Source: Allorhizobium borbori
GTDB taxonomy: Bacteria; Pseudomonadota; Alphaproteobacteria; Rhizobiales; Rhizobiaceae
Assembly: GCF_014196535.1 (NCBI RefSeq)
Contig: NZ_JACIDU010000018.1
Span: 42,905 to 106,904 of the forward strand
Direction: 5' to 3'
Length of the DNA stretch: 64,000 nt
Below are positions 1 through 64,000 of this stretch, one piece after another. Each line of letters starts with the position of its first letter. Position 1 is the first letter of the stretch. Both the position numbers and the translations under genes were made by a program. The notes under the pieces are model-generated. The model searched no databases. It saw only the letters and a program-made list of their open reading frames with translations, and was not told where the DNA came from.

Positions 1-1
1 A

Positions 2-979
2 TCACGGCTGTTCGCGCCTCAGTGTCCGTGGCGATTGCCCGAAATGGTTCTTGAAACGGGTAGAGAAATTGGCGGCAAAGCCATATCCCACTTCCGCTGC
101 GACCTGCGAAACGGACATATCCGTTTCAAGCAGCAGCCGGCGAGCCTTGTTCATGCGCAGACCATCGATGAACTGCACCGTCGATGTGCCATAAAGGCGC
201 TTGAAGCCGTAGAACAGTTTCGTGCGGTTGATGCCGATCCGCCGGCTGAGAGTCCGGATATCCGGCGGGGCATGAAGTGATTCCTCAAGCAACATTCGCG
301 CGCTTCTTATGGCGGCGATGTCCGTCGAGGTCAGGCGCTGTCGTTCCACTCGGCGCTTTTGCGCAACGCCATCGACCGTCGCGAGAATGATTTCCTGCGC
401 CTTGGTCGTGATGAAGGCAGCGTCGAGGCGGGCCGCTGCTCGACGATTGAGAATGGCCTGTGTCGCGCCACGCAGATTTGCGGTGAAGTTCAGCGGGTGA
501 TGTACATAGTCTTCATCGGGCTGCGTCAGATGATCCTGTATCCGCACACCGAAGAAATCCTCGAGCCATGCCGGGCGACAGGCAATGGTCACGAAACTCT
601 GATGCCGCCCGCCCGGCACGCGCTCCTTCATGAGTTCGTCGGGCGAGGCCATCAGAACGCCGGCGGCATTTTCCGCGATTTCCGGCAGGCCGGAATCGCC
701 TAGCCACGTTTCGATGGAAACATCGAAGCCGAAATGGAAACGGAAAAGGCCGTCGTCGTAAACTTCGTATTGTCGGTCGCCCTGAAAAGAGCAATCTGCA
801 ACTAAAACACGAATATCGGGGGCGTCGACATAAAGAAGCCGCCCACTGCCCTCATCGCCGCTCAGTTGCTTGGCAGTGAACCTGAAAGCGCCGTTGTCGT
901 CCTGTGCAAGGTTGCGGTCTTCCACAATGCCTGCGTCGACAAATTCTGAAAAACGCCCCCAGCGAAACGGCTTTGTCAC
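2..979 (-). CDS. AraC family transcriptional regulator (PchR-like)
   Basis: This 325-residue regulator has a C-terminal AraC/XylS double helix-turn-helix over about residues 225-325. The second helix region reads SVSQVAAEVGYGFAANFSTRFKN-like, which is the family signature. The roughly 220-residue N-terminal half resembles the sensor half of PchR-type regulators, which often answer to siderophores, but the ligand cannot be read from sequence. I chose the GTG start at 979 because AGGAG lies six bases upstream; the stop is complete at the window edge. It is divergent from the autotransporter at 1206, so it may control that gene, itself, or a gene beyond the left edge. The family call is firm; the target is inference. 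Confidence 0.85.
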   Translation of the reverse strand: MTKPFRWGRFSEFVDAGIVEDRNLAQDDNGAFRFTAKQLSGDEGSGRLLYVDAPDIRVLVADCSFQGDRQYEVYDDGLFRFHFGFDVSIETWLGDSGLPEIAENAAGVLMASPDELMKERVPGGRHQSFVTIACRPAWLEDFFGVRIQDHLTQPDEDYVHHPLNFTANLRGATQAILNRRAAARLDAAFITTKAQEIILATVDGVAQKRRVERQRLTSTDIAAIRSARMLLEESLHAPPDIRTLSRRIGINRTKLFYGFKRLYGTSTVQFIDGLRMNKARRLLLETDMSVSQVAAEVGYGFAANFSTRFKNHFGQSPRTLRREQP

Positions 980-1205
980 GTCTTCTCCTCTTGCTTCCCC
1001 CGTCTAAGTAACTGGCATCGTTGCATACTGCGTGCAAGAGCCTCCGCCGCACCAGCGGTTATAATGTTGAACGCAAATGTTTTGCTGCGCCCAGAAAAAG
1101 ACGGTGAGGAAACTTGAATGTCATCTACCATCAAAGCGCGTCCTCAGGCGGGATTCGCGTTCGGGTCGTGTGCGTTGGTGAAAGTGGATTTGCCGGGGGG
1201 CGGAA

Positions 1206-4200
1206 ATGAAGTGTGCCGGGTTGAGCAAGCGTCGGGGCGGGGATCATGAAAAAAGGCGGCTTGGCAGCGGCGTAAGGGTCAGGTGGAACGAGGCCGTTCT
1301 GTGCTCCACGAGCATGCTGGCGCTTATCCTTGGTGGCGCGTTGGCGCAACCGGCCTTTGCCGATTCCGTTTTCTGGAATGGCGCCGCCGGTGGAAACTGG
1401 TTCAGTGACGCCAACTGGGTGTGGGACGGCCACACGCCAACCGCTGGCGACAATGCCTATATCAACTCGAATGGACCGTTGCTGGCGTCCGGCACCCATG
1501 GCTATGCTGGCGGTCTCTTCATCGGCACGAACCTGACAGGCACGCTTGGCATAGATGGGCAGTTGACCACCACAACTGCCACCCTTGGCAACAGCGCCGG
1601 CGCAAGCGGCTCCGTTTCGGTTTCGGGCATATGGAGCCTGGGCGGTGCGCTTTATGTCGGCAATGAAGGCGATGGCGCCGTTACCGTCACAGGTGGCGAT
1701 GTTTCTGCAGGAACGACCTATCTTGGCGCTGGCTTGGGTGGCTCGGGCACGTTGACGGTGGAGAGCAACGGTTCGTTTGGCACCGGCGGCCTTTATATTG
1801 GATACGCGGGCACGGGTGGCGCGCCCGGTGCTGTGGGTGGCGATGGAATACTGACGGTCACGTCTGGAGACGTTTCCACGGACGTTGCGGTGATCGCGGA
1901 CGGTGTCGGCAGCACGGGAACGGCGACCATCTCGGGTAGTTCGAGCTCCATGACCAATGCGGGAGCTTTTGTCGTCGGTGGCGGCGGCGTGGGCAGTCTT
2001 GTCGTCGAAAATGGTGCGACGGTCGACAATTCCGTTTCGACGACCATCGGCAATCTCGCCTCCAGCGCAGGCAGCAGCATTGTCGTTCGTGGCGCGGGTT
2101 CGACCCTTCAGGATACGGGCGCGCTCATCGTCGGCAATAGCGGCGCTGCGACACTCAGGATTGAGAACCAGGCAATGGCCACCAGCAACGGCAGCATCAT
2201 TGGTCGCCACTCGACAAGTTCCGCAACGGTGACGGGAACCGGGTCTGAGTGGTCGACGGGTGATTTGCGTATCGGTGGCGACAGTAACGATGCCGGTGGG
2301 ACTTCCGGCGATGGCACATTGAATGTGACGGCCGGAGGTGCGGTCACGAGCACATCGGCACGTCTTGGCGATGTGGCCGGCATGGAAGGCGAGGCGATCG
2401 TGGACGGCGCGTCGTCCCGCTGGGAGGTGACAAGCGGCTCCCTCGAAATCGGCCGTTCCGGCTCCGGCTCCGTTACGATCCGAAATGGCGCGACCCTTGA
2501 GACCATTCATGCCCTCCTGGGCTCGAACGCCGGTGCAGAGGGTACGGCAACCATTACCGGCACCGGCAGTTCCTGGGCCGCGTCGGGCAATATTTACGTC
2601 GGCAATGTCGGCAATGGCGATTTGTCGGTGCTTAACGGTGCAACCGTCACAAGCGCTGCCGGTTATATCGGGACGGACGCGGCTTCGAACTCGTCCGTGA
2701 CCATCAATGGCGCGAGCTCGGAATGGAGCATGACCGAGCCCTTCATTGCCGGATATATGGGCGATGCGACTGTTACTCTTGGTGCCGGCGGACGGATCAG
2801 CGCGCTTCAGGGGACACTGGGGGATATGGCCGGCTCTTCGGGCACGATGACGGTTACCGGTGCCGGTTCGAACTGGAATGCCTTTGTCGATAACAGCATT
2901 GCCTATTCCGGTTACATGAATGTCGGCCGCTTCGGCGACGGTGACCTTACGGTTTCTTCGGGCGGCAGCGTGACCGGCTATCGTCTCTATATCGGCAATG
3001 AAACCGGCTCCAACGGCACGGTTCTTTTGACGGGCACGGGGTCCGAGATCGAGATGGCGAGCCGTCTTTATATCGGGGCCTACGGCAACGGGTCCCTGAC
3101 GGTGCAGGACGGTGCACGCCTTGCGGCTTCGGACATAAGGATCGCCTATGATGCGGGCGTTACGGGTTCGCTGAACATCGGTGCCGCATCGGGCCAGACG
3201 GCGGCAGCGGCCGGCACGCTTGATGCCGGCGGTATTGCTTTTGGTGCCGGTGACGGCAAGCTGGTTTTGAACCACACCGGCACGGCATACGCGCTTTCCG
3301 CGGATATCAGCGGCGATGGCCGGGTTCGCGTAGAGAATGGTACGACGACCCTTTCAGGAACCAATACCTACACGGGCGGTACGTTGATTTCGGGCGGTAC
3401 GCTGATCGGTAACTCCGGAGGCAGTTTCGGCACAGGCGCCATCGTTAACAATGCGGCGTTGGTCGTGAATGGCGGCGGCACGCTGTCGAACGGTATTTCC
3501 GGCAGCGGTTCGTTCGAAAAAGCCGGTAGCGGCACGCTCACCCTTTCGGGGGCCAATACTTATGCCGGTGGCACGACGATTTCGGGCGGTACGCTTGTCG
3601 CGACGACGACCAGTCTTGCGGGTGACGTAGCCAATTATGGCACCCTTGTCTTCGACCAGAATACGGACGGCACTTTTGCCGGTGACATTTCCGGAACCGG
3701 TAATCTGGTGAAGGACGGCACGGGGATCGTCTCGTTGACAGGGACACTGACCTATCGCGGCACGACGACGGTTCGCGCGGGCAAGCTGATCGGCAATACC
3801 TCGACGCTCGGCGGTTCGGTCGTCAATGAAGGCCGTTTGGAGTTCGATCAGGCCTTCAACGGAACCTATAGCAGTGTCATTTCCGGTTCAGGGAGCGTTT
3901 TGAAGACGGGTGCCGGTGTTCTGACCATGACGGGCGCCAACAGCTATACGGGCGGAACGACGATTGCCGCGGGCACTCTGGCCGGCAATGCCGACAGTTT
4001 TGGAACGGGCGCTATCGTCAACAACGGTTCGCTGGTCATCAACGGGGCGGGTACCTTTGCGAATGCCGTTTCGGGAGCAGGTTCTCTCGAGAAGATAGGC
4101 GCCGGCAAGCTGACCGCCACGGGAAACAGCTCCTATACCGGTTCAACGCAGGTCTCCGGGGGCACCCTCTCCGTCAACGGCAATCTGGCCAGTATCGTTA

Positions 4201-5744
4201 CCGTGGGGAACGGGGCTTTCCTTGGCGGCAACGGCGCGATTGGTGGTTTGTCACTGTTATCGGGTGGAACGCTGGCGCCGGGCAACTCCATCGGCACCCT
4301 TACGGTCAATGGGAATGCCAACCTTGCCAGCGGTTCGACCTATGCGGTCGAAGTGGATGGCAACGGCAATGCCGACCGGCTGGCAGCCACGGGTACCGTC
4401 ACGATCGGCAACAATGCCAATCTTCTCGTCACGCCGGAAAATGGCACGGATACCGGGGCGACCTATGCGCTCAACACCCAATATACCATCATTACCGCAG
4501 ATGGCGGCGTGACGGGGACGTTTGACAACGTAACGGAAAACTTCGCGTATCTGACAGCGGCGGTCGAGAAAAGCGTCGATCAGAAATCGATGTTCCTGAC
4601 GTTGAACCGAACGACGACCGATCCGGGTGCTTTCGCCGCGGCGGTTTCCACGCGAAACGCGAAATCTGCCGCCAATGCGGTCGAAGCGCTCGGTTCGGGT
4701 AATACGCTGTATGACAAGGCGCTATACCTGAGAGCGGATGAAACCCAGACGGCTTTCGCCCAGCTCTCAGGCGAGCTGCATGCGTCTGTCGGGGCAGCCC
4801 TGACGGAACGCAGCCGCTTCAGTCGCGATGCGATCCTCAACCGTCTGCGCGATGCCTTCGCGCCGGAAACGCCGGCCGGCTCTGGCAATGCAGGCCTTGG
4901 GGCAAACCCGTCGTCGCTTGACGGTGTTACGGTCTGGTCGCATGGGTTCGGTTCGTGGAGCGACTATGGGTCCGACGGCAATGGCGCGGCCGTTGATGTC
5001 AATGGAGGCGGCCTCCTCATGGGTGCCGATACGCGCGTCGGCGACAATTGGCGTTTCGGTCTGGCCGGCGGTTACGGCCAGGATCGGGTTTCGGAGAATG
5101 CGCTCGATGCCTCTGCGGATGTGGGCAGCTACTACATCGCCGCCTATGGCGGCACGACGGCGGGCCCGGCTTCTTTGCGCTTTGGTGCCGTTCATGCGCT
5201 GCAGAATGTGGAAAGCCGACGCGCGATCTCCTTCTCTGGCTTCACGGATAGTCTCAAGGGCGATTATGACGCATCCACCAGCCAGATTTTCGCGGAAGGC
5301 TCCTGGCGTTTCGATTTCGACCAAACGCATGTCGAACCCTATGCCAATCTGGCCTACGTGAATACGCGTACCGATGGCTTTGCGGAAACCGGCGGTGCCG
5401 CGGCGCTTTCGTCTTCCTCGCGCCATTACGAGCAGGTCTATTCCACGGTCGGGCTTCGCGTCGGACATGACTTTATGCTGGAAGACATGACCGGCAAGGT
5501 GACGGCGGGGATCGGCTGGCGTCATGCTTTCGGCGATATGACGCCGGACACGGACCTGTCATTCGCAAGCGGTGGCGGCTTTACCGTGGCCAGCACCGGT
5601 CCGGCACGCGACGCAGCGTTGCTCGATCTCTCCTTCGGTTTCGATTTGACAGAAAAGGCGTCTCTGTCGCTTGGCTATAATGCTGTGCTCGGCGAACGCA
5701 TCGCGGATCAGGGGGCTACGGCCAGGCTCGGGATCAGGTTCTGA
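1206..5744 (+). CDS. Large autotransporter (type Va), beta-helical repeat passenger
   Basis: The protein of about 1,512 residues is a self-secreting outer-membrane autotransporter. A basic N-terminal extension leads into a hydrophobic signal segment ending near PAFA (about residue 52). The passenger is built of many 35-45-residue repeats of the T5SS/PEP-CTERM-associated type (GTGSEW..., GNGGxGxLTVxxGG). After about residue 690 come autotransporter beta-strand repeats (TLSGANTYxGGTTISGGTL). The last 270 or so residues form the beta-barrel, ending in Phe (ARLGIRF). ATG 1206 is the first start in this frame but has a poor ribosome-binding site. A second ATG at 1246 lies before six A residues in another frame (see findings). 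Long repeats suggest adhesion or a surface role; no catalytic motif was seen. Confidence 0.85.
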   Translation: MKCAGLSKRRGGDHEKRRLGSGVRVRWNEAVLCSTSMLALILGGALAQPAFADSVFWNGAAGGNWFSDANWVWDGHTPTAGDNAYINSNGPLLASGTHGYAGGLFIGTNLTGTLGIDGQLTTTTATLGNSAGASGSVSVSGIWSLGGALYVGNEGDGAVTVTGGDVSAGTTYLGAGLGGSGTLTVESNGSFGTGGLYIGYAGTGGAPGAVGGDGILTVTSGDVSTDVAVIADGVGSTGTATISGSSSSMTNAGAFVVGGGGVGSLVVENGATVDNSVSTTIGNLASSAGSSIVVRGAGSTLQDTGALIVGNSGAATLRIENQAMATSNGSIIGRHSTSSATVTGTGSEWSTGDLRIGGDSNDAGGTSGDGTLNVTAGGAVTSTSARLGDVAGMEGEAIVDGASSRWEVTSGSLEIGRSGSGSVTIRNGATLETIHALLGSNAGAEGTATITGTGSSWAASGNIYVGNVGNGDLSVLNGATVTSAAGYIGTDAASNSSVTINGASSEWSMTEPFIAGYMGDATVTLGAGGRISALQGTLGDMAGSSGTMTVTGAGSNWNAFVDNSIAYSGYMNVGRFGDGDLTVSSGGSVTGYRLYIGNETGSNGTVLLTGTGSEIEMASRLYIGAYGNGSLTVQDGARLAASDIRIAYDAGVTGSLNIGAASGQTAAAAGTLDAGGIAFGAGDGKLVLNHTGTAYALSADISGDGRVRVENGTTTLSGTNTYTGGTLISGGTLIGNSGGSFGTGAIVNNAALVVNGGGTLSNGISGSGSFEKAGSGTLTLSGANTYAGGTTISGGTLVATTTSLAGDVANYGTLVFDQNTDGTFAGDISGTGNLVKDGTGIVSLTGTLTYRGTTTVRAGKLIGNTSTLGGSVVNEGRLEFDQAFNGTYSSVISGSGSVLKTGAGVLTMTGANSYTGGTTIAAGTLAGNADSFGTGAIVNNGSLVINGAGTFANAVSGAGSLEKIGAGKLTATGNSSYTGSTQVSGGTLSVNGNLASIVTVGNGAFLGGNGAIGGLSLLSGGTLAPGNSIGTLTVNGNANLASGSTYAVEVDGNGNADRLAATGTVTIGNNANLLVTPENGTDTGATYALNTQYTIITADGGVTGTFDNVTENFAYLTAAVEKSVDQKSMFLTLNRTTTDPGAFAAAVSTRNAKSAANAVEALGSGNTLYDKALYLRADETQTAFAQLSGELHASVGAALTERSRFSRDAILNRLRDAFAPETPAGSGNAGLGANPSSLDGVTVWSHGFGSWSDYGSDGNGAAVDVNGGGLLMGADTRVGDNWRFGLAGGYGQDRVSENALDASADVGSYYIAAYGGTTAGPASLRFGAVHALQNVESRRAISFSGFTDSLKGDYDASTSQIFAEGSWRFDFDQTHVEPYANLAYVNTRTDGFAETGGAAALSSSSRHYEQVYSTVGLRVGHDFMLEDMTGKVTAGIGWRHAFGDMTPDTDLSFASGGGFTVASTGPARDAALLDLSFGFDLTEKASLSLGYNAVLGERIADQGATARLGIRF

Positions 5745-5771
5745 TGCGATCGGCCGGACCGTTTTGCCGTT

Positions 5772-7166
5772 CTAGCCGCGCCAGCCGCGCGCGCGGGCCA
5801 CGGCATCCTTGAAGCGCTTGTGGTCCTCGTCGGAAATACCGCCGTCTGATGAAAAGACGTGCGCGGCTTTTCGGGCTGCTGAGGCATCGATCCCGCACAG
5901 TTCGGCAAGTCCGACAGCGGTCAACTCGTGCATGGCGGGCACGGCCACGTCATGTCCGCTGGCGCCGGCCAGCATGCGGGCGAAGTAACGGCTTTTGGAA
6001 AGCCCGCCGTCGATTGATATGGTGGACGATAGCGGCATTGTTTTCGCTGCGGAAGCGATCAATCCGGCGGTCAGCATTGCGATGCCTTCCAGTATGGCGC
6101 GCACCAGATCGCGGCGGTCTGTCGCGTGATCCATGCCGATGAAAAGAGGCGCGGCCCGGCGGTCCCAGTAGGGGGCGGCCAGTCCGGAAAGCGCAGGCAC
6201 GAAAGCCAGGCCACGGCTGATTCCGGTCGGCCCCTCGAATATGTCGAGTTCCTCGACATCCGTGTAAAGGCCGATACGATGGGCCCATTCGAGCGCGGAA
6301 CCGGCGTCGTAAATACCGCCCTCGATAGCGAACACGGGCGCTGAGCCGCTGAGATTCCAGCCGATTGTTGGCAGGAGATCGCCATCCGCAGGTCGCGTGG
6401 TACCTGCCACGGCCAGCAGGAAGGCGCCGGTGCCGAAGGTGATCTTGCTGTCGCCGGGTTTGCGGCACCCATGCCCGAAAAGGGCGGCCTGCTGATCGAC
6501 GATGGAAACCGCAACGGGCACGCCTTCGATCGTTCCGAACCCTTCATTGGCGGAAACGATGCTTGGCAGACATCTCTTTGGAACGCCGTGCAGATCGCAC
6601 AGTTCATCGCTCCACTCACCCGTTTTGAGGTCGAGCAGCCCGGTGCGGGAGGCGGTCGCCAGATCGGTTGCGAATGTGCCGCACAGCCGGTCGAGGAAGA
6701 AGGCATCGGTTGTGCCGAGGCGCAAACGCCCGGCCTTGAACGCCGATGCCGCCGCCGGCAGGTTGCGCAGAATCCATGCCATCTTGCTTGCGGAGAAATA
6801 GGGGTCGAGCGGGACGCCACCGATGTGTCGGGACAGGGTGTCGGCCTCAGGGCCGAGGGCCGTCAGCACGTCAGCGGTGCGTGCATCCTGCCAGACGATG
6901 ACCGGCGAAAGTGCTTCCCCGGTCAGGGCATCCCAGGCCAGACAGCTCTCACCCTGATTGGCGATAGCGATAACGTCCACCGGACCTGCGGCCGCAAGCA
7001 CGGCCCGGACATTGGCAAGAAGCTCTTCCGGGTCATGCTCGACCCATCCGGCCTTCGGGTGATGCTGGCCATGCCGCCGGCTGGCGGCCAGATGCCAGGC
7101 TCCGCCATCCGAAATGACAATGCAGCGCGTCGATGTCGTGCCCTGATCGATCGCCGCGATCTGCAT
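5772..7166 (-). CDS. FGGY-family carbohydrate kinase, glycerol kinase-like
   Basis: This 464-residue ATP-dependent kinase starts MQIAAIDQGTTSTR, the phosphate-1 loop of FGGY kinases. It keeps the glycerol kinase blocks PKAGWVEHDPEE and VWQDART, a C-terminal ATP-binding region (FGTGAFLL), and the ALSGLAAPYWD and LEGIA segments. ATG 7166 follows GGGAGGAAAGCTG. Its first base is shared with the last base of the upstream stop codon (TGATG), so the two genes are translationally coupled. It is shorter and more divergent than GlpK (about 500 residues), so the substrate may be a polyol other than glycerol. It is the last gene of the ggt-oxidoreductase-kinase operon. Confidence 0.85.
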   Translation of the reverse strand: MQIAAIDQGTTSTRCIVISDGGAWHLAASRRHGQHHPKAGWVEHDPEELLANVRAVLAAAGPVDVIAIANQGESCLAWDALTGEALSPVIVWQDARTADVLTALGPEADTLSRHIGGVPLDPYFSASKMAWILRNLPAAASAFKAGRLRLGTTDAFFLDRLCGTFATDLATASRTGLLDLKTGEWSDELCDLHGVPKRCLPSIVSANEGFGTIEGVPVAVSIVDQQAALFGHGCRKPGDSKITFGTGAFLLAVAGTTRPADGDLLPTIGWNLSGSAPVFAIEGGIYDAGSALEWAHRIGLYTDVEELDIFEGPTGISRGLAFVPALSGLAAPYWDRRAAPLFIGMDHATDRRDLVRAILEGIAMLTAGLIASAAKTMPLSSTISIDGGLSKSRYFARMLAGASGHDVAVPAMHELTAVGLAELCGIDASAARKAAHVFSSDGGISDEDHKRFKDAVARARGWRG

Positions 7167-8395
7167 CAGCTTTCCTCCCTGAAACGGAAATGGACATGAT
7201 TGGCTTCCGTCACGCCCGCCGGCATCGGTACGAGCACGCGGCGCTCCGGTGTCCATAGTCCCGAACGTTCGAAAACCGTCCGGCCATCCACTTCGAGCAT
7301 AAGGCAGCCGCGCGCGCGTCGCGTGAACCGCAACTGGAAGCTGGACAACGCATTATGGGGGCCGCCTCCCTTTCGCAACAGGTTTGGAACGACGAGTTTG
7401 ACGGGATCGTCATGAAGGACGGCTATCGGGGCAGTCTCTACGGGCTGTTGAAGCAGGTCCCGTGCAATGGCGGTGCCGACGGCGCGCCCTTCGCGAAATG
7501 CCCATCCACCTGTTTCAATCGGTCGGAGGACGTTTCCGGCCGCAAAATAGAGGGGGTTTGCACAGCGCCCGTCCTGATCGACCGCAGGGCCTCCTGTGTC
7601 TGTATCGAGCGCCATGCCAGCGTTGCGTACCAGTGCCGCCTCCGGCGTGAACTGGCCGGTGAGGAGAAGCCCGTCGCATTCCAGGACCATTTCATTGCCG
7701 TCCTCCTGCACGATCCGTATGGCTTCGACCCGCTGGCGGCCGATGATATCCACCACGCGTGCGCTGGGATAAAACGGAACACCTGCCAGCCGGGGGAGCC
7801 AGTTGAAGGGTGCGCGCGCCAGCGGGTGCGGGGTTGTCTCGACCATCGCGACGGGACGGGCGCCGTGGGTGAGGCAGGTCAGAAGCGCGGACTGGGACAC
7901 AAGTTCCGATCCAAGAATGACCGGGCGTCTGAAGGGCATGAGGCCATGGAAGGCCACATAGGATTGCAGGGTGCCCGTGGTGACGATCCCGAGCGGCCGG
8001 TCGCCCGGCAGAAGGCGAGCGGAGCGCGGGGCCTCGCGGGCACCCGTGGTTACAAGGATGCGGCGCGCCAAAAGGCTTTCCACACCTTGCGCGTTGGAAA
8101 CGGTCAACCTGCCGTCAGTGCCGAGATCGACCACGGAGTGCCCGGGCCGCACATCTATTCCCGCTTGCAGCGCTGCGCTTTCCAGCTTTCGGCCATAGGC
8201 GCCGCCGATATAGATGCGTCCGAATTCCAGCATGCCGAAAGGCGAGTGGCCGCAATGGCGTGTCGCGCCGCCAAGGGTCTGCTCGCGATCCAGCAGGATA
8301 ACCCGTTCCACGCCCTGCCGGCGCATGGCGATGGCTGCCGCGACACCGGCGGGCCCACCGCCTATTACAATTGCGTCCGCATCCGGCCTCGTCAT
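7166..8395 (-). CDS. FAD/NAD(P)-dependent oxidoreductase with C-terminal extension
   Basis: This 409-residue flavoprotein has an N-terminal Rossmann FAD motif (VIGGGPAGVAAAIAMRRQG, residues 10-28) and a second nucleotide-binding region near the middle (TTGAREAPRSARLLPG). It resembles GlpB-like, HcnB-like and opine-oxidase A-type partners that work beside a GlpA-like subunit. The last 80 or so residues (VVPNLLRKGGG... HVHFRFREES) are not part of the usual pyridine nucleotide-disulfide fold, and I cannot assign them. The start overlaps the stop of the upstream gene (ATGA) and has AAGGA upstream. It probably forms a two-flavin dehydrogenase with the neighbouring gene; the substrate is unknown. 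Confidence 0.78.
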   Translation of the reverse strand: MTRPDADAIVIGGGPAGVAAAIAMRRQGVERVILLDREQTLGGATRHCGHSPFGMLEFGRIYIGGAYGRKLESAALQAGIDVRPGHSVVDLGTDGRLTVSNAQGVESLLARRILVTTGAREAPRSARLLPGDRPLGIVTTGTLQSYVAFHGLMPFRRPVILGSELVSQSALLTCLTHGARPVAMVETTPHPLARAPFNWLPRLAGVPFYPSARVVDIIGRQRVEAIRIVQEDGNEMVLECDGLLLTGQFTPEAALVRNAGMALDTDTGGPAVDQDGRCANPLYFAAGNVLRPIETGGWAFREGRAVGTAIARDLLQQPVETAPIAVLHDDPVKLVVPNLLRKGGGPHNALSSFQLRFTRRARGCLMLEVDGRTVFERSGLWTPERRVLVPMPAGVTEANHVHFRFREES

Positions 8396-9801
8396 AGATC
8401 GTCCTTTCCAGGCACATCCAGAGCCGCTTCGAAGCGACCCCTGGTCATTTCGGCCAGCCGTGCGTTGCAGTAAAAGCCCTGGCAGCGCCCCATGCCGGCC
8501 CGTGTGCGCCTGCGCAATCCGCCGAAGTCACCGGGCGGAAGCGGGCTGTTCAATGCCGCCTCGATTTCGCGTTTCGTAACCAGTTCGCAATGGCAGACGA
8601 TCTCGCCGTGATCAGGCTTCTGCCAGTCTCGCGGTTGGGTTTCCGTCAGGTTCGGCATGCCGGGCGTGGGCGGTGAATCCGGAGCTGCTGGCAGGGATGC
8701 GAAGGTTTCGTAGAGGCCGAGCGCATGCTGGCCAAGCCCGAGCGCGGCGGAAAGCCCTGTCGAACGGATTCCACCCAGCGTGATTGCCCTTTTCTCCGGC
8801 CGAACCGCGATACGATATGCCTTCTTCTCAGAAGCAGGGCGAAGGCCGGCATAGACGGCCGTCACGGGCATATCGGCAAGTGCGGGTATCAGACGCCCGG
8901 CGTGGTCCTTCAGCATCTCCAGCGTTGCGGTTTCCACGGTGGCCCGCGTGCGGTCTTCCTGTTCCTCCGCAGTCGGGCCAACAAGAACATTGCCGAAGGC
9001 GGTGGGGCAGATCACGATTCCCTTGGTGATTTCGGTGGGTACGGGCAGCACGATCTTCGGAACATGGCGGGCGGCGGCCTTGTCCAGAACGATGAATTGC
9101 CCCTTGCGCGGACGGATCTCGAACTCCGGCTCGAAGCCCAGACGGCTGTCCACGACATCGCCGAACAGGCCGGCTGCGTTGACGACGGCACCGGCCTTGA
9201 TGATTCCCTGTGTCGTTTCCAGATGCCACTCGCCTTCGAACCGGCCTGAAAGCACCTCGCAATTGCGCAGAACCGTGGCGCCGAGCGCCATGGCCTGGGT
9301 AATGTAGGCAAGGGGCGCCGACCATGGGTCGATGACATGCTCTCCCATCACCTCGACGGCAGCCTGAAGCGTTTGTGAGAGGGCAGGGGCCAGACCTCGC
9401 GCCGTGGCGGCTGAAATGACGCGCAGCGCCGCAATGCCGTTTTCAACGCCCTGCGCGGCGATCGCCTCCAGCATTCCAGCCTGCTCCGGTGTCCATGCGC
9501 AGACAAGGGCGCCGGTCTCCACGATGGACAGGCCGAGATCACCGCAAATGGAAAGATATTCCTCGCGACCGGCACGGACAAGCTCCAGTTCCAGACTGCC
9601 GGCGGGTGCGTCGAAACCCGTATGCAGAATGGCACTGTTTGCCTTGGATGCGCCGGACAGGATATCGCTGCCCTTTTCCAGAAGCACGACTTTCGCTCCG
9701 GCGAGCGCAAACCTGCGGGCGGTCGCGCATCCGACCACGCCGCCGCCGATGATCGCGACATCATGGAACTCCGCTCCGCCGGGCGGGGCAATTTTACACA
9801 T
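8392..9801 (-). CDS. GlpA-like FAD-dependent dehydrogenase with BFD [2Fe-2S] domain
   Basis: This protein of about 469 residues starts with a DAO-type FAD fold (AIIGGGVVGCATARRFALAG). It ends with a BFD-like [2Fe-2S] domain: the cysteines of VCHCEL and GRCQGFYC form a C-x-C...C-x4-C cluster. This is the architecture of anaerobic glycerol-3-phosphate dehydrogenase subunit A and of HcnC/L-2-hydroxyglutarate oxidase-like proteins, so it most likely oxidises a hydroxy or amino acid and passes electrons on. I chose ATG 9801 because AAGGA lies eight bases before it. ATG 9834, overlapping the upstream stop codon, is the alternative. It sits second in the operon and its stop overlaps the next start. 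Confidence 0.8.
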   Translation of the reverse strand: MCKIAPPGGAEFHDVAIIGGGVVGCATARRFALAGAKVVLLEKGSDILSGASKANSAILHTGFDAPAGSLELELVRAGREEYLSICGDLGLSIVETGALVCAWTPEQAGMLEAIAAQGVENGIAALRVISAATARGLAPALSQTLQAAVEVMGEHVIDPWSAPLAYITQAMALGATVLRNCEVLSGRFEGEWHLETTQGIIKAGAVVNAAGLFGDVVDSRLGFEPEFEIRPRKGQFIVLDKAAARHVPKIVLPVPTEITKGIVICPTAFGNVLVGPTAEEQEDRTRATVETATLEMLKDHAGRLIPALADMPVTAVYAGLRPASEKKAYRIAVRPEKRAITLGGIRSTGLSAALGLGQHALGLYETFASLPAAPDSPPTPGMPNLTETQPRDWQKPDHGEIVCHCELVTKREIEAALNSPLPPGDFGGLRRRTRAGMGRCQGFYCNARLAEMTRGRFEAALDVPGKDDL

Positions 9802-9830
9802 CTGATTTTCCTTGTTCCGCCAGATGGCGG

Positions 9831-11498
9831 TCATATGAGAAATGTCACGCCTTCATCCGCCAGCCCGCCGCCGAGTGCGGACACTGTGCCGTCGGCGCGC
9901 CAGCAGGCGGCGCCGGTCATCTCGCCATCGTCGCCAAAGGCGATGGCGTTCATGCCACCTCCGATATGCGCGACGGCTCTGGCATCGTGCCCTCGTAAAC
10001 GCATCGCTTCGACATGATGGGCGAATGCAGGCTCCAGTTCGATATGGCCGCCATCCGTCCACACGCGCGGCGCTTCGACCGCTTCCTGCAGGGACATGCC
10101 GTGATCAATGAGGTTGACGATTGCCTGCATGGCGGAGGGAAAGATGCGCACGGCACCCGGCAGACCGAGTGCGAAGGCAGGCCGGCCCCCTTTCAGCACG
10201 ATCATCGGCGCCATGCTTGTCGGCACGCGCTTGCCCGGCGCGATGGAAAGCGCCTTGCCCGGATGCGGGTCGAAATTGTGCATGTAATTGTTGGGAATAA
10301 TCCCCGTATCGGGCACCATGAAGCGCGCGCCGAACAGACCATTGATCGTATGCGTTGCCGAAACGATATTGCCGTCACGGTCGGAAACGGTCACATGCGT
10401 GGTGTTGTGGCTTTCGTAAGCCGGTAGAGCACTGATGGCGCCGCCAACCTGCCTCAACCGCGCACGGGCTTGCGCCGCATAGGCTTTGGATGTGAACCGG
10501 TCCACCGGAATGTCGACGAAATCGGGATCGCCGGAAGCGGCCCGACGATCCTCGAAGGCAATCCTGATGACCTCGAGAAGAAGATGGATACGCTCGGCAT
10601 TGTCGAACCCCATGCCCGCCAGATCGTAGGCTTCAAGCATGTTGAGCATTTCCGTGACATGGACGCCCGAAGAGGCAGGCGGCGGCGGGCCGACAATTTC
10701 GTGGCCCCTGTAGCTACCTGTTATCGGTGTGCGTCTGACAGGGCGATAGGCCCGCAGATCATCCATGGAAACCTTGCCTTCCGGACCTTGATCGAGAGCC
10801 AGCCTCGCGACAAGCGCAGCGCCAAGTGCGCCTCCATGCAATGCGGAGGCTCCCTGTTTTGCGATCAATCGCAGGCTTTCGGCATAATCGCCCTGAACCA
10901 GCCTGCTGCCTGCGGAAAGCGGAGAGCCACTCGGTAGGTACAGCTTCGAAAGGACGGTATCCTGCAACATATCGGCCGCATGCTGGCCAATTGTGCCGAC
11001 GAGATAGGATGACACGGCAAAGCCGTTCTCGGCATAGCGGATTGCGGGCATGAGGAGGTCGGCGAAAGGGAGCCGTCCGTGGCGCTCATGCAACATGCAC
11101 CAGCCAGCGAGGTTGCCGGGCACCGCAACGGATGCTGCGCCGAACTGGTTTCGCCGCCCGGCTGCCTCGATATAATCCGGGCCGCTGTCTGCCACGGGCG
11201 TGAACATTTCCGGCGTCGCAGCAGCCGGGGCCGACGACAGCATGTCTATAACGAAGTGTTCGCCGCTGCCGAGCCTCACGTGGGAAAGTCCGCCACCGGC
11301 GATGCCGACCATCATCGGCTCCACCACGGTCAGCGCGAACAGGGACGCAACTGCTGCATCGATCGCATTGCCCCCGGCCGCCAGCATTTCATGACCGGCA
11401 GCCGAACCCAGCGGATGGTTCGTCACCACGACGCCGCCCGTACCGCTTGCTGGTCGCTTCCTGCATGTGAAGGGTAAAGGCATTCCGCGCGAACTCAT
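9831..11498 (-). CDS. Gamma-glutamyltransferase family Ntn-hydrolase
   Basis: This 555-residue protein belongs to the gamma-glutamyltranspeptidase family, whose proenzymes cleave themselves before a catalytic threonine. The conserved site is seen at about Thr366 in NTTHVTVSDRDGN, followed by the usual small-subunit sequence (ATHTINGLFG, PTSMAPMIV). The N-terminal motif GGNAIDAAVA is also present. ATG 11498 has GGAGAAG six bases upstream. From this start there is no signal peptide, so the enzyme looks cytoplasmic and acts on imported substrate. It heads the minus-strand operon and is divergent from a TRAP transporter. It could hydrolyse a gamma-glutamyl or other amide compound; relatives with acylase activity exist, so the substrate is open. 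Confidence 0.85.
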   Translation of the reverse strand: MSSRGMPLPFTCRKRPASGTGGVVVTNHPLGSAAGHEMLAAGGNAIDAAVASLFALTVVEPMMVGIAGGGLSHVRLGSGEHFVIDMLSSAPAAATPEMFTPVADSGPDYIEAAGRRNQFGAASVAVPGNLAGWCMLHERHGRLPFADLLMPAIRYAENGFAVSSYLVGTIGQHAADMLQDTVLSKLYLPSGSPLSAGSRLVQGDYAESLRLIAKQGASALHGGALGAALVARLALDQGPEGKVSMDDLRAYRPVRRTPITGSYRGHEIVGPPPPASSGVHVTEMLNMLEAYDLAGMGFDNAERIHLLLEVIRIAFEDRRAASGDPDFVDIPVDRFTSKAYAAQARARLRQVGGAISALPAYESHNTTHVTVSDRDGNIVSATHTINGLFGARFMVPDTGIIPNNYMHNFDPHPGKALSIAPGKRVPTSMAPMIVLKGGRPAFALGLPGAVRIFPSAMQAIVNLIDHGMSLQEAVEAPRVWTDGGHIELEPAFAHHVEAMRLRGHDARAVAHIGGGMNAIAFGDDGEMTGAACWRADGTVSALGGGLADEGVTFLI

Positions 11499-11618
11499 TG
11501 AAGGCTTCTCCATTTGAACACATTGCCCGGAAGCGGTCGCCTTGCATGGGGGCAAGAGGCTCGGCCGTTGAATGTGCGAGTCTAGAATGACGCACGCATG
11601 GCGGAAAGGCAACAAATA

Positions 11619-11663
11619 TGACTGATACAAGGGAAATTATAAACCGAAAACCACATTCAGTCA
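11619..11663. promoter_or_regulatory. Paired inverted TGACTGAT / ATTCAGTCA sites
   Basis: TGACTGATA lies at 11619-11627 and its inverse ATTCAGTCA at 11655-11663, with centres 36 bp apart. The half-site TGACTGAAT also forms the left part of the palindrome before deoR. A weaker copy, TGACCGAAA, is at 11742-11750. The position, about 120 bp or more upstream of ggt, fits an operator for that operon. Binding by the DeoR protein is inference. Confidence 0.45.
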
Positions 11664-11868
11664 TTTAATGTTGGTGATTTGCATTTTTTAATTGTTATAT
11701 TTGGTCAAATTGTGTGCTTTCTGCGTATTTTTTGCCCTGAGTGACCGAAAGGCGAATATTTTCGCATATTATGATTGCCATTCAAAAGCGCTGTGTTACT
11801 GAATAATGGCCATACGAGCATCAGACCGAGCATTGCGGAAGAACTCTCTGGTGTTGGGTGAACAATAA

Positions 11869-11884
11869 TTGACCGAATAGTCAA
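11869..11884. promoter_or_regulatory. Candidate DeoR operator before the TRAP operon
   Basis: TTGACCGAATAGTCAA is a dyad with five-base arms (TTGAC/GTCAA). It contains the half-site TGACCGAAT that is repeated across this island. It lies 100 bp upstream of the TRAP binding-protein start. Confidence 0.45.
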
Positions 11885-11983
11885 ATCGGCAATGAGGGGA
11901 AGCATTTCAGGATTTTCTGAACCGCGGGGCCGCGCTGTGGACGATCGCTGCCACCATCGCCGTGACCATGAATGGAGCAATAC

Positions 11984-12979
11984 ATGACCAGACCCCTATT
12001 TCGAGCCATCTTGACGGTTGCCGGTGTGGCAATGCTTTGGGCATCGCAGGCGGAAGCGCGCAACCTCAAGGTCGGGCATTTCGGTTCTCCGTCGACCCCG
12101 TTTAACGATGGCATCGAGTTTTTTGTGAAGAAGATCGAGGACGTTTCCGGTGGTGAAATCACCGCAACAAACTTCCCCTCGGGCCAGCTCGGCAACGAAG
12201 CGCAGCAGATCGGCGCTCTTCAGGGCGGGCTTCAGGAAATCCTGATTACGTCCTCCACCAACCTGATCAAGTACAATCCCCGTTTCCAGCTTATCGATAT
12301 ACCTTTCGCCTTCGCGGACGATGCGGCGACGGACAGGGTTCTCCTCGGATCGGTCGGCCAGACCATGCTCGATGGCCTGGCAGGCTCCAACATGGTTGGC
12401 CTGACCTTTATCGACAACGGCTTCCGCGACCTGACGAATTCCAAGCATCCGATCACGAAGCTTGGGGATTTCAAGGGGTTGAGCTTCCGCGTTATCGGTG
12501 CGCCAGTGTTCATCGATACCTTCAAGGCGCTTGGCGCCAACCCGGTGCCGATGCCGTTTCCGGAAGTGTACACCGCCCTCGAGACGCACACTGTCGATGG
12601 TCAGGACAATCCGCTCCTGACGGCACGCGACCAGAACTTCTATGAGGTTCAGAAATACCTGACCCATTCCAAGCACGCTTACTCGGCGCTTGTGTTCCTG
12701 ATCAGCGAGCCATTCTGGAAGAGCCTGAACGACAAGGAGCGTCAGCAGATCAAGGAAGCCGCGGACGCCGCCGCTCTCGAAAACCGCAAGTTCATGCGTG
12801 CGGCCGTCGAGCAGGCGCGCACGTTCCTCGCTACGGAAGGAAAGATGGACGTCGTGGAATTCGCGCCGGAAGCGCTTGTTGATATTCACGCTGCCGTCGA
12901 GCCGGTTGTGAAGGGTATGGTCACCGACGCTCTTCGTCCGCTCTACGAAGAAATGCAGGCTGCGGCCAAGGCCAACTAA
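11984..12979 (+). CDS. dctP: TRAP transporter solute-binding protein, DctP family
   Basis: This 331-residue periplasmic receptor has an N-terminal Sec signal (ILTVAGVAMLWASQAEA). It keeps the DctP-family block GLSFRV, whose Arg binds the carboxylate of the ligand, then GANPVPMPFPEVYTALETHTVDGQDNPL. ATG 11984 is preferred over ATG 11972 because GGAG lies seven bases before it. It leads a P-Q-M operon with the two membrane genes that follow. The ligand is probably an organic or sugar acid; the neighbouring hydrolase, dehydrogenases and kinase suggest that its product is the starting compound of the adjacent pathway. Confidence 0.9.
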   Translation: MTRPLFRAILTVAGVAMLWASQAEARNLKVGHFGSPSTPFNDGIEFFVKKIEDVSGGEITATNFPSGQLGNEAQQIGALQGGLQEILITSSTNLIKYNPRFQLIDIPFAFADDAATDRVLLGSVGQTMLDGLAGSNMVGLTFIDNGFRDLTNSKHPITKLGDFKGLSFRVIGAPVFIDTFKALGANPVPMPFPEVYTALETHTVDGQDNPLLTARDQNFYEVQKYLTHSKHAYSALVFLISEPFWKSLNDKERQQIKEAADAAALENRKFMRAAVEQARTFLATEGKMDVVEFAPEALVDIHAAVEPVVKGMVTDALRPLYEEMQAAAKAN

Positions 12980-13041
12980 GGCCGGCTTCTGGGGGCGTCC
13001 GGATCCGGCGTCCCCGTTTCATTCGACACGGGAGTCATCAG

Positions 13042-13551
13042 ATGCGCGCCTTGCGCCTTTGCGAAATATTGCTGGAAGTGATCGTTGCCGCGCTGATGCT
13101 GGCTCTGGTCGTCATGGTTTTCACCAATGTCGTCCTGCGCTTTGCGTTCAGTTCGGGGATTGTGGTGACAGAAGAACTGTCCCGCATCACCTTGAGTCTG
13201 CTTGTCTTTATCGGTTCTGTCCTTGCGCTTATACAGCATGGACACATCGCCATGACAATGATGATCGACCGCTTTTCACCCGGATTGAAGAAGGTCGCGG
13301 TACTCGCTACGGGCGCGATCATGGTCTATTGCAACTGGCTTCTGGCAGATGGGTCCTGGGTGCAGGCAAAGCTGAACTTCAGTTCCAATTATCCCCTCTC
13401 CGGTTTGCCGTCAGAGACGATTTATGTCGTCGCGGCCATTTGTGGCCTGCTCATGACTATCATTATTCTCGCAAGAATGCTGCTCATTCTCGTGGGGCGG
13501 ATGCCTCCGGAGCAGTTCTTCCAGTCCGCTTCGGCCAATCTCGGGGAGTGA
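13042..13551 (+). CDS. dctQ: TRAP transporter small permease, DctQ family
   Basis: This 169-residue inner-membrane protein has four hydrophobic helices and the typical DctQ pattern (LRFAFSSGIVVTEELSRITLSLLVFIGSVLA). It pairs with the large permease to form the transporter, driven by an ion gradient and fed by the binding protein encoded 62 bp upstream. GGGAG precedes ATG 13042. Its stop lies four bases before the TTG of the next gene. Confidence 0.88.
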   Translation: MRALRLCEILLEVIVAALMLALVVMVFTNVVLRFAFSSGIVVTEELSRITLSLLVFIGSVLALIQHGHIAMTMMIDRFSPGLKKVAVLATGAIMVYCNWLLADGSWVQAKLNFSSNYPLSGLPSETIYVVAAICGLLMTIIILARMLLILVGRMPPEQFFQSASANLGE

Positions 13552-13555
13552 AGCC

Positions 13556-14833
13556 TTGACCCTTATCGTCTTTCTCGGCTCGCTCATGGGCTGTATTGCG
13601 CTCGGCGTTCCCATTGCCTGGGCATTGACGGCGTGCGGCGTCGCACTGATGTTCTATCTGGATTTCTTCAACTCCCAGATCGTCGCCCAGAACCTCATCC
13701 TTGGCACCGACAGCTTCATCCTGCTTGCCATCCCTTTCTTCATCCTTGCCGGTGAACTGATGAACAGAGGCGGCCTGTCCCGCCGGATTATCGATGTTGC
13801 CATATCGGGTTTCGGGCACATCCGCGGCGGTCTCGGCTATGTCGGCATCTGTGCGTCGCTGCTGATGGCTTCCCTTTCCGGTTCCGCTATCGCCGACAGT
13901 GCGGCGCTCGCTGCAATCCTGCTGCCGATGATGAAGCAAAGTGGTTATCCGGCCGGTTCTTCCGGTGGTCTCCTCGCCGCAGGTGGCATCATCGCGCCTA
14001 TCGTGCCGCCATCGATTGCGCTTGTGGTGTTCGGCGCGGTCGCAAACATATCGATCAGCGGCCTGTTCATCGCTTCGATCGTTCCCGGCCTGCTGATGGG
14101 GCTTTCCCTTGTGGTGACCTGGTATTTCGTTTCCCGGGGCGGCGACTACAAGCGTCTTGAAAAAAAGCCGCGTGCCGAAACCATGGCGTCGCTGTGGCGG
14201 GCAATCCCGGCGCTTTTTCTGCCTTTCGTGGTGATTGGCGGTCTGAAGGTCGGCATTTTCACGCCGACGGAAGCGGCTGTCATCGCGGCGGTTTATGCAG
14301 CCGCAGTCGGCGCGTTCGTCTATCGTGAACTGGATATGAAAGGCTTTTACGAGGCGCTTGTCGCGTCCGGCAAAACCTCGGCCGTGGTCATGTTCCTCGT
14401 GGGAACATCGATGGTGTCTGCCTGGCTGATCACCGTCGCCAATCTTCCCACCCAGATCGTTTCCTTTCTGTCGCCCTTCATGGATAGTCCGCGCATGCTG
14501 GTGTTCATGATCATCATGCTGTCGCTGCTTCTGGGTACGGCACTCGATTTCACACCCCTCATGCTGATCCTGATGCCGATCATGATTCCCATCTGCAAGA
14601 AGGCCGGCATCGACCTGACCTATTTCGGCGTCGTTTTTACCATTTCTGGCGCGCTGGGAATGCTGACCCCGCCTGTTGGCAACGTGCTGAATGTGGTTGC
14701 GGGCGTCGGCAAGGTTGGACTGGACAAGATCACCTGGGGGGTCATGCCGTTCCTTCTTGCGCAAACGATCGTTCTGCTGCTGCTCGTCGCGTTCCCGGAA
14801 ATTGTGACCGTGCCGCTTTCGTTGATGCGATAA
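13556..14833 (+). CDS. dctM: TRAP transporter large permease, DctM family
   Basis: This 425-residue protein has about twelve hydrophobic segments and DctM signatures, including PFFILAGELMNRGGLSRRI, SGSAIADSAALAAILLPMMKQSGYP and GIIAPIVPPSIALVVFG. It is the ion-coupled translocating subunit. Translation starts at TTG 13556, four bases after the dctQ stop, with GGGGAG inside the dctQ end as ribosome-binding site. It is the last gene of the transporter operon and is followed by a hairpin. Confidence 0.9.
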   Translation: MTLIVFLGSLMGCIALGVPIAWALTACGVALMFYLDFFNSQIVAQNLILGTDSFILLAIPFFILAGELMNRGGLSRRIIDVAISGFGHIRGGLGYVGICASLLMASLSGSAIADSAALAAILLPMMKQSGYPAGSSGGLLAAGGIIAPIVPPSIALVVFGAVANISISGLFIASIVPGLLMGLSLVVTWYFVSRGGDYKRLEKKPRAETMASLWRAIPALFLPFVVIGGLKVGIFTPTEAAVIAAVYAAAVGAFVYRELDMKGFYEALVASGKTSAVVMFLVGTSMVSAWLITVANLPTQIVSFLSPFMDSPRMLVFMIIMLSLLLGTALDFTPLMLILMPIMIPICKKAGIDLTYFGVVFTISGALGMLTPPVGNVLNVVAGVGKVGLDKITWGVMPFLLAQTIVLLLLVAFPEIVTVPLSLMR

Positions 14834-14845
14834 ACGCATGTGACG

Positions 14846-14886
14846 GTCCGCCCCGGTTATGGAAAAAGCCGGGGCGGACTGTCTTT
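14846..14886 (+). terminator. Probable terminator after the TRAP operon
   Basis: An 11-bp perfect stem (GTCCGCCCCGG/CCGGGGCGGAC) with a 12-base loop is followed by TGTCTTTC. The U-tract is short, so termination may be partial. Confidence 0.55.
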
Positions 14887-14916
14887 CGATGGAACTCTTG
14901 TTGCTCGGAACGCAGG

Positions 14917-14945
14917 TTGACTGAATTCGGTCATATCGTTAGCTA
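14917..14945 (+). promoter_or_regulatory. deoR promoter with overlapping operator palindrome
   Basis: TGACTGAATTCGGTCA (14918-14933) is a palindrome with one mismatch, made of TGACTGAAT and TGACCGAAT in inverse order. A -35-like TTGACT (14917) and, 17 bases on, a -10-like TAGCTA (14940) flank it. A repressor bound here would cover the -35 box, which suggests autoregulation by the DeoR protein encoded 40 bp downstream. Confidence 0.5.
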
Positions 14946-14972
14946 TCTCTTGATAAACCTGAAAGCGAGCGA

Positions 14973-15746
14973 ATGCGCCCGAACGAACGCCGTCTGGAAA
15001 TTCTTGCGCTGGTCAATCGCCTTGGTCTGGCAACTGTCGAGGATCTGTCCGAGAAACTGGATGTATCCAGGGAAACTGTCCGTCGCGACCTGACGGCGCT
15101 CGAGGCTGCGGGGACCATCCGCAAATATCACGGCGGCGCTCGGGCATTGGACAACAGATCCGTTCCGGATGACGTTGAAAGCCCGTTCGATCAGCGCATG
15201 ACCCACAATATGGACGGTAAGCGGGCGATCGCGGATGCGGCGAGCCAGCTTTTTCAGCGCGGAGATACCATCTTTATCGATACGGGCAGTACAACGCTGG
15301 CCGTTGCCGAAAGTCTTTCGCACATTCCCTCTCTTCTGGTCATTACCAACTCGCCGAAAATTGCCGCTATCATCGCCGGAAACGGCAGCAGCAAGGTGTT
15401 CCTGATTGGCGGCGCTTATGGCGTGGAACCGGCAGAAAGCCTCGGACCGCTGGCACTCGAACAGATAGCCAAGTTTCGTGCCCAGCACGCTATCCTCACC
15501 GTAGGCGCCATCGATGCGGCGGGGGTCATGAACTTTGATCTGCAGGAGGCGGAGGTTGCCCGGGCCATCATAGACCGCGTGGAGACGGTCACGGTGGTTG
15601 CAGATCATACGAAGTTTGGCCGGCGTGCCGTCTTTGAGGTCGCTCCGCTTTCCCGGATTTCGCGTATCGTCACGGACAGCGTGCCCACCAGAGAAATCAG
15701 CAGCGCCATTGAGGCTGCTGGCGCTTCGCTGATCATAGCAAAGTGA
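14973..15746 (+). CDS. DeoR/GlpR family transcriptional regulator
   Basis: This 257-residue regulator has a DeoR helix-turn-helix at about residues 5-57 (RRLEILALVNRLGLATVEDLSEKLDVSRETVRRDL). A sugar-phosphate sensor domain of the DeoR-C type follows, with motifs IDTGSTT and VADHTKFGR. DeoR repressors usually respond to a phosphorylated sugar or polyol, and an FGGY kinase in the same island could make that effector. It lies on the same strand as the TRAP operon, behind its own promoter. I infer that it represses both divergent operons through the TGACYGAAT sites. Confidence 0.88.
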   Translation: MRPNERRLEILALVNRLGLATVEDLSEKLDVSRETVRRDLTALEAAGTIRKYHGGARALDNRSVPDDVESPFDQRMTHNMDGKRAIADAASQLFQRGDTIFIDTGSTTLAVAESLSHIPSLLVITNSPKIAAIIAGNGSSKVFLIGGAYGVEPAESLGPLALEQIAKFRAQHAILTVGAIDAAGVMNFDLQEAEVARAIIDRVETVTVVADHTKFGRRAVFEVAPLSRISRIVTDSVPTREISSAIEAAGASLIIAK

Positions 15747-16134
15747 AATCCTGAGCCCGCGCCCGTCTTCAGACACGCCCGCGCGAGCTCCATCGCATCG
15801 ATGGGAAACCTTCGGCGTATCTGCTCCCAGGTCAGAAGATTGAAGTCGCTCCCTGCGGCTGCGTTATCAAAGACCGATGACAATGGCCAGGCGCGCGAAG
15901 CCTGGTCGGTTCGGGTCGCGGGGGGCTTTGCCTTGATCGGGAAGGTCGTTGTGCAGTCCGCAACAGTCGTGGACCTTGCTATTTTCTTTCATTGTGCATC
16001 GCAACACGCGAAGACGTCCAGAAGACGTTACTAGAAATTGCGTTGCTAATTCATAATCGATTAACCAAGGGATGTTCTTCTTCAATCAGGTTTGGTTTTG
16101 CGTCCGTTCAAGTCTGTGTTCGAGGAGAAGAACG
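15747..16134. other. Intergenic region before the second autotransporter (388 bp)
   Basis: No convincing gene was found. The last 120 bases are AT-rich and probably hold the autotransporter promoter, but no clear operator was seen. Confidence 0.5.
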
Positions 16135-19100
16135 ATGCGCAAATTCCAGGATTCTGTGCATGATCCGGAAGTCACGCCTGTTGATCCTAACCACGGGGGT
16201 TTTCCCCACACGTTGCCGATCCCGGCCGCGTACACGCGGCTCCTGTCGTCAAGCGCATCCATGCGAGTTCGCCCCGAAGGCGAACCTCTCGTCAGATGGT
16301 ACCATCTGCACCTGCCGCGCGTGGTCTTGCTGGGTTGCCTTATGGCTGGTGCCACATATCCTGCCCTTGCGCAGACAGTCTGGACCGGCGCATCGGGGAA
16401 TGACGACTGGTTTGATGCGGGCAACTGGGACACCTCGACCGTGCCGGATGCTTCCACCTCTGTCGACGTCACGACCGGCAATGCTGTGATTTCCGGCAAC
16501 GCCGCCGAGGGCGACTATATCAACATACAACCCGGCGGTACGCTGACCGTAACCGGGACAGGGTCCACATTCACGACTACGGAAACACGCACCACTGACG
16601 GAACGCTCACGATCGAGGATGGCGGCCTTGTCACCAACAGCAGCGGTGTTGTCGGTGGTGTCGCCACCGTCTCAGGCGCCGATGCTGGCGGCAACGCATC
16701 GACGTGGATCAACAACGATTATTTTGCGGTCGGAGATGGCGGCGCGGGTACCCTGAACATCCTTGATGGCGGCAAGGTTGTCGTCAACACCGATGCGTTT
16801 CTGGGCCAATCGTTCCATGCCGATGCGTTGGTCTCGGGGGTAGGGTCCTCCTGGGAAAATACCGGGCGGCTGACCATCAACAACGGGCGTCTGCGCATTG
16901 AAGGCGGTGGCAGTGTATCGAACTCATTAGGTCTTGTCGGCAGTTCGGATACCGGCGATGTTATCGTGACTGGCCTTGGCTCGACATGGAGCAACGCGGG
17001 ACAATTGACGGTCGGGAGCTATGCTGCGGGCACCATGCGTGTCGAGAATGGCGCTACCGTTACCAGCAATCAAGGCTATGTCGGTGCGAGTGCCGGCATC
17101 AGTGGAAGTGTCACCGTAACGGGAAGCGGCTCCTCTTGGCAGGTGACGGATTTTAACCTCACTCTGGGCAATTACGGGCTCGGTGAGATGACGATCGAAG
17201 ATGGAGCGCGGGTTTTTGCAAACACGGGCGTTTGGCTTGGCATTTCGACTACGGATGCAACAGGAACTCTGAACATCGACGGTACGCCTGGCGCGCGCGG
17301 GGTTCTGGAGACCAGAGGGTTCCGTGGTGGTCTGGGAACAGCGGATGTGACCCTCGATGGAGGCATTGTTCGTGCCATTGCTGACAATGCCTGGTTCTTT
17401 TCCAGCTACGGCACTCAGCAAGTGGCGTTGGGCGCCGGTGGTGGCACATTCGATACGAATGGCCACGATATCGGTATCGCTCCTGTCATCGCCGGGGCTG
17501 GTGGCTTGACCAAGGACGGGGCGGGCACGCTGACCCTGACGGGCGAAAACACCTATACCGGCGGCACCACCATCACCGAAGGCACATTGCAGCTCGGCGA
17601 TGGTGGAACGACGGGTTCGATCCTTGGCGACGTGACCGACAACGGCATCCTGGCCTTCAACCGCTCGGATGTCGTGACATTCGACGGCACCATTGCGGGA
17701 ACGGGGGGCGTCTCCCAGATTGGTACCGGCAAGACCATTCTCTCAACCGACAATTCCTCTCTCACTGGCATCTCGCAGGTCCAGAACGGCATCCTCTCGG
17801 TCAATGGCATTCTCGGCGGTTCGATGGACGTCAGGGGCGGGCGGCTTCAGGGAACCGGACAGGTGGGGGACACGGCCAACTTTGCCGGCGGCGTCATCGC
17901 ACCCGGCAATTCGATTGGCACGCTGACCGTTTCCGGAAATTACATTGGCAATGGTGGAACCCTGGAAATCGAGACGGAACTGGGGGACGACAGTTCCGCC
18001 ACGGACAAGCTGGTCGTCACCGGAGACACGTCGGGCAATACCAATGTCCAGGTCATCAATGTCGGCGGTGTCGGGGCGCAGACGATCGAGGGTATCAAGA
18101 TCATCGATGTCGCCGGCGCATCGGATGGAAGCTTCACGCTTGCGGGCGACTACACGTTCGAGGGCGATCCGGCGGTCGTCGCAGGGGCTTATGCTTATCG
18201 CCTCTATCAGGGCGGGGTCAGCACACCCACCGACGGCGACTGGTATCTGCGTTCGTTTCTGCTGGATTCCGATCCGCCCACGACGCCTCTCTACCAGCCG
18301 GGTGCCCCCGTCTACGAAGTCTATGCAGAAGTATTGCAGAGCTTCAATGCGCTCGACACGCTGCAACAGCGCCTGGGCAACCGCGCGTGGTCTGACAGTG
18401 CGGTTGCCGCGACCACGCCCAGTGGGGACGATGCCGGAAGCGGTCTGTGGGGGCGGATCGTTGGCAGCCATGCCAGCATCGATTCCAAGTCTTCGACAAC
18501 CGCGGCGAGCTATGATGCAGACCTCTGGCAATTGCAGGCGGGGGTTGACGGACGATTCTATTCCGGCGATGCCGGCGATCTGATCGGTGGCATCTCGGCG
18601 CGCTACGGCACCGTTTCGGCCGATGTATCCTCGGTTTTCGGCGATGGTTCGATCAGGAGCACGGGCTACGGCCTGGGTGGATCGATGACCTGGTACGGCA
18701 AGACCGGCTTTTATGTCGATGCCCAGGCGAATACCACCTGGTATGACAGTAACCTTTCCTCCTCCACCTCTGGCACAAGGCTCGTTTCCGGCAATGATGG
18801 TTTCGGCTATTCACTCGGACTGGAAGCAGGACAGCGGATTGCTCTTGTTCCCAACTGGTCCGTGACACCGCAGGCGCAACTGACCTATTCGTCTATCGAC
18901 TATGACGACTTTACCGATGTTTTCGGCAGTGCGGTTTCGCTGGCCGACGCCCGTCAGCTCAAAGGGCGCCTCGGCATTTCCTCCGACTATGAGGAAGGAT
19001 GGACGGACGCCAGCGGCCAGACAAGCAGCATCCATGCCTACGGTATCGCCAATCTCTACTACGATTTCCGCGCCCATTCGAATGTCAGGCTTGCCGGCGT

Positions 19101-19275
19101 TACGCTCAGGAACGAGCAGGATGCGCTCTGGGGTGGGCTCGGTCTCGGGGGAACCTACAATTGGGGAAATGACAAGTATGCCGTTTATGGCGAGGCTATG
19201 CTCGATACAAGTCTAGCCCGGTTCGGAGAAAGCTATACCCTGAATGGGAAAGTCGGTCTCAATGTCAAATTCTAG
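16135..19275 (+). CDS. Autotransporter with pertactin-like passenger end
   Basis: This protein of about 1,046 residues starts at ATG 16135 behind a GAGGAG seven bases upstream. The first 60 or so residues form an unusually long hydrophilic extension before a signal segment ending PALAQ. The passenger has T5SS/PEP-CTERM-type repeats (VTGSGSSW, GGxGTLNILDGGKV). One beta-strand repeat (LTKDGAGTLTLTGENTYTGGTTITEGTL) and a pertactin-like junction (DGSFTLAGDYTFEGD ... DGDWYLRSF) follow. The beta-barrel takes up about the last 270 residues and ends NVKF. It shares repeat type with the autotransporter at 1206 but is not a simple copy. The probable role is surface adhesion; no protease site was seen. 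Confidence 0.88.
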   Translation: MRKFQDSVHDPEVTPVDPNHGGFPHTLPIPAAYTRLLSSSASMRVRPEGEPLVRWYHLHLPRVVLLGCLMAGATYPALAQTVWTGASGNDDWFDAGNWDTSTVPDASTSVDVTTGNAVISGNAAEGDYINIQPGGTLTVTGTGSTFTTTETRTTDGTLTIEDGGLVTNSSGVVGGVATVSGADAGGNASTWINNDYFAVGDGGAGTLNILDGGKVVVNTDAFLGQSFHADALVSGVGSSWENTGRLTINNGRLRIEGGGSVSNSLGLVGSSDTGDVIVTGLGSTWSNAGQLTVGSYAAGTMRVENGATVTSNQGYVGASAGISGSVTVTGSGSSWQVTDFNLTLGNYGLGEMTIEDGARVFANTGVWLGISTTDATGTLNIDGTPGARGVLETRGFRGGLGTADVTLDGGIVRAIADNAWFFSSYGTQQVALGAGGGTFDTNGHDIGIAPVIAGAGGLTKDGAGTLTLTGENTYTGGTTITEGTLQLGDGGTTGSILGDVTDNGILAFNRSDVVTFDGTIAGTGGVSQIGTGKTILSTDNSSLTGISQVQNGILSVNGILGGSMDVRGGRLQGTGQVGDTANFAGGVIAPGNSIGTLTVSGNYIGNGGTLEIETELGDDSSATDKLVVTGDTSGNTNVQVINVGGVGAQTIEGIKIIDVAGASDGSFTLAGDYTFEGDPAVVAGAYAYRLYQGGVSTPTDGDWYLRSFLLDSDPPTTPLYQPGAPVYEVYAEVLQSFNALDTLQQRLGNRAWSDSAVAATTPSGDDAGSGLWGRIVGSHASIDSKSSTTAASYDADLWQLQAGVDGRFYSGDAGDLIGGISARYGTVSADVSSVFGDGSIRSTGYGLGGSMTWYGKTGFYVDAQANTTWYDSNLSSSTSGTRLVSGNDGFGYSLGLEAGQRIALVPNWSVTPQAQLTYSSIDYDDFTDVFGSAVSLADARQLKGRLGISSDYEEGWTDASGQTSSIHAYGIANLYYDFRAHSNVRLAGVTLRNEQDALWGGLGLGGTYNWGNDKYAVYGEAMLDTSLARFGESYTLNGKVGLNVKF

Positions 19276-19286
19276 GGGCGAGAATG

Positions 19287-19311
19287 GCTCAGGAGACGAT
19301 ATCTCCTGAGC
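19287..19311 (+). terminator. Hairpin after the second autotransporter
   Basis: A 10-bp perfect stem (GCTCAGGAGA/TCTCCTGAGC) with a five-base loop sits 11 bases after the stop codon. No T-tract follows, so it may stabilise the 3' end rather than terminate alone. Confidence 0.4.
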
Positions 19312-19375
19312 GCACCCTTGAAGGCTGCCCGGTTCCTCTGGCCGTGGCGTTTCATGAAATCTGGCAGGCTTGCAC

Positions 19376-20596
19376 CTATCCTGCTTCATGGGAGCGGAAT
19401 GCACTTTGGCGGTTGGCGAAGACCACAAGCGCGCAGGGCATAAGGAGCGCAAGGGCGGCAGGTGAAAAACTTGCGACGCCACTGTGTTCAAGCAATACGC
19501 CGCCGATGATGCCGCCACCCGCGATCGCCAGATTCCATACCGTCACCAGCAGCGACTGGGCCACATCCGTTTGACGTGGCGCTGCGCGGGCCGCCGCAGT
19601 CTGGAAAATGGTTGCCGCGCCGCCGAAAGATAGCCCCCACAACAGAACAGCCAGATAAATCGCAGCAGGGTCTCCCGGCCACAGCCCCCACACGAGGACT
19701 GCACCGATGAAGGTGACGCAGTTGGTAAATGCCAGCGCCCAGATGTGCCGGTCAATCAAGATCCCGGCAATACAGATGCCGGCCAGGGCGCTGCAACCGA
19801 ACACGAGCAAGACGACATCGGTGACTGTACTCATCTCCGCCGGGTGAAGAAGAGGGCGGATATACGTGTAAAGAATGTTGTGGGCGAGAACGAATGTCAG
19901 CGTGACAAAGAGGATCGATCTGATCGTGGGGCGCTTGGCGATGGCGAGGAACGACGTCTTTTGCGACGGAACCTGTCCGGGGAAATCCGGTAATCTTGCC
20001 CATATCCAGACCGTGAGCAGCAGGGCCATGACGCTCATGATTGCAAAGCAGGCCCTCCATCCGATTGTTGTTCCAAGGAAGGTTGCGGCGGGAACCCCGA
20101 TCGAAAGCGCCAGTGGTGTGCCCGCCATGGCGACCGCGATTGCCCGGCCTTTCTGTTTATCGGGCACCATGCGGGCGGCATAGCCCGCCAGTAACGCCCA
20201 TAGAAGTCCGGCCGAAACGCCGGCGGCCAGCCGTGCCACCATCGTCAGCGCGTAAAACGGCGACAAGGCGGTAATGAGGTTTGCGATGGCGAAGCCGGCA
20301 AGGGCTGACGCGAGCAGGGGGCGCCGGCGCATGCCCTGCGTTGCCTGGACAAGGGGAATGGCCGCCAGGAACGAGCCGATCGCGTAGATGGTGACCATTT
20401 GGCCGGCTGCGGCCGTGGACACGGTGAGATCGGCGCCGATCTGCGTCAGCAGTCCGGCGGGAAGCGCTTCGGTCAGGATTGTGACGAAGCCGCAAAGGGC
20501 GAGCGCAATCAACGCCGGCAGAGGAAATCCTCCACCGCCGGCTCGATGCGGGCCCGACAGATCGTGTCGCGAATGAAGCCCGGTCATTGCGATCAT
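19376..20596 (-). CDS. MFS transporter, DHA1 (AraJ/YdhP-like) family
   Basis: This 406-residue inner-membrane protein has about twelve hydrophobic segments. The N-terminal region (FVTILTEALPAGLLTQIGADLTVSTAAAGQMVTIYAIG) is typical of DHA1 drug or sugar exporters. ATG 20596 overlaps the stop of the ABM gene (ATGA), so the two are coupled; ATG 20587 is an alternative start. With the divergent LysR regulator it forms a small efflux unit. The substrate is unknown. Confidence 0.85.
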   Translation of the reverse strand: MIAMTGLHSRHDLSGPHRAGGGGFPLPALIALALCGFVTILTEALPAGLLTQIGADLTVSTAAAGQMVTIYAIGSFLAAIPLVQATQGMRRRPLLASALAGFAIANLITALSPFYALTMVARLAAGVSAGLLWALLAGYAARMVPDKQKGRAIAVAMAGTPLALSIGVPAATFLGTTIGWRACFAIMSVMALLLTVWIWARLPDFPGQVPSQKTSFLAIAKRPTIRSILFVTLTFVLAHNILYTYIRPLLHPAEMSTVTDVVLLVFGCSALAGICIAGILIDRHIWALAFTNCVTFIGAVLVWGLWPGDPAAIYLAVLLWGLSFGGAATIFQTAAARAAPRQTDVAQSLLVTVWNLAIAGGGIIGGVLLEHSGVASFSPAALALLMPCALVVFANRQSAFRSHEAG

Positions 20597-20949
20597 TCAG
20601 CTTTCTTCAGCTTGGGAAGAACGAGATCGTCGACCGAATAGGTGTGGAATTCGCTTCTGGAGACCGTATCCAGTCGCTTGAACTTTTCGACGAAAACGGG
20701 ATCGGAGAAAAACTCGTCGACATTGCCGGCACCCTGGATCGCCTCGATATTCACGACGGTGAGACCATCGGTGCTCTTGGCGAGATTGCTCCATAGAAAT
20801 CCCTCTTTCCGTTCGGCCACGTAGTGCACCACATCCTGAATGTTCTCAAAGGCTTCCTGCTGCTTGCCCGGATGGGCGTGGATGACATTGACGATGAAGG
20901 TGGTTGCTGCGGGGGCGCTGGCGAAGGCGGCGAGAGGAAGGGATGTCAT
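20593..20949 (-). CDS. Antibiotic biosynthesis monooxygenase (ABM) domain protein
   Basis: This 118-residue protein carries a single ABM-type ferredoxin-like barrel (TFIVNVIHAHPGKQQEAFENIQDVVHYVAERKEGFLWSNLAKS). Small members act as cofactor-free quinol-type monooxygenases or as binding proteins. ATG 20949 is supported by GGAG upstream. It is the first gene of the ABM-MFS operon, divergent from LysR; the arrangement suggests modification and export of a quinone-like or electrophilic compound, but that is inference. Confidence 0.75.
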   Translation of the reverse strand: MTSLPLAAFASAPAATTFIVNVIHAHPGKQQEAFENIQDVVHYVAERKEGFLWSNLAKSTDGLTVVNIEAIQGAGNVDEFFSDPVFVEKFKRLDTVSRSEFHTYSVDDLVLPKLKKAE

Positions 20950-21005
20950 TTCGGTCTCCTTTGATCTGCATGGCGACAATCGGCATGCAGGCTCTGGATA
21001 ACCGG

Positions 21006-21018
21006 CCGCAAATAGCGG
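21006..21018. promoter_or_regulatory. Dyad in the LysR/ABM intergenic region
   Basis: CCGC-N5-GCGG lies between the divergent starts, and the hexamer GGATAA occurs three times around it. Both features fit a LysR-type control site. Confidence 0.35.
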
Positions 21019-21073
21019 ATAAATGAGCGGTAAAGCTCAACATATCGGATAAAAATTCCGGAATAAGGTGTAC

Positions 21074-21961
21074 ATGGACAAGCTGGGAACCCTCGGAATT
21101 TTCATCCAGGTCGCGGAGGCCGGCAGTTTCGTTGCGGCGGGACATCGCCTGGGCATTTCGGGATCGGCCGTGGGAAAGGCCATCGCCCGGCTGGAGGAGG
21201 ACCTCGGCGTACGGTTGTTCAATCGCTCGACCCGAAGCATGGCGTTGACAGAGGACGGCAGCTTTTTTCTCGACACCTGCCGCAGAATTCAGACAGAGTT
21301 CGAGGAGGCGCAGGCGAGACTATCGCGATCGCAGGCCGTTCCACGCGGGCAGTTGCGCGTCAGCCTGCCGCTCGCCGGCATGTTGCTGATGCCGACGATT
21401 TCTGCCTTTATGCGCGCTTATCCCGAGATCAACGTGGACCTCGATTTCACCGATCGTCTCGTCGACGTGATCGAGGAAGGGTTCGATGCGGTCATTCGAA
21501 CCGGCGATGTCAAAGACACACGCCTGATGAGCCGAAAGCTTGGAACGTTCCGGCATGTCATCGTCGCCTCGCCCGCCTATCTGGCCGAGCATGGGTATCC
21601 GGTCGTACCGGAGGATCTTCTCCAGCACCGTTGCATGCATCATCGTTTCGCCAATTCCGGCAAGTTGGAGCCCTGGCCGCTGGTGCGGGAAGGGCGTGAA
21701 ATCCGGCTCGATCTTCCGGTGACGACAGTGACGAGCACGCTTGAGCCGCTCGTCTACCTCGCCGAACGCGCCTTCGGCATCACCTGCCTTCCCCCCTTTG
21801 CCGCGGTTCAGGAAGTTGCCGAAGGCAAACTCGTTTCTCTCCTCGACAAATATATCGCCGGTACCGGCACGTTCCGGGCTCTATGGCCGACGAGCCGATA
21901 CCTCTCCCCGAAAGTGAGACATTTCGTGGATTACATGGCGGCCCATCTTTTCAAGTCGTGA
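21074..21961 (+). CDS. LysR family transcriptional regulator
   Basis: This protein of about 295 residues has an N-terminal LysR winged helix (LGTLGIFIQVAEAGSFVAAGHRLGISGSAVGKAIARLEEDLGVRLFNRSTRSM) and a substrate-binding-protein-like effector domain (QLRVSLPLAGMLLMP). ATG 21074, with AAGG five bases upstream, is preferred over GTG 21068. It is divergent from the ABM-MFS operon, which it most likely regulates. The subfamily is the LysR group often beside oxidoreductases and MFS pumps. Confidence 0.88.
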   Translation: MDKLGTLGIFIQVAEAGSFVAAGHRLGISGSAVGKAIARLEEDLGVRLFNRSTRSMALTEDGSFFLDTCRRIQTEFEEAQARLSRSQAVPRGQLRVSLPLAGMLLMPTISAFMRAYPEINVDLDFTDRLVDVIEEGFDAVIRTGDVKDTRLMSRKLGTFRHVIVASPAYLAEHGYPVVPEDLLQHRCMHHRFANSGKLEPWPLVREGREIRLDLPVTTVTSTLEPLVYLAERAFGITCLPPFAAVQEVAEGKLVSLLDKYIAGTGTFRALWPTSRYLSPKVRHFVDYMAAHLFKS

Positions 21962-22002
21962 GACAGCACCCGCACCTCCAGCACACAAGGCTTGGGGGCG
22001 GT

Positions 22003-22020
22003 CTACCCACTTCCGGGTAG
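22003..22020. promoter_or_regulatory. Dyad upstream of the second TRAP operon
   Basis: CTACCC-N6-GGGTAG is a perfect six-base inverted repeat 130 bp before the first TRAP gene and 40 bp after lysR. It could be an operator or part of a weak terminator; no T-tract follows. Confidence 0.3.
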
Positions 22021-22152
22021 GTTCACGCAAATCGCCTGGGCTGCGGCCTTGAGCAATGGCGCTCGGGCGCTATCCTCCCGCCATCAATGAACCGCACGCT
22101 GCATCCGCGCATTGAGGAGTGCCGCAGCGAAGGGCTCGAATGGAGGGACACC

Positions 22153-22701
22153 ATGCCATTTTTGCTGGCGCTTTCACGCGCCATTGATGCTCTCAGTGCA
22201 ATCGTCGGCAAGGCGATTTCCTGGCTTCTGCTTGCCGCGATCGTGATCAGCGCGCTCAACGCCATTTCCCGCAAGGTTTTTTCCGTCAGCTCCAATGCCT
22301 GGCTGGAATCGCAATGGTACCTGTTTTCCGCAGTCTTCCTGATTGCGGCGGGCTATACGCTGCTCGCCAACGAGCACGTGAAGGTCGATCTGATCTACGG
22401 CAAGCTGCCGCGCAAGGGTCAGATCATCGTCGATATCTTCGGCACGATCTTCTTTCTCATGCCCTTCTGCCTCGTCACCGTCTACCTGTCCTGGCCGGTG
22501 TTCCTGCAGAAGTTCGCTTCCGGTGAAGTCTCGAACAACACCGGCGGCCTGCTGCAATGGCCGGCCTGGCTCTTGATCCCGATCGGCTTCGGTCTTCTGG
22601 CCTTGCAGGGCGTGTCCGAACTCATCAAGCGCATCGCGATTCTGCGCGGGGATATTCCCGATCCGGTGGCGGAAGCCGACGCCGAAGCCGCGGCGCTGTG
22701 A
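22153..22701 (+). CDS. TRAP transporter small permease (TakQ/DctQ type)
   Basis: This 182-residue protein has four hydrophobic helices (ISWLLLAAIVISALNAIS, WYLFSAVFLIAAGYTLL and two more) and the DctQ pattern NEHVKVDLIYGKLP. ATG 22153 follows GGAGGGACACC; earlier in-frame starts lack such a site. It begins a Q-M-P operon, an order unlike the P-Q-M order at 11984. Confidence 0.87.
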   Translation: MPFLLALSRAIDALSAIVGKAISWLLLAAIVISALNAISRKVFSVSSNAWLESQWYLFSAVFLIAAGYTLLANEHVKVDLIYGKLPRKGQIIVDIFGTIFFLMPFCLVTVYLSWPVFLQKFASGEVSNNTGGLLQWPAWLLIPIGFGLLALQGVSELIKRIAILRGDIPDPVAEADAEAAAL

Positions 22702-22714
22702 GGGGGATGACACC

Positions 22715-24301
22715 ATGACCGCATTTTTCGCTGAAAACCTCGCGCCGATCATGTTCGCGGCGCTGATCATCATTCTTCTGATCGGCTATCCCGTTGCCTT
22801 TGCATTGTCTTTCGTCGGTTTCGTCTTCGGCTTCATCGGCATCGAACTCGGCCTTCTGCCGGCTACGCTGTTCCAGGCCATTCCCGACCGCATTTTCGGG
22901 CAGATGTCGAACGAGACGCTGCTGGCCATTCCCTTCTTCACATTCATGGGGCTCATTCTCGAAAAGAGTGGCATGGCGGAAGATCTGCTCGACACGATCG
23001 GCCAGCTTTTCGGCCCGGTGCGCGGCGGCATTGCCTTTGCGGTGATCTTCGTCGGCGCCATTCTCGCAGCCACCACCGGCGTCGTTGCGGCCTCGGTCAT
23101 CTCGATGGGCCTCATCTCGCTGCCGATCATGCTGCGCTATGGCTATGACCGCAAGATCGCGGCCGGCACCATCGCGGCGTCTGGCACGCTCGCCCAGATC
23201 ATTCCGCCAAGCCTCGTTCTCATCGTTCTTGCCGACCAGCTCGGTCGCTCGGTGGGCGATATGTACAAGGGCGCGCTAGTGCCCGGCCTGATGCTCGTGA
23301 CCGTCTATTCGCTCTTCATCATCGGCACGTCGATCCTCAGCCCCCACAAGGTGCCGGCCCTGCCGCCGGAAGCGCGCACGCTGCGCGGCAGCAAGCTGCT
23401 GCTCAAGGTCGTCACCTCGCTGGTGCCGCCGCTTGTGCTGATCTTCCTCGTGCTCGGCACGATCTTCATCGGCCTTGCCACGCCCACGGAAGGCGGCGCG
23501 ATGGGGGCTGTCGGCGCCATGCTGCTGGCCGCCGCCAACGGCAAGCTGAAGCTCGGCCTTGTTAAGCAGTCGCTTTACTCCACGGCCAAGCTTTCCGCCT
23601 TCGTGCTGTTCATCCTGCTCGGCGCGCGCATCTTCTCGCTCACCTTCTATGGCGTGAACGGCCATGTCTGGGTCGAGCACCTGATGACCTCCATTCCCGG
23701 TGGTGAAATCGGCTTCCTGATCGTCGCCAACCTGCTGGTTTTCTTCCTGGCCTTCTTCCTCGATTATTTCGAGCTGGCCTTCATCATCATCCCGCTGCTC
23801 GCCCCGGTGGCCGATGCGCTCGGCATCGACCTCATCTGGTTCGGCGTGATGCTGGCGATCAACATGCAGACCTCGTTCATGCATCCGCCCTTCGGTTTCT
23901 CGCTGTTCTTCCTGCGCTCGGTGGCGCCGACCCGTGCCTACAAGGACCGGGTCACAGGCCAGACCATCCAGCCGGTCACATCGACGCAGATCTATCTGGG
24001 CGCCATTCCCTACCTGCTCATCCAGCTTGCCATGGTCGTCGTCGTGATCACCTTCCCCGGCCTCGTCATGCACTACAAGTCCGGCCACAAGGTTGCTGAC
24101 CCTGCGAATCTGCACATCAACGTGCCGATGCCGGGTGCTGGCGGCGGCGCCGACCCGTTTGCCAATCCCTTTGCAACACCTGGCGGCGGTGCCCCCGCCT
24201 TCGGCGCGCCACCGGCCCCGGGGGCTGCCCCCGAAACGCCTGCCGCGCCCTCGTTCGGCGCGCCCGCACCGTCCTTCGGGGCGCCGGCGAAGCAACCCTG
24301 A
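22715..24301 (+). CDS. TRAP transporter large permease with Gly/Pro/Ala tail
   Basis: This 528-residue DctM-family permease is of the longer TakM type used with TakP-like receptors for 2-oxo acids and related compounds. The membrane core (NETLLAIPFFTFMGLILEKSGMAEDLLDTIG, GTLAQIIPPSLVLIVLADQLG) runs to about residue 465. The last 50 or so residues are low-complexity, rich in Gly, Pro, Ala and Phe, with the repeat SFGAPA. That tail is absent from most family members. The gene starts 13 bases after its partner. Confidence 0.9.
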   Translation: MTAFFAENLAPIMFAALIIILLIGYPVAFALSFVGFVFGFIGIELGLLPATLFQAIPDRIFGQMSNETLLAIPFFTFMGLILEKSGMAEDLLDTIGQLFGPVRGGIAFAVIFVGAILAATTGVVAASVISMGLISLPIMLRYGYDRKIAAGTIAASGTLAQIIPPSLVLIVLADQLGRSVGDMYKGALVPGLMLVTVYSLFIIGTSILSPHKVPALPPEARTLRGSKLLLKVVTSLVPPLVLIFLVLGTIFIGLATPTEGGAMGAVGAMLLAAANGKLKLGLVKQSLYSTAKLSAFVLFILLGARIFSLTFYGVNGHVWVEHLMTSIPGGEIGFLIVANLLVFFLAFFLDYFELAFIIIPLLAPVADALGIDLIWFGVMLAINMQTSFMHPPFGFSLFFLRSVAPTRAYKDRVTGQTIQPVTSTQIYLGAIPYLLIQLAMVVVVITFPGLVMHYKSGHKVADPANLHINVPMPGAGGGADPFANPFATPGGGAPAFGAPPAPGAAPETPAAPSFGAPAPSFGAPAKQP

Positions 24302-24386
24302 TCCGAATTCCGGCCTCTCCTTCGAGGGGAGGGGCCGGCCATCTCCGGATGTCATGTCCGGTATTTCTCAAAGGAGGAGGAAACCT

Positions 24387-25505
24387 ATGAGCAACAGCAT
24401 GGACCGCAGACGCTTCCTGTCCGGCGGCGCAATGGCCGGCGCGGCGGCTGCGGCATCGGCCGCAACACTGGCCACCCCGGCGCTTGCGCAGTCGTCGCCG
24501 AATATCCGCTGGCGTCTGACGTCAGGCTTCCCGAACAACCTCGACACCATCTATGGCGGTGCCGTGGTCATGGCGAACGCGGTGAAGGCCATCACCGGCG
24601 GCAAGTTCGAAATCCAGGTATTTCAGGCCGGTGAACTCGTGCCCGGCGGTCAGGCCATTGACGCGGTGAAGAACAACACCGTCGAAATCGCCCACACGTG
24701 CGGCTACTATTTCACGGGCAAGGATCCGACCTTCGCCATCGGCTCCACCATTCCCTTCGGCCTCAATGCCCGCCAGCAGAACGCCTGGCTCTATCACGGC
24801 GGCGGTAACGAAGCCTATGACGCCTTCCTTTCGGATTACGGCGTGATCGGCAAGCCGGGCGGCGCCACGGGCACGCAGATGGGTGGCTGGTATCGCAAGG
24901 AAATCAAGAGCGTCGAAGACCTCAAGGGCCTGAAAATGCGTATCGCCGGCGTTGCCGGTCAGGTCATGGCCAAGCTCGGCGCCGTGCCGCAGCAGCTTCC
25001 GGGCGGCGACATCTATCCGGCGCTCGAACGCGGCACCATCGATGCCGCCGAATGGGTCGGCCCCTATGACGACGAAAAGCTCGGCTTCTACCAGATTGCG
25101 CCCTATTATTACTATCCGGCCTTCTGGGAAGGTGGCCTCACCATCCACTTCTTCATCAACAAGGACCAGTACGCCGCCCTTCCGGACGAGTACAAGGCCG
25201 CGCTCGATACCGCCTGCAAGGCAGCCAACATCAACATGCAGGCACTGTACGACGTGAAGAACAAGGATGCGATCCGTTCGCTCGTGTCCAAGGGCACTCA
25301 GCTTCGCCCGATGCCGCGCGATGTGCTGGATGCAGCCTACAAGGCGACCTTCGAGCTCTACGACGAGTACAGCCAGAAGTATCCTGCCTGGGCAAAGATC
25401 TATCCCGGCTGGAAGAAGTTCCGCGACGAGAGCTACGAATGGTTCCGTGTCGCTGAATACACCTTCGATAGCTACGGCTATGCCATGCAGGCCGCCGGCA
25501 AGTAA
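24387..25505 (+). CDS. TRAP solute-binding protein, TakP type, with Tat signal
   Basis: This 372-residue receptor starts at ATG 24387 after a near-perfect AAGGAGGAGG. The leader has a twin-arginine motif (D-R-R-R-F-L, residues 6-11) before a long Ala-rich segment ending ALAQ, so it is probably exported folded by the Tat pathway. The family block DAAEWVGPYDDEKLGF and the GLKMRIAGVAGQVMAKLGA segment match TakP-like 2-oxoacid receptors. It is the last gene of the operon and is followed by a strong terminator. The ligand is probably a 2-oxo or related carboxylic acid; that is inferred from the family. Confidence 0.9.
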   Translation: MSNSMDRRRFLSGGAMAGAAAAASAATLATPALAQSSPNIRWRLTSGFPNNLDTIYGGAVVMANAVKAITGGKFEIQVFQAGELVPGGQAIDAVKNNTVEIAHTCGYYFTGKDPTFAIGSTIPFGLNARQQNAWLYHGGGNEAYDAFLSDYGVIGKPGGATGTQMGGWYRKEIKSVEDLKGLKMRIAGVAGQVMAKLGAVPQQLPGGDIYPALERGTIDAAEWVGPYDDEKLGFYQIAPYYYYPAFWEGGLTIHFFINKDQYAALPDEYKAALDTACKAANINMQALYDVKNKDAIRSLVSKGTQLRPMPRDVLDAAYKATFELYDEYSQKYPAWAKIYPGWKKFRDESYEWFRVAEYTFDSYGYAMQAAGK

Positions 25506-25535
25506 GCAGACCGTCGCCGGAAATACGAGTGATAG

Positions 25536-25568
25536 CCCCCGAATGCAGCCATTCGGGGGTTTCATTTT
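25536..25568 (+). terminator. Rho-independent terminator after the TRAP operon
   Basis: A 10-bp perfect stem (CCCCCGAATG/CATTCGGGGG) with the loop CAGC is followed by TTTCATTTT. It separates the TRAP operon from the corA leader region. Confidence 0.85.
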
Positions 25569-25667
25569 GACAGGATCGAATGGATGCAGAATCTGCTTGA
25601 CCTGAAACGGAGACAGGCGCATGTGCGTCGCGCGCGCTTCTGCGTGAATTTCAAAGGAACCGTAAAG

Positions 25668-25721
25668 ATGGACCCCGACAGTCGAAGTTTTCGACCGCTG
25701 TCTGCCGCCCTGTCCGGTTAA
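25668..25721 (+). CDS. Putative 17-residue leader peptide upstream of corA
   Basis: This short ORF encodes MDPDSRSFRPLSAALSG. It has its own ribosome-binding site (AAGGA, nine bases upstream) and ends 52 bases before the corA start. The N-terminus mixes acidic residues with proline (D-P-D), as in the Salmonella Mg-sensing leader peptide MgtL, which also has 17 residues. I see no other role for it. The regulatory reading rests on position, the ribosome-binding site, composition and the adjacent hairpin. The sequence is too short to prove coding. Confidence 0.5.
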   Translation: MDPDSRSFRPLSAALSG

Positions 25722-25735
25722 GGGATGATCCATCC

Positions 25736-25768
25736 TGCTCCGGGCGGGCCATAAGCCCAAAAGGAGCA
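25736..25768 (+). promoter_or_regulatory. Hairpin masking the corA ribosome-binding site
   Basis: TGCTCC (25736-25741) pairs with GGAGCA (25763-25768), which contains the corA GGAG. Inside it, GGGC can pair with GCCC (25755-25758). The structure lies 14 bases after the leader stop codon, so ribosome occupancy of the leader could change whether the site is exposed. Confidence 0.45.
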
Positions 25769-25773
25769 TACCC

Positions 25774-26769
25774 ATGCTGCGCATGTTCGTTCGCGAGACG
25801 GATCGTCTTGTCCTGCGTGAAAACCTGCCGGAAACGCTGGCCGAAGCCGTAAACCCGGTGATCTGGTACGACCTGCTGAACCCGACGCCGGACGAAGCCC
25901 GGCAGGTCGAGGTCGCACTTGGCCTTTCCGTTCCCACCCGCGACGAGATGGAGGAGATCGAGCTTTCGGCCCGCCTCTATCAGGAAAACGGCGCGAACTT
26001 CATGACGCTGACTGCCCTCATCGTCACTGACGGCGGCGAGCCCGGCAAAACGCCGATCACCTTCATCCTCAAGGACAAGGTTCTCGTAACCGTGCGCTAT
26101 GCGGTGGCGCGGCCCTTCGATCTTTTCGTGGCACGCGCCCGCCATGCCGGTAACGGCCAGATCTACAGCAGCGGTGAGCCGATCATGCTTGGTCTCATCG
26201 AAGCGCTGACCGATCGGCTGGCCGATATTCTGGAGCGCGTGGGCAACGAGATCGACGTGATTTCGCGCAGCGTGTTTCGCGGGCAGAGCAGCAGCGCCCA
26301 GAAGAAGACCAATGACCTCCAGTCGCTGATCGAGCAACTTGGACAGAAGGGTGATTTCCTTGGCGGCGTTCGCGAAAGCATGGTCTCCATCTCACGCCTT
26401 GTGACCTATCACGGCGCGCTGGAAGGGCCGGGCCGCAAGCCGACGAAGGAATCGCGCCAGATGGTGAAGCTTCTGCAGCGCGATGCGGTTTCGCTTGGCG
26501 ATCACGCCACGTTCCTGTCCGGCAAGGTCAACTTCCTGCTCGATGCGACGCTCGGACTGATCAACCTGGAACAGAACCAGATCATCAAGATCTTCACCGT
26601 CGCCTCAGTCGTTTTCTTGCCGCCGACGCTGGTTGCATCGGTCTACGGCATGAACTTCGAGGCCATGCCGGAACTGCAATGGCATCTTGGTTATCCCTGG
26701 GCTGTCCTGCTGATGATCGCCTCGGCCGCCCTGCCGTTCTACTTTTTCAAGCGCCGCGGCTGGCTCTGA
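25774..26769 (+). CDS. corA: CorA-type magnesium/divalent cation channel
   Basis: This 331-residue protein is a CorA/MIT family Mg2+ channel. A cytoplasmic N-terminal domain leads into a long helical stalk, then two C-terminal helices. The selectivity motif is at residues 291-294 (YGMN), and the protein ends with the basic tail KRRGWL. GGAG lies seven bases before ATG 25774 but can be masked by a hairpin. The gene follows a leader ORF, so expression probably responds to Mg2+ or translation state. It stands alone after a terminator. Confidence 0.92.
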   Translation: MLRMFVRETDRLVLRENLPETLAEAVNPVIWYDLLNPTPDEARQVEVALGLSVPTRDEMEEIELSARLYQENGANFMTLTALIVTDGGEPGKTPITFILKDKVLVTVRYAVARPFDLFVARARHAGNGQIYSSGEPIMLGLIEALTDRLADILERVGNEIDVISRSVFRGQSSSAQKKTNDLQSLIEQLGQKGDFLGGVRESMVSISRLVTYHGALEGPGRKPTKESRQMVKLLQRDAVSLGDHATFLSGKVNFLLDATLGLINLEQNQIIKIFTVASVVFLPPTLVASVYGMNFEAMPELQWHLGYPWAVLLMIASAALPFYFFKRRGWL

Positions 26770-26793
26770 AAGCGCGGCGCTTGTTCGCGGCAC

Positions 26794-27588
26794 TCATGCG
26801 TTGCTGGAAGGCTGTTCGGCGTGGTCGGCGCCGGCCAGCATCCTCTCCAACCCGGCAAGCTGGGCGTGATGGAGAAGCAGTACGTTGAGCTTGCCGGCAA
26901 GCTGGCGGGCGGCGCGGGTGTAATCCGTCGGTGCGACGACGGCGGCATGGGTGGCGTCGATGAAGGCGGCGGCGGCATGCACCTCCTGAATGGCCTTGTT
27001 GCCGACGGCGCTGGAGTGCAGCTTGCATTGCAGCGCCACCTTGATGCCGTTTTTGACCGCAACGACATCGACGCCCTGATCGCCGGACGACCGGGTGGCC
27101 TCGGCTTTCCAGCCACAACGGGCAAGCTGGCTGGCGCACCAGCGCTCATATTCGTATGGGTCGGCGGAGGAAAAACGTCCGCCGGCCGATGTTGCGTCCG
27201 CGTCCTCGGCCCACCCCCTGACGCGTTCCGTCAGTTCCGCATCAAAGAGCGCAATGCGATCCGGCGCACCGGCAATGCCGGTACTGGCGCGAAAACGGTC
27301 CAGTTCCTTGGTCCAGGATTTCATCTCCAGTCCGCCATAAGGATTGCGGCTGACAAGCTGCCGATAGCGTAGCGACAGCGCTTCCCGATGTTCCAGACCA
27401 GCGGCATGCCAACGCCGCATCTCATTCGCGTCGCGCGCCTTATCGGAAAGGCGGGCGAAAAACCACCAGACAAACGCGATGATGACCGGCACCAGCAGGC
27501 CCATACCGAAGAAGAAGGGCCAATAATGCCAACCATAAAGCCAGGACAACGCCCCGGCAACGGCGACACCGAAAGCCAACAGGTACAT
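26794..27588 (-). CDS. Membrane-anchored Mrr-like nuclease-domain protein
   Basis: This 264-residue protein has two predicted membrane helices at about residues 3-20 and 23-45, then a charged linker. Its C-terminal Mrr-type restriction endonuclease fold starts near residue 143. The PD-(D/E)xK core is visible as Glu146/Glu148 (PYEYERW), Asp174 (GDQGVD) and Gln187-x-Lys189 (LQCK). I chose ATG 27588 because GAGG lies nine bases upstream. It is an orphan with no methylase or defence partner nearby. A membrane-tethered nuclease could act on incoming DNA or in housekeeping; activity is inferred from the intact motif. Confidence 0.75.
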   Translation of the reverse strand: MYLLAFGVAVAGALSWLYGWHYWPFFFGMGLLVPVIIAFVWWFFARLSDKARDANEMRRWHAAGLEHREALSLRYRQLVSRNPYGGLEMKSWTKELDRFRASTGIAGAPDRIALFDAELTERVRGWAEDADATSAGGRFSSADPYEYERWCASQLARCGWKAEATRSSGDQGVDVVAVKNGIKVALQCKLHSSAVGNKAIQEVHAAAAFIDATHAAVVAPTDYTRAARQLAGKLNVLLLHHAQLAGLERMLAGADHAEQPSSNA

Positions 27589-27756
27589 GAAATAATGCCT
27601 CTTCCCGATCCGTCTTCCACGACAGATGACTGTCACCTGCCGAATGTGTGTTCCTTGTATGTTCTCATATTGAAGGCTGTGCTGGCAAGGGGCCGAAAGA
27701 TGTTGGCGGTGTTTTCCGCAGCTTTGTGTGCGGCCTGACCGATATGGAGCCTGCAC

Positions 27757-27784
27757 AAAAAAGAGCGGCCTCGCGCCGCTCTTT
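27757..27784 (-). terminator. Rho-independent terminator of the chemoreceptor gene
   Basis: A nine-base stem (AAGAGCGGC/GCCGCTCTT) with a five-base loop lies 22 bases past the receptor stop. Read on the minus strand it ends in TTTTTT. Confidence 0.8.
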
Positions 27785-27806
27785 CCGGTTTCTATCGAGG
27801 CGCCTC

Positions 27807-29669
27807 TCAGGCCACGCGTCGCTGTTTGCTGCCGCCATTATCGCGACGGTGAGCAGCGGATTGTCCCGGTTCGCGGATGGCCGAACGGCGGTTGAGCTTG
27901 AATGAACTGACCAGTGTTGTCAGCAGCGCCGAACCATCGGCAAGCGTATGGCTGATGGCGGTCGTTTCTTCCACCATTGCTGCGTTCTGCTGCGTCATCT
28001 GGTCGATTTCGTTCACTGCGGCGCTGATTTCATGCAGGCCCGACGACTGTTCGGAGGCCGCGGTGGCGATGGCGTCGACGTTTTCGGTGATGGAGGCCAC
28101 ATAGCCTTCGATCTGGCCGAGCGCCTTGCCGGTTTCGCCGACGAGAACGACGCCCTGTTCGACCTCATGCGTCGAATGGTTGATAAGGCCCTTGATTTCC
28201 TTGGCGGCCTTGGCTGAACGCTGGGCCAGTTCACGCACTTCCGTGGCCACCACGGCAAATCCCTTGCCGGCCTCTCCCGCGCGGGCGGCCTCCACGCCGG
28301 CATTGAGCGCCAGCAGGTTGGTCTGGAAGGCAATCTCGTCGATCACGCCGATGATCTGGTTGATCTCGCTGGAGGCCTTTTCGATGCGGTGCATGGCCTG
28401 GATGGCGTTGCGCACCACATCGCCGGATTGCGCGGCGCAATCGCGCGCCTCCTTCACCAGCTTGCGCGTCTCGATGGTGCGGTCGGCGGAGTTGCGAACG
28501 GTGGCGGTGACCTGTTCCAGTGCGGCCGAGGTCTGCTCCAGCGCGGCGGCCTGTTGTTCGGTGCGCCGTGCGAGATTATCGGCGGCCGAGCGCATTTCCT
28601 GGCCGTTATTGTGCAGCAGGTGGGTCTGATCGAGAACCTGTACCAGCGTCGCCTGGAAGGTGGCGATCGACACATTGAAGTCCTGGCGCAGGCGCTCGAA
28701 ATCACCTTCGAAGGGTTCGTCGATGGTCATGCGGATGTTGCAGTCTGCCAGACGGTGCAGGCCGGCCCCGAGCTTTTCAAGCACGAATTGCAGATTTTCT
28801 GCCTGAAGCAGCGTTGCGCTTTCACGGGCCGAACGTTCGGCTTCGCTCAGGGCGCGCTCGGCTTCAGCAACCTGTTCCAGACGGATCTTCTGCCGCCCGG
28901 CATCGCGGAACACCTGCAAAGCCGCGGCCATTTCACCGATTTCGTCCCGGCGACCGGTCATGGGCACGCCTGTATCCAGGTCGCCGGCGGCCATGGTGCT
29001 CATGTGCTGGGTGATGCGTGTCACGGCATCAATGGCGCGGAAGCGTATGTAGAGGATGCCGGCGATGAACAGAAGGATGGATGCCACGCAAACACCAATG
29101 GCGATGGCTTCGGACCAGAAGAGCGTCGTCGCGGTGCGTGCCTGCAGGCCTTGCGTATACTGATCGGTCATGGCGACAAGTTCGACCACGGCCTTCTCAT
29201 GGGTGTGGAATCTGTCCTGCAACGCATCGAGCATTTCATGGATATTGCGGCGGTCGTTCGCAAGCAGCGCCGGCAGGAAGTGGTTCGTCATTTCGGCCCA
29301 GAAGAGATCGCCCTTGGCCAGAACATCATCCTGAAGCTTGGTGTTCAGATGCGCCGGCAGATCGCCTGTCTTCCAGTAATCACGGCGGGCCTCGTAGTCA
29401 CTCCTGAGCTTGCTGATGCGCTCGGAATTTTCCTTCACGAGATCGGGATGCAGCGCGGCCTCGCCGGCCAGCATATAGGCTTCCACCAGATAAAGCGGCG
29501 GCGGCAGAATGTCGGCCACCAGATCCTTGCCATCGATGATTTCTGCAAAGATGGGCCCATTCACCTTTACGCGGTTCAGCGTCGTGGTGGAAACCACGAG
29601 CGATCCGATCAACCCGGCAGTCACGAGAACCGCAAATATAAAAAGCGTCCGCGCGATCGTAAGTTTCAT
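27807..29669 (-). CDS. Methyl-accepting chemotaxis protein
   Basis: This 620-residue receptor starts at ATG 29669 with AGGAG six bases upstream. A first membrane helix (residues 5-27) is followed by a periplasmic four-helix-type sensor of about 160 residues. A second helix (AIAIGVCVASILLFIAGILYI), a HAMP domain (AMTRITQHMSTMAAGDLDTGVP-like) and a cytoplasmic signalling domain follow, with the highly conserved hairpin DEIAFQTNLLALNAGVEAARAGEAGKGFAVVATEVR. There is no NWETF-type CheR tether at the C-terminus. It is a single gene; no che genes are nearby. The ligand is unknown. Confidence 0.92.
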   Translation of the reverse strand: MKLTIARTLFIFAVLVTAGLIGSLVVSTTTLNRVKVNGPIFAEIIDGKDLVADILPPPLYLVEAYMLAGEAALHPDLVKENSERISKLRSDYEARRDYWKTGDLPAHLNTKLQDDVLAKGDLFWAEMTNHFLPALLANDRRNIHEMLDALQDRFHTHEKAVVELVAMTDQYTQGLQARTATTLFWSEAIAIGVCVASILLFIAGILYIRFRAIDAVTRITQHMSTMAAGDLDTGVPMTGRRDEIGEMAAALQVFRDAGRQKIRLEQVAEAERALSEAERSARESATLLQAENLQFVLEKLGAGLHRLADCNIRMTIDEPFEGDFERLRQDFNVSIATFQATLVQVLDQTHLLHNNGQEMRSAADNLARRTEQQAAALEQTSAALEQVTATVRNSADRTIETRKLVKEARDCAAQSGDVVRNAIQAMHRIEKASSEINQIIGVIDEIAFQTNLLALNAGVEAARAGEAGKGFAVVATEVRELAQRSAKAAKEIKGLINHSTHEVEQGVVLVGETGKALGQIEGYVASITENVDAIATAASEQSSGLHEISAAVNEIDQMTQQNAAMVEETTAISHTLADGSALLTTLVSSFKLNRRSAIREPGQSAAHRRDNGGSKQRRVA

Positions 29670-30053
29670 GGAATTCTCCTGAGGCGGCCATCGGCATGCC
29701 AACCGAAATCTGCGGCCGGTTGGGGTAACGTGCGAACGCCACGGCAAAACGTCCCCGGGCGAGAGGGCGATGCAACGGGCTCTGGACATTGTGGAGTAAG
29801 TAACTGAAATCATTTCAGGTCGACCGATTTATAGCAATGAACCCTTGATTACCTGTTAATGAAATCTACTTCATCAGAGTTAAATCGCCGGCGTCAGACG
29901 AGGCCTCTCCCGGTCCCAAGACAGGATTGGAGGCGTGTGGGAAAGAGACGTGGCGGGGGAATTTGCCGATCTGCAATTATTACGGGAAATTAACTGGAGC
30001 GATGCCGTGTGGGCGTGCATGAAGGGATCATTCCGTTCATGCAGGATCCATCC
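29670..30053. other. Divergent intergenic region (384 bp)
   Basis: No gene was recognised. It separates the chemoreceptor from the DUF4405 gene and must contain both promoters; no strong dyad or repeat was seen. Confidence 0.5.
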
Positions 30054-30545
30054 ATGAAAGCGCTTCTCCTTCGTTACGCCACACCCTTCACCACCGGGCT
30101 TTTCATGGTCTCGCTCGTGTCCGGAGTGCTGATCTTCTTTCATCTCGGAGGTGGTGCATTCAAGGGCATGCATGAATGGCTCAGCATGGTACTGATCCTG
30201 CCCTTCATCCTGCATCTTTGGCGCAACTGGCGACCGCTTGTGTCCTATTTCAGGCATCTGCCGATGGCGATCGCGCTGGTTCTTTCGCTGGTCGCCGCCG
30301 GGGCTTTCTTCCTGCCCGCCGGCAGCGGTGCCGGCGGTCCGCCGCAACTTGTCTTCCTGCACCGGATTCTCGACAACAAGGTCTCGGACATTGCGCCGCT
30401 TGTCGGTGAAACGCCGGAAGCGCTGACGGCGAGGCTGAACGCGGCGGGTTATACCGCCGCGCCTGATGCGGTGCTTTCGGACGTTCAGGCCAGGGCCGGC
30501 AAGAGCGATGTTGAGCTCATCGGCGTCCTCATGCCAAAGCCGTGA
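30054..30545 (+). CDS. DUF4405 family membrane protein
   Basis: This 163-residue protein has about three N-terminal hydrophobic helices. The DUF4405 block (TGLFMVSLVSGVLIFFHLGGGAFKGMHEWLSMVLILPFILHLWRNW) has spaced histidines that could bind haem, as in cytochrome b-like folds. The C-terminal 60 residues are soluble. ATG 30054 has AGGA seven bases upstream; ATG 30039 is possible. It ends three bases from the convergent SDR gene. The function is unknown; a redox membrane role is inferred. Confidence 0.7.
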   Translation: MKALLLRYATPFTTGLFMVSLVSGVLIFFHLGGGAFKGMHEWLSMVLILPFILHLWRNWRPLVSYFRHLPMAIALVLSLVAAGAFFLPAGSGAGGPPQLVFLHRILDNKVSDIAPLVGETPEALTARLNAAGYTAAPDAVLSDVQARAGKSDVELIGVLMPKP

Positions 30546-30548
30546 GCC

Positions 30549-31253
30549 TCAGACGGAGCGCATCAGCCCACCATCGACCCGGATGTTCTGTCCGGTGATA
30601 TAGGCCGCGCCCTCCGATGCCAGGAAGGAAATCGTTGCCGCGATTTCCTCCGCCTTGCCATAACGGCCCATCGGCACGGAATGGCGGCGCTCTTCCGTGG
30701 CCGGCAGGCTGTCGATCCAGCCTGGCAGAACATTGTTCATGCGGATGTTCTCCGGCCCGTAGGTATCGGCAAACAGCTTGGTGAAGCTCGCCAGTCCGGC
30801 CCGGAAAACGGCCGACGTCGGGAACATCGGCGAAGGCTCGAACACCCAGGCCGTGGAAATGTTGATGATCGCTCCGGATTTCTGCTTCTGCATGTGCGGT
30901 GTCACCAGACGGGTCGGGCGAACGACGTTGAGGAAATAGGTTTCCATGCCCTTCATCCACTCCTCGTCGGTAATGTCGAGGATCGGCGCCCGCGGGCCGT
31001 GACCGGCCGAATTGACCAGAACGTCGATCCGCCCGAAGGCCGCAAGCGTTTCGTCGACGAGACGCGCCAGATCCTCGTTCGACTGGTTGGAGCCGGTCAC
31101 GCCAATGCCACCGAGAGAAGCGGCAAGCGCTTCGCCCTTGCCGGAAGAGGAGAGGATGGCGACCTTGAAACCGTCGGCAGCCAGACGGCGCGCCGCTGCC
31201 GCCCCCATGCCGCTGCCGCCTGCCGTAACAATCGCTACTTTCTGGTCCGTCAT
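30549..31253 (-). CDS. SDR family protein lacking the catalytic Tyr and Lys
   Basis: This 234-residue Rossmann protein has the cofactor motif TAGGSGMG (residues 10-17) and NSAG (81-84), and keeps Ser133 of the SDR active site. The usual Y-x3-K is replaced by F144-P-T-S-A148. It therefore belongs to a divergent group related to FabG-like reductases and may bind NAD(P) without normal SDR catalysis, or use other residues. The C-terminus (ITGQNIRVDGGLMRSV) is conserved. It is a single gene, convergent with the DUF4405 gene. Confidence 0.82.
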   Translation of the reverse strand: MTDQKVAIVTAGGSGMGAAAARRLAADGFKVAILSSSGKGEALAASLGGIGVTGSNQSNEDLARLVDETLAAFGRIDVLVNSAGHGPRAPILDITDEEWMKGMETYFLNVVRPTRLVTPHMQKQKSGAIINISTAWVFEPSPMFPTSAVFRAGLASFTKLFADTYGPENIRMNNVLPGWIDSLPATEERRHSVPMGRYGKAEEIAATISFLASEGAAYITGQNIRVDGGLMRSV

Positions 31254-31299
31254 GATCGCATCTCCCTGTTCATGCCTTTTGGCCGGAGCGCGATGCTAG

Positions 31300-31340
31300 T
31301 GCATTTTCGACAAAAGTGCGAAGCAGTTTTGGCTCCCCGA
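31300..31340. repeat. Diverged copy of a rhizobial intergenic repeat
   Basis: The stretch around TTTTCGACAAAAGTGCGAAG followed by CAGTTTTGG resembles, from memory, a short intergenic repeat common in Rhizobiaceae genomes. Only one copy is in this window, so the call rests on recall. Confidence 0.35.
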
Positions 31341-31421
31341 AGCGGCGGGAGTGCGCGAAATGTCCAGACGTTGCCTGGCAGACAACCTGTCCCGCCAGGA
31401 TGTGGTCAACTGGTTTCGTGG

Positions 31422-31601
31422 TCAGTAGACCGGGAAAAGACCCCAATAAAAATACTCGGCTTCGCGTTCAGAAATGCGATCCTCGTCTGACTCGCCCTCA
31501 AGGAACTGTCTGTCGGCCGCACCCGGAAGCGGTTTCAATTGCGCCTCGATCATTTCCCGAAAGAAGGCAGCGATATTGTCGAACGAAAGCAAGCTGGTCA
31601 T
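31422..31601 (-). CDS. Small hypothetical protein
   Basis: This 59-residue acidic protein begins MTSLLSFDNIAAFFREMIEA and ends EREAEYFYWGLFPVY. GGAG lies seven bases before ATG 31601, and an in-frame earlier ATG at 31676 has no such site. It has an amphipathic N-terminal helix and no signal peptide or known domain. I do not recognise it. The good ribosome-binding site and plausible composition support a real gene. Confidence 0.5.
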   Translation of the reverse strand: MTSLLSFDNIAAFFREMIEAQLKPLPGAADRQFLEGESDEDRISEREAEYFYWGLFPVY

Positions 31602-31844
31602 GGCAGTGCTCCAGTCGTTGTTCACGCTCTGAAGTGTTGCGATGTTCGCGGCGTCCGTCAAGTCGGCGCAGCGCAAAATTATTCCAACTTTTCGCTGATT
31701 TTGCGCGGCTTTTCCTTATTTTGAAGGGGTGTTTCTTGGGTGGATCGGAACGAGGTTTTATACATTGCTCAATGTGAAGGCGCAGATGGAATAAAAATTC
31801 ACCACACTGCGCAAAGGCCGGGCGATGCCCCTGTCTTTTGACGC

Positions 31845-33395
31845 TCAGTTGAGCAAGCCGCGACGGGCTTCATGCAGGCATAGTGCCGCCGCCTGCCGTG
31901 CATCGGCGGGATAGCCGAGGAAGTAGCCCTGGCCGATATCGCAGCCCAGATCCGCCAGCCAGCGCAACTGGCTTTCGCTTTCGATACCTTCGGCGGTGAT
32001 CTTGATGCCGAGACCCAGGCCCAGGGCGATGATGGCGCGCACGACCTTGTCCTGCCGCTCGCTGTCATCGCCGGAGCGAATGAAGCTGCGGTCGATCTTG
32101 ATCTTGTCGAAATGGAAGTGGGTGAGCTGTGAAAGGCTGGAATAGCCGGTGCCGAAGTCGTCCAGTGCAATGCGAATGCCGGCGGCGGTCAGGTCGTCGA
32201 GGATGCGGCGAGCGGTCTTGGTGTCGTTGATGAGTGCACTTTCGGTGACCTCCACCTCAAGCCGTCGGGGCGAAAGGCCGCTTTCGTTGAGGGCGCGGAT
32301 AATCCGCAGGCCAAGTAGCGGATCGGAAAGCTGTGTAGGTGAAATATTGAAGGATAGCGAAATGCTTTCCGGCCAGCGAACGGCATCGGCGCAGGCTTGC
32401 CGCAGAAGCTGGTCGGTCAGTTCCACGATCAGTCCCGCCTCCTCGGCCAGCGGAATGAATTCGGCCGGTGAAACATACTGGCCGGGCGATGTCTGCCAGC
32501 GGGCGAGCGCCTCGAAGGCGACGATTTCGTTGCTTCTGAGATCGATCAGCGGTTGATAGTGGGGGACGATCGACCGGGCCCGGATGGCCCTGCGCAGCTC
32601 CGTTTCCATCGTGGCGCGCCGGACGGCTTCCATCTCCATGGCGGCGTCGAAACGGGCGAGGGTGTTGCGCCGCGCCTTCTTGGCCGCATACATTGCGCAA
32701 TCGGCCTGGTTCATGGCCGTTCGCATGTCCGTGGCGTCTTCAGGCATAAGGGCGATGCCGACACAGGCGCCAATGTCGGCCGTCATGCCGCTGAGATGCA
32801 TCGGCCGACATAGGTATCGCAGAAGGCGTGCTCCGGTTCCCAGCGGATCGCTGGCACCGCGACGCGCGGCGATGACAACGAACTCGTCATCGCCCAGGCG
32901 ATAGATTTCGTCATCGGGAAAGACATCGTTCAGCCGTTTGGCAACGGTCTTGAGAACCTGGTTGCCGCCATCCTGTCCAAACAGATCGTTGACGCGTTTG
33001 AAGCCGCGCAGGTCCAGCGAGTAGATGGCGTACTGTCCGTTCTCTCCCGCGGTTTTGTTCCGTTCGGTCAGGCGCGATTCCAGCATGCGCCGGTTGGCAA
33101 GTTCTGTCAGCGGATCGTGGCAGGCAATCCACTCCACCCGCTTTTCCGCCTGCATGCGCTGTTCGATTTCCGTGGAAAGGTCGCGGATACGCAAGGCGGC
33201 ATAGATCACGCCCAAGAGGCCGGCCACGCACAGTCCGGTCAGCATTTCATCGATATGTATGTTCTCGTAGGAGCGGAAGATGGCGTCCAGCCTCTCATGC
33301 GCATCATATGCGATGGACGCCATGAACAGGCCCACGAAGATGATGATGAAGACGGCCGCTTCGCGATAGGCCCTGTTTCTGACGCTTCGTTTCAT
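31845..33395 (-). CDS. Membrane GGDEF-EAL protein, probable c-di-GMP phosphodiesterase
   Basis: This 516-residue protein has two membrane helices (about residues 13-31 and 51-69) around a very short periplasmic loop. A GGDEF domain (about 85-250) and an EAL domain (about 265-505) follow. The cyclase signature reads GDDEF (168-172) instead of GGDEF, so cyclase activity is doubtful. The EAL side is intact: EAL at 295-297, VEVTES, LDDFGTGYSS, KIDRSFI and EGIES. The likely net role is hydrolysis of c-di-GMP, perhaps with the GGDEF domain as a GTP sensor. It is a single gene. Confidence 0.9.
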   Translation of the reverse strand: MKRSVRNRAYREAAVFIIIFVGLFMASIAYDAHERLDAIFRSYENIHIDEMLTGLCVAGLLGVIYAALRIRDLSTEIEQRMQAEKRVEWIACHDPLTELANRRMLESRLTERNKTAGENGQYAIYSLDLRGFKRVNDLFGQDGGNQVLKTVAKRLNDVFPDDEIYRLGDDEFVVIAARRGASDPLGTGARLLRYLCRPMHLSGMTADIGACVGIALMPEDATDMRTAMNQADCAMYAAKKARRNTLARFDAAMEMEAVRRATMETELRRAIRARSIVPHYQPLIDLRSNEIVAFEALARWQTSPGQYVSPAEFIPLAEEAGLIVELTDQLLRQACADAVRWPESISLSFNISPTQLSDPLLGLRIIRALNESGLSPRRLEVEVTESALINDTKTARRILDDLTAAGIRIALDDFGTGYSSLSQLTHFHFDKIKIDRSFIRSGDDSERQDKVVRAIIALGLGLGIKITAEGIESESQLRWLADLGCDIGQGYFLGYPADARQAAALCLHEARRGLLN

Positions 33396-33587
33396 GCCGG
33401 TTCTCTGGTGCGACAGGCCCCACCGGCGTCATACGCCGAAATTGAGGCCTGTCGCTATTGGGGGTGCTGAAAACGGGTCGTCATGTCCCTACACTCCCAA
33501 TTCTGGCGTTCACATCTTTAGGTGACGTGAAGCGATTAGTTACAATTTGCGCCATTGTGTGGTTTGGCAGCGTATTTGTGTGGGACG

Positions 33588-34319
33588 TTAGTCTATAAGG
33601 CGGCGTCGAATGGCCTCGGCGACGCCATGAACCCGGTTTGAAGCGCCGAGCTTCTTGATGGCGGTCTTGATGTAGGTGTTGACGGTATCGACCGCATAAC
33701 CGCTTTCGGCTGCGATCGCCTCGCTGGTGCGGCCGCGGCTGGACAGCCTGAGGCAGATGATTTCCCCTTCCGAGAGCCTGAGCGATTGCGCCTGAAACTT
33801 GTCGAGGATCGGACGGGTTACGGCGGAATAGACGGCGGTGGCCGCTTCCCGCAGGAACTCGATTTCCTCGGCGGCAAAAGGCTTGGAGCGGGAAAAGGTG
33901 ATGGCGCTATAAAGCACGTCGCCGCGAAGAAGCGGAAACAGCGTGCGGTTATGGACCCCGAATGTATCCTTCAGATAGCGGAGCCGCTGTGGCGGCGGTG
34001 TATGGAGGTAGACTTCCTCCTCCGACAGCGGCGCGCGTGCCTTTTGTGAGGCGACGACAAAAGGATCATGACGCAACATGCCGTCGCCATAATAAGCGTC
34101 GAGAAACGCAGGTGGCACGTCGGTATCGATGGAGGCGCCGGACCCATGCCGGTAGTTGTCGAAGTCAAGTCCGCTGATTGCTATATGATCGAACGGCACC
34201 GCCGCGCGCAGCCGATCGACGAACGGGTGGCTGGTGAAATGTCTGCGCCTGGGTAACGAGGCCAGATCGACGGCCTCTTCCAGCGAGAGGTTCCAGGCAA
34301 CGGCGGGTGTGGAATGCAC
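33588..34319 (-). CDS. LuxR family regulator with autoinducer-binding-like domain
   Basis: This 243-residue protein has a LuxR C-terminal helix-turn-helix (about 175-235: LRLSEGEIICLRLSSRGRTSEAIAAESGYAVDTVNTYIKTAIKKLGA). The N-terminal domain of about 165 residues resembles the autoinducer-binding fold. No LuxI-type synthase lies nearby, so it would be an orphan (solo) LuxR. The start is GTG 34319, with only a weak ribosome-binding site; a later start is possible. It is divergent from the iron ABC operon, but a link is not shown. Confidence 0.8.
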   Translation of the reverse strand: MHSTPAVAWNLSLEEAVDLASLPRRRHFTSHPFVDRLRAAVPFDHIAISGLDFDNYRHGSGASIDTDVPPAFLDAYYGDGMLRHDPFVVASQKARAPLSEEEVYLHTPPPQRLRYLKDTFGVHNRTLFPLLRGDVLYSAITFSRSKPFAAEEIEFLREAATAVYSAVTRPILDKFQAQSLRLSEGEIICLRLSSRGRTSEAIAAESGYAVDTVNTYIKTAIKKLGASNRVHGVAEAIRRRLID

Positions 34320-34525
34320 GGGGCGAAACTTTCAAAATTTGACGTCCCGCAAGATTTAAGGGTGCGGGTTAAGCTCGGGTTAAGCGGTTGTCCCGGTTTC
34401 TGACACCCAAACGCATAGGGGTGAGAAACCACTGTCGGGTTCCGCAGGACAAAGAGCCATTGTTAGGGAGCCTATGTTTGTGTAGGAGCGATGGCAAAAG
34501 AATGACCGGACGGAGAAAACACGCC

Positions 34526-35602
34526 ATGGCAGGACCCGACGACCCGCCCGCATTGGCGCTTGAGAACATCGGCCGGCGGTTTGGAGACACCGCTGCCCTG
34601 TCCGGTGTCTCGCTGGCGCTGGATGCCGGCGAAGTCGTGTGCCTCGTCGGTCGCTCCGGCTGCGGCAAGTCTTCGCTTCTGCGGCTGATTGCCGGCGTCG
34701 ATCAACCGGATGAAGGGCGCATCCTGCTCAACGGTGCGGAAGTGGCGGGCCCTGGCCGCTTTGTTGAACCGGAAGAGCGTAATGTCGGCTTCATGTTTCA
34801 AGATTACGCGCTGTTTCCGCACCTGACGGTAGAGGCCAATATCGGCTTTGGCCTCAAAGCCTTGCCGCGTGCCGACGCCCGCGCCCGCGTTGCCGAGGTC
34901 ATCGAGCGCGTCGGCATTGGCGCGTTGGCCGGTCGGTTTCCGCATACGCTTTCCGGTGGCGAGCAGCAACGGGTGGCGCTCGCCCGCGCGCTTGCGCCGC
35001 GCCCGGTGGTGCTGCTGATGGATGAGCCTTTCTCCAATCTTGACAGGGGCTTGCGTGAAGCCTTGCGGGTGGAAACGCTGGCGCATCTGCGTGCGCTTGG
35101 CACCACGGCCATCATGGTGACGCACGATCCGGAGGAAGCGCTATCTGCGGGCGACCGCGTCGCGCTGATGCGCAAGGGGCGCATCGTGCAGGCCGGCACG
35201 GGTTACGATATCTATGACCGTCCGGTTTCGCTCTATGCCGCCGAGTTCCTGTCGCCCGGCAGCCGTGTGGAAGGCCTCTGCCGGCAGGGCCGCATCGAAA
35301 CGCCGCTCGGCACCTATCCGGCGCCGGCCGGCAGTCGTGAGGGAGATCGTGTCGTTCTCTTCATCCGTCCCCAGGCGCTGTCCTTCGCTCCGCAAGGGGA
35401 GGGCGTCGAGGCGCGCATCGTCAACCGCGCCTTTATGGGTGAGCGCGAACAGTTCACGCTCGCGGTCAATGGCGTTGCCGAAACCCTGAAGCTTTACGCG
35501 TCGGATCGTCCCCACGGGGCAATTGGAGATTGGGTTCACATCATTGTGAACCCAGGCGCAACGCTAATCTTCCCGCATGCGGATACCAAATGCGATTCGT
35601 AA
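34526..35602 (+). CDS. fbpC: Ferric iron ABC transporter ATP-binding protein
   Basis: This protein of about 358 residues is a CUT1/FbpC-like ATPase. It has Walker A GRSGCGKSS, the signature LSGGEQQRVALARAL, Walker B VVLLMDEPFSNLD and a TOBE-like regulatory C-terminus (VVLFIRPQALSF). ATG 34526 has GGAG ten bases upstream; ATG 34502 is the alternative. It energises the permease encoded at 36770. The gene order ATPase, receptor, permease differs from the usual fbpABC order. Confidence 0.87.
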   Translation: MAGPDDPPALALENIGRRFGDTAALSGVSLALDAGEVVCLVGRSGCGKSSLLRLIAGVDQPDEGRILLNGAEVAGPGRFVEPEERNVGFMFQDYALFPHLTVEANIGFGLKALPRADARARVAEVIERVGIGALAGRFPHTLSGGEQQRVALARALAPRPVVLLMDEPFSNLDRGLREALRVETLAHLRALGTTAIMVTHDPEEALSAGDRVALMRKGRIVQAGTGYDIYDRPVSLYAAEFLSPGSRVEGLCRQGRIETPLGTYPAPAGSREGDRVVLFIRPQALSFAPQGEGVEARIVNRAFMGEREQFTLAVNGVAETLKLYASDRPHGAIGDWVHIIVNPGATLIFPHADTKCDS

Positions 35603-35604
35603 GT

Positions 35605-35619
35605 TGACTATATTAGTCA
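35605..35619. promoter_or_regulatory. Candidate RirA iron-responsive operator (IRO box)
   Basis: TGACTATATTAGTCA is a perfect palindrome (TGACTA/TAGTCA) and fits TGA-N9-TCA exactly, the IRO box bound by RirA in rhizobia. It starts two bases after the fbpC stop and 92 bp before fbpA, so the receptor gene probably has its own iron-repressed promoter; TTGACT within it could be the -35 box. Confidence 0.6.
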
Positions 35620-35696
35620 TGTATGTTGAATGCGGCGGACCGTAACGGTTCGCATGGGCGCGACCGCCGGCACAACGATATTCAGGGAGAACACCC

Positions 35697-36716
35697 ATGA
35701 CGAAGCATCTGACCCTCGGCCTCGCCGCTGCAGCCGGCGTTTTCTCTCTGGCCCTCGAGGCCTCGGCCGCCGAGATCAACATCTACACGACGCGTGAGCC
35801 GGGCCTCGTCCAGCCGCTCCTTGACGCCTATACGGCCAAGACCGGCACCAAGATCAACACCGTGTTTCTCAAGGATGGTCTGGCAGAGCGCGTCGCTTCC
35901 GAGGGCGCCAGCTCGCCCGCCGATATCCTGATGACCGTCGATGCCGGTAATCTGGTCGATCTCGTTGACAAAGGCGTCACCCAGCCCATCGCTTCTGAAG
36001 CACTGACCGCCTCGGTTCCGGCGGAATTGCGTGATCCCGCAGGCAACTGGGTCGCCCTGTCTTCCCGCGCCCGCGTTCTCTACGCTGCCAAGGACGTCGA
36101 TCTGACCGCTTTCAACTACGAGGATCTGGCCGATCCCAAGTGGAAGGGCAAGGTTTGCATCCGTTCGGGCCAGCATCCCTACAACACCGCGCTGTTTGCC
36201 GATTACATAGCCCATCACGGCGCTGAACAGGCCGAAGCCTGGCTGGCTGGCGTCAAGGCCAACCTCGCCCGCAAGGCCGGCGGTGGTGACCGTGATGTTG
36301 CCAAGGACATTCTCGGCGGCATTTGCGATATCGGCATCGCCAACTCCTACTATGTCGGCCTGATGCGCTCGGGCAAGGGCGGCGAAGAGCAGGTGAAGTG
36401 GGGTGAGGCCATCAAGGTGATCCTGCCCACGTTCAAGGATGGCGGCACGCAGGTGAACATTTCCGGTGCGGCTCTCGCCAAAAACGCGCCGAACAAGGCC
36501 GAAGCCGTCAAGCTGCTCGAATACCTTGTTTCCGCAGAGGCCCAGAAGCTTTACGCCGAAGCCAACTATGAATACCCGGTCAAGGCCGGCGCACCCATCG
36601 ATCCGATCATCGCCTCCTTCGGCGAACTGAAGATCGACCGCGTGCCGCTTGCTGAAATCGTCAAGTTCCGCAAGCAGGCCAGCGAGCTGGCCGAAAAGGT
36701 CGGCTTCGACAACTAA
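35697..36716 (+). CDS. fbpA: Periplasmic ferric iron-binding protein
   Basis: This 339-residue receptor has a signal peptide ending LEASAAE. The FbpA/AfuA-type fold starts INIYTTREPGLVQPLLDAYTAKTG. The paired tyrosines that bind Fe3+ are seen in NSYYVGLM. It captures free or chelated ferric iron in the periplasm for the FbpB/FbpC pair encoded on both sides. An IRO box lies upstream. The start has GGGAG nearby. Iron specificity is inferred from the tyrosine pair and the operator. Confidence 0.9.
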   Translation: MTKHLTLGLAAAAGVFSLALEASAAEINIYTTREPGLVQPLLDAYTAKTGTKINTVFLKDGLAERVASEGASSPADILMTVDAGNLVDLVDKGVTQPIASEALTASVPAELRDPAGNWVALSSRARVLYAAKDVDLTAFNYEDLADPKWKGKVCIRSGQHPYNTALFADYIAHHGAEQAEAWLAGVKANLARKAGGGDRDVAKDILGGICDIGIANSYYVGLMRSGKGGEEQVKWGEAIKVILPTFKDGGTQVNISGAALAKNAPNKAEAVKLLEYLVSAEAQKLYAEANYEYPVKAGAPIDPIIASFGELKIDRVPLAEIVKFRKQASELAEKVGFDN

Positions 36717-36769
36717 GCACCGGACCGGTATCGAGGTGCCGTCAACCGGTGGCATCTTCCGGAAAACGA

Positions 36770-38455
36770 ATGACAGCGACCGCTGAAACGCAGAAGCCTG
36801 TTTCTCTGACCGCCCGCAGCCTCTCCGGGCGGTTCTGGCGTTTTTCAGCAGCGTTTGTCGCCATCGCGGTGCTTGCGCCGGCACTGGCGCTCGGTTGGGA
36901 GGCGTTCGGTCCTTCGCAGGGGCTCTGGGCTCATCTTCTCGCCAATGTGCTGACGCAGGCGGTGGTGGATACGGCGATCCTGCTGGCGGGCGTCGGGCTT
37001 CTCGTCATGGCGCTCGGCACATCCGCCGCCTGGCTGGTCACGGCCTATGCCTTCCCCGGCCGGCGAATTCTCGAATGGGCGCTGCTTCTGCCTCTGGCGG
37101 TGCCAACCTACATCATCGCCTATGCCTATCTCGACATCCTGCATCCGGTCGGCCCGGTGCAGGGGACCATCCGCGCGTTGCTCGGCTATTCCAGCCCGCG
37201 TGAATTCCGCCTGCCGGATGTTCGTTCCATGGCCGGCTGCATCCTTTTGCTCGGCTTTGTGCTCTACCCCTATGTCTACATTACCACACGGGCGATGTTT
37301 CTGACGCAGGCCGCTAATCTGGTGGAAGTGTCGCGCACGCTCGGGGTTCGCCGCAGCGCAGTGTTCTGGCGCGTGGCGCTGCCGCTCGCGCGGCCCGCAA
37401 TCGCCGTCGGCGTCAGTCTGGCGCTGATGGAGACGCTGAATGACATCGGTGCGTCCGAATTCCTCGGCGTCAGAACACTGACCATTTCCGTCTACACGAC
37501 GTGGGTTACGCGTGGCGATCTGGCCGGCGCGGCGCAGATTGCGCTCGCCATGCTTGCCGTCGTGATCGTGCTCCTGGCCATGGAACGGTACGCCCGCCGT
37601 CGCCAGCGCTATTTTGCGACTGCCCAGCGCGCGCGCCGTTTCACGCCGCAGCATCTCGGTCCCATAGCGGGTGTCGCCGCTTTTGCGGTCGGGATCATTC
37701 CCGTTCTCATCGGCTTCGTCGCACCCGCCACCTATCTGACGGTGGAAGCGGCAAAGCGCATGAAAGTGAACGGCATTTCGCCGCGCCTTTACGGCGAAAC
37801 GCTGAATACCATCCTGTTTGCAGGTGCAGCCACGCTTGCCGTGCTCGTATTCGGCACAGTGGTCGCCTACGCCGCCCGGGCTCTACCGGGCCGCGCCACC
37901 GCGCTTTTCCAGCGGCTTTCGACGCTGGGTTACGCCATGCCCGGCACGGTGCTGGCGATCGGCATTCTCATTCCGGTCGCAGCCCTTGACGGGTTGATCG
38001 ATCGCGTGTCGCAAATGCTCTTCGGCGTGCCGACCGGACTGCTGCTGATTGGTTCGGGGGCTGCGCTTGGCTATGCGTATGTCGCGCGCTTTCTGGCGAT
38101 TGCTGCGGGGTCGATCGAGTCCGGCTACAGCCGCATTCCGCGCTCCTTCGATCAGGCTGCGCGCAGCCTGGGGCGCACGGTGGGCGGCACTTTCCGCGCC
38201 GTGCATTTGCCGCTGTCCAAGACCGCGCTGGCTGCCGCCGGCCTTCTCGTTTTCGTGGATTGCATGAAGGAACTGCCCGCAACGCTTCTGCTGCGTCCGC
38301 TGAACTTCGAGACCCTCGCCACCCATCTCTATGGCGAGGCGGCGCGCGGCACCTATGAGGAAGCGGCTGTGGCCGCCCTTGCCATCGTTCTGGTCGGCAC
38401 CTTGCCGGTCATGCTTCTTGCCCGCATCGGACGGCGCGAAAGCGGCGAAGATTAA
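36770..38455 (+). CDS. fbpB: Ferric iron ABC transporter permease
   Basis: This protein of about 561 residues is a fused permease with two copies of the binding-protein-dependent domain and about twelve helices. Both halves keep an EAA-type loop (VSRTLGVRRSAVFWRVALPLARPAI and AARSLGRTVGGTFRAVHLPLSKTAL). ATG 36770 is preferred over GTG 36749, which lacks a good site. It lies 53 bases after fbpA in the same unit and is followed by a terminator shared with acnB. Confidence 0.9.
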   Translation: MTATAETQKPVSLTARSLSGRFWRFSAAFVAIAVLAPALALGWEAFGPSQGLWAHLLANVLTQAVVDTAILLAGVGLLVMALGTSAAWLVTAYAFPGRRILEWALLLPLAVPTYIIAYAYLDILHPVGPVQGTIRALLGYSSPREFRLPDVRSMAGCILLLGFVLYPYVYITTRAMFLTQAANLVEVSRTLGVRRSAVFWRVALPLARPAIAVGVSLALMETLNDIGASEFLGVRTLTISVYTTWVTRGDLAGAAQIALAMLAVVIVLLAMERYARRRQRYFATAQRARRFTPQHLGPIAGVAAFAVGIIPVLIGFVAPATYLTVEAAKRMKVNGISPRLYGETLNTILFAGAATLAVLVFGTVVAYAARALPGRATALFQRLSTLGYAMPGTVLAIGILIPVAALDGLIDRVSQMLFGVPTGLLLIGSGAALGYAYVARFLAIAAGSIESGYSRIPRSFDQAARSLGRTVGGTFRAVHLPLSKTALAAAGLLVFVDCMKELPATLLLRPLNFETLATHLYGEAARGTYEEAAVAALAIVLVGTLPVMLLARIGRRESGED

Positions 38456-38562
38456 GGCCGCCGCATGATGTCCGATCGCTGAACGGCATTCGCGTTTCGC
38501 AAGCCTGACGGTACCCCAGCCTTTACCTGATCAGCGTACCGGCGGTTGCCATCTGGCAACAG

Positions 38563-38610
38563 AAAAGCCCGGCATCCATCCCCTGAGGCGGGGCAGGATA
38601 CCGGGCTTTC
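38563..38610. terminator. Bidirectional terminator between fbpB and acnB
   Basis: AAAGCCCGG pairs with CCGGGCTTT, extended inward by ATCC/GGAT and a CCCC/GGGG core. T-rich sequence follows on the plus strand and TTTTC on the minus strand. It serves the two convergent genes. Confidence 0.7.
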
Positions 38611-38630
38611 TCAATGGTGTCTTTTTTGGC

Positions 38631-38662
38631 CATGATCCGGAAAAGCGATTTTCCGGATCATG
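38631..38662. repeat. REP-like perfect palindrome
   Basis: CATGATCCGGAAAA and its exact complement flank the four bases GCGA, giving 14-bp arms. It looks like the short palindromic repeats scattered in Rhizobiales genomes, which often start GCATGATC or CATGATCC. Only one copy occurs in this window. Confidence 0.5.
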
Positions 38663-38681
38663 ATCCTTCGAGGACGGAACC

Positions 38682-41468
38682 TCAGTAATGGGCGGACATG
38701 GAAGTCGCCGGGGTCTTCGGCGGAGCGAACTTCGTCAGGTCGATCCCGTCGACGGCAGACAGATACTCGTCCATGCTGGGGGTGCGGCCAAGGATGGCCG
38801 ACAGAACCACGACCGGGGTCGATGCCAGCAGGGATTCGCCCTTCTTCTCACCGGAGTCTTCCACGACGCGGCCCTGGAAGAGACGGGTCGAGGTTGCGAG
38901 AACCGTGTCGCCCTTTTCGGCCTTTTCCTGGTTGCCCATGCAGAGATTGCAGCCCGGACGCTCGAGATAGAGAATGTTCTCGTACTCGGTACGGTTGGTC
39001 GTCTTCGGCTTCACGTCATCGAATTCGAAGCCGGAATACTTCTGGAGGATTTCCCAGTCGCCTTCGGCCTTCAGTTCGTCGATGATGTTGTAGGTCGGAG
39101 CCGCGACGACGAGAGGGGCCTTGAACTGGACCTTGCCTTCGTTGGCTTCGATGTTCTTCAGCATCTGCGCAACGATCTTGATGTCGCCCTTGTGCACCAT
39201 GCACGAACCGACGAAGCCGAGGTCAACCTTCTTGGCGGCGCCATAGTAGGAAACCGGGCGGATCGTGTCGTGCGTGTAGCGCTTGGAAACGTCGGCATTG
39301 TTGACGTCCGGGTCGGCGATCATCGGCTCGTCGATCAGGTCGAGATCCACGACGACTTCGGCGAAGTACTTCGCGTTGTCGTCAGGGGCCAGAGCCGGCT
39401 TTTCACCGGAGCGGATTTCGGCAATGCGCTTGTCAGCCTTGGCGATGAGGCCCTTGAGCGTCTGCGCGGCATTGTCCATGCCCTTGTCGATCATGATCTG
39501 GATACGCGACTTGGCGATTTCCAGCGATTCGATCAGCGTCTCGTCCTGCGAGATGCAGATGGAGGCCTTGGCCTTCATTTCTGCGGTCCAGTCGGTGAAG
39601 GTGAAGGCCTGGTCGGCCAGCAGCGTACCGATGTGAACCTCGATGACACGACCCTGGAACACGTTGTCGCCGTGCTGCTTCAGCATCTGGGCCTGCGTGG
39701 CGTGAACCACATCGCGGAAGTCCATGTAGGGCTTCATGGCGCCCTTGAAGGTAACCTTGACCGACTGCGGGACGGGCATGGTGGCTTCGCCGGTGGCAAG
39801 CGCCAGAGCAACGGTGCCGGAGTCGGCGCCGAACGCAACGCCCTTGGACATGCGGGTGTGGCTGTCGCCGCCGATGATGATGGCCCAGTCATCCACGGTG
39901 ATGTCGTTCAGCACCTTGTGGATCACGTCCGTCATCGAGTGGTAGACGCCCTTCGGGTCGCGGGCGGTGATGAGGCCGAAGTTGTTCATGAAGGACATGA
40001 GCTTCGGAATGTTCGCCTGGGCCTTCTTGTCCCAGACGGAAGCCGTGTGACAGCCCGACTGATAAGCGCCGTCAACGAGCGGCGAAATCACGGTAGCCGC
40101 CATGGCTTCCAGTTCCTGTGCGGTCATCAGGCCGGTGGTGTCCTGCGAGCCGACGATGTTCACCTTGACGCGAACGTCGGAGCCGGCATGGAGAACCTTG
40201 CCCGGAGTGACGCCGACGGCGTTGCGGTTGAAGATCTTTTCAACGGCGGTGAGGCCCTGACCTTCGATGGAGATTTCCTTGTTCGGTGCGAAGACCGGCG
40301 TGGCTTCGACGCCAAGCGTTTCGGCTGCGAACGTCTGGAGCTTCTTGCCGAACACGATGGCATAGGAGCTGCCGGCCTTCATGAACTCCATCTTCTGGGG
40401 CGTGAAGGCGGCGGCCACATCGACCAGTTCCTTGCCGGTCTCGTCGCAAAGCTTCTTGTTCTTCACATCGATCTTGAGAACCGTACCGGTTTCGACCGAG
40501 AATTTCTGCTCAAGGACCGGGTTGCCGTCGTTGTTGAGGATCGGCTTGCCGTCCTCGCCGGTCTTCTTGGTCCAGTTCTTCAGGTTGATGCCGATGCCGC
40601 CGGTCACGTCGACGGTGGTCGCGAAGATCGGCGAAATGCCGTTCGTGCCGGCGACGACCGGAGCGTAGTTGACGAAGGGCACATAGGGGCTGGACTGCTT
40701 GCCGGTCCACAGCGCCACGTTGTTCACGCCGGACATACGCGAGGAGCCAACGCCCATCGTGCCCTTTTCGGCGATCATCATCACCCGCTTGTCGGGATGC
40801 TTGGCCTTCAGCGCCACGATTTCCTGCTGTGCTGCCGGCGAGATCATGCACTGGCCGTGCAGTTCGCGGTCAGAGCGCGAATGCGCCTGGTTGCCCGGCG
40901 AAAGAAGGTCGGTCGAGATATCGCCTTCGGCGGCGATGAAGGTCACGACCTTGATTTCGTCTTCCACGTCCGGAAGCTTGGTGAAGAACTCGGCCTTGGC
41001 ATAGCTTTCGAGAATGTCCTTGGCCACGGCATTGCCGGCCTTGTAGGCGTCGCGCAGGCGGAACATGTCAGCGTCGTAAAGGAAGACCTGCGTCTTCAGC
41101 ACGTCACCGGCCTTTGCTGCGATTTCGGCGTTGGCGCCGAGGGCCAGGTCGAGAAGCACTTCAACCGAAGGGCCGCCCTTCATGTGGGACAGGAGTTCCA
41201 GAGCGAAGTCCGGGGTAATTTCGGCAACGGTCACTTCGCCCAGAACGATCTTCTTGAGGAAGGCGGCCTTCACGCCGGCGGCGCTCGTGGTGCCGGGCAG
41301 CGTGTTGTAGATGAAGAAGTTCAGCGCATCGGCGCGGTGTTCGCTGCCTGCATCCTGAATGATCTCGATAAGTTCGCCAACGAGGGCGCCATCATCGATA
41401 GGCTTCGGGGCGAGCCCTTGATCTTTTCTGCTTGTGATCTCAGCCAGATAATCAGAGTAAAGGTTCAT
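38682..41468 (-). CDS. acnB: Aconitate hydratase B
   Basis: This 928-residue enzyme interconverts citrate and isocitrate in the TCA cycle, using a [4Fe-4S] cluster. It has the AcnB-specific N-terminal HEAT-like and swivel domains (SDYLAEITSRKDQGLAPKPIDDGALVGELIEI). The cluster cysteines are visible near residues 756 (GSCMVHKG), 840 and 843 (CNLC). It is about 60 residues longer than Escherichia coli AcnB (865), with extra sequence between the cysteines. ATG 41468 is chosen by match to family N-termini. Members can also bind mRNA when iron is scarce. It lies next to iron uptake and TctCBA genes. Confidence 0.95.
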   Translation of the reverse strand: MNLYSDYLAEITSRKDQGLAPKPIDDGALVGELIEIIQDAGSEHRADALNFFIYNTLPGTTSAAGVKAAFLKKIVLGEVTVAEITPDFALELLSHMKGGPSVEVLLDLALGANAEIAAKAGDVLKTQVFLYDADMFRLRDAYKAGNAVAKDILESYAKAEFFTKLPDVEDEIKVVTFIAAEGDISTDLLSPGNQAHSRSDRELHGQCMISPAAQQEIVALKAKHPDKRVMMIAEKGTMGVGSSRMSGVNNVALWTGKQSSPYVPFVNYAPVVAGTNGISPIFATTVDVTGGIGINLKNWTKKTGEDGKPILNNDGNPVLEQKFSVETGTVLKIDVKNKKLCDETGKELVDVAAAFTPQKMEFMKAGSSYAIVFGKKLQTFAAETLGVEATPVFAPNKEISIEGQGLTAVEKIFNRNAVGVTPGKVLHAGSDVRVKVNIVGSQDTTGLMTAQELEAMAATVISPLVDGAYQSGCHTASVWDKKAQANIPKLMSFMNNFGLITARDPKGVYHSMTDVIHKVLNDITVDDWAIIIGGDSHTRMSKGVAFGADSGTVALALATGEATMPVPQSVKVTFKGAMKPYMDFRDVVHATQAQMLKQHGDNVFQGRVIEVHIGTLLADQAFTFTDWTAEMKAKASICISQDETLIESLEIAKSRIQIMIDKGMDNAAQTLKGLIAKADKRIAEIRSGEKPALAPDDNAKYFAEVVVDLDLIDEPMIADPDVNNADVSKRYTHDTIRPVSYYGAAKKVDLGFVGSCMVHKGDIKIVAQMLKNIEANEGKVQFKAPLVVAAPTYNIIDELKAEGDWEILQKYSGFEFDDVKPKTTNRTEYENILYLERPGCNLCMGNQEKAEKGDTVLATSTRLFQGRVVEDSGEKKGESLLASTPVVVLSAILGRTPSMDEYLSAVDGIDLTKFAPPKTPATSMSAHY

Positions 41469-41768
41469 CGCAATCCCAACAATCATGAGGTGTGTGGCAC
41501 TGGAACGCAGCGCCATCAAGGGGGCTCGTTAATCGACCATAGGTCTCTCGGTTTCGAGTACGCCAACTTAGGTCAACACACAAGATACCGCGTTTCAGTA
41601 AAAAGTCGTAATGTGAAATTAGTGTTTACCGATCGCACTTGGCGCGTGCATTCGGTTGGTGAGTTCAGGAATTTTCAGGCGATTTGGCATGGTGCTTTCC
41701 AGGTGGAAAGCCTGAATGAAATGGCCGGGATCGCTCCCGGCCATTTCATGTCGCAGAAGCCATGCTCT
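41469..41768. other. Intergenic region acnB-tctA (300 bp) with hairpin
   Basis: This holds the acnB promoter, with no gene seen. At 41716-41749 a perfect 15-bp stem (ATGAAATGGCCGGGA and its complement, loop of four) lies 20 bases past the tctA stop and probably ends the tct transcript, although the T-tract is poor. Confidence 0.6.
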
Positions 41769-43292
41769 TCAGTCGAGCGCCGGATCGGCGACGGTCATTG
41801 CCCGCATGCGGCGCTTGGCGCGGCGCGAGAGGAAGAGCGGCAGAAAAGCCACGCCGGCGGCCATGATCCACAGCACGATGGAAATGGTGCTGCCGAACAG
41901 GATGGAGATATCGCCGCCGGAAATCGCCAGCGCGTTACGCAGGTTCACTTCCATCACCCGGCCCAGCACGAAGCCGAGAATGATCGGCGCCATGTCGAAG
42001 CCAGCCTTACGCAACAGCCAGCCGACGAAGCCGATGCCGAGCATGAGGAAGATGGAGAATACCGAGGCGTTGGTGGAATAAACCCCGATGACCGAGAGAA
42101 CGAGGATGCCGGGCACCAGCAGCCAGTTCGGCACCGTCAGCACGCGGGCGAAGATGTTAACCAGCGGCAGGTTGAGCGCCAGCAGGATGAAGTTGCCGAC
42201 GAACAGCGAGGCGACGAGGCCGCCGACCACTTCCGGGCGTTCGGTAAGCAGCATCGGGCCGGGCTGGATGTTGTAGAGCATCAACGCGCCGAGCATGACG
42301 GCGGTGGTGCCGGAACCGGGCACGCCGAGTGTCAGCATGGGCACGAAGCAGCCGCAGGCGGTGGCATTGTTGGCGGCTTCCGGCGAGGCAAGGCCGCGCA
42401 CGTCGCCCTTGCCGAAGGTGCCTTCGCTGTCGGAAATGCGCTTTTCGGTGGTGTAGGATACGGCGGAGGACACGGACGCCCCGGTTCCCGGCAGTACGCC
42501 GATGACGAAGCCGATCAGCGAGCCGCGGATGGTGGCGCCCGTGGACCTCACGAGGTCGGCCCAGCGCGCCGTCATGCGGCCGAGTTCGCGGATGACGGTG
42601 ACGCCCTTGCCCTGATGCTCGAGAATGATCATCGCTTCGGAAATCGAGAACAGACCGATGACGAGCACCACGAACTCGATGCCGTCGCCAAGTTCCGGTT
42701 CGGCGAAGGTGAAGCGGTACGCGCCCGACGTGGCGTCAAGGCCAACGGTGGCGAGCATCAGGCCAAGCACGCAGCCGATCAGCGTCTTCACCGGCTGGGA
42801 GCCGACCATGGAGCCGAGCGTTGCGAAGGCGAAGATCATCAGCACGAAATATTCAGCCGGGCCGAAGCCGATGGCAAGGCCGGAGAGCACGGGGGCGAAG
42901 AGCGCCAGCCCGATCGTGCCGATCAGGCCGCCAACGAAGGAGGAGATGCCGGACAACGCCAGCGCCTCGCCTGCGCGGCCCTGTTTGGCCATGGGGTAGC
43001 CGTCCATGGCGGTCATCACCGCGCCCGCGTCGCCCGGCACGTTGAGCAGGATGGAGGAGATGCGCCCGCCATATTCAGCACCGCAATAGACGGCGGCGAG
43101 CAGGATCATGGTGCTTTCCGCCGGCAGGCCCATGGAATAGGCAATGGGCATGAGCAGCGCTATGCCGTTGATAGGGCCGATGGCCGGCAGCGCGCCGACC
43201 AGCGTGCCGATGAAGCAGCCGATGAAGCCGATCAGCAGGTTCTGCCAGGTGAGCGCGACCGCGAAGCCTTGCCAGAGATAATCGAAACTCAT
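41769..43292 (-). CDS. tctA: Tripartite tricarboxylate transporter large permease
   Basis: This 507-residue protein is a TctA-family permease with about twelve hydrophobic segments. It has the signatures GALPAIGPINGIALLMPIAYSMGLP, YGGRISSILLNVPGDAGAVMTAMDGYPMAKQGRAG and VLPGTGASVSS. With TctB and the binding protein TctC it imports citrate or a similar acid, driven by an ion gradient. It starts 28 bases after tctB. A location next to acnB suggests citrate, but Tct systems also take other carboxylates. Confidence 0.92.
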   Translation of the reverse strand: MSFDYLWQGFAVALTWQNLLIGFIGCFIGTLVGALPAIGPINGIALLMPIAYSMGLPAESTMILLAAVYCGAEYGGRISSILLNVPGDAGAVMTAMDGYPMAKQGRAGEALALSGISSFVGGLIGTIGLALFAPVLSGLAIGFGPAEYFVLMIFAFATLGSMVGSQPVKTLIGCVLGLMLATVGLDATSGAYRFTFAEPELGDGIEFVVLVIGLFSISEAMIILEHQGKGVTVIRELGRMTARWADLVRSTGATIRGSLIGFVIGVLPGTGASVSSAVSYTTEKRISDSEGTFGKGDVRGLASPEAANNATACGCFVPMLTLGVPGSGTTAVMLGALMLYNIQPGPMLLTERPEVVGGLVASLFVGNFILLALNLPLVNIFARVLTVPNWLLVPGILVLSVIGVYSTNASVFSIFLMLGIGFVGWLLRKAGFDMAPIILGFVLGRVMEVNLRNALAISGGDISILFGSTISIVLWIMAAGVAFLPLFLSRRAKRRMRAMTVADPALD

Positions 43293-43320
43293 GGGATATG
43301 ACCTTTTCTTGATGCCGCGC

Positions 43321-43794
43321 TCAGCCGCCGAAAACCGTGCCGGCGGGCAGATAGACTTCCAGGACGTAGCCGAAGACGAACCACCAGAGGACGGCGTGGC
43401 CGACCGCGCCGATCAGGGCCTTGACGGGTGGTGCGCCGAAGATGAGCGCCGTGCCAAGCGTGAGGGTGAAGATCGAGACGGCAAAGCCCAGCGGTTCGAA
43501 CAGCAGCACCGATATGGCGAGCAGAGCGGGAATGGCCAGCACCCGTGCCAGTAAAGCGCCGTGCGGGAAGCCTTCCGCGGTACCCGGCGAAAGGAAGTAG
43601 AGAATGCCGAGACCACCGAGAACGACGGCGAGCGCGATGGGGAAAACACGGGGGCCGAGCGGATCGGATGCGAAGGCATATTCTATGACGCTGCCACCAA
43701 GGCCGTAGGCCAGTGCCAGCAGGAGGAGAATGATCGCCGAAACGCGGCCGATCAGCCTGGCCGTTCGCGGCGAAATGGAATGGGCTTCTGACAT
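43321..43794 (-). CDS. tctB: Tripartite tricarboxylate transporter small permease
   Basis: This 157-residue protein has about four hydrophobic helices and the TctB pattern (FPIALAVVLGGLGILYFLSPG, PLGFAVSIFTLTLGTALIFG). It is poorly conserved in sequence as is usual for the family, but its place between tctC and tctA identifies it. Confidence 0.85.
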   Translation of the reverse strand: MSEAHSISPRTARLIGRVSAIILLLLALAYGLGGSVIEYAFASDPLGPRVFPIALAVVLGGLGILYFLSPGTAEGFPHGALLARVLAIPALLAISVLLFEPLGFAVSIFTLTLGTALIFGAPPVKALIGAVGHAVLWWFVFGYVLEVYLPAGTVFGG

Positions 43795-43876
43795 GGTCGC
43801 CTCACAATGGGGTATCGTCGGCGAGGCGGTTCTCCGCCTTCCGGGACAATTTCAGGACTGGACGAGAAGTGGTCTG

Positions 43877-43918
43877 TCTCTCCCGGCGCGGCTCAATAGC
43901 TGGCGGCGCCGGGAGAGA
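43877..43918 (-). promoter_or_regulatory. Intercistronic hairpin between tctC and tctB
   Basis: TCTCTCCCGGCGC (43877-43889) pairs exactly with GCGCCGGGAGAGA (43906-43918) around a 16-base loop. The 170-bp gap between receptor and permease genes is otherwise empty. Such a stem can protect the tctC mRNA and lower permease expression relative to the receptor. Confidence 0.55.
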
Positions 43919-43963
43919 AGTCCGGCCGGGCGAGGATCAGCACAGCCCGGTCGGCGCAGGAAC

Positions 43964-44941
43964 TTACATGCCGGCTTCCTTGGCGAGGATCTTGAAGCGG
44001 GCAACGTCGGTATGGACGCGTTCCTCAAATTCCTTGCCAAGCAGAGTGAAGTCGAACAGGCCTCGGGCCTCGCGTTCCTTGGCGAATTCAGGTGTGGCGG
44101 TCGTTTTCTTCAACGCTTCCACCCACCAGTTGTAGTCTTCGTCGGACACGTCCTTGCCGACGTAGTAACCGCGCCAGACCGGCCAGTCGATGTCATAGCC
44201 CTGTTCCTTGGCGGTCGGAACGCCAGCCAGTTCGCCCGGCAGGCGTTCCGGCGCCATGACGGCGAGAATGCGGACCTTGCCCGCCACATGATGCTTGACC
44301 ATTTCAGCCGCATCGCCCGAACCGACCTTTACATGGCCGCCTTCAAGGGCGGTGAGAACCGCACCGCCGCCTTCGAGGGCCACGTAGCGCATCTTCTTGG
44401 CATCCTGACCGGCGGCCTTGGCCAGCAGCGTGCCCTTCATCCAGTCCTGCGAGCCGACAGCGCCGCCGCCGGCAACGGGAAATTCAGTCGGGCTGGCCTT
44501 GTAGGCCTCGACCAGTTCGCCGAGTGTCTTGTAGGGCGAGTTGGCGGCGACGACCAGAACGCCGTAGTCCGCACCGACGGCCCCAAGCCACCGAACGGCA
44601 GTCTCGTCATACTGGCCGAACTTGCCCTGCGCGATCAGCAGCGCCGAGCCCGAGGATGCCGCGGTAATGAGGTTGCCATCCTTGCCACGCTTGCCGATGA
44701 CGTGGTTATAGGCCACGGCGCCAACGCCGCCTTCCATGTAGGTGACTGCCATGGGTCTGGAGATCTGCTTGGTCTCCAGCAGCGCATTGGCTGCGAGACG
44801 GCAGGTCAGGTCGAAGCCGCCGCCGGGCTTGGCGCCTGCCAGGCATTCGGGCTTTGCCGGTTCGGCGGCGGCAAAAGCCGTCATCGCCAGTACCATCAGC
44901 GCCGCGCCGGTCAGCGTCTTGGTGAACATGCGGGTCATCAT
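43964..44941 (-). CDS. tctC: Tripartite tricarboxylate transporter binding protein (Bug family)
   Basis: This 325-residue periplasmic receptor has a signal segment ending AFAAAEP and the TctC/Bug pattern (CLAGAKPGGGFDLTCRLAANALLE, GKRGKDGNLITAASSGSALLIAQG). GGGAG precedes ATG 44941, with a second ATG directly after it. It is the first gene of the tctCBA operon. The intact Bug fold supports carboxylate binding; citrate is inferred from the neighbours. Confidence 0.9.
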   Translation of the reverse strand: MMTRMFTKTLTGAALMVLAMTAFAAAEPAKPECLAGAKPGGGFDLTCRLAANALLETKQISRPMAVTYMEGGVGAVAYNHVIGKRGKDGNLITAASSGSALLIAQGKFGQYDETAVRWLGAVGADYGVLVVAANSPYKTLGELVEAYKASPTEFPVAGGGAVGSQDWMKGTLLAKAAGQDAKKMRYVALEGGGAVLTALEGGHVKVGSGDAAEMVKHHVAGKVRILAVMAPERLPGELAGVPTAKEQGYDIDWPVWRGYYVGKDVSDEDYNWWVEALKKTTATPEFAKEREARGLFDFTLLGKEFEERVHTDVARFKILAKEAGM

Positions 44942-45150
44942 TTCTCTCCCTTTGAATGATGCTTGAAGCGGGAGGAAATGCGGTATCAGCGTGCGATAAA
45001 GGGTTGGCCGGATACCGATATCCGAACCCTGGGCCTTTGACACTGCAAGCGGTTTCCTCCCCGCACCAGATCGAACTCTCCCCCGATCCGGTGTTACAGT
45101 TCTAGACCCGCTTCCTGTCACCATCCTGTCAACACAGGACTGGCTTTACG

Positions 45151-45762
45151 TTATCGTTCGGTGAGGGCAAGCTTGATGCCGAGGCCGACGAAGGCGGCGG
45201 CGAAGGTGCGCCGCATGACGGTCAGCACCGAGGGGCGTGAGACGACGTGACTGCGCACGGCGGCCGCAAAGATGCCGTAGATCACGAAGACGACGAAGGT
45301 CATCGCCATGAAGACCAGCGATAGTTCAAGCATTTCGAGAACTGGTGTTCCGGCCTGCGTGCCGACGAATTGCGGCAGGAAGGCGAAAAAGAAGATCGAC
45401 AGTTTCGGGTTGAGGATGTTCACCAGAATGGCTGAGCGGATCACCTCGAAATCTGTGCGGGAACTCGGTGTGTCGTCGATAGCCAGAGCGCCGTTTTCGC
45501 GAAGCGTTTGCCAGGCCATGTAGAGCAGGTAGGCAACGCCGGCGTAGCGGATCACCTCGAAGGCGAGCGCGCTGGCATGAAGGATTGCGGCAATGCCGGT
45601 GATGGCGGCGATCATGTGGGGAATGATGCCCAGCGTGCCGCCGAAAGCCGCAACAATGGCCGCCCGTCGACCGCGCGTCAGGCCTGCAGTCAGCGTGATG
45701 AGGACGCCGGTTCCGGGCGAAGCCACGATGACCAGCGATGTCAGAAAGAATTCCCAGCTCAT
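45151..45762 (-). CDS. LysE/RhtB family exporter
   Basis: This 203-residue inner-membrane protein has about six helices and the RhtB pattern VIVASPGTGVLITLTAGLTRGRRAAIVAAFGGTLGI and NPKLSIFFFAFLPQF. It probably exports amino acids or related molecules. It is a single gene, divergent from nfeR. Confidence 0.85.
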   Translation of the reverse strand: MSWEFFLTSLVIVASPGTGVLITLTAGLTRGRRAAIVAAFGGTLGIIPHMIAAITGIAAILHASALAFEVIRYAGVAYLLYMAWQTLRENGALAIDDTPSSRTDFEVIRSAILVNILNPKLSIFFFAFLPQFVGTQAGTPVLEMLELSLVFMAMTFVVFVIYGIFAAAVRSHVVSRPSVLTVMRRTFAAAFVGLGIKLALTER

Positions 45763-45882
45763 GGCAGTGCTCTTCCGCGTGCAGAGTTTAAGAGATGTTA
45801 TCGGTCCCGTCTATCTTCTTATCACGGTCCCGCCGGCAGTCGATGGCCTGTCGGCTCGCGATCTTTCCAGGCCACGGTCAAA

Positions 45883-45915
45883 TTTCGATATATCTTGATT
45901 TTAGATATATCGAAA
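45883..45915. promoter_or_regulatory. Operator-like inverted repeat before nfeR
   Basis: TTTCGATATATCT (45883-45895) and its exact complement AGATATATCGAAA (45903-45915) flank seven bases. Half-site centres are 20 bp apart, about two helical turns. The repeat ends 14 bases before the nfeR start, so bound protein would block transcription or early elongation. Autoregulation by NfeR is the simplest reading. Confidence 0.65.
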
Positions 45916-45929
45916 CCTATCTTGGAGAC

Positions 45930-46553
45930 ATGAGCGACGAATATGAAAACGGCAGGGGCCGTAAAACCCCGTTTACAGACGGATGGCGACATCATTGTCA
46001 TCATGATGAGGACCGATCGCATCAGGGACGCCGCCGGGGCGGCCGAATGCTTGACTACGGTGAGTTGAGGCTGCTCATTCTTGCAATCATTTCAAGGCGC
46101 CCCAGCCATGGTTACGAACTGATCAAGGCGGTTGAGGAGCATTTTGGCGGCAGCTACGCGCCAAGCCCCGGCGTGCTTTACCCCACGCTGGCCTGGCTCG
46201 ATGACATCGGATACGCCGTTGCGGAGACAGGCGAGGGTAATCGCAAGAGCTACCGGATCACACAGGAAGGCGAGGCCTATCTCGCGGCGAACCACCTTGC
46301 GATCGAGCGACTTCTCGCCCGCTGCGGATCGAATGGCGAGGGCATGCGTTCCGGTGCGCCGGAGGTGGTGGCCAGAGCCATGGACCAACTCAAGACGGCG
46401 CTGCGCGGTCGGTTGAAGGGACGAGCCGTCAGCGAGAGCGACATAGAGCGGATTGCCGCGATCGTTCGCGAAGCTGCACATCGTATCGAGAATATCGAAC
46501 AACCGGTGTCCGGGCAGGCCGGGCCTGACCAGACAGAGAAGGCAGGACAATGA
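45930..46553 (+). CDS. nfeR: PadR family metal-responsive regulator NfeR (YqjI-like)
   Basis: This 207-residue protein has a His/Cys/Asp-rich N-terminal extension (WRHHCHHDEDRSH, residues 19-31). The PadR winged helix follows (LDYGELRLLILAIISRRPSHGYELIKAVEEHFGGSYAPSPGVLYPTLAWLDDIGYA). This match, extension included, is to E. coli YqjI/NfeR, a nickel/iron-responsive repressor of a ferric reductase. ATG 45930 has GGAG only two bases upstream, so initiation may be weak. Its stop overlaps the start of nfeF (ATGA). Confidence 0.85.
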   Translation: MSDEYENGRGRKTPFTDGWRHHCHHDEDRSHQGRRRGGRMLDYGELRLLILAIISRRPSHGYELIKAVEEHFGGSYAPSPGVLYPTLAWLDDIGYAVAETGEGNRKSYRITQEGEAYLAANHLAIERLLARCGSNGEGMRSGAPEVVARAMDQLKTALRGRLKGRAVSESDIERIAAIVREAAHRIENIEQPVSGQAGPDQTEKAGQ

Positions 46554-47326
46554 ACGATCAATCGATCCAAGGGCTCGAAAGTATGGGCGAACAACCGCGC
46601 GTTCAGCTTGTTCGCCATGAATTGCGGCGGCGGCAATTGACCGTTGTCGCGGTGGAAAGACTGACGCCCTGCATGATCCGCATCACGCTGGGCGGCGATG
46701 AACTTGAAGGCTTCACGTCCCTGTCTGCGGGCGATCATATAAAGGTCTTCGTTCCGGATGGCGCCGGTGGCACGACCATGCGTGATTACACGCCGCGCCA
46801 CTATGATCCCGTCAAGGGAAGGCTGGTGATTGACTTCGCCGTTCACGAGGCGGGGCCTGCAACGCAATGGGCGCTCGAGGCGCGTCCGGGAGATCCTGCC
46901 CTTATCGGCGGTCCTCGCGGCTCGCAGGTCATTTCCGGTCCGATCCGGTCATGGCTGTTGATTGGCGATGAGACGGCGCTGCCTTCCATAGGCCGTCGCG
47001 TCGAAGAAACGGCTGCTGATATCGCCGTTACCACCGTTGTTGCGGTGCCGGGCGTCGATGACGAGCAGACCTTCAAGACACAGGCCAAACTGACGAGTCA
47101 CTGGATTCATCGCACTGATGTGACGGATTCCGTGGCGATCATCGCCCGGTTGCGCGAACTTCCCATCGAAGTCGGTACGTTCGTCTGGGTGGCGGCTGAG
47201 GGAGCCGTGACCAAGGCCATTCGCGCCTACCTCATCGAAGAGCGCAAGCATCCCCTGACTTGGCTCAGAGCCTCCGGCTACTGGGTCAAGGGCAAAGCCG
47301 ACACGAAGGCAAAGTTCGAGGACTGA
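46550..47326 (+). CDS. nfeF: Siderophore-interacting NAD(P)H-dependent ferric reductase
   Basis: This 258-residue flavoprotein belongs to the SIP/ViuB group, which reduces ferric siderophores in the cytoplasm and releases iron. The FAD-binding motif is MRDYTPRHYDP, and the NAD(P)H side has LLIGDETALPSIGRRVEE and FVWVAAEGAVTKAIRAYL. It is coupled by a four-base overlap to nfeR. In E. coli the homologous pair yqjH/yqjI is divergent rather than cotranscribed. A strong terminator follows. Confidence 0.9.
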   Translation: MNDQSIQGLESMGEQPRVQLVRHELRRRQLTVVAVERLTPCMIRITLGGDELEGFTSLSAGDHIKVFVPDGAGGTTMRDYTPRHYDPVKGRLVIDFAVHEAGPATQWALEARPGDPALIGGPRGSQVISGPIRSWLLIGDETALPSIGRRVEETAADIAVTTVVAVPGVDDEQTFKTQAKLTSHWIHRTDVTDSVAIIARLRELPIEVGTFVWVAAEGAVTKAIRAYLIEERKHPLTWLRASGYWVKGKADTKAKFED

Positions 47327-47347
47327 TGCGGTTCGTGATAGTTGCAG

Positions 47348-47381
47348 ACACCCGGGAAGGAAATCCTTCCCGGGTGTTTTT
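47348..47381 (+). terminator. Rho-independent terminator after nfeF
   Basis: A 14-bp perfect stem (ACACCCGGGAAGGA and its complement) with a two-base loop is followed by TTTT. It lies 21 bases past the nfeF stop and also separates it from the convergent RND operon. Confidence 0.88.
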
Positions 47382-47436
47382 GTCTGCGCCGCATGTTTGA
47401 GCGAAAACGCACCGGTGTCCCGTATCCCTCATCCCG

Positions 47437-50400
47437 TCAGGGATGGGTTGCGGGGGCTTCCGCCTTGTCGTGGTCCTCGACCTTGCCCTTGAAAATCCGG
47501 CGCACGGTGACAAACAGCAGCGGCACCATGAACACACCAATGACGGTTGCGGCGATCATGCCCCCCATCACGCCGATGCCGATGGCGTTCTGGGCGCCGG
47601 AGCCTGCGCCTCGGGCTATGGCAAGCGGCGTGACGCCGAGAATGAAGGCGAAGGACGTCATCAGGATCGGGCGCAGGCGTTGCTTGGCCGCTTCCAGAGT
47701 TGCCTCGACAAGCGCCATGCCCGCCGCCTGCCGTTCAATGGCAAATTCGACGATGAGGATCGCATTCTTGGCCGCCAGTCCGATGGTCGTGAGCAGACCC
47801 ACCTTGAAATAGACATCGTTTGACTGCCCGAACAGCAGGGCCGCACCCAGCGCCCCGGCGACACCGATCGGGACTGACAACATGACGGCGAACGGGATCG
47901 ACCAGCTTTCGTAGAGCGCCACGAGACACAGGAAGACGACGAGGACGGATATGGCGTACAACGCCGCCGCCTGATTGCCCGATAGCCGTTCCTGATAAGA
48001 CAGGCCGGTCCATTCATGTGCATACCCGCTCGGCAATTTCGACATCAACTGGTCGATCTCATCCATGGCGGCACCGGAGCTGACGCCTGTCGCGGCCTGT
48101 CCCTGAATCTGCACGGCAGACGAACCATTATAACGCTCGAGCCGCGGCGAACCGTAGATCCAGCTTGTGGACGAGAAGGCGGAGAACGGCACCATATCGC
48201 CATCTGAATTGCGGACCTGCCATTTGGCGAGGTCTTCCGGCTGCATGCGGAAGTCGGTATCGGCCTGCTGATAAACCGGCTTGATACGGCCTCGATCGAT
48301 AAAGTCGTTGATGTAGCTGCTGCCCCAGGCCGTGGACAGGGTGTTATTGATGTTGCCGAGGCTGATGCCCAGCGCGCTCGCCTTCTCCTGATCGATATTG
48401 ATCTTGAATTGCGGTGTATCTTCCTGCCCGTTCGGGCGGGTGTTGGCGAGCGTCTTGCTCTGGGCGGCCAGGCCCAGCAGTTGGTCGCGGGCCTCGATCA
48501 GCTTGGCATGGCCGGTGCCGTTGACGTCCTGAAGATAGAAGTCGAAACCGTTCGAGTTGCCCATGCCCTGGATTGCGGGCGGCGCGAGCGCGAAGACGCG
48601 ACCGTCACGGATCTTCGAAAAGGCCCCCATGGCGCGTTTCGCCACAGCGGAAGCAGAAAGATCGGGGTTCGTGCGCTTGTCGAAGGGTTTCAACCGCACG
48701 AATGCGAGCGCCACGTTTTGGCCCTGCCCGCCGAACCCGAAGCCAACGACGCCCATGACGCCTTCGACGGCATCCTTCTCGTTGTTCAGGTAATGATCGA
48801 CGACCTGCTTCATGACACGTTGCGTGCGGTCCTGCGTTGCGCCGACCGGAAGCTGGATGCTGGTGAGCAGGATGCCCTGGTCTTCCTGCGGCAAAAACGA
48901 GCTGGGAAGGCGGATAAACATCCAGCCCATGCCCACCACGATGGCAAGGAACAGGATGAGGAAGCGTTTGCTTCGGTTGAGAATACCGCCCGTACCATTG
49001 CGATAGGCAACGGCGGTCCGATCGAAGCCCCTGTTGAAGAGGCCGGCAAGGCCGCTTTTTTCCGTGTGAACCGGCTTGAGGAGCGTCGCGCAGAGCGCTG
49101 GTGTCAGGATGAGTGCGACGATGACCGACAGTACCATGGCCGATACGATGGTCACGGAGAACTGGCGGTAGATGACGCCAACGGAGCCTCCGAAGAATGC
49201 CATTGGCACGAAGACGGCCGACAGCACGACGGCGATCCCGATCAGTGCGCCGGTGATTTCTTTCATGGATTTGCGCGTCGCCTCTTTCGGCGGCAGACCT
49301 TCCTCCTGCATCACGCGTTCGACATTCTCGACGACGACGATCGCGTCATCGACAAGCAGGCCGATTGCCAGCACCATGGCGAACATGGTGAGGGTATTGA
49401 TGGAGTAGCCGAACACGGCAAGAACGCCGAAGGTGCCGAGGAGAACGACCGGCACGGCCAGCGTCGGGATCAGCGTGGCGCGGATGTTCTGGAGGAACAC
49501 CAGCATGACGATGAAGACCAGCACGATGGCTTCGATAAGCGTCTTGACCACTTCCTCGATCGAGAGCTGAACGAACGGCGTGGTGTCATAGGGGTAGACC
49601 ACCTCGACACCCTGAGGAAATGTCCCCGAGAGACGCGCAATCGTTTCCTGCACGGCTTGCGCCGTGCTGATGGCGTTTGCGCCGGTGGCGAGGTTGATGG
49701 CGAGGCCCGCAGCGGGCATGCCGTTATAGGTCGAAAGGTTGTTGTAGCTTTCCGCACCCAGTTCCACGCGCGCCACGTCGTTCAGGCGGACAAGGGAACC
49801 GTTCGTCGAACTTTTCAGGATGATGTTGCGGAACTGTTCGGGGGTCTGAAGCCGACCTTGCGCGGTAACGGTGAAGTTGAGCTGCTGACCCTGCCGTGCC
49901 GGTTGCGCACCGAGCTGGCCTGCCGAAACCTGCGTGTTCTGGGCCGATACGGCGGACGCCACATCGCTGGGCATTAGTGCGTATTTGGCGAGCTTGTCCG
50001 GATCGAGCCAGATACGCATGGCGTATCGCGAACCGAAAAGCTGGGTGCCGCCGACACCTTCGACGCGCTTCAGCGTATCGTTCAGCGTACTGTCGACATA
50101 GTCGGCCAGGTCGTTGGCGCTCATCTTGCCATCGGTCGAGACAAATGCGGCGACCATCAGGAAGCTGTCGGACGCCTTGTTGACCGTCAGGCCCCGGCTC
50201 TGCACGGCCTCCGGCAATTGCGAGGTAACAAGCTGCAGCTTGTTCTGGACCTGCATCTGCGCCGTATCAGGATTGGCCGCGCTGGTGAAGGTCAGCGTGA
50301 TCGAAGCCTGTCCGGTCGATGTGGACGTCGCGGTCATGTAGTCGAGGTTGTCGATCCCCGTCATGCCCTGTTCGATGATCTTCGTCACCGAATTCTCCAC

Positions 50401-50568
50401 CGTCTCGGCATCGGCGCCGGGATAGGTGGTGGTGATGCGCACCGTCGTCGGGGCAATCTGCGGGTATTGCGAGATTGAGAGCGAATTCAGCGCCAGAAGA
50501 CCGCCCAGCATGATCACGATTGCGATCACCCAGGCGAAATTAGGCCGGTTGATGAAGAAATTCGACAT
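47437..50568 (-). CDS. RND multidrug efflux permease, HAE1 (AcrB-like)
   Basis: This 1,043-residue inner-membrane pump has twelve membrane helices and two large periplasmic loops. The proton-relay residues are present: the Asp pair in [18 protein letters not shown] and the Lys in [13 protein letters not shown]. It starts [23 protein letters not shown], the standard HAE1 start, at ATG 50568 with GAGG upstream. It begins seven bases after the adaptor stop. It extrudes hydrophobic or amphiphilic compounds with an outer-membrane channel encoded elsewhere. Confidence 0.94.
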
Positions 50569-50575
50569 GGAAACC

Positions 50576-51832
50576 TCAGTTCTTCGAGGTGTCGGCAGAT
50601 GGAGCGGCATTTATCGCCGCAACGTCATTGCCGGTTTGCGGCGTCAGGGCCGCCTGTTTGCGCTCGCGAACCTCTCCGGTCGTGTCGTCGATGATCACTT
50701 CCACGGGGTCGACGGACTGGCCGGGGCGGGTCAACTGCGAACCTTCAACGATAACCCGATCGCCATCCGCGATGCCGGAACTTACCAGCCAGTTGTTGCC
50801 GACGCTCTGGCCGATGGTCAGAACGCGCTGCTCCACCTTGCCCTCCTTGTCGACCAGCAGGGCCACAGGCTCGCCCTTTGTGTTGCGGGAGACGGCGCGC
50901 TGCGGCACCAGGAAGCTGTTCTCCGCCACGCCTTCCTCAACCAGAGCACGGACATACATGCCCGGCAAAAGCAGGCGATCCGGGTTGGGGAACTCGGCCC
51001 GCAGCGCGTAGGTGCCAGTAGTCTCGCTGACTGACGATTCAGCAAATTCCAGCTTGCCGGTCAGCGGGTAGATCGTCCCGTTTTCCAGCTTCAGCCGCAC
51101 GCTGACATTATCGCCGGACAGCTTTATGCGTCCGGAATCGATTGCCTGGCGGAGATTGATGAGGTTTGTGCTCGACTGGGTCACGTCGATGTTGATCGGG
51201 TCCAGCGTGCGGATTGTGGTCAGTGTGGTTGTCTGGTTTGCCGTGACCAGCGCGCCTGCCGTGAGGGACGATTTGTCGAGCCTGCCGGAGATCGGTGCAC
51301 GGATCGTCGTGTAGTCGAGATTGATGCGGGCCGTTTCAACGGCAGCCTTGGCGGCTTCGACCGTAGCCTTCGCTTGCGCCAGTGTCGCTGCTGCATCATC
51401 GAGATTTTGCTGGCTGACGGCATCCTGTTTCGTCAGGCTTTCATAACGGTCGACCTTCGCTTGTGCGCTGGGTACGGCCGCCTCGGCCTTGCGCAGGTCT
51501 GCGATGGCGCTGTCATAGGCGGCTTTGTAGCTGGCGGGATCGATCTGGTAGAGGGCATCGCCCTGCTTGACCTCGGTGCCTTCCCGGAAAAGTCGCTCGC
51601 GAATGATGCCATTGACCTGTGGGCGAACCTCTGCCGCCAACGAGGCGACGGTTCGGCCCGGCAGTTCGGCGGTAATTGTCACCGACTGAGGGCTGAGTGT
51701 GACGACACTGACCTTCGGCTTCGCCGCGGCGGTCTGAGCGGCTGGCGATTGAGTCGCGCCCTTGTTTTCGCTGCAGGCCACGAGCGTAAGCGACAAGGCC
51801 GCAAAAGCCAGACGCAGGTGTGTCGTTCTCAT
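50576..51832 (-). CDS. RND efflux periplasmic adaptor, AcrA-like lipoprotein
   Basis: This 418-residue membrane fusion protein starts at ATG 51832 behind AGAGGA. The leader ends LTLVAC, a lipobox with Cys20, so it is anchored as a lipoprotein. The lipoyl/hairpin pattern ([41 protein letters not shown]) and beta-barrel domain follow, matching AcrA/MexA. It links the RND pump to an outer-membrane channel. It is the first gene of the operon. Confidence 0.92.
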
Positions 51833-52094
51833 TACAAATTCCTCTGAAAATTGATCGCTATCATATGCGTGCACTCCAGAATATCGCTACCGCGATGCAC
51901 AAATATGGCAAGTTAAATTCTCGTTAGATCCCGTGACTGAGTGGATTTTCAGGTCACATGGCGCGTGATTCAAAACCCGCTGGAGCGTGCACGATAACAT
52001 TGATTGTGCGGGATTGGAGCCTGACGGGCTGTTTATTGACGATGAGGCGTGTGGATTGGTCTGCCCTCGATGCCCCGCTCAAGCGCTCAGGCTT

Positions 52095-52733
52095 TCAGGT
52101 GAAAATCAGATCCACTTGCGCCTCGAACATGGCTGCTGTTTCGATCTGATCTTCTGGACAGAGAAGGCCGTTATGGACGATGCCCATCCAGAGTGGCGCC
52201 GCCAGCAGGTGAGGGCATTGAAGCATGAAATCGCATTTGAGTTCGCCGCGCCTGGCCGCAAGCTTCGCCAGTTCCAGCAGGCGTCCGACAAACGGTTCAT
52301 AGACCTCGTTTTTATAGACCTCCGCGAGATAGGGGAACGCTCGCGCCTCGGTGAGAACAAGCCGCGCAATACCGGCACGTCCCTTCTCCTCGATGATGAG
52401 CATGGCGGGCAGAAGTGTGCGCCGACAGTAAGCCGATACGGTTTCTTCGGGGCCGATCGGATTGTCATGGGCTGCATCAAGCGGCGTGGTCACGATGTCG
52501 CGGACAACGCCGGCAAACAATGCTTCCTTGGTATCGAAGTAACGGTATGTCGTGCCCTTGGCGAGCCCTGCCCGGGTGGCGATCCCCGCCATCGTCGCGT
52601 CCGCATATCCCTTTTCGAAAAACTCCTCCATGGCCGCCTGGATAATCTGCGCCCGCGTGCGCGCCGTTTTCTCAGGGCTCGGGCCGCGGGTCCTTGCGGT
52701 CGCTTCCTTCTCCGTCCCGTCTGTGTGTTCCAA
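52095..52733 (-). CDS. TetR family transcriptional regulator
   Basis: This 212-residue repressor has a TetR helix-turn-helix at about residues 18-68 (RAQIIQAAMEEFFEKGYADATMAGIATRAGLAKGTTYRYFDTKEALFAGVV). A ligand domain of about 140 residues follows. The start is TTG 52733 with GGGAGG upstream. It lies on the same strand as the RND operon 260 bp downstream, and is divergent from an MFS exporter across a 32-bp palindrome. Control of the MFS gene and itself is likely; RND control is possible. Confidence 0.88.
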   Translation of the reverse strand: MEHTDGTEKEATARTRGPSPEKTARTRAQIIQAAMEEFFEKGYADATMAGIATRAGLAKGTTYRYFDTKEALFAGVVRDIVTTPLDAAHDNPIGPEETVSAYCRRTLLPAMLIIEEKGRAGIARLVLTEARAFPYLAEVYKNEVYEPFVGRLLELAKLAARRGELKCDFMLQCPHLLAAPLWMGIVHNGLLCPEDQIETAAMFEAQVDLIFT

Positions 52734-52773
52734 TGCGCCCTCCCTCCGGCTTGTCGTAATGCAAAGTGATTTG

Positions 52774-52805
52774 ACTTTAAAATGACCAATCGGTCATTTT
52801 AAAGT
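52774..52805. promoter_or_regulatory. TetR-type operator palindrome, tetR/MFS intergenic
   Basis: ACTTTAAAATGACC (52774-52787) and its exact complement (52792-52805) flank four bases: a 32-bp palindrome with 14-bp arms and the core ACC-N6-GGT-like spacing. A -35-like TTGACT begins at 52771 on the plus strand, so a bound repressor would cover the MFS promoter. Confidence 0.7.
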
Positions 52806-52908
52806 GTTGTGTATAGCTCCGCGCCGTTCGTTCGGGCTTCTCGGTCCACCAGTCATTTCCGTTCCCTCCATAGAGGCGAACCACTTTTCATTATACAAGA
52901 GGCATCCA

Positions 52909-54111
52909 GTGACAGACAATCGTCAGACGTCATGGGCACCCTTTGTGCTCGTAGCGCTTGCTCTCGCTATCGGCACCATGGGGGCAACCATGGCCAGCCC
53001 GCTTTATCCGCTTTACGAACGGGCCTGGGCCCTTCGCCATTCCACTGTCACGGTGATCTACGTCGTTTACATGGTCGGTGTGTTAGCCGCGTTTCTGTTT
53101 CTCGGTCGACTTTCGGACCGGATAGGCCCGGTGCCCGTTCTCAAGGCCGCCGGGCTTCTCCTTCTCTTGGGTCTCCTGCTTTCCTCAATAGCGCCGGGGC
53201 CACTTGTTCTGGGTGTGGGGCGTGTGGTGATCGGTATTGCGTCCGGCTTGATCACATCGGCTGCAACCCTTGGCCTCATTCTTCTTGAACCCGTCAGGAG
53301 CCGGCACGCCGCACTTGTTGCGTCCGTCACCACCATGGCCGGCTTTGGTCTTGGGCCGTTCCTGTGTGGCTTTGTCGCTCAGTTCGCGCCGGTTCCCTTG
53401 GTTGCACCGTATCTGGCGATCATTGTTCCGGTTGGCGCCGTTTTGGCCGGATTGTGCACCCTGCGCATGATCCGGCCTGCGCCGGTCAGCGCATCCGTCT
53501 CCTTTAAGCCGCATCTCGGATTGCCGGCACCGGAAGTCCGTCCGGGATTTTTTGTTGCATCGCTCGCGGTCTTCACGGCCTATGCCCTGTTCAGCCTGCT
53601 GGCATCGCTGGCGCCGTCATTCCTCGACAGTTTAATACCCTTGCGTGGCCCGGCAGTCAGCGGTACGTCCGTCGCGGCTGTCCTGTTCTGTTCCGCGCTG
53701 GTGCAGCTTCCGGCACGGTGCCTGTCCGTCAGGGGCGGTCTTTTGATCGCTTTGGCATTCATGGGCATCGGGATCGTGTTGCTGGCGGTCGCTTTGCGCA
53801 CCGCGTCGGGCACCATGTTCGTGACGGCGGATATTTCCATCGGTCTTGGCCATGGGCTGGCCTTCATGTCAGCACTGCGGCTCTTGAACCGGATCGCTCC
53901 CGAGGATCAGCGCTCCGGCATTCTCTCGACATTCCTGAGCATTGCCTATCTCGGCAGCATCCTGCCCGTGATTGCGGTCGGCTATCTGGCCGACTGGATA
54001 GGGCTTGTGCCCGCCGTTGTTACCTTCTGTCTTTTCTTTGCGGTCGTTTGCCTGCTGCTCTTTCCGCTGGCCAAAACGACGCTGGAGCCGCAGCGGCTTC
54101 CGCAGGTTTGA
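52909..54111 (+). CDS. MFS transporter
   Basis: This 400-residue protein has about twelve hydrophobic segments, with the MFS loop motif LGRLSDRIGPVPVLKAAGL after helix 2. GTG 52909 is preferred because AGAGG lies about six bases upstream and the first helix follows soon after. It is probably a drug-type exporter under the divergent TetR protein. The substrate is unknown. Confidence 0.85.
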   Translation: MTDNRQTSWAPFVLVALALAIGTMGATMASPLYPLYERAWALRHSTVTVIYVVYMVGVLAAFLFLGRLSDRIGPVPVLKAAGLLLLLGLLLSSIAPGPLVLGVGRVVIGIASGLITSAATLGLILLEPVRSRHAALVASVTTMAGFGLGPFLCGFVAQFAPVPLVAPYLAIIVPVGAVLAGLCTLRMIRPAPVSASVSFKPHLGLPAPEVRPGFFVASLAVFTAYALFSLLASLAPSFLDSLIPLRGPAVSGTSVAAVLFCSALVQLPARCLSVRGGLLIALAFMGIGIVLLAVALRTASGTMFVTADISIGLGHGLAFMSALRLLNRIAPEDQRSGILSTFLSIAYLGSILPVIAVGYLADWIGLVPAVVTFCLFFAVVCLLLFPLAKTTLEPQRLPQV

Positions 54112-54136
54112 GTTCGTCTGCCTGACTTTCCCATCT

Positions 54137-54175
54137 AAAAAGCCCCCGCCTTCATCACGAAGGCGAGGGCTTTTT
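54137..54175. terminator. Bidirectional terminator between MFS and gcd
   Basis: AAAAAGCCC...CGCCTTC pairs with GAAGGCG...GGGCTTTTT around five bases, with A/T tracts on both sides. It serves the two convergent genes. Confidence 0.85.
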
Positions 54176-54195
54176 CCTGTTGGGGCAGAAGAAGA

Positions 54196-56655
54196 TCAGG
54201 GCTTCTTCGGCAGGGCGTAGGCGACGAGATAGTCGCCCGGCTGGGTCTGCATCAGATTATGACCGCCAGCGGCAATCACCACGAACTGACGACCGCTCTC
54301 GTTGGAGAGATAGGTCATGGGCGTGGCATTGCCCCCGGCCGGCAAACGTCCCTTCCAGAGGATGTCGCCGGTTGCCAGGCTCATCGCGCGCAAGGATTGT
54401 TCACCCGAAGCCGCGATGAAGACGAGACCCGACTTGGTGGTGATGGCGCCACCGAGGCCCGGAATCCCCATCTTGATCGGCAGGCTTGCCTTCAATTTGG
54501 TGCCGCCGATCGTGACGCCGCTGTCTTCGGCCGTGCCCGAACGTTTTGACCAGATGACCTTTTTCGTCGTCAGGTCGACGGCGGTCACCATGCCATAGGG
54601 CGGGGCAAGGCAGGGGGCGCCGAGGGGCGACATGAACGGCTTCAGTTCGGCGGCATAGGGAACACCCATCTGCGGAACATTGCCGCCGACGCTCGTGCCC
54701 GGTGAACCGTCCGCTGCCTTCAGGCCCATTGCATTGGCTTCGGGACGCGGGATAAGGCGCAGATACATCGGCACCCGGTTCCAGTTGGCGACGAGGAGTT
54801 TGCGCTCGGGGTCAAACGAACCCGAACCCCAGTTGTTGCCGCCCAGCGAGCCGGGGAAAAAGACGATCGGATCTTCGCCGGGCGGTGTCAGCGGGCCTTC
54901 CCAGCGAGCCTTGCGGTACTGAATTCGGCACCACATCATGTCGAACGGCGTTGCGCCCCACATGTCCGTTTCGTCGATGCCGGTCACCTTCAGCGGGTCC
55001 ACGCCAGAGAATTCGGGCATTTCGACGGAGAAGGGCTGTGTCTTCGAAAGACGCTCGGCTTCCGCGCCGCCCTGCGGAACCGGGAGTTCCTTGACCTCGT
55101 AAACGGGCTTGCCGGTGCGGCGGTCGAGGACGAAGTTCTGGCCCCGCTTGGTAAGCTGGACGAGAGCCGGCACGGTCTCGCCGTTGATCTTGAGATCAAT
55201 CAGGCTGGGTTGCGAACCGACATCCATGTCCCAGACATCGTAATGCGTGGTCTGGAATGTCCAGCGCACCGCGCCGGTCTCGGCATCGAGCGCCACGACA
55301 GAACCCGAGTACTTGTTGTCGAAATCGCGGCGATGCCCACCCCAGTAATCCGGGGTTGCGTTGCCGGTGGGCATGTAGACGAGGCCGAGTTCGTCGTCGG
55401 CGGAAATCGGCGCCCACGAATTCGGTGTGCCGCGCGTATACTCTTCGCCCGGCGCCGGTTCACCGTGGTAGGTGTCACGCCCCATGTCGAAGGCCCATGC
55501 GAAAGCTCCCGTCCGCGCATCGAATGCGCGGATGACGCCGGATGGCTCGTCGACCGACTGGCCATCGGAGATCCAGCCTCCGATCACGACCTTGCCGCGT
55601 ACAATCTGCGGTGCGGAAGAGACGTAGGAATAGCCCGGAATGACATGGCCAAGACCTTTCTTGAGGTCGATCTGGCCGTTGTCACCGAAACCTGTGCAGG
55701 GTTCGCCGGTTTCAGCATCGACGGCAAGCAGGCGGGCATCAACAGTCGGGCCGATGATGCGGCGGGTGCAAAGGGCGTGGCCGGCGCTGTTCTTCGGCTG
55801 ATCCGTCGCCGGATTGCCGCTTCCATCGACTTCATAATAGGCCACGCCGCGGCATGCGGCCGAACCCGTCACGCCCTGCAGGTTGACATGAGCATTGAAC
55901 CGCCAGCGCTCCTTGCCGGTTTCCGCGTCAAGGGCGACGATGTCGTTGCGCGGAGTGCAGAAGAACAGGCTGTCGGCCACCTTCAGAGGGGTAACCTCGA
56001 AGCGCCGGTTGGGGCCCTCCTGAGGCGGAAAATCACCGGTGCGGTAGGTCCAGGCAACTTGAAGTCCGCTGACATTTTCCGGGTTCAGTTGGGTCAGTGG
56101 TGAAAAGCGCGTACCATGCTGGTCGTTGCCGTAATAGTGCCATTCGCCTTCAGGCGAGGTGGGCGTGTATGGTTCCACCGGAGCGGGGAGTGCGTTGGCG
56201 GCCACCGTTTCGTGGATGTCGCCATGGATATAGCCCCAGCCCAGAAGGCCGGCGATTGACAGGGCGAACACACCTGCAACGGCCTTTCCTAACCCGGCAG
56301 AGCGCGGGCCGGAGATGACGCTGCGCTTGTAGGCCGGCGTCAGGAAGAAGAGCGCGAAAAGGAATGGCCCGAACAGGCGCGGGGTGAGCGTCCAGAAATC
56401 GACGCCGGTTTCATTGACCGCCCAAATCCAGGTGTAGGCCAGCATGGCCGCGTAGAGCCATCCGCCCCATGCGCTGCCACGCCAGACGAGGATTGCCGAT
56501 GCGATCGCGAGAAGACCGGTGATGACGAAGTACGGAGAGCCGCCGAGGGTGGCAAGTTGAGCGCCACCGAACGCATAAGCGGCGCCGATCAGGAACAGGA
56601 TGACGGCATAGATGCGCACCACGGTTCCGCCCGGCGTAAGTTTTGATGTTGACAT
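54196..56655 (-). CDS. gcd: Membrane-bound PQQ-dependent glucose dehydrogenase
   Basis: This 819-residue quinoprotein oxidises glucose to gluconolactone in the periplasm and reduces ubiquinone. The first 140 or so residues form five membrane helices (IYAVILFLIGAAYAFGG and four more). An eight-bladed PQQ propeller follows, with the family blocks GEWHYYGNDQHGTRFSPL, GTPNSWAPISADDELGLVYMPTGN and THYDVWDMDVGSQPSL, the last containing the catalytic Asp. No pqq biosynthesis genes are in the window. It probably acidifies the surroundings and may help phosphate solubilisation. Confidence 0.94.
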   Translation of the reverse strand: MSTSKLTPGGTVVRIYAVILFLIGAAYAFGGAQLATLGGSPYFVITGLLAIASAILVWRGSAWGGWLYAAMLAYTWIWAVNETGVDFWTLTPRLFGPFLFALFFLTPAYKRSVISGPRSAGLGKAVAGVFALSIAGLLGWGYIHGDIHETVAANALPAPVEPYTPTSPEGEWHYYGNDQHGTRFSPLTQLNPENVSGLQVAWTYRTGDFPPQEGPNRRFEVTPLKVADSLFFCTPRNDIVALDAETGKERWRFNAHVNLQGVTGSAACRGVAYYEVDGSGNPATDQPKNSAGHALCTRRIIGPTVDARLLAVDAETGEPCTGFGDNGQIDLKKGLGHVIPGYSYVSSAPQIVRGKVVIGGWISDGQSVDEPSGVIRAFDARTGAFAWAFDMGRDTYHGEPAPGEEYTRGTPNSWAPISADDELGLVYMPTGNATPDYWGGHRRDFDNKYSGSVVALDAETGAVRWTFQTTHYDVWDMDVGSQPSLIDLKINGETVPALVQLTKRGQNFVLDRRTGKPVYEVKELPVPQGGAEAERLSKTQPFSVEMPEFSGVDPLKVTGIDETDMWGATPFDMMWCRIQYRKARWEGPLTPPGEDPIVFFPGSLGGNNWGSGSFDPERKLLVANWNRVPMYLRLIPRPEANAMGLKAADGSPGTSVGGNVPQMGVPYAAELKPFMSPLGAPCLAPPYGMVTAVDLTTKKVIWSKRSGTAEDSGVTIGGTKLKASLPIKMGIPGLGGAITTKSGLVFIAASGEQSLRAMSLATGDILWKGRLPAGGNATPMTYLSNESGRQFVVIAAGGHNLMQTQPGDYLVAYALPKKP

Positions 56656-57122
56656 GATGGATTGCCTCGATTGACAGCCGGCGTGCCGATTTGTCGCATG
56701 GCGACGGGCTTGCCTGCCGAATAAGTTTCAAAAATGACTATGAGTTCATTTTTGTCAAGTGCGGCGCGAGCGGAAACGTCGCTTGTTGCTCCCGTCATCT
56801 GCTTTTTGGTGAAAATCACCGGACCCACGCGCACGGAATTGGATGAAGCGCTCGGGCAAGGTGAGCCGCACGATGGACAGGGTGACGGGTCACGCTGGCG
56901 TAAAGTGCCGTTGAACGCGGGCCATTCAACTGTCGCGCGTTAAACGCTTATATTATTGAAATAATCGAAATATTGTGGTCGCGATTGCTGATATGGAGCG
57001 CCGGAAAAGGCCTGTGCGGCAATCGGGTTCGTTGATTTTACGGTTGCCGGCTTTCGGGCATTCAGCCGCAGAATGAAGCGGGATGTGGCGCGTAACGGCA
57101 CCACATCCCGCGAAGGGCAACC
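56656..57122. other. Intergenic region pobA-gcd (467 bp)
   Basis: No gene was recognised; a 69-codon frame from 56734 has no ribosome-binding site or domain. The inverted repeat AAAAATGA-N8-TCATTTTT (56730-56753) overlaps a -35-like TTGACA on the minus strand, 98 bp before gcd, and may be its promoter/operator. At 57078-57111 an 11-bp stem (GCGGGATGTGG and complement) lies 12 bases past pobA and may end its transcript. Confidence 0.55.
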
Positions 57123-58292
57123 TCAGTAGGGCAAGCCGACATAATTCTCGGCAAGATCTTTCCGAGCGGTTTCCGATTCGGCGAGGTGGGCGAGCGTTGC
57201 ACGGCGCATCTGCTCCGCGAAGCTGTCTTCCCCTTCGAAACGGTGCAGCATCGTCGTCATCTGCCAGGAGAACCGCATTGCCTTCCAGATGCGACGCAAG
57301 GCGCGCTCAGAATAGCTGTCCACGCCGTTTTCGCTGCCATGTTTCAGCGCTTCGATCAGGGCCTGATGCAGGTAGAAAACATCCGAAACAGCGAGGTTCA
57401 GCCCCTTCGCCCCTGTCGGCGGTACGATATGGGCGGCATCCCCCACAAGGAACAACCGCCCCCACCGCAGCGGTTCCGATACGAAGCTGCGAAGCGGTGC
57501 GATGGACTTCTCGATCGAAGGGCCAGTGATCAGGCGTTCGGCCGCCTGCGACGGGATACGACGCTTGAACTCGCTCCAAAAGCGGTCGTCGGACCAGTCT
57601 TCCACTTTGTCGGCGAGTGGCACCTGAACGTAATAGCGCACCAGATTGGCGTTGCGCATCGATGCGAGCGCGAAGCCATGGGGGGAATTCGCATAGATCA
57701 ACTCGTCGTTGACGGGCGGGGTGCGCGAAAGAATGCCCAGCCAGCCGAAAGGATAAACCCTTTCGAATTCGCGACGCTTTTCTTCCGGTATGGTCTTTCG
57801 GCTGACGCCGTGGAAGCCGTCGCATCCCGCAACATAGGCGCAGGTCAGGGACTTGCGTTCGCCGTTCAGCGTGTATTCGACTTTCGCGACCGGGCCGTCG
57901 AGGTCAAGGATCTGCACATCTTCCACGCCGTGGATGATGGAGGTGCCCATCCTATCCTGCGCCTGATACAAATCCTGCGTCACTTCGGTCTGACCATAGA
58001 CCATGACCCGCTTGCCGGTCAGTTCCTTGAAGTCGATATGGACCATCAGGTCGGCATCGGTGATGTAGGTGCCATCATGCGGGAAGCCTTCCGCATCCAT
58101 CCGCGTGCCCACTCCGGCTTCCCGCAGCATTTCAACGGAACCCCACTCCAGAATACCGGCCCTGATGCGTGAAAGAACGTGTTCACGCGTGCTGCGTTCC
58201 AGTACGACCGTCGCAATGCCCGCACGGTTCAGAAGTTGAGACAGCAAAAGGCCCGAAGGCCCACCGCCAATGATGACGACCTGAGTATCCAT
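57123..58292 (-). CDS. pobA: 4-hydroxybenzoate 3-monooxygenase
   Basis: This 389-residue flavoprotein hydroxylates 4-hydroxybenzoate to protocatechuate with NADPH and O2. It starts MDTQVVIIGGGPSGLLLSQLLNRAG, the FAD motif, and keeps YVAGCDGFHGVSR and GRLFLVGDAAHIVPPTGAKGLNLAVSDV. The length matches characterised PobA (about 390-394). ATG 58292 has GGGAG seven bases upstream. It is divergent from pobR. The protocatechuate pathway itself is not in this window. Confidence 0.95.
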   Translation of the reverse strand: MDTQVVIIGGGPSGLLLSQLLNRAGIATVVLERSTREHVLSRIRAGILEWGSVEMLREAGVGTRMDAEGFPHDGTYITDADLMVHIDFKELTGKRVMVYGQTEVTQDLYQAQDRMGTSIIHGVEDVQILDLDGPVAKVEYTLNGERKSLTCAYVAGCDGFHGVSRKTIPEEKRREFERVYPFGWLGILSRTPPVNDELIYANSPHGFALASMRNANLVRYYVQVPLADKVEDWSDDRFWSEFKRRIPSQAAERLITGPSIEKSIAPLRSFVSEPLRWGRLFLVGDAAHIVPPTGAKGLNLAVSDVFYLHQALIEALKHGSENGVDSYSERALRRIWKAMRFSWQMTTMLHRFEGEDSFAEQMRRATLAHLAESETARKDLAENYVGLPY

Positions 58293-58387
58293 GAAAACGC
58301 TCCCAATTGTTCCCTCTGAACGATTTCTATCGGCTGGGCGCAGGCAAGCGAATGGACGAAGCGGGCATAAAATGGTACTAATCATGC

Positions 58388-59233
58388 ATGAAGTTGCAAT
58401 CGCAAATACCTGTTTTCAATCTGTTTGGAGAGACGGCGTCCTTTCCGGATGTGGTGCACTGTGAACGGATATGGGACCGGGCGCGCCTTCACGATTGGAA
58501 GATTGCGCCACACCGCCATCGACAGATGATGCAGATTTTCTTCGTGGAGCAGGGTGCCGCGCGCATCCGCGTCGACGGTGTTTCTTCGCGGCTTGAAGAC
58601 GGTGACTTTCAATTCATCCCGGCACAATCTGTTCACGATCTGGAAATCGTGCGCGGCAGCGAAGGTCTGGTGCTGTCCTTCCCGGTGGCGCTGGTTGCCG
58701 CGCTGCATAATACGGGGCTTGAGCGCCGTCTCGCCCGGTCTTTCGTCGCTCAGGCAGATGCGCGTGTGAGGCTGGTGCTTCGCCAGATCGCCACGACGTT
58801 TGCAGGAACGGACACCTATCGCGATTCGCTTCTGGTCGGATTGGCCCAAACCGCGCTGGCGGCTTCAGCCGAGATTGCTGCTCGTAGCGCCGAGGCCATG
58901 GAGCCTCTTCAGGAACGCCGCATGTTGGAGTTCGACAGACTGCTCGTCGAACATCTGGCTGCCGGCTGGGGGGCTGCGGAATTTGCGTTGGCCATGTCCA
59001 TCACCCCTGGCCATCTGAGCAGGATCTGTCGTGGTGCGACGGGACAGAGCGCATCACGGCATATCGAGGCAGCGAGGATGACGGAAGCCGGACGATTGCT
59101 GGCATTTACCCGCCTTTCCGTGGCCGAGATCGGCTATCGCCTGGGATATGCCGATCCGCCCTATTTCTCCCGTCGGTTCCGCGAAGCAACGGGCGAGACC
59201 CCTTCACAATATCGATCCAGGTATTCCGGGTAG
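58388..59233 (+). CDS. pobR: AraC family activator of pobA
   Basis: This 281-residue AraC/XylS regulator has an N-terminal cupin-like domain (HRHRQMMQIFFVEQGAARIRVDGVSSRLEDGDFQFIP) and two C-terminal helix-turn-helices (AEFALAMSITPGHLSRICRGATGQS, SVAEIGYRLGYADPPYFSRRFREATGETP). It lies divergently, 95 bp from pobA. In rhizobia, AraC-type PobR activates pobA with 4-hydroxybenzoate. The name is given on context and family together. Confidence 0.85.
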   Translation: MKLQSQIPVFNLFGETASFPDVVHCERIWDRARLHDWKIAPHRHRQMMQIFFVEQGAARIRVDGVSSRLEDGDFQFIPAQSVHDLEIVRGSEGLVLSFPVALVAALHNTGLERRLARSFVAQADARVRLVLRQIATTFAGTDTYRDSLLVGLAQTALAASAEIAARSAEAMEPLQERRMLEFDRLLVEHLAAGWGAAEFALAMSITPGHLSRICRGATGQSASRHIEAARMTEAGRLLAFTRLSVAEIGYRLGYADPPYFSRRFREATGETPSQYRSRYSG

Positions 59234-59373
59234 CGGTCTGATTAATTTGATTGGCCTTGCGGCGCTTCGTCCACTATGCGGAGGCGTTGCTGATGAAACG
59301 ATTGGCTCTCCGGTAATTTTCTCTCGACTTTAGACTTGCCTCCGGATTGAATAGTCAGGCCTCAGGAGGGCTC

Positions 59374-59883
59374 ATGAACAAGGACCATTTCGATCTTCAG
59401 CGCTGTGTTGGTGCGTTGAGCACCAGCTTTTCGAGCCGTCTGGGTGCAGGAGCTTCGCAGGAATATCATCGCCGGTTCGGTATCGGGGTTGTCGAATGGC
59501 GGGTTCTTTGCCATCTCGCTGTCGAACCCTGGTCCAACATCATCGCCATGGCGAACTCAATCGGACTGGACAAGAGTTCGGTCAGCAGAGCGCTTTCCGG
59601 CATGGAGGCCGATGGTCTTGTTACCGTTCGCGACGGTGCCAGACGTAAGCGCGAAGTGGCGCTCACGGATGCGGGACTGGATCTGCACCGCAGGGTACTG
59701 CCCATTGCCCGCGCCCGCGAAGCCGCCGTGCTGCAGGGCTTCACGGCGGAGGAGTTTGAGACGCTTCTCAACTATTTTCACCGGTTGATTGGCAACCTCC
59801 CGCATGTCGAGGAGGATGCCCAGATCCGGTCGGCTCAAGACAGCGAAGGAAGTGGCGCGGCTTTGAGCAACCGATCTTCCTGA
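59374..59883 (+). CDS. MarR family transcriptional regulator
   Basis: This 169-residue regulator has the MarR winged helix (NIIAMANSIGLDKSSVSRALSGMEADGLVTVRDGARRKREVALTDAGLDLH). ATG 59374 follows AGGAGGGCTC. It is convergent with the NIPSNAP-flavoprotein-AAHS operon and overlaps its last gene by 49 bases tail to tail. MarR proteins beside aromatic pathways often respond to the substrate or its CoA ester; here the target is inferred. Confidence 0.88.
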   Translation: MNKDHFDLQRCVGALSTSFSSRLGAGASQEYHRRFGIGVVEWRVLCHLAVEPWSNIIAMANSIGLDKSSVSRALSGMEADGLVTVRDGARRKREVALTDAGLDLHRRVLPIARAREAAVLQGFTAEEFETLLNYFHRLIGNLPHVEEDAQIRSAQDSEGSGAALSNRSS

Positions 59884-60173
59884 GCCACGATAAGGTGACC
59901 TGAAGCCTTCAGGTAGGCCGGAAAATCGGGATGGGTATCGCGCGCGTTCCAGCGAGCCTCCATGTCGGCGAGATCGCGGTAGGCCCAGAGGTGAACGACC
60001 TGATTGAGCGGTCCGACGGTGCTCGTGTAGAAGCCGATCGGAGCGCCGAGGGTTTCTATCAGCACCGGCATGGCGAGCCGGTCGAAAACTTCGAGAAACT
60101 CGCCCATCTTGCGAGGAGCGATCGTGTAATAGCGCAGGTTGACCAGCGGACGGTCGGTCGGGGCAGTAAACAT
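59835..60173 (-). CDS. NIPSNAP family protein
   Basis: This 112-residue protein is a single dimeric alpha/beta-barrel domain of the NIPSNAP type (VNLRYYTIAPRKMGEFLEVFDRLAMPVLIETLG, NQVVHLWAYRDLADMEARWNA). ATG 60173 has GAGGAA upstream. It is the last gene of the AAHS/flavoprotein operon, ten bases after the flavoprotein stop. Similar small proteins are common in catabolic operons, but their activity is not settled. Confidence 0.8.
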   Translation of the reverse strand: MFTAPTDRPLVNLRYYTIAPRKMGEFLEVFDRLAMPVLIETLGAPIGFYTSTVGPLNQVVHLWAYRDLADMEARWNARDTHPDFPAYLKASGHLIVAQEDRLLKAAPLPSLS

Positions 60174-60183
60174 TGGGTATTCC

Positions 60184-61905
60184 TCATTCCGCCGCGAGCT
60201 TGCGGTCACTGTCATTGATCTTGCCGGCGATGGACAGCGCGGCGACATAGCCAAAGGTCATGGCCGGTCCAATGGTGATGCCCGCACCGGGATAGGCTCC
60301 GCCCATAATGGAAGCAGCGTCGTTGCCGGCCGCCCAGAGGCCCGGGATTGGCTTGCCATGGTCGTCAAGCACGCGTGACTGGGTGTCGGTCACCAATCCG
60401 GGGAAGGTGCCAAGGTCGCCCATGATGATGCGCAGCGCATAGAACGGTCCCTGCTCCACAGGGGCGACGTTCGGATTGGGCTGGTTGTTGGCATCACCCA
60501 GATAGCGGTTGAAGCCGGAGGTGCCGCGTCCGAACTGTCGATCTTCGCCCAGGCGCGCGCCTTCATTATAGGTTTTCACTTCCTCAGCGAACGCCCTGGC
60601 ATCGACCCCGATCCGGCTGGCAAGCTCCTCAAGCGTCTTGCCGCTTTTCAGATAGCCCGAGCGCAGATGCGGACCGAGCGGCATTGGGTAGGGCTTGACA
60701 TAGCCGATGCCGTATTTCCGGATTGTCCGGTGATCGGCAATCAGCCAGGCCTCGGTTTTACCCTTGCCGCGGCAGGCTTCGATCATTGCGGCGCCGACAT
60801 CGTGATAGGACAGGCTCTCGTTCACAAAACGCCGTCCGGAGGCGGTGACCATGATGAAGCCCGGCTTGTAACGGTCGACGAGATGCGGGAACGCGACCTC
60901 GCCTCCGGGGAAGGGAACCTTGGACACAGGCATCCAGGCGGCGGCATTGGGCAGGCCCTCCGACAGATGCCCGCCGACGGTTTCGCCCAGAGCAATGCCG
61001 TCGCCGGTATTGCCTTCCGGAACCGGCGTGAAATGCTCGCCACCTTCCTTGACATGGGAGTAATGCTCCGCGATCCGTTTGCTGTCGCGGGCAAAACCGC
61101 CGGCAGCGAGAACCACGCCTTTTTTCGCCGGAACGGCAAGGCGCTGCCCGCCGATTGTTGCGACGACGCCGATGACGCGACCGTCTTTCCTGATCAGTTC
61201 GGTAACCGGCGCATCGGTGACAATCTCGATGCCGAGATCCAGCGCCGACTTGGAGAGTGCCGCCGCAAGTGCATTGCCTGAGGTGAGTTGAACGCCTCGA
61301 CCGTAGCGCAGAAGATGCCACATATGAACGGTCAGGCGCTTCGCCACATAGGCGGCGGAGATCGGCGACTTGGTGAAATTGAAGAAATGCTTCAGGTCGT
61401 TGTTCGAGGAGTTGAACATCATCCCCATGAAGGTGATGGTCTTCAGCGGTTGCCGCAGACGCCGGAACTCCTTTCCGAGCCGTCGCCCGTCATAGGCCGC
61501 AGCGGTGACCGACCGCCCGATCTGCACGCCGCCCGGTTGTTCCGGATGATAGTCCGGATAGAGCGTGCGAACGAATTTGGCTTCGGTCTCCTTTTCCATG
61601 AAGCGCAGCATTTCCGGGCCGTAGTCCAGATAGGCATCGATGAAGTCGGCATCGTATTTGTTGCCAGCCTCGCCCCTCATGTAAGTGTGCACGGCGGCTC
61701 GGTCTTCCCGAATGCCTTCCGCCTGGTAATGCGGGTTTCCGGGAATCCAGATCACGCCACCGGAAAAGGCCGTCGTGCCGCCGAAAACAGGCGCCTTCTC
61801 CAGCACAACAACGGAAAGGCCCGATTTCTTTGCGGTAATCGCTGCGGTAAGACCGGCCGCGCCGGAACCGACGACAACAACGTCATAGGTTTGTTGAAGA
61901 GACAT
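60184..61905 (-). CDS. FAD-dependent dehydrogenase, KstD/fumarate reductase-like
   Basis: This 573-residue flavoprotein has the FAD motif VVVVGSGAAGLTAAITAKKSGLSVVVLEK at the start, then GGTTAFSGG. The conserved C-terminal FAD block is GLWAAGNDAASIMGGAYPGAGITIGPAMTFGYVAA. The family includes 3-ketosteroid delta-1-dehydrogenases and related desaturases that introduce a C=C bond next to a carbonyl. The operon with an aromatic acid transporter suggests a ring-containing or hydroaromatic acid as substrate rather than a steroid. It starts 13 bases after the transporter stop. Confidence 0.85.
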   Translation of the reverse strand: MSLQQTYDVVVVGSGAAGLTAAITAKKSGLSVVVLEKAPVFGGTTAFSGGVIWIPGNPHYQAEGIREDRAAVHTYMRGEAGNKYDADFIDAYLDYGPEMLRFMEKETEAKFVRTLYPDYHPEQPGGVQIGRSVTAAAYDGRRLGKEFRRLRQPLKTITFMGMMFNSSNNDLKHFFNFTKSPISAAYVAKRLTVHMWHLLRYGRGVQLTSGNALAAALSKSALDLGIEIVTDAPVTELIRKDGRVIGVVATIGGQRLAVPAKKGVVLAAGGFARDSKRIAEHYSHVKEGGEHFTPVPEGNTGDGIALGETVGGHLSEGLPNAAAWMPVSKVPFPGGEVAFPHLVDRYKPGFIMVTASGRRFVNESLSYHDVGAAMIEACRGKGKTEAWLIADHRTIRKYGIGYVKPYPMPLGPHLRSGYLKSGKTLEELASRIGVDARAFAEEVKTYNEGARLGEDRQFGRGTSGFNRYLGDANNQPNPNVAPVEQGPFYALRIIMGDLGTFPGLVTDTQSRVLDDHGKPIPGLWAAGNDAASIMGGAYPGAGITIGPAMTFGYVAALSIAGKINDSDRKLAAE

Positions 61906-61918
61906 GTTCAGCTTCCTT

Positions 61919-63259
61919 TCATTCGGCTGCGAGAGGTTGCGGTTCGGGAGCGTGTTGCTGGGCCCGAACGAGCAGTGCTGCGCTGCCGGCGATTACAAGG
62001 GGAATGGCAAAAATGGCGAGCAGTGCGGCAAGGCCCAGTCCCTGACCGATCAGGATGCCGCCGAGCATGGGCCCGATTACGGCGCCCAGACGTCCGATAC
62101 CCATGGCCCAGCCAATACCCGTCGAACGAATCTCGGTGGGATAGAGCACGGCTCCGAGTGCGTAGAACGAATTGAAGCCGCCATTGGTGGTGAAACCGGC
62201 GCAGAAGGCCAGTGCCAGCGTGACCGCAAGGGAGGCCGTGACATAGCCGAAGATCGCGACAACAGCCGCACCGGCGACGAGCGCAATGCATGTGACGCGT
62301 TGCAGGCCAAAGCGGGTTCCGCAGGCACCGATCACCAGTGTTCCAATGAAGCCGCCGAGGTTGAAAAGCGCGCCCGCGTAGATCGCCTTGTCGACGGGCA
62401 GACCCGATTGCACCGAAAGCTGGGTGATCCAGGACACGAGGAAATAGAAGGTCATGAAGCCCATGATGATCGCCAGCCACAATGCCAGTGTGGCGACAAA
62501 GCGTCCCTCCGCGAAGATCGCGCCGACCGAGGTCTTGGTTGCCGCGATGCGGGGTGGCAATACGGCGACAGGCGCTTCGCCGAGGCGGCGCAGGACCTTG
62601 TTGAGTTTTTCAAGCGCTCTCGCGGGCTGTACCCGCTTGAGGTAGTCGATCGATTCCGGCAGAATCAGCACAACGAATGGCAGAACGACGAGCGAAACGA
62701 GCCCGGCAGCCATCAATGCGCCGTGCCAGCCCCAGACAGGCAGGAAATGGGCAATGGTCACCCCGGTCACGACTGCACCCAGCGGGTATCCGGCGATGGC
62801 GATTGCCACGACCATGCCCTGCTGGCCTTTCGGGGCGAAATCTGCTGCCATTGTCGTTACACTGGCAAGAAAGGCACCAACCGACATGCCGATGATCGTG
62901 CGAAGCGCGATCAGTTCGTAGACATTCCGTGCCTGGCTCGACGCCAGCATGGCGATTGTGATCACCGTCAGCAGCGTGATGATCAGTGGCCGGCGCCCGA
63001 ATTTGTCGGCGATCGGTGCAATGAACAGTCCGCCGACAGCCATGCCCGCCAACGAGGCCGAGAAGACCGTTCCCAGCATTTCCGGGCTGAGTTGCCAGGC
63101 GCTCTTCAGGACCGGCGCGACATAGGACATGATCACGATGTCCATCCCGTCGATGGCATTCAGCAGGAAACAGATGAAGACGACTGCAATGCGCAGAGGC
63201 GTCCAGCCGCCGCTTTCACCAGTGTGATGGCCTGTAACAAGCCCCGCTCCATGTGCCAT
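61919..63259 (-). CDS. MFS aromatic acid:H+ symporter (AAHS family)
   Basis: This 446-residue protein has about twelve helices and the AAHS signature DGMDIVIMSYVAPVLKSAW near helix 1, plus PIADKFGRRPLI in the helix 2-3 loop. It resembles PcaK and BenK, which take up hydroxybenzoates and benzoate. It is the first gene of an operon with the flavoprotein and NIPSNAP genes, so it probably imports their substrate. Confidence 0.9.
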   Translation of the reverse strand: MAHGAGLVTGHHTGESGGWTPLRIAVVFICFLLNAIDGMDIVIMSYVAPVLKSAWQLSPEMLGTVFSASLAGMAVGGLFIAPIADKFGRRPLIITLLTVITIAMLASSQARNVYELIALRTIIGMSVGAFLASVTTMAADFAPKGQQGMVVAIAIAGYPLGAVVTGVTIAHFLPVWGWHGALMAAGLVSLVVLPFVVLILPESIDYLKRVQPARALEKLNKVLRRLGEAPVAVLPPRIAATKTSVGAIFAEGRFVATLALWLAIIMGFMTFYFLVSWITQLSVQSGLPVDKAIYAGALFNLGGFIGTLVIGACGTRFGLQRVTCIALVAGAAVVAIFGYVTASLAVTLALAFCAGFTTNGGFNSFYALGAVLYPTEIRSTGIGWAMGIGRLGAVIGPMLGGILIGQGLGLAALLAIFAIPLVIAGSAALLVRAQQHAPEPQPLAAE

Positions 63260-63779
63260 AAGTCCCTCCCAAAAAATGGACGATCAAAAGCGGTCGCGGA
63301 ACTTGCGCGCCGCAACGGGTCCATTGATCTGTGTCGATAAAACCTCCGCCTGCGACCTCCTGCCGCAGCCTTTCATTATTCTGTATTCACGACGCGGCAG
63401 CGCGTCAAATGTTTTGTTGTGATCGCAACACAAAACATTTATCAAGAATTGGAAGGCTGTGGTGAGGCGGCTTTGGAGAGAGGGATATGGGTGATCCTGT
63501 GCGTTGACACGATCCGCCGATGAAGGCTGCAACCTTTGTCATCGGCGGGGGACGATGCCCGATCCGTTGATGCTGCCGTGATCGGCCAGCAGAAATTCTC
63601 GACCGTTCTGCGCTGCGCCCCGCGTTCCGTGCTTGCAACGTCGGCGGCCTGTGTTTGCTACGTCCTTGTGCTTTCAGTCCGGAATCCGGCGTGATGAATG
63701 TCGGCCCGGGATTTCGTTGTGAGTGATAGATGACTGATTTTTCGCGCATCTCCGCGTTGGTTGAAGAGGGCTGTTGAAA
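63260..63779. other. Intergenic region AAHS-pntA (520 bp)
   Basis: No gene was recognised. It must hold the promoter of the AAHS operon and probably that of pntA. A palindrome at 63407-63440 is annotated separately; the rest shows no obvious structure. Confidence 0.5.
63407..63440. promoter_or_regulatory. Operator-like palindrome before the AAHS operon
   Basis: AAATGTTTTGT (63407-63417) and its exact complement ACAAAACATTT (63430-63440) flank 12 bases that hold a further GTTG/CAAC pair. It lies about 150 bp upstream of the AAHS start. The MarR protein encoded at the other end of the operon is one candidate binder. Confidence 0.5.
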
Positions 63780-64000
63780 TTGAGAATCGGGACACCGAAA
63801 GAGGTATTTTTGGGTGAGTCGCGTGTAGCGATGACGCCAGAGAGTGCGTTTCAGCTCCAGAAGCTGGGGCATGGTTGCGTTTTGGAGAGCGGTGCGGGCC
63901 TGGCGGCGGGCTTTACCGACGAGGCCTATCGCAAGGCGGGCGTCGAGGTGGTCGACAGCGCCGAGGCCCTCTTTGCGTCGGTAGACGTCATCGCCAAGGT
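63780..64000 (+). CDS. pntA: NAD(P) transhydrogenase subunit alpha, 5' part
   Basis: The window ends inside this gene; 73 codons are visible. The translation reads MRIGTPKEVFLGESRVAMTP (first codon TTG), then LQKLGHGCVLESGAG and DVIAKV, which match the N-terminal domain of PntA/PntAA. The enzyme couples hydride transfer from NADH to NADP+ to proton flow. AGAGGG lies nine bases before TTG 63780; TTG 63774 is the other option. Alanine dehydrogenase shares this fold, but the LESGAG and IAKV pattern is transhydrogenase-like. Confidence 0.82.
   Translation, partial: MRIGTPKEVFLGESRVAMTPESAFQLQKLGHGCVLESGAGLAAGFTDEAYRKAGVEVVDSAEALFASVDVIAK

Follow-up and report, generated by a model that had tools for sequence, protein, structure and literature searches.

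The window, by which the whole 64,000-nucleotide stretch of DNA analysed here is meant, carries on its plus strand a corA gene (25774-26769; ATG at 25774, stop codon at 26767-26769) encoding a CorA-type Mg2+ channel of 331 amino acids. The product matched PF01544 with 171 bits, against a cut-off of 27, and the NCBIfam CorA model TIGR00383 with 196.8 bits, slightly below the cut-off of 200.75. The 5' neighbour of the corA leader region is a TRAP-transporter binding-protein gene (PF03480). A gene for an Mrr-type restriction endonuclease domain (26794-27756, minus strand; PF04471, 73.8 bits) lies convergent with corA.

A 17-codon frame, MDPDSRSFRPLSAALSG followed by a stop codon, precedes corA on the same strand (25668-25721; ATG at 25668, TAA at 25719-25721), and its own Shine-Dalgarno (SD) sequence, AAGGA (25654-25658, plus strand), is separated from the ATG by a 9-nt spacer. 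Between the two frames, an RBS-masking hairpin (25736-25768, plus strand) consists of an outer stem, TGCTCC at 25736-25741 with GGAGCA at 25763-25768, and an apical stem, GGGC at 25746-25749 with GCCC at 25755-25758, and it covers the corA SD sequence AAGGAG (25761-25766). An earlier, sequence-only reading of this DNA had proposed this frame with its AAGGA, a terminator upstream of it, and the hairpin 14 bases past the leader stop. Letter-by-letter checking found the coordinates of the frame and of the hairpin exact to the base, and a sequence scan placed a terminator-like stem-loop at 25534-25561, upstream of the predicted promoter.

Further segments on the plus strand can pair with one another. 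Region 1, GACAG in codons 4-5 (25677-25681), can pair with CTGTC at 25698-25702 or at 25710-25714, both within the leader frame. Region 2, CCTGTCCGG, at the end of the leader frame (25709-25717), pairs with region 3, CCGGGCGGG (25740-25748), which takes in part of the hairpin's masking strand and part of its apical stem. The hairpin, in which region 3 pairs with the SD strand (region 4), is referred to as the OFF fold, and the 2:3 pairing as the alternative ON fold. A perfect complement of at least 6 bp to an SD-like hexamer within 60 nt upstream was present for 5 of the 87 window open frames of at least 150 amino acids (a set that includes spurious frames), corA among them; this count, together with the conservation in relatives, places the corA arrangement above chance. 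No Rfam family reached its gathering score anywhere in the window, and the stretch 25500-25830, scanned at E≤5, yielded three matches, each lying before the leader and scoring far under the gathering cut-off. The reading of the region as a known Rfam cis-regulatory element was rejected.

Distribution and conservation of the leader frame

One genome per species was scanned for corA relatives; 492 were confirmed and the closest 80 were used. A leader-frame start was found upstream of corA in 79 of these best 80 of 492, the exception (L080) coming from a metagenome bin. A script placed 78 of the leaders, and one more (L049), in which corA had been given a start too far downstream, was recognised by eye. 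Among the 78 scripted leaders from the best 80 of 492 relatives, the N-termini were MNPDSR (48), MDPDSR (23) and MDPSSR (2), with MDTDSR (2), MNPDGR (2) and MDSDSR (1) as rarer forms. Conservation of the N-terminus and of the stop, which the sequence-only reading had put forward as a check on its proposal, was borne out in this same set: 71/78 begin with M[D/N]PDSR, and 77/78 close after 12-19 codons, L034 alone having no stop before corA. Genera represented among these relatives include Ciceribacter, Shinella, Ensifer/Sinorhizobium, Pararhizobium, Neorhizobium, Rhizobium and Xaviernesmea.

The acidic residues of the start motif vary. In the 78 scripted leaders (best 80 of 492), position 2 is Asn in 50; Asp2 and Asp4 occur together in 26, the type to which the window leader belongs, and Asp2 occurs without Asp4 in 2. 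None of the 78 lacks Asp at both positions. As both Asp residues are found in just 26/78, the pair of acidic residues that marks a ribosome-destabilising peptide of the MgtL/mgtQ type, placed among codons 1-5, is a feature of the window leader (Asp2, Asp4) and not of the leader family as a whole.

Searches made independently of corA led back to it. A DNA pattern for the first 18 bases of the leader matched 51 of 394 family genomes, against 2 of 394 for a reversed-pattern control, and 29 of the 30 matches fetched from these 51 sit 94-254 nt before a same-strand corA homologue. When 247 family genomes were searched with a covariance model made from 9 leaders, 28 places came up: 25 at corA and three weak ones elsewhere. 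Over 297 genomes of the order, the model found five places, of which two are in the family, two are in other families and one (L171) is a weak match without corA. By pattern and by model alike, the window's own genome has a single leader copy. As judged from these genomes, the leader frame is tied to corA beyond chance.

The two places in other families, L169 (G483) and L170 (G589), have an MNPDSR leader directly before a corA whose product is 65% and 60% identical, respectively, to the CorA of the window, although the CorA homologues of G040, which belongs to the same genus as G483, are just 46% and 44% identical. This looks like transfer of leader and corA together.

Some loci depart from the common form. 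At L084 (G005), inspection by eye revealed a broken leader with altered start codon and SD sequence beside a retained hairpin, GGGCTCC/GGAGCCC, an apparent natural loss of the leader. A divergent leader upstream of corA at L157 (G212), found by the covariance model and read by eye as MMQADGRRPGLN before its stop, may reveal which residues are dispensable. The 260 nt before 24 more distant CorA homologues (L085-L108, 37.9-50.3% identity) were examined for ATG frames of 6-25 codons preceded by an SD-like motif, and none of the frames listed starts M[D/N]PD. At one of these loci, L096 (G031), a corA of 45% identity is preceded at 102 nt by the frame MQPELYELF, which has an SD-like motif and whose Pro3-Glu4 recalls [D/N]PD; the frame might be a cousin of the M[D/N]PDSR leaders. 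In 40 genomes of that genus, a pattern of this type matched about as often as its reversed control, and it misses G031 itself, where codon 5 is TTG and the pattern wanted CTN.

For closer comparison, 40 diverse relatives were taken by a greedy diversity pick from 84 rows after removal of duplicate sequences; L034 (frame open to corA) and L068, L070, L074 and L130 (corA start too early) were left out. The leader starts with ATG in 40/40, which proves little since the search patterns require ATG. An SD-like motif precedes it in 38/40. In all 40 a frame-0 stop follows after 12-22 codons, and in 37 of them after 15-19, whereas closure of frames +1 and +2 is scattered over 0-58 codons, the largest values being capped by a stop search that ends 60 nt inside corA. 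Purifying selection on the whole peptide, which bears on the synonymous changes also named as a check by the sequence-only reading, was considered and rejected: pN/pS for frame 0 against frame +1 in four length sets was 0.55/0.75, 0.76/0.62, 0.41/1.35 and 0.71/0.73, so that the in-frame values (0.41-0.76) are not consistently lower, and no coding claim is built on them.

Conservation of residues is confined to roughly the first six, and the sequence past codon 8 is highly variable. Relative to its sister G001, whose peptide is MDPDSRSSTDVCRPVR, the window leader carries two insertions, of 2 bases at codons 7-8 and of 1 base shortly before the stop, and the C-terminal half of its peptide is therefore in a different frame. 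The likeness that the sequence-only reading had drawn to a 17-residue, Pro-rich leader is thus partly accidental. Despite both insertions the stop lies at the same RNA position as in G001, which is weak evidence for its retention because, without the second insertion, a stop comes three codons later.

Within the conserved start, AGT (Ser5) and CGA (Arg6) are each kept in 39 of the 40 diverse relatives; in 35 long window frames both are uncommon, AGT having a share of 6.4% among Ser codons and CGA one of 11% among Arg codons. The segment GACAGTCGA (25677-25685), which spans both, is almost letter-for-letter constant across relatives, and this constraint exceeds what the pairings found here account for. 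To judge from this, the first six leader codons are constrained as RNA too.

The leader is likely part of the corA transcript, as 38/40 relatives have a TTGA[CA] box 45-90 nt before the leader start codon, compared with 26/760 control windows inside corA. In the window, the predicted promoter (25597-25625, plus strand) comprises TTGACC at 25597-25602, a 17-nt spacer and CATGTG at 25620-25625. A simple sigma-70 scan reported no promoter at 25597-25625, indicating that the -10 is weak. The predicted transcript start falls near 25632, upstream of the leader, and a corA transcript starting downstream of 25721 is disfavoured by the same promoter sequences. A weak stem-loop lies near the predicted 5' end (25633-25646, plus strand; z 0.1). 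It is stronger in many relatives, the stem-loop right after the predicted start having z<-1 in 29/41 leaders, and in many of them the sequence changes yet the folding is kept. A mini-frame in this part of the window, MCVARASA (25621-25647), was discarded: it overlaps the predicted -10 and falls where relatives have the promoter and the 5' hairpin, its own conservation being judged by eye alone.

Competing pairings and ribosome position

The stretch between the leader stop and corA folds more stably than dinucleotide shuffles, with a median z of -2.68 and 80 of 87 leaders below -1, in a set that still contains L068, L070 and L074. Covariation was assessed over nine pairs and 50 rows, in an alignment fitted to the structure and with 90 of 450 cells gapped; 90.3% of cells are paired, against 34-51% in slid controls, and two-sided changes affect 6/9 pairs (37 cells). 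The realignment matched 49 of 50 sources, L084 being unmatched, and the 50 rows include the nine model-building leaders as well as a second, partial hit within L131, which does not represent a leader. Outer-stem variants seen by eye include GCTCC:GGAGC, GGGTTTC:GGAACCC (L035) and GGAGTTCC:GGAACTCC (L114). Conservation of the hairpin pairing, a further check suggested by the sequence-only reading, is hence upheld, and these data support a conserved hairpin that would mask the corA SD sequence across relatives.

The sequence-only reading had not noted that the last part of the leader frame (region 2) can also base-pair with the masking side of this hairpin (region 3): CCTGTCCGG pairs with CCGGGCGGG in the window, as TCGACCGTC does with GGCGGTCGA in L035. 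Since region 3 is shared by region 2 and the SD strand, the two foldings are mutually exclusive. When partners were swapped among the 40 relatives, in a permutation that takes no account of relatedness, native partners gave -19.05 kcal/mol against -14.64 for swapped ones for 3:4, and -20.05 against -16.79 kcal/mol for 2:3 (0/5000 permutations in each case). The native partner was within the best 10% of swaps in 17/40 relatives for 3:4 and in 16/40 for 2:3. Compared with shuffles, the mean z over the 40 relatives was -2.18 and -2.35 for 3:4 and -1.41 for 2:3. Pairings of regions not meant to pair, used as controls, gave mean z of -0.06 and -0.01 and swap p of 0.19-0.98. Within two clades, 82% and 84% of cells in the 2:3 helix are paired (slid controls 19-67%), and two-sided changes there, in 2 and 1 of 9 pairs, are not above shuffles.

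The 1:2 pairing inside the frame has a mean z of -0.94, with 13/40 relatives below -1 and none above +1, suggesting that the start of the leader frame can pair weakly with its own end. As a partner-specific helix, 1:2 was not supported by the swaps (p 0.88 over 40 relatives).

Folding was then predicted for the 40 relatives with a 30-nt ribosome footprint, and results are given as medians of pair probabilities. With no ribosome, 2:3 is 0.05 and 3:4 is 0.97; a ribosome at codon 2 gives 0.72 and 0.58, and a ribosome three codons before the leader end gives 0 and 1.0, respectively. On passage from codon 4 to three codons before the end, 2:3 drops in 33/40 relatives and increases in none, while 3:4 increases in 28/40 and drops in 2; in the other 7/40, 2:3 is unchanged. 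In several relatives, L030, L031, L035 and L128 among them, 2:3 with the ribosome at codon 4 is lower than without a ribosome. In the window, 2:3 is 1.0 already without a ribosome and 0 with a ribosome near the end, so that translation of the leader would itself be the off-signal there. SD accessibility, for which the median over 84 leaders climbs again to 0.10 with the ribosome on the last sense codon, is averaged over four bases and is a cruder and poor read-out; pair probabilities were therefore used.

Proposed attenuation of corA and alternative explanations

What the sequence itself shows is the association of corA with a leader frame that has its own SD, the complementarity of region 2 to region 3 and of region 3 to region 4, and the capacity of region 1 to pair with region 2. 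We consider it probable that the ~140 bases before corA form a leader-peptide attenuator acting on corA translation, with early drop-off or pausing on [D/N]-P-D, probably at low Mg2+, as the predicted trigger. In the folding model, a ribosome near the end of the leader would cover region 2, leaving region 3 to pair with the SD (region 4) and corA shut, and a ribosome that halts or drops at codons 1-4 would leave region 2 freer to take up region 3, so that the SD opens. By analogy with mgtL, where acidic residues and Pro act, and with mgtQ, where acidic residues do, ample Mg2+ would permit complete translation of the leader and CorA would be repressed; at low Mg2+, failure within M-[D/N]-P-D would switch corA on. 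Of what the sequence-only reading had proposed, the leader, the RBS hairpin and their joint conservation before corA are supported, while Mg2+ as the signal is plausible by analogy only.

The main objection to a Mg2+ signal is that Asn occupies position 2 in 50/78 leaders (best 80 of 492), considered together with a result for MgtL, in which changing both acidic residues of EPDP to amides abolished detectable expression of an mgtA reporter (PMC11282234). Either one Asp beside Pro suffices, or pausing at the rare codons AGT-CGA matters, or the signal is not Mg2+. The second option corresponds to an otherwise identical attenuator triggered by slow decoding of the uncommon AGT-CGA (Ser5-Arg6) or by charged-tRNA level, and not by Mg2+-dependent destabilisation. 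We regard this trigger as unlikely. The retention of both uncommon codons and the frequent replacement of Asp2 by Asn speak for it, but codon 6 is the synonym AGA in three loci (L010, L011 and L029), RNA pairing of GACAGTCGA may equally explain the codon invariance, and the gene after the motif is a CorA homologue in 29/30 and 25/28 cases, not an amino-acid gene. That structured RNA alone controls corA, for instance as a Mg2+- or protein-responsive hairpin beside an incidental short frame, would agree with the strong covariation of the RBS hairpin and with a constraint in the frame that is nucleotide-level and not clearly codon-level. This explanation also appears quite unlikely, given an SD and a narrow stop position that are kept for frame 0 unlike other frames; retention of the window stop despite the 2- and 1-base insertions points weakly the same way.

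Rho-dependent transcription termination, with the SD hairpin secondary, has precedents in enterobacterial CorL and MgtL on Mg2+ transporter genes, as described in the available text of PMC11552253 and PMC11282234. It is improbable here: the corA SD lies within a pairing that is conserved and covaries, an indication of control at translation, and the predicted leader is just ~140 nt. Plain translational coupling, in which a ribosome that completes the leader would open the hairpin or start again at corA, is the least probable of these accounts and would be a real surprise. In its favour, the leader stop lies 43-66 nt from corA in 84 rows, those of the 87 with a well-placed corA start, and SD accessibility is somewhat higher with the ribosome on the last sense codon (median 0.10). 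This distance is nevertheless long for reinitiation, and the 2:3 complementarity would be superfluous.

A broader extension of the attenuator reading is offered tentatively, as possible and somewhat less than probable: the M[D/N]PDSR leaders may be Mg2+ sensors of the Rhizobiaceae's own, with an origin independent of MgtL, MgtQ and CorL, moving between families with corA, in which the Asn2 form would abort ribosomes by a single Asp beside Pro, a destabilising motif undescribed so far. If the attenuator reading is right, the sensing of cytoplasmic Mg2+ by a faltering ribosome would not be confined to enterobacteria. Alphaproteobacteria that fix nitrogen and associate with plants would then have arrived, with an unrelated peptide, at a convergent solution for a CorA-type Mg2+ channel, in which the output is translation, not transcription. 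The natural D2/N2 variation and the apparent loss of the start codon in L084 provide ready tests of which nascent-chain residues count.

Comparison with known leader systems

In trp-type attenuators, the position of the ribosome selects between two foldings, and the system works with a transcription terminator and Trp codons. The corA leader has neither. A rhizobial trpL leader peptide, peTrpL, is described in the available text of PMC10117765, an S. meliloti Ribo-seq paper whose main text does not mention corA, magnesium or Mg2+. A term search likewise returned no mention of corA in the searchable text of PMC11109978 (RNAs in 50 genomes). The statement of the sequence-only reading that it knew of no described equivalent in Rhizobiales agrees with searches of open-licence papers, which turned up no description of a corA leader in Rhizobiales.

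The sequence-only reading had compared the leader with MgtL and CorL. Both are leaders before a Mg2+ transporter gene, but they are not the closest match, since in the available text on both systems they act via Rho, and mgtQ fits better. According to the available text of PMC11282234, the EPDP motif of MgtL, the leader of mgtA, makes ribosomes drop off at low Mg2+, and MgtL acts by Rho-dependent transcription termination in Salmonella and E. coli. Like EPDP in that text, [D/N]PD combines Pro with an acidic residue directly after the start, but it lacks the second Pro and position 2 is often Asn. CorL resembles the rhizobial leader as a frame before corA; its translation reduces corA expression through Rho-dependent termination, and in the available text of PMC11552253 it has a UUG start in E. 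coli and a single reported Pro, with no SD-masking switch described.

A layout in which an exclusive pairing with the last leader codons frees a masked SD corresponds instead to the translational control of mgtB by mgtQ, as far as the available texts describe these systems. Before Salmonella mgtB, a layout of 1:2/3:4 against 2:3 with translational control has experimental support, and through it Asp2 and Glu5 of mgtQ lower leader translation and raise mgtB translation (PMC8092293, available text). According to the same text, Brucella melitensis, which belongs to the same order as the bacterium of the window, also has an mgtQ-like frame before mgtB. Both mgtQ and the corA leader are short frames with an early acidic residue, followed by a 3:4 pairing that masks the RBS of a Mg2+ transporter gene. 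The mgtQ frame described in PMC8092293 comprises 8 codons, among them Asp2 and Glu5, and stands between operon genes, before mgtB, whereas the corA leader has 12-22 codons beginning M[D/N]PDSR and forms a 5' leader before corA; no shared sequence is claimed. The corA leader thus follows the logic of mgtQ with a different peptide, a different gene and a different lineage.
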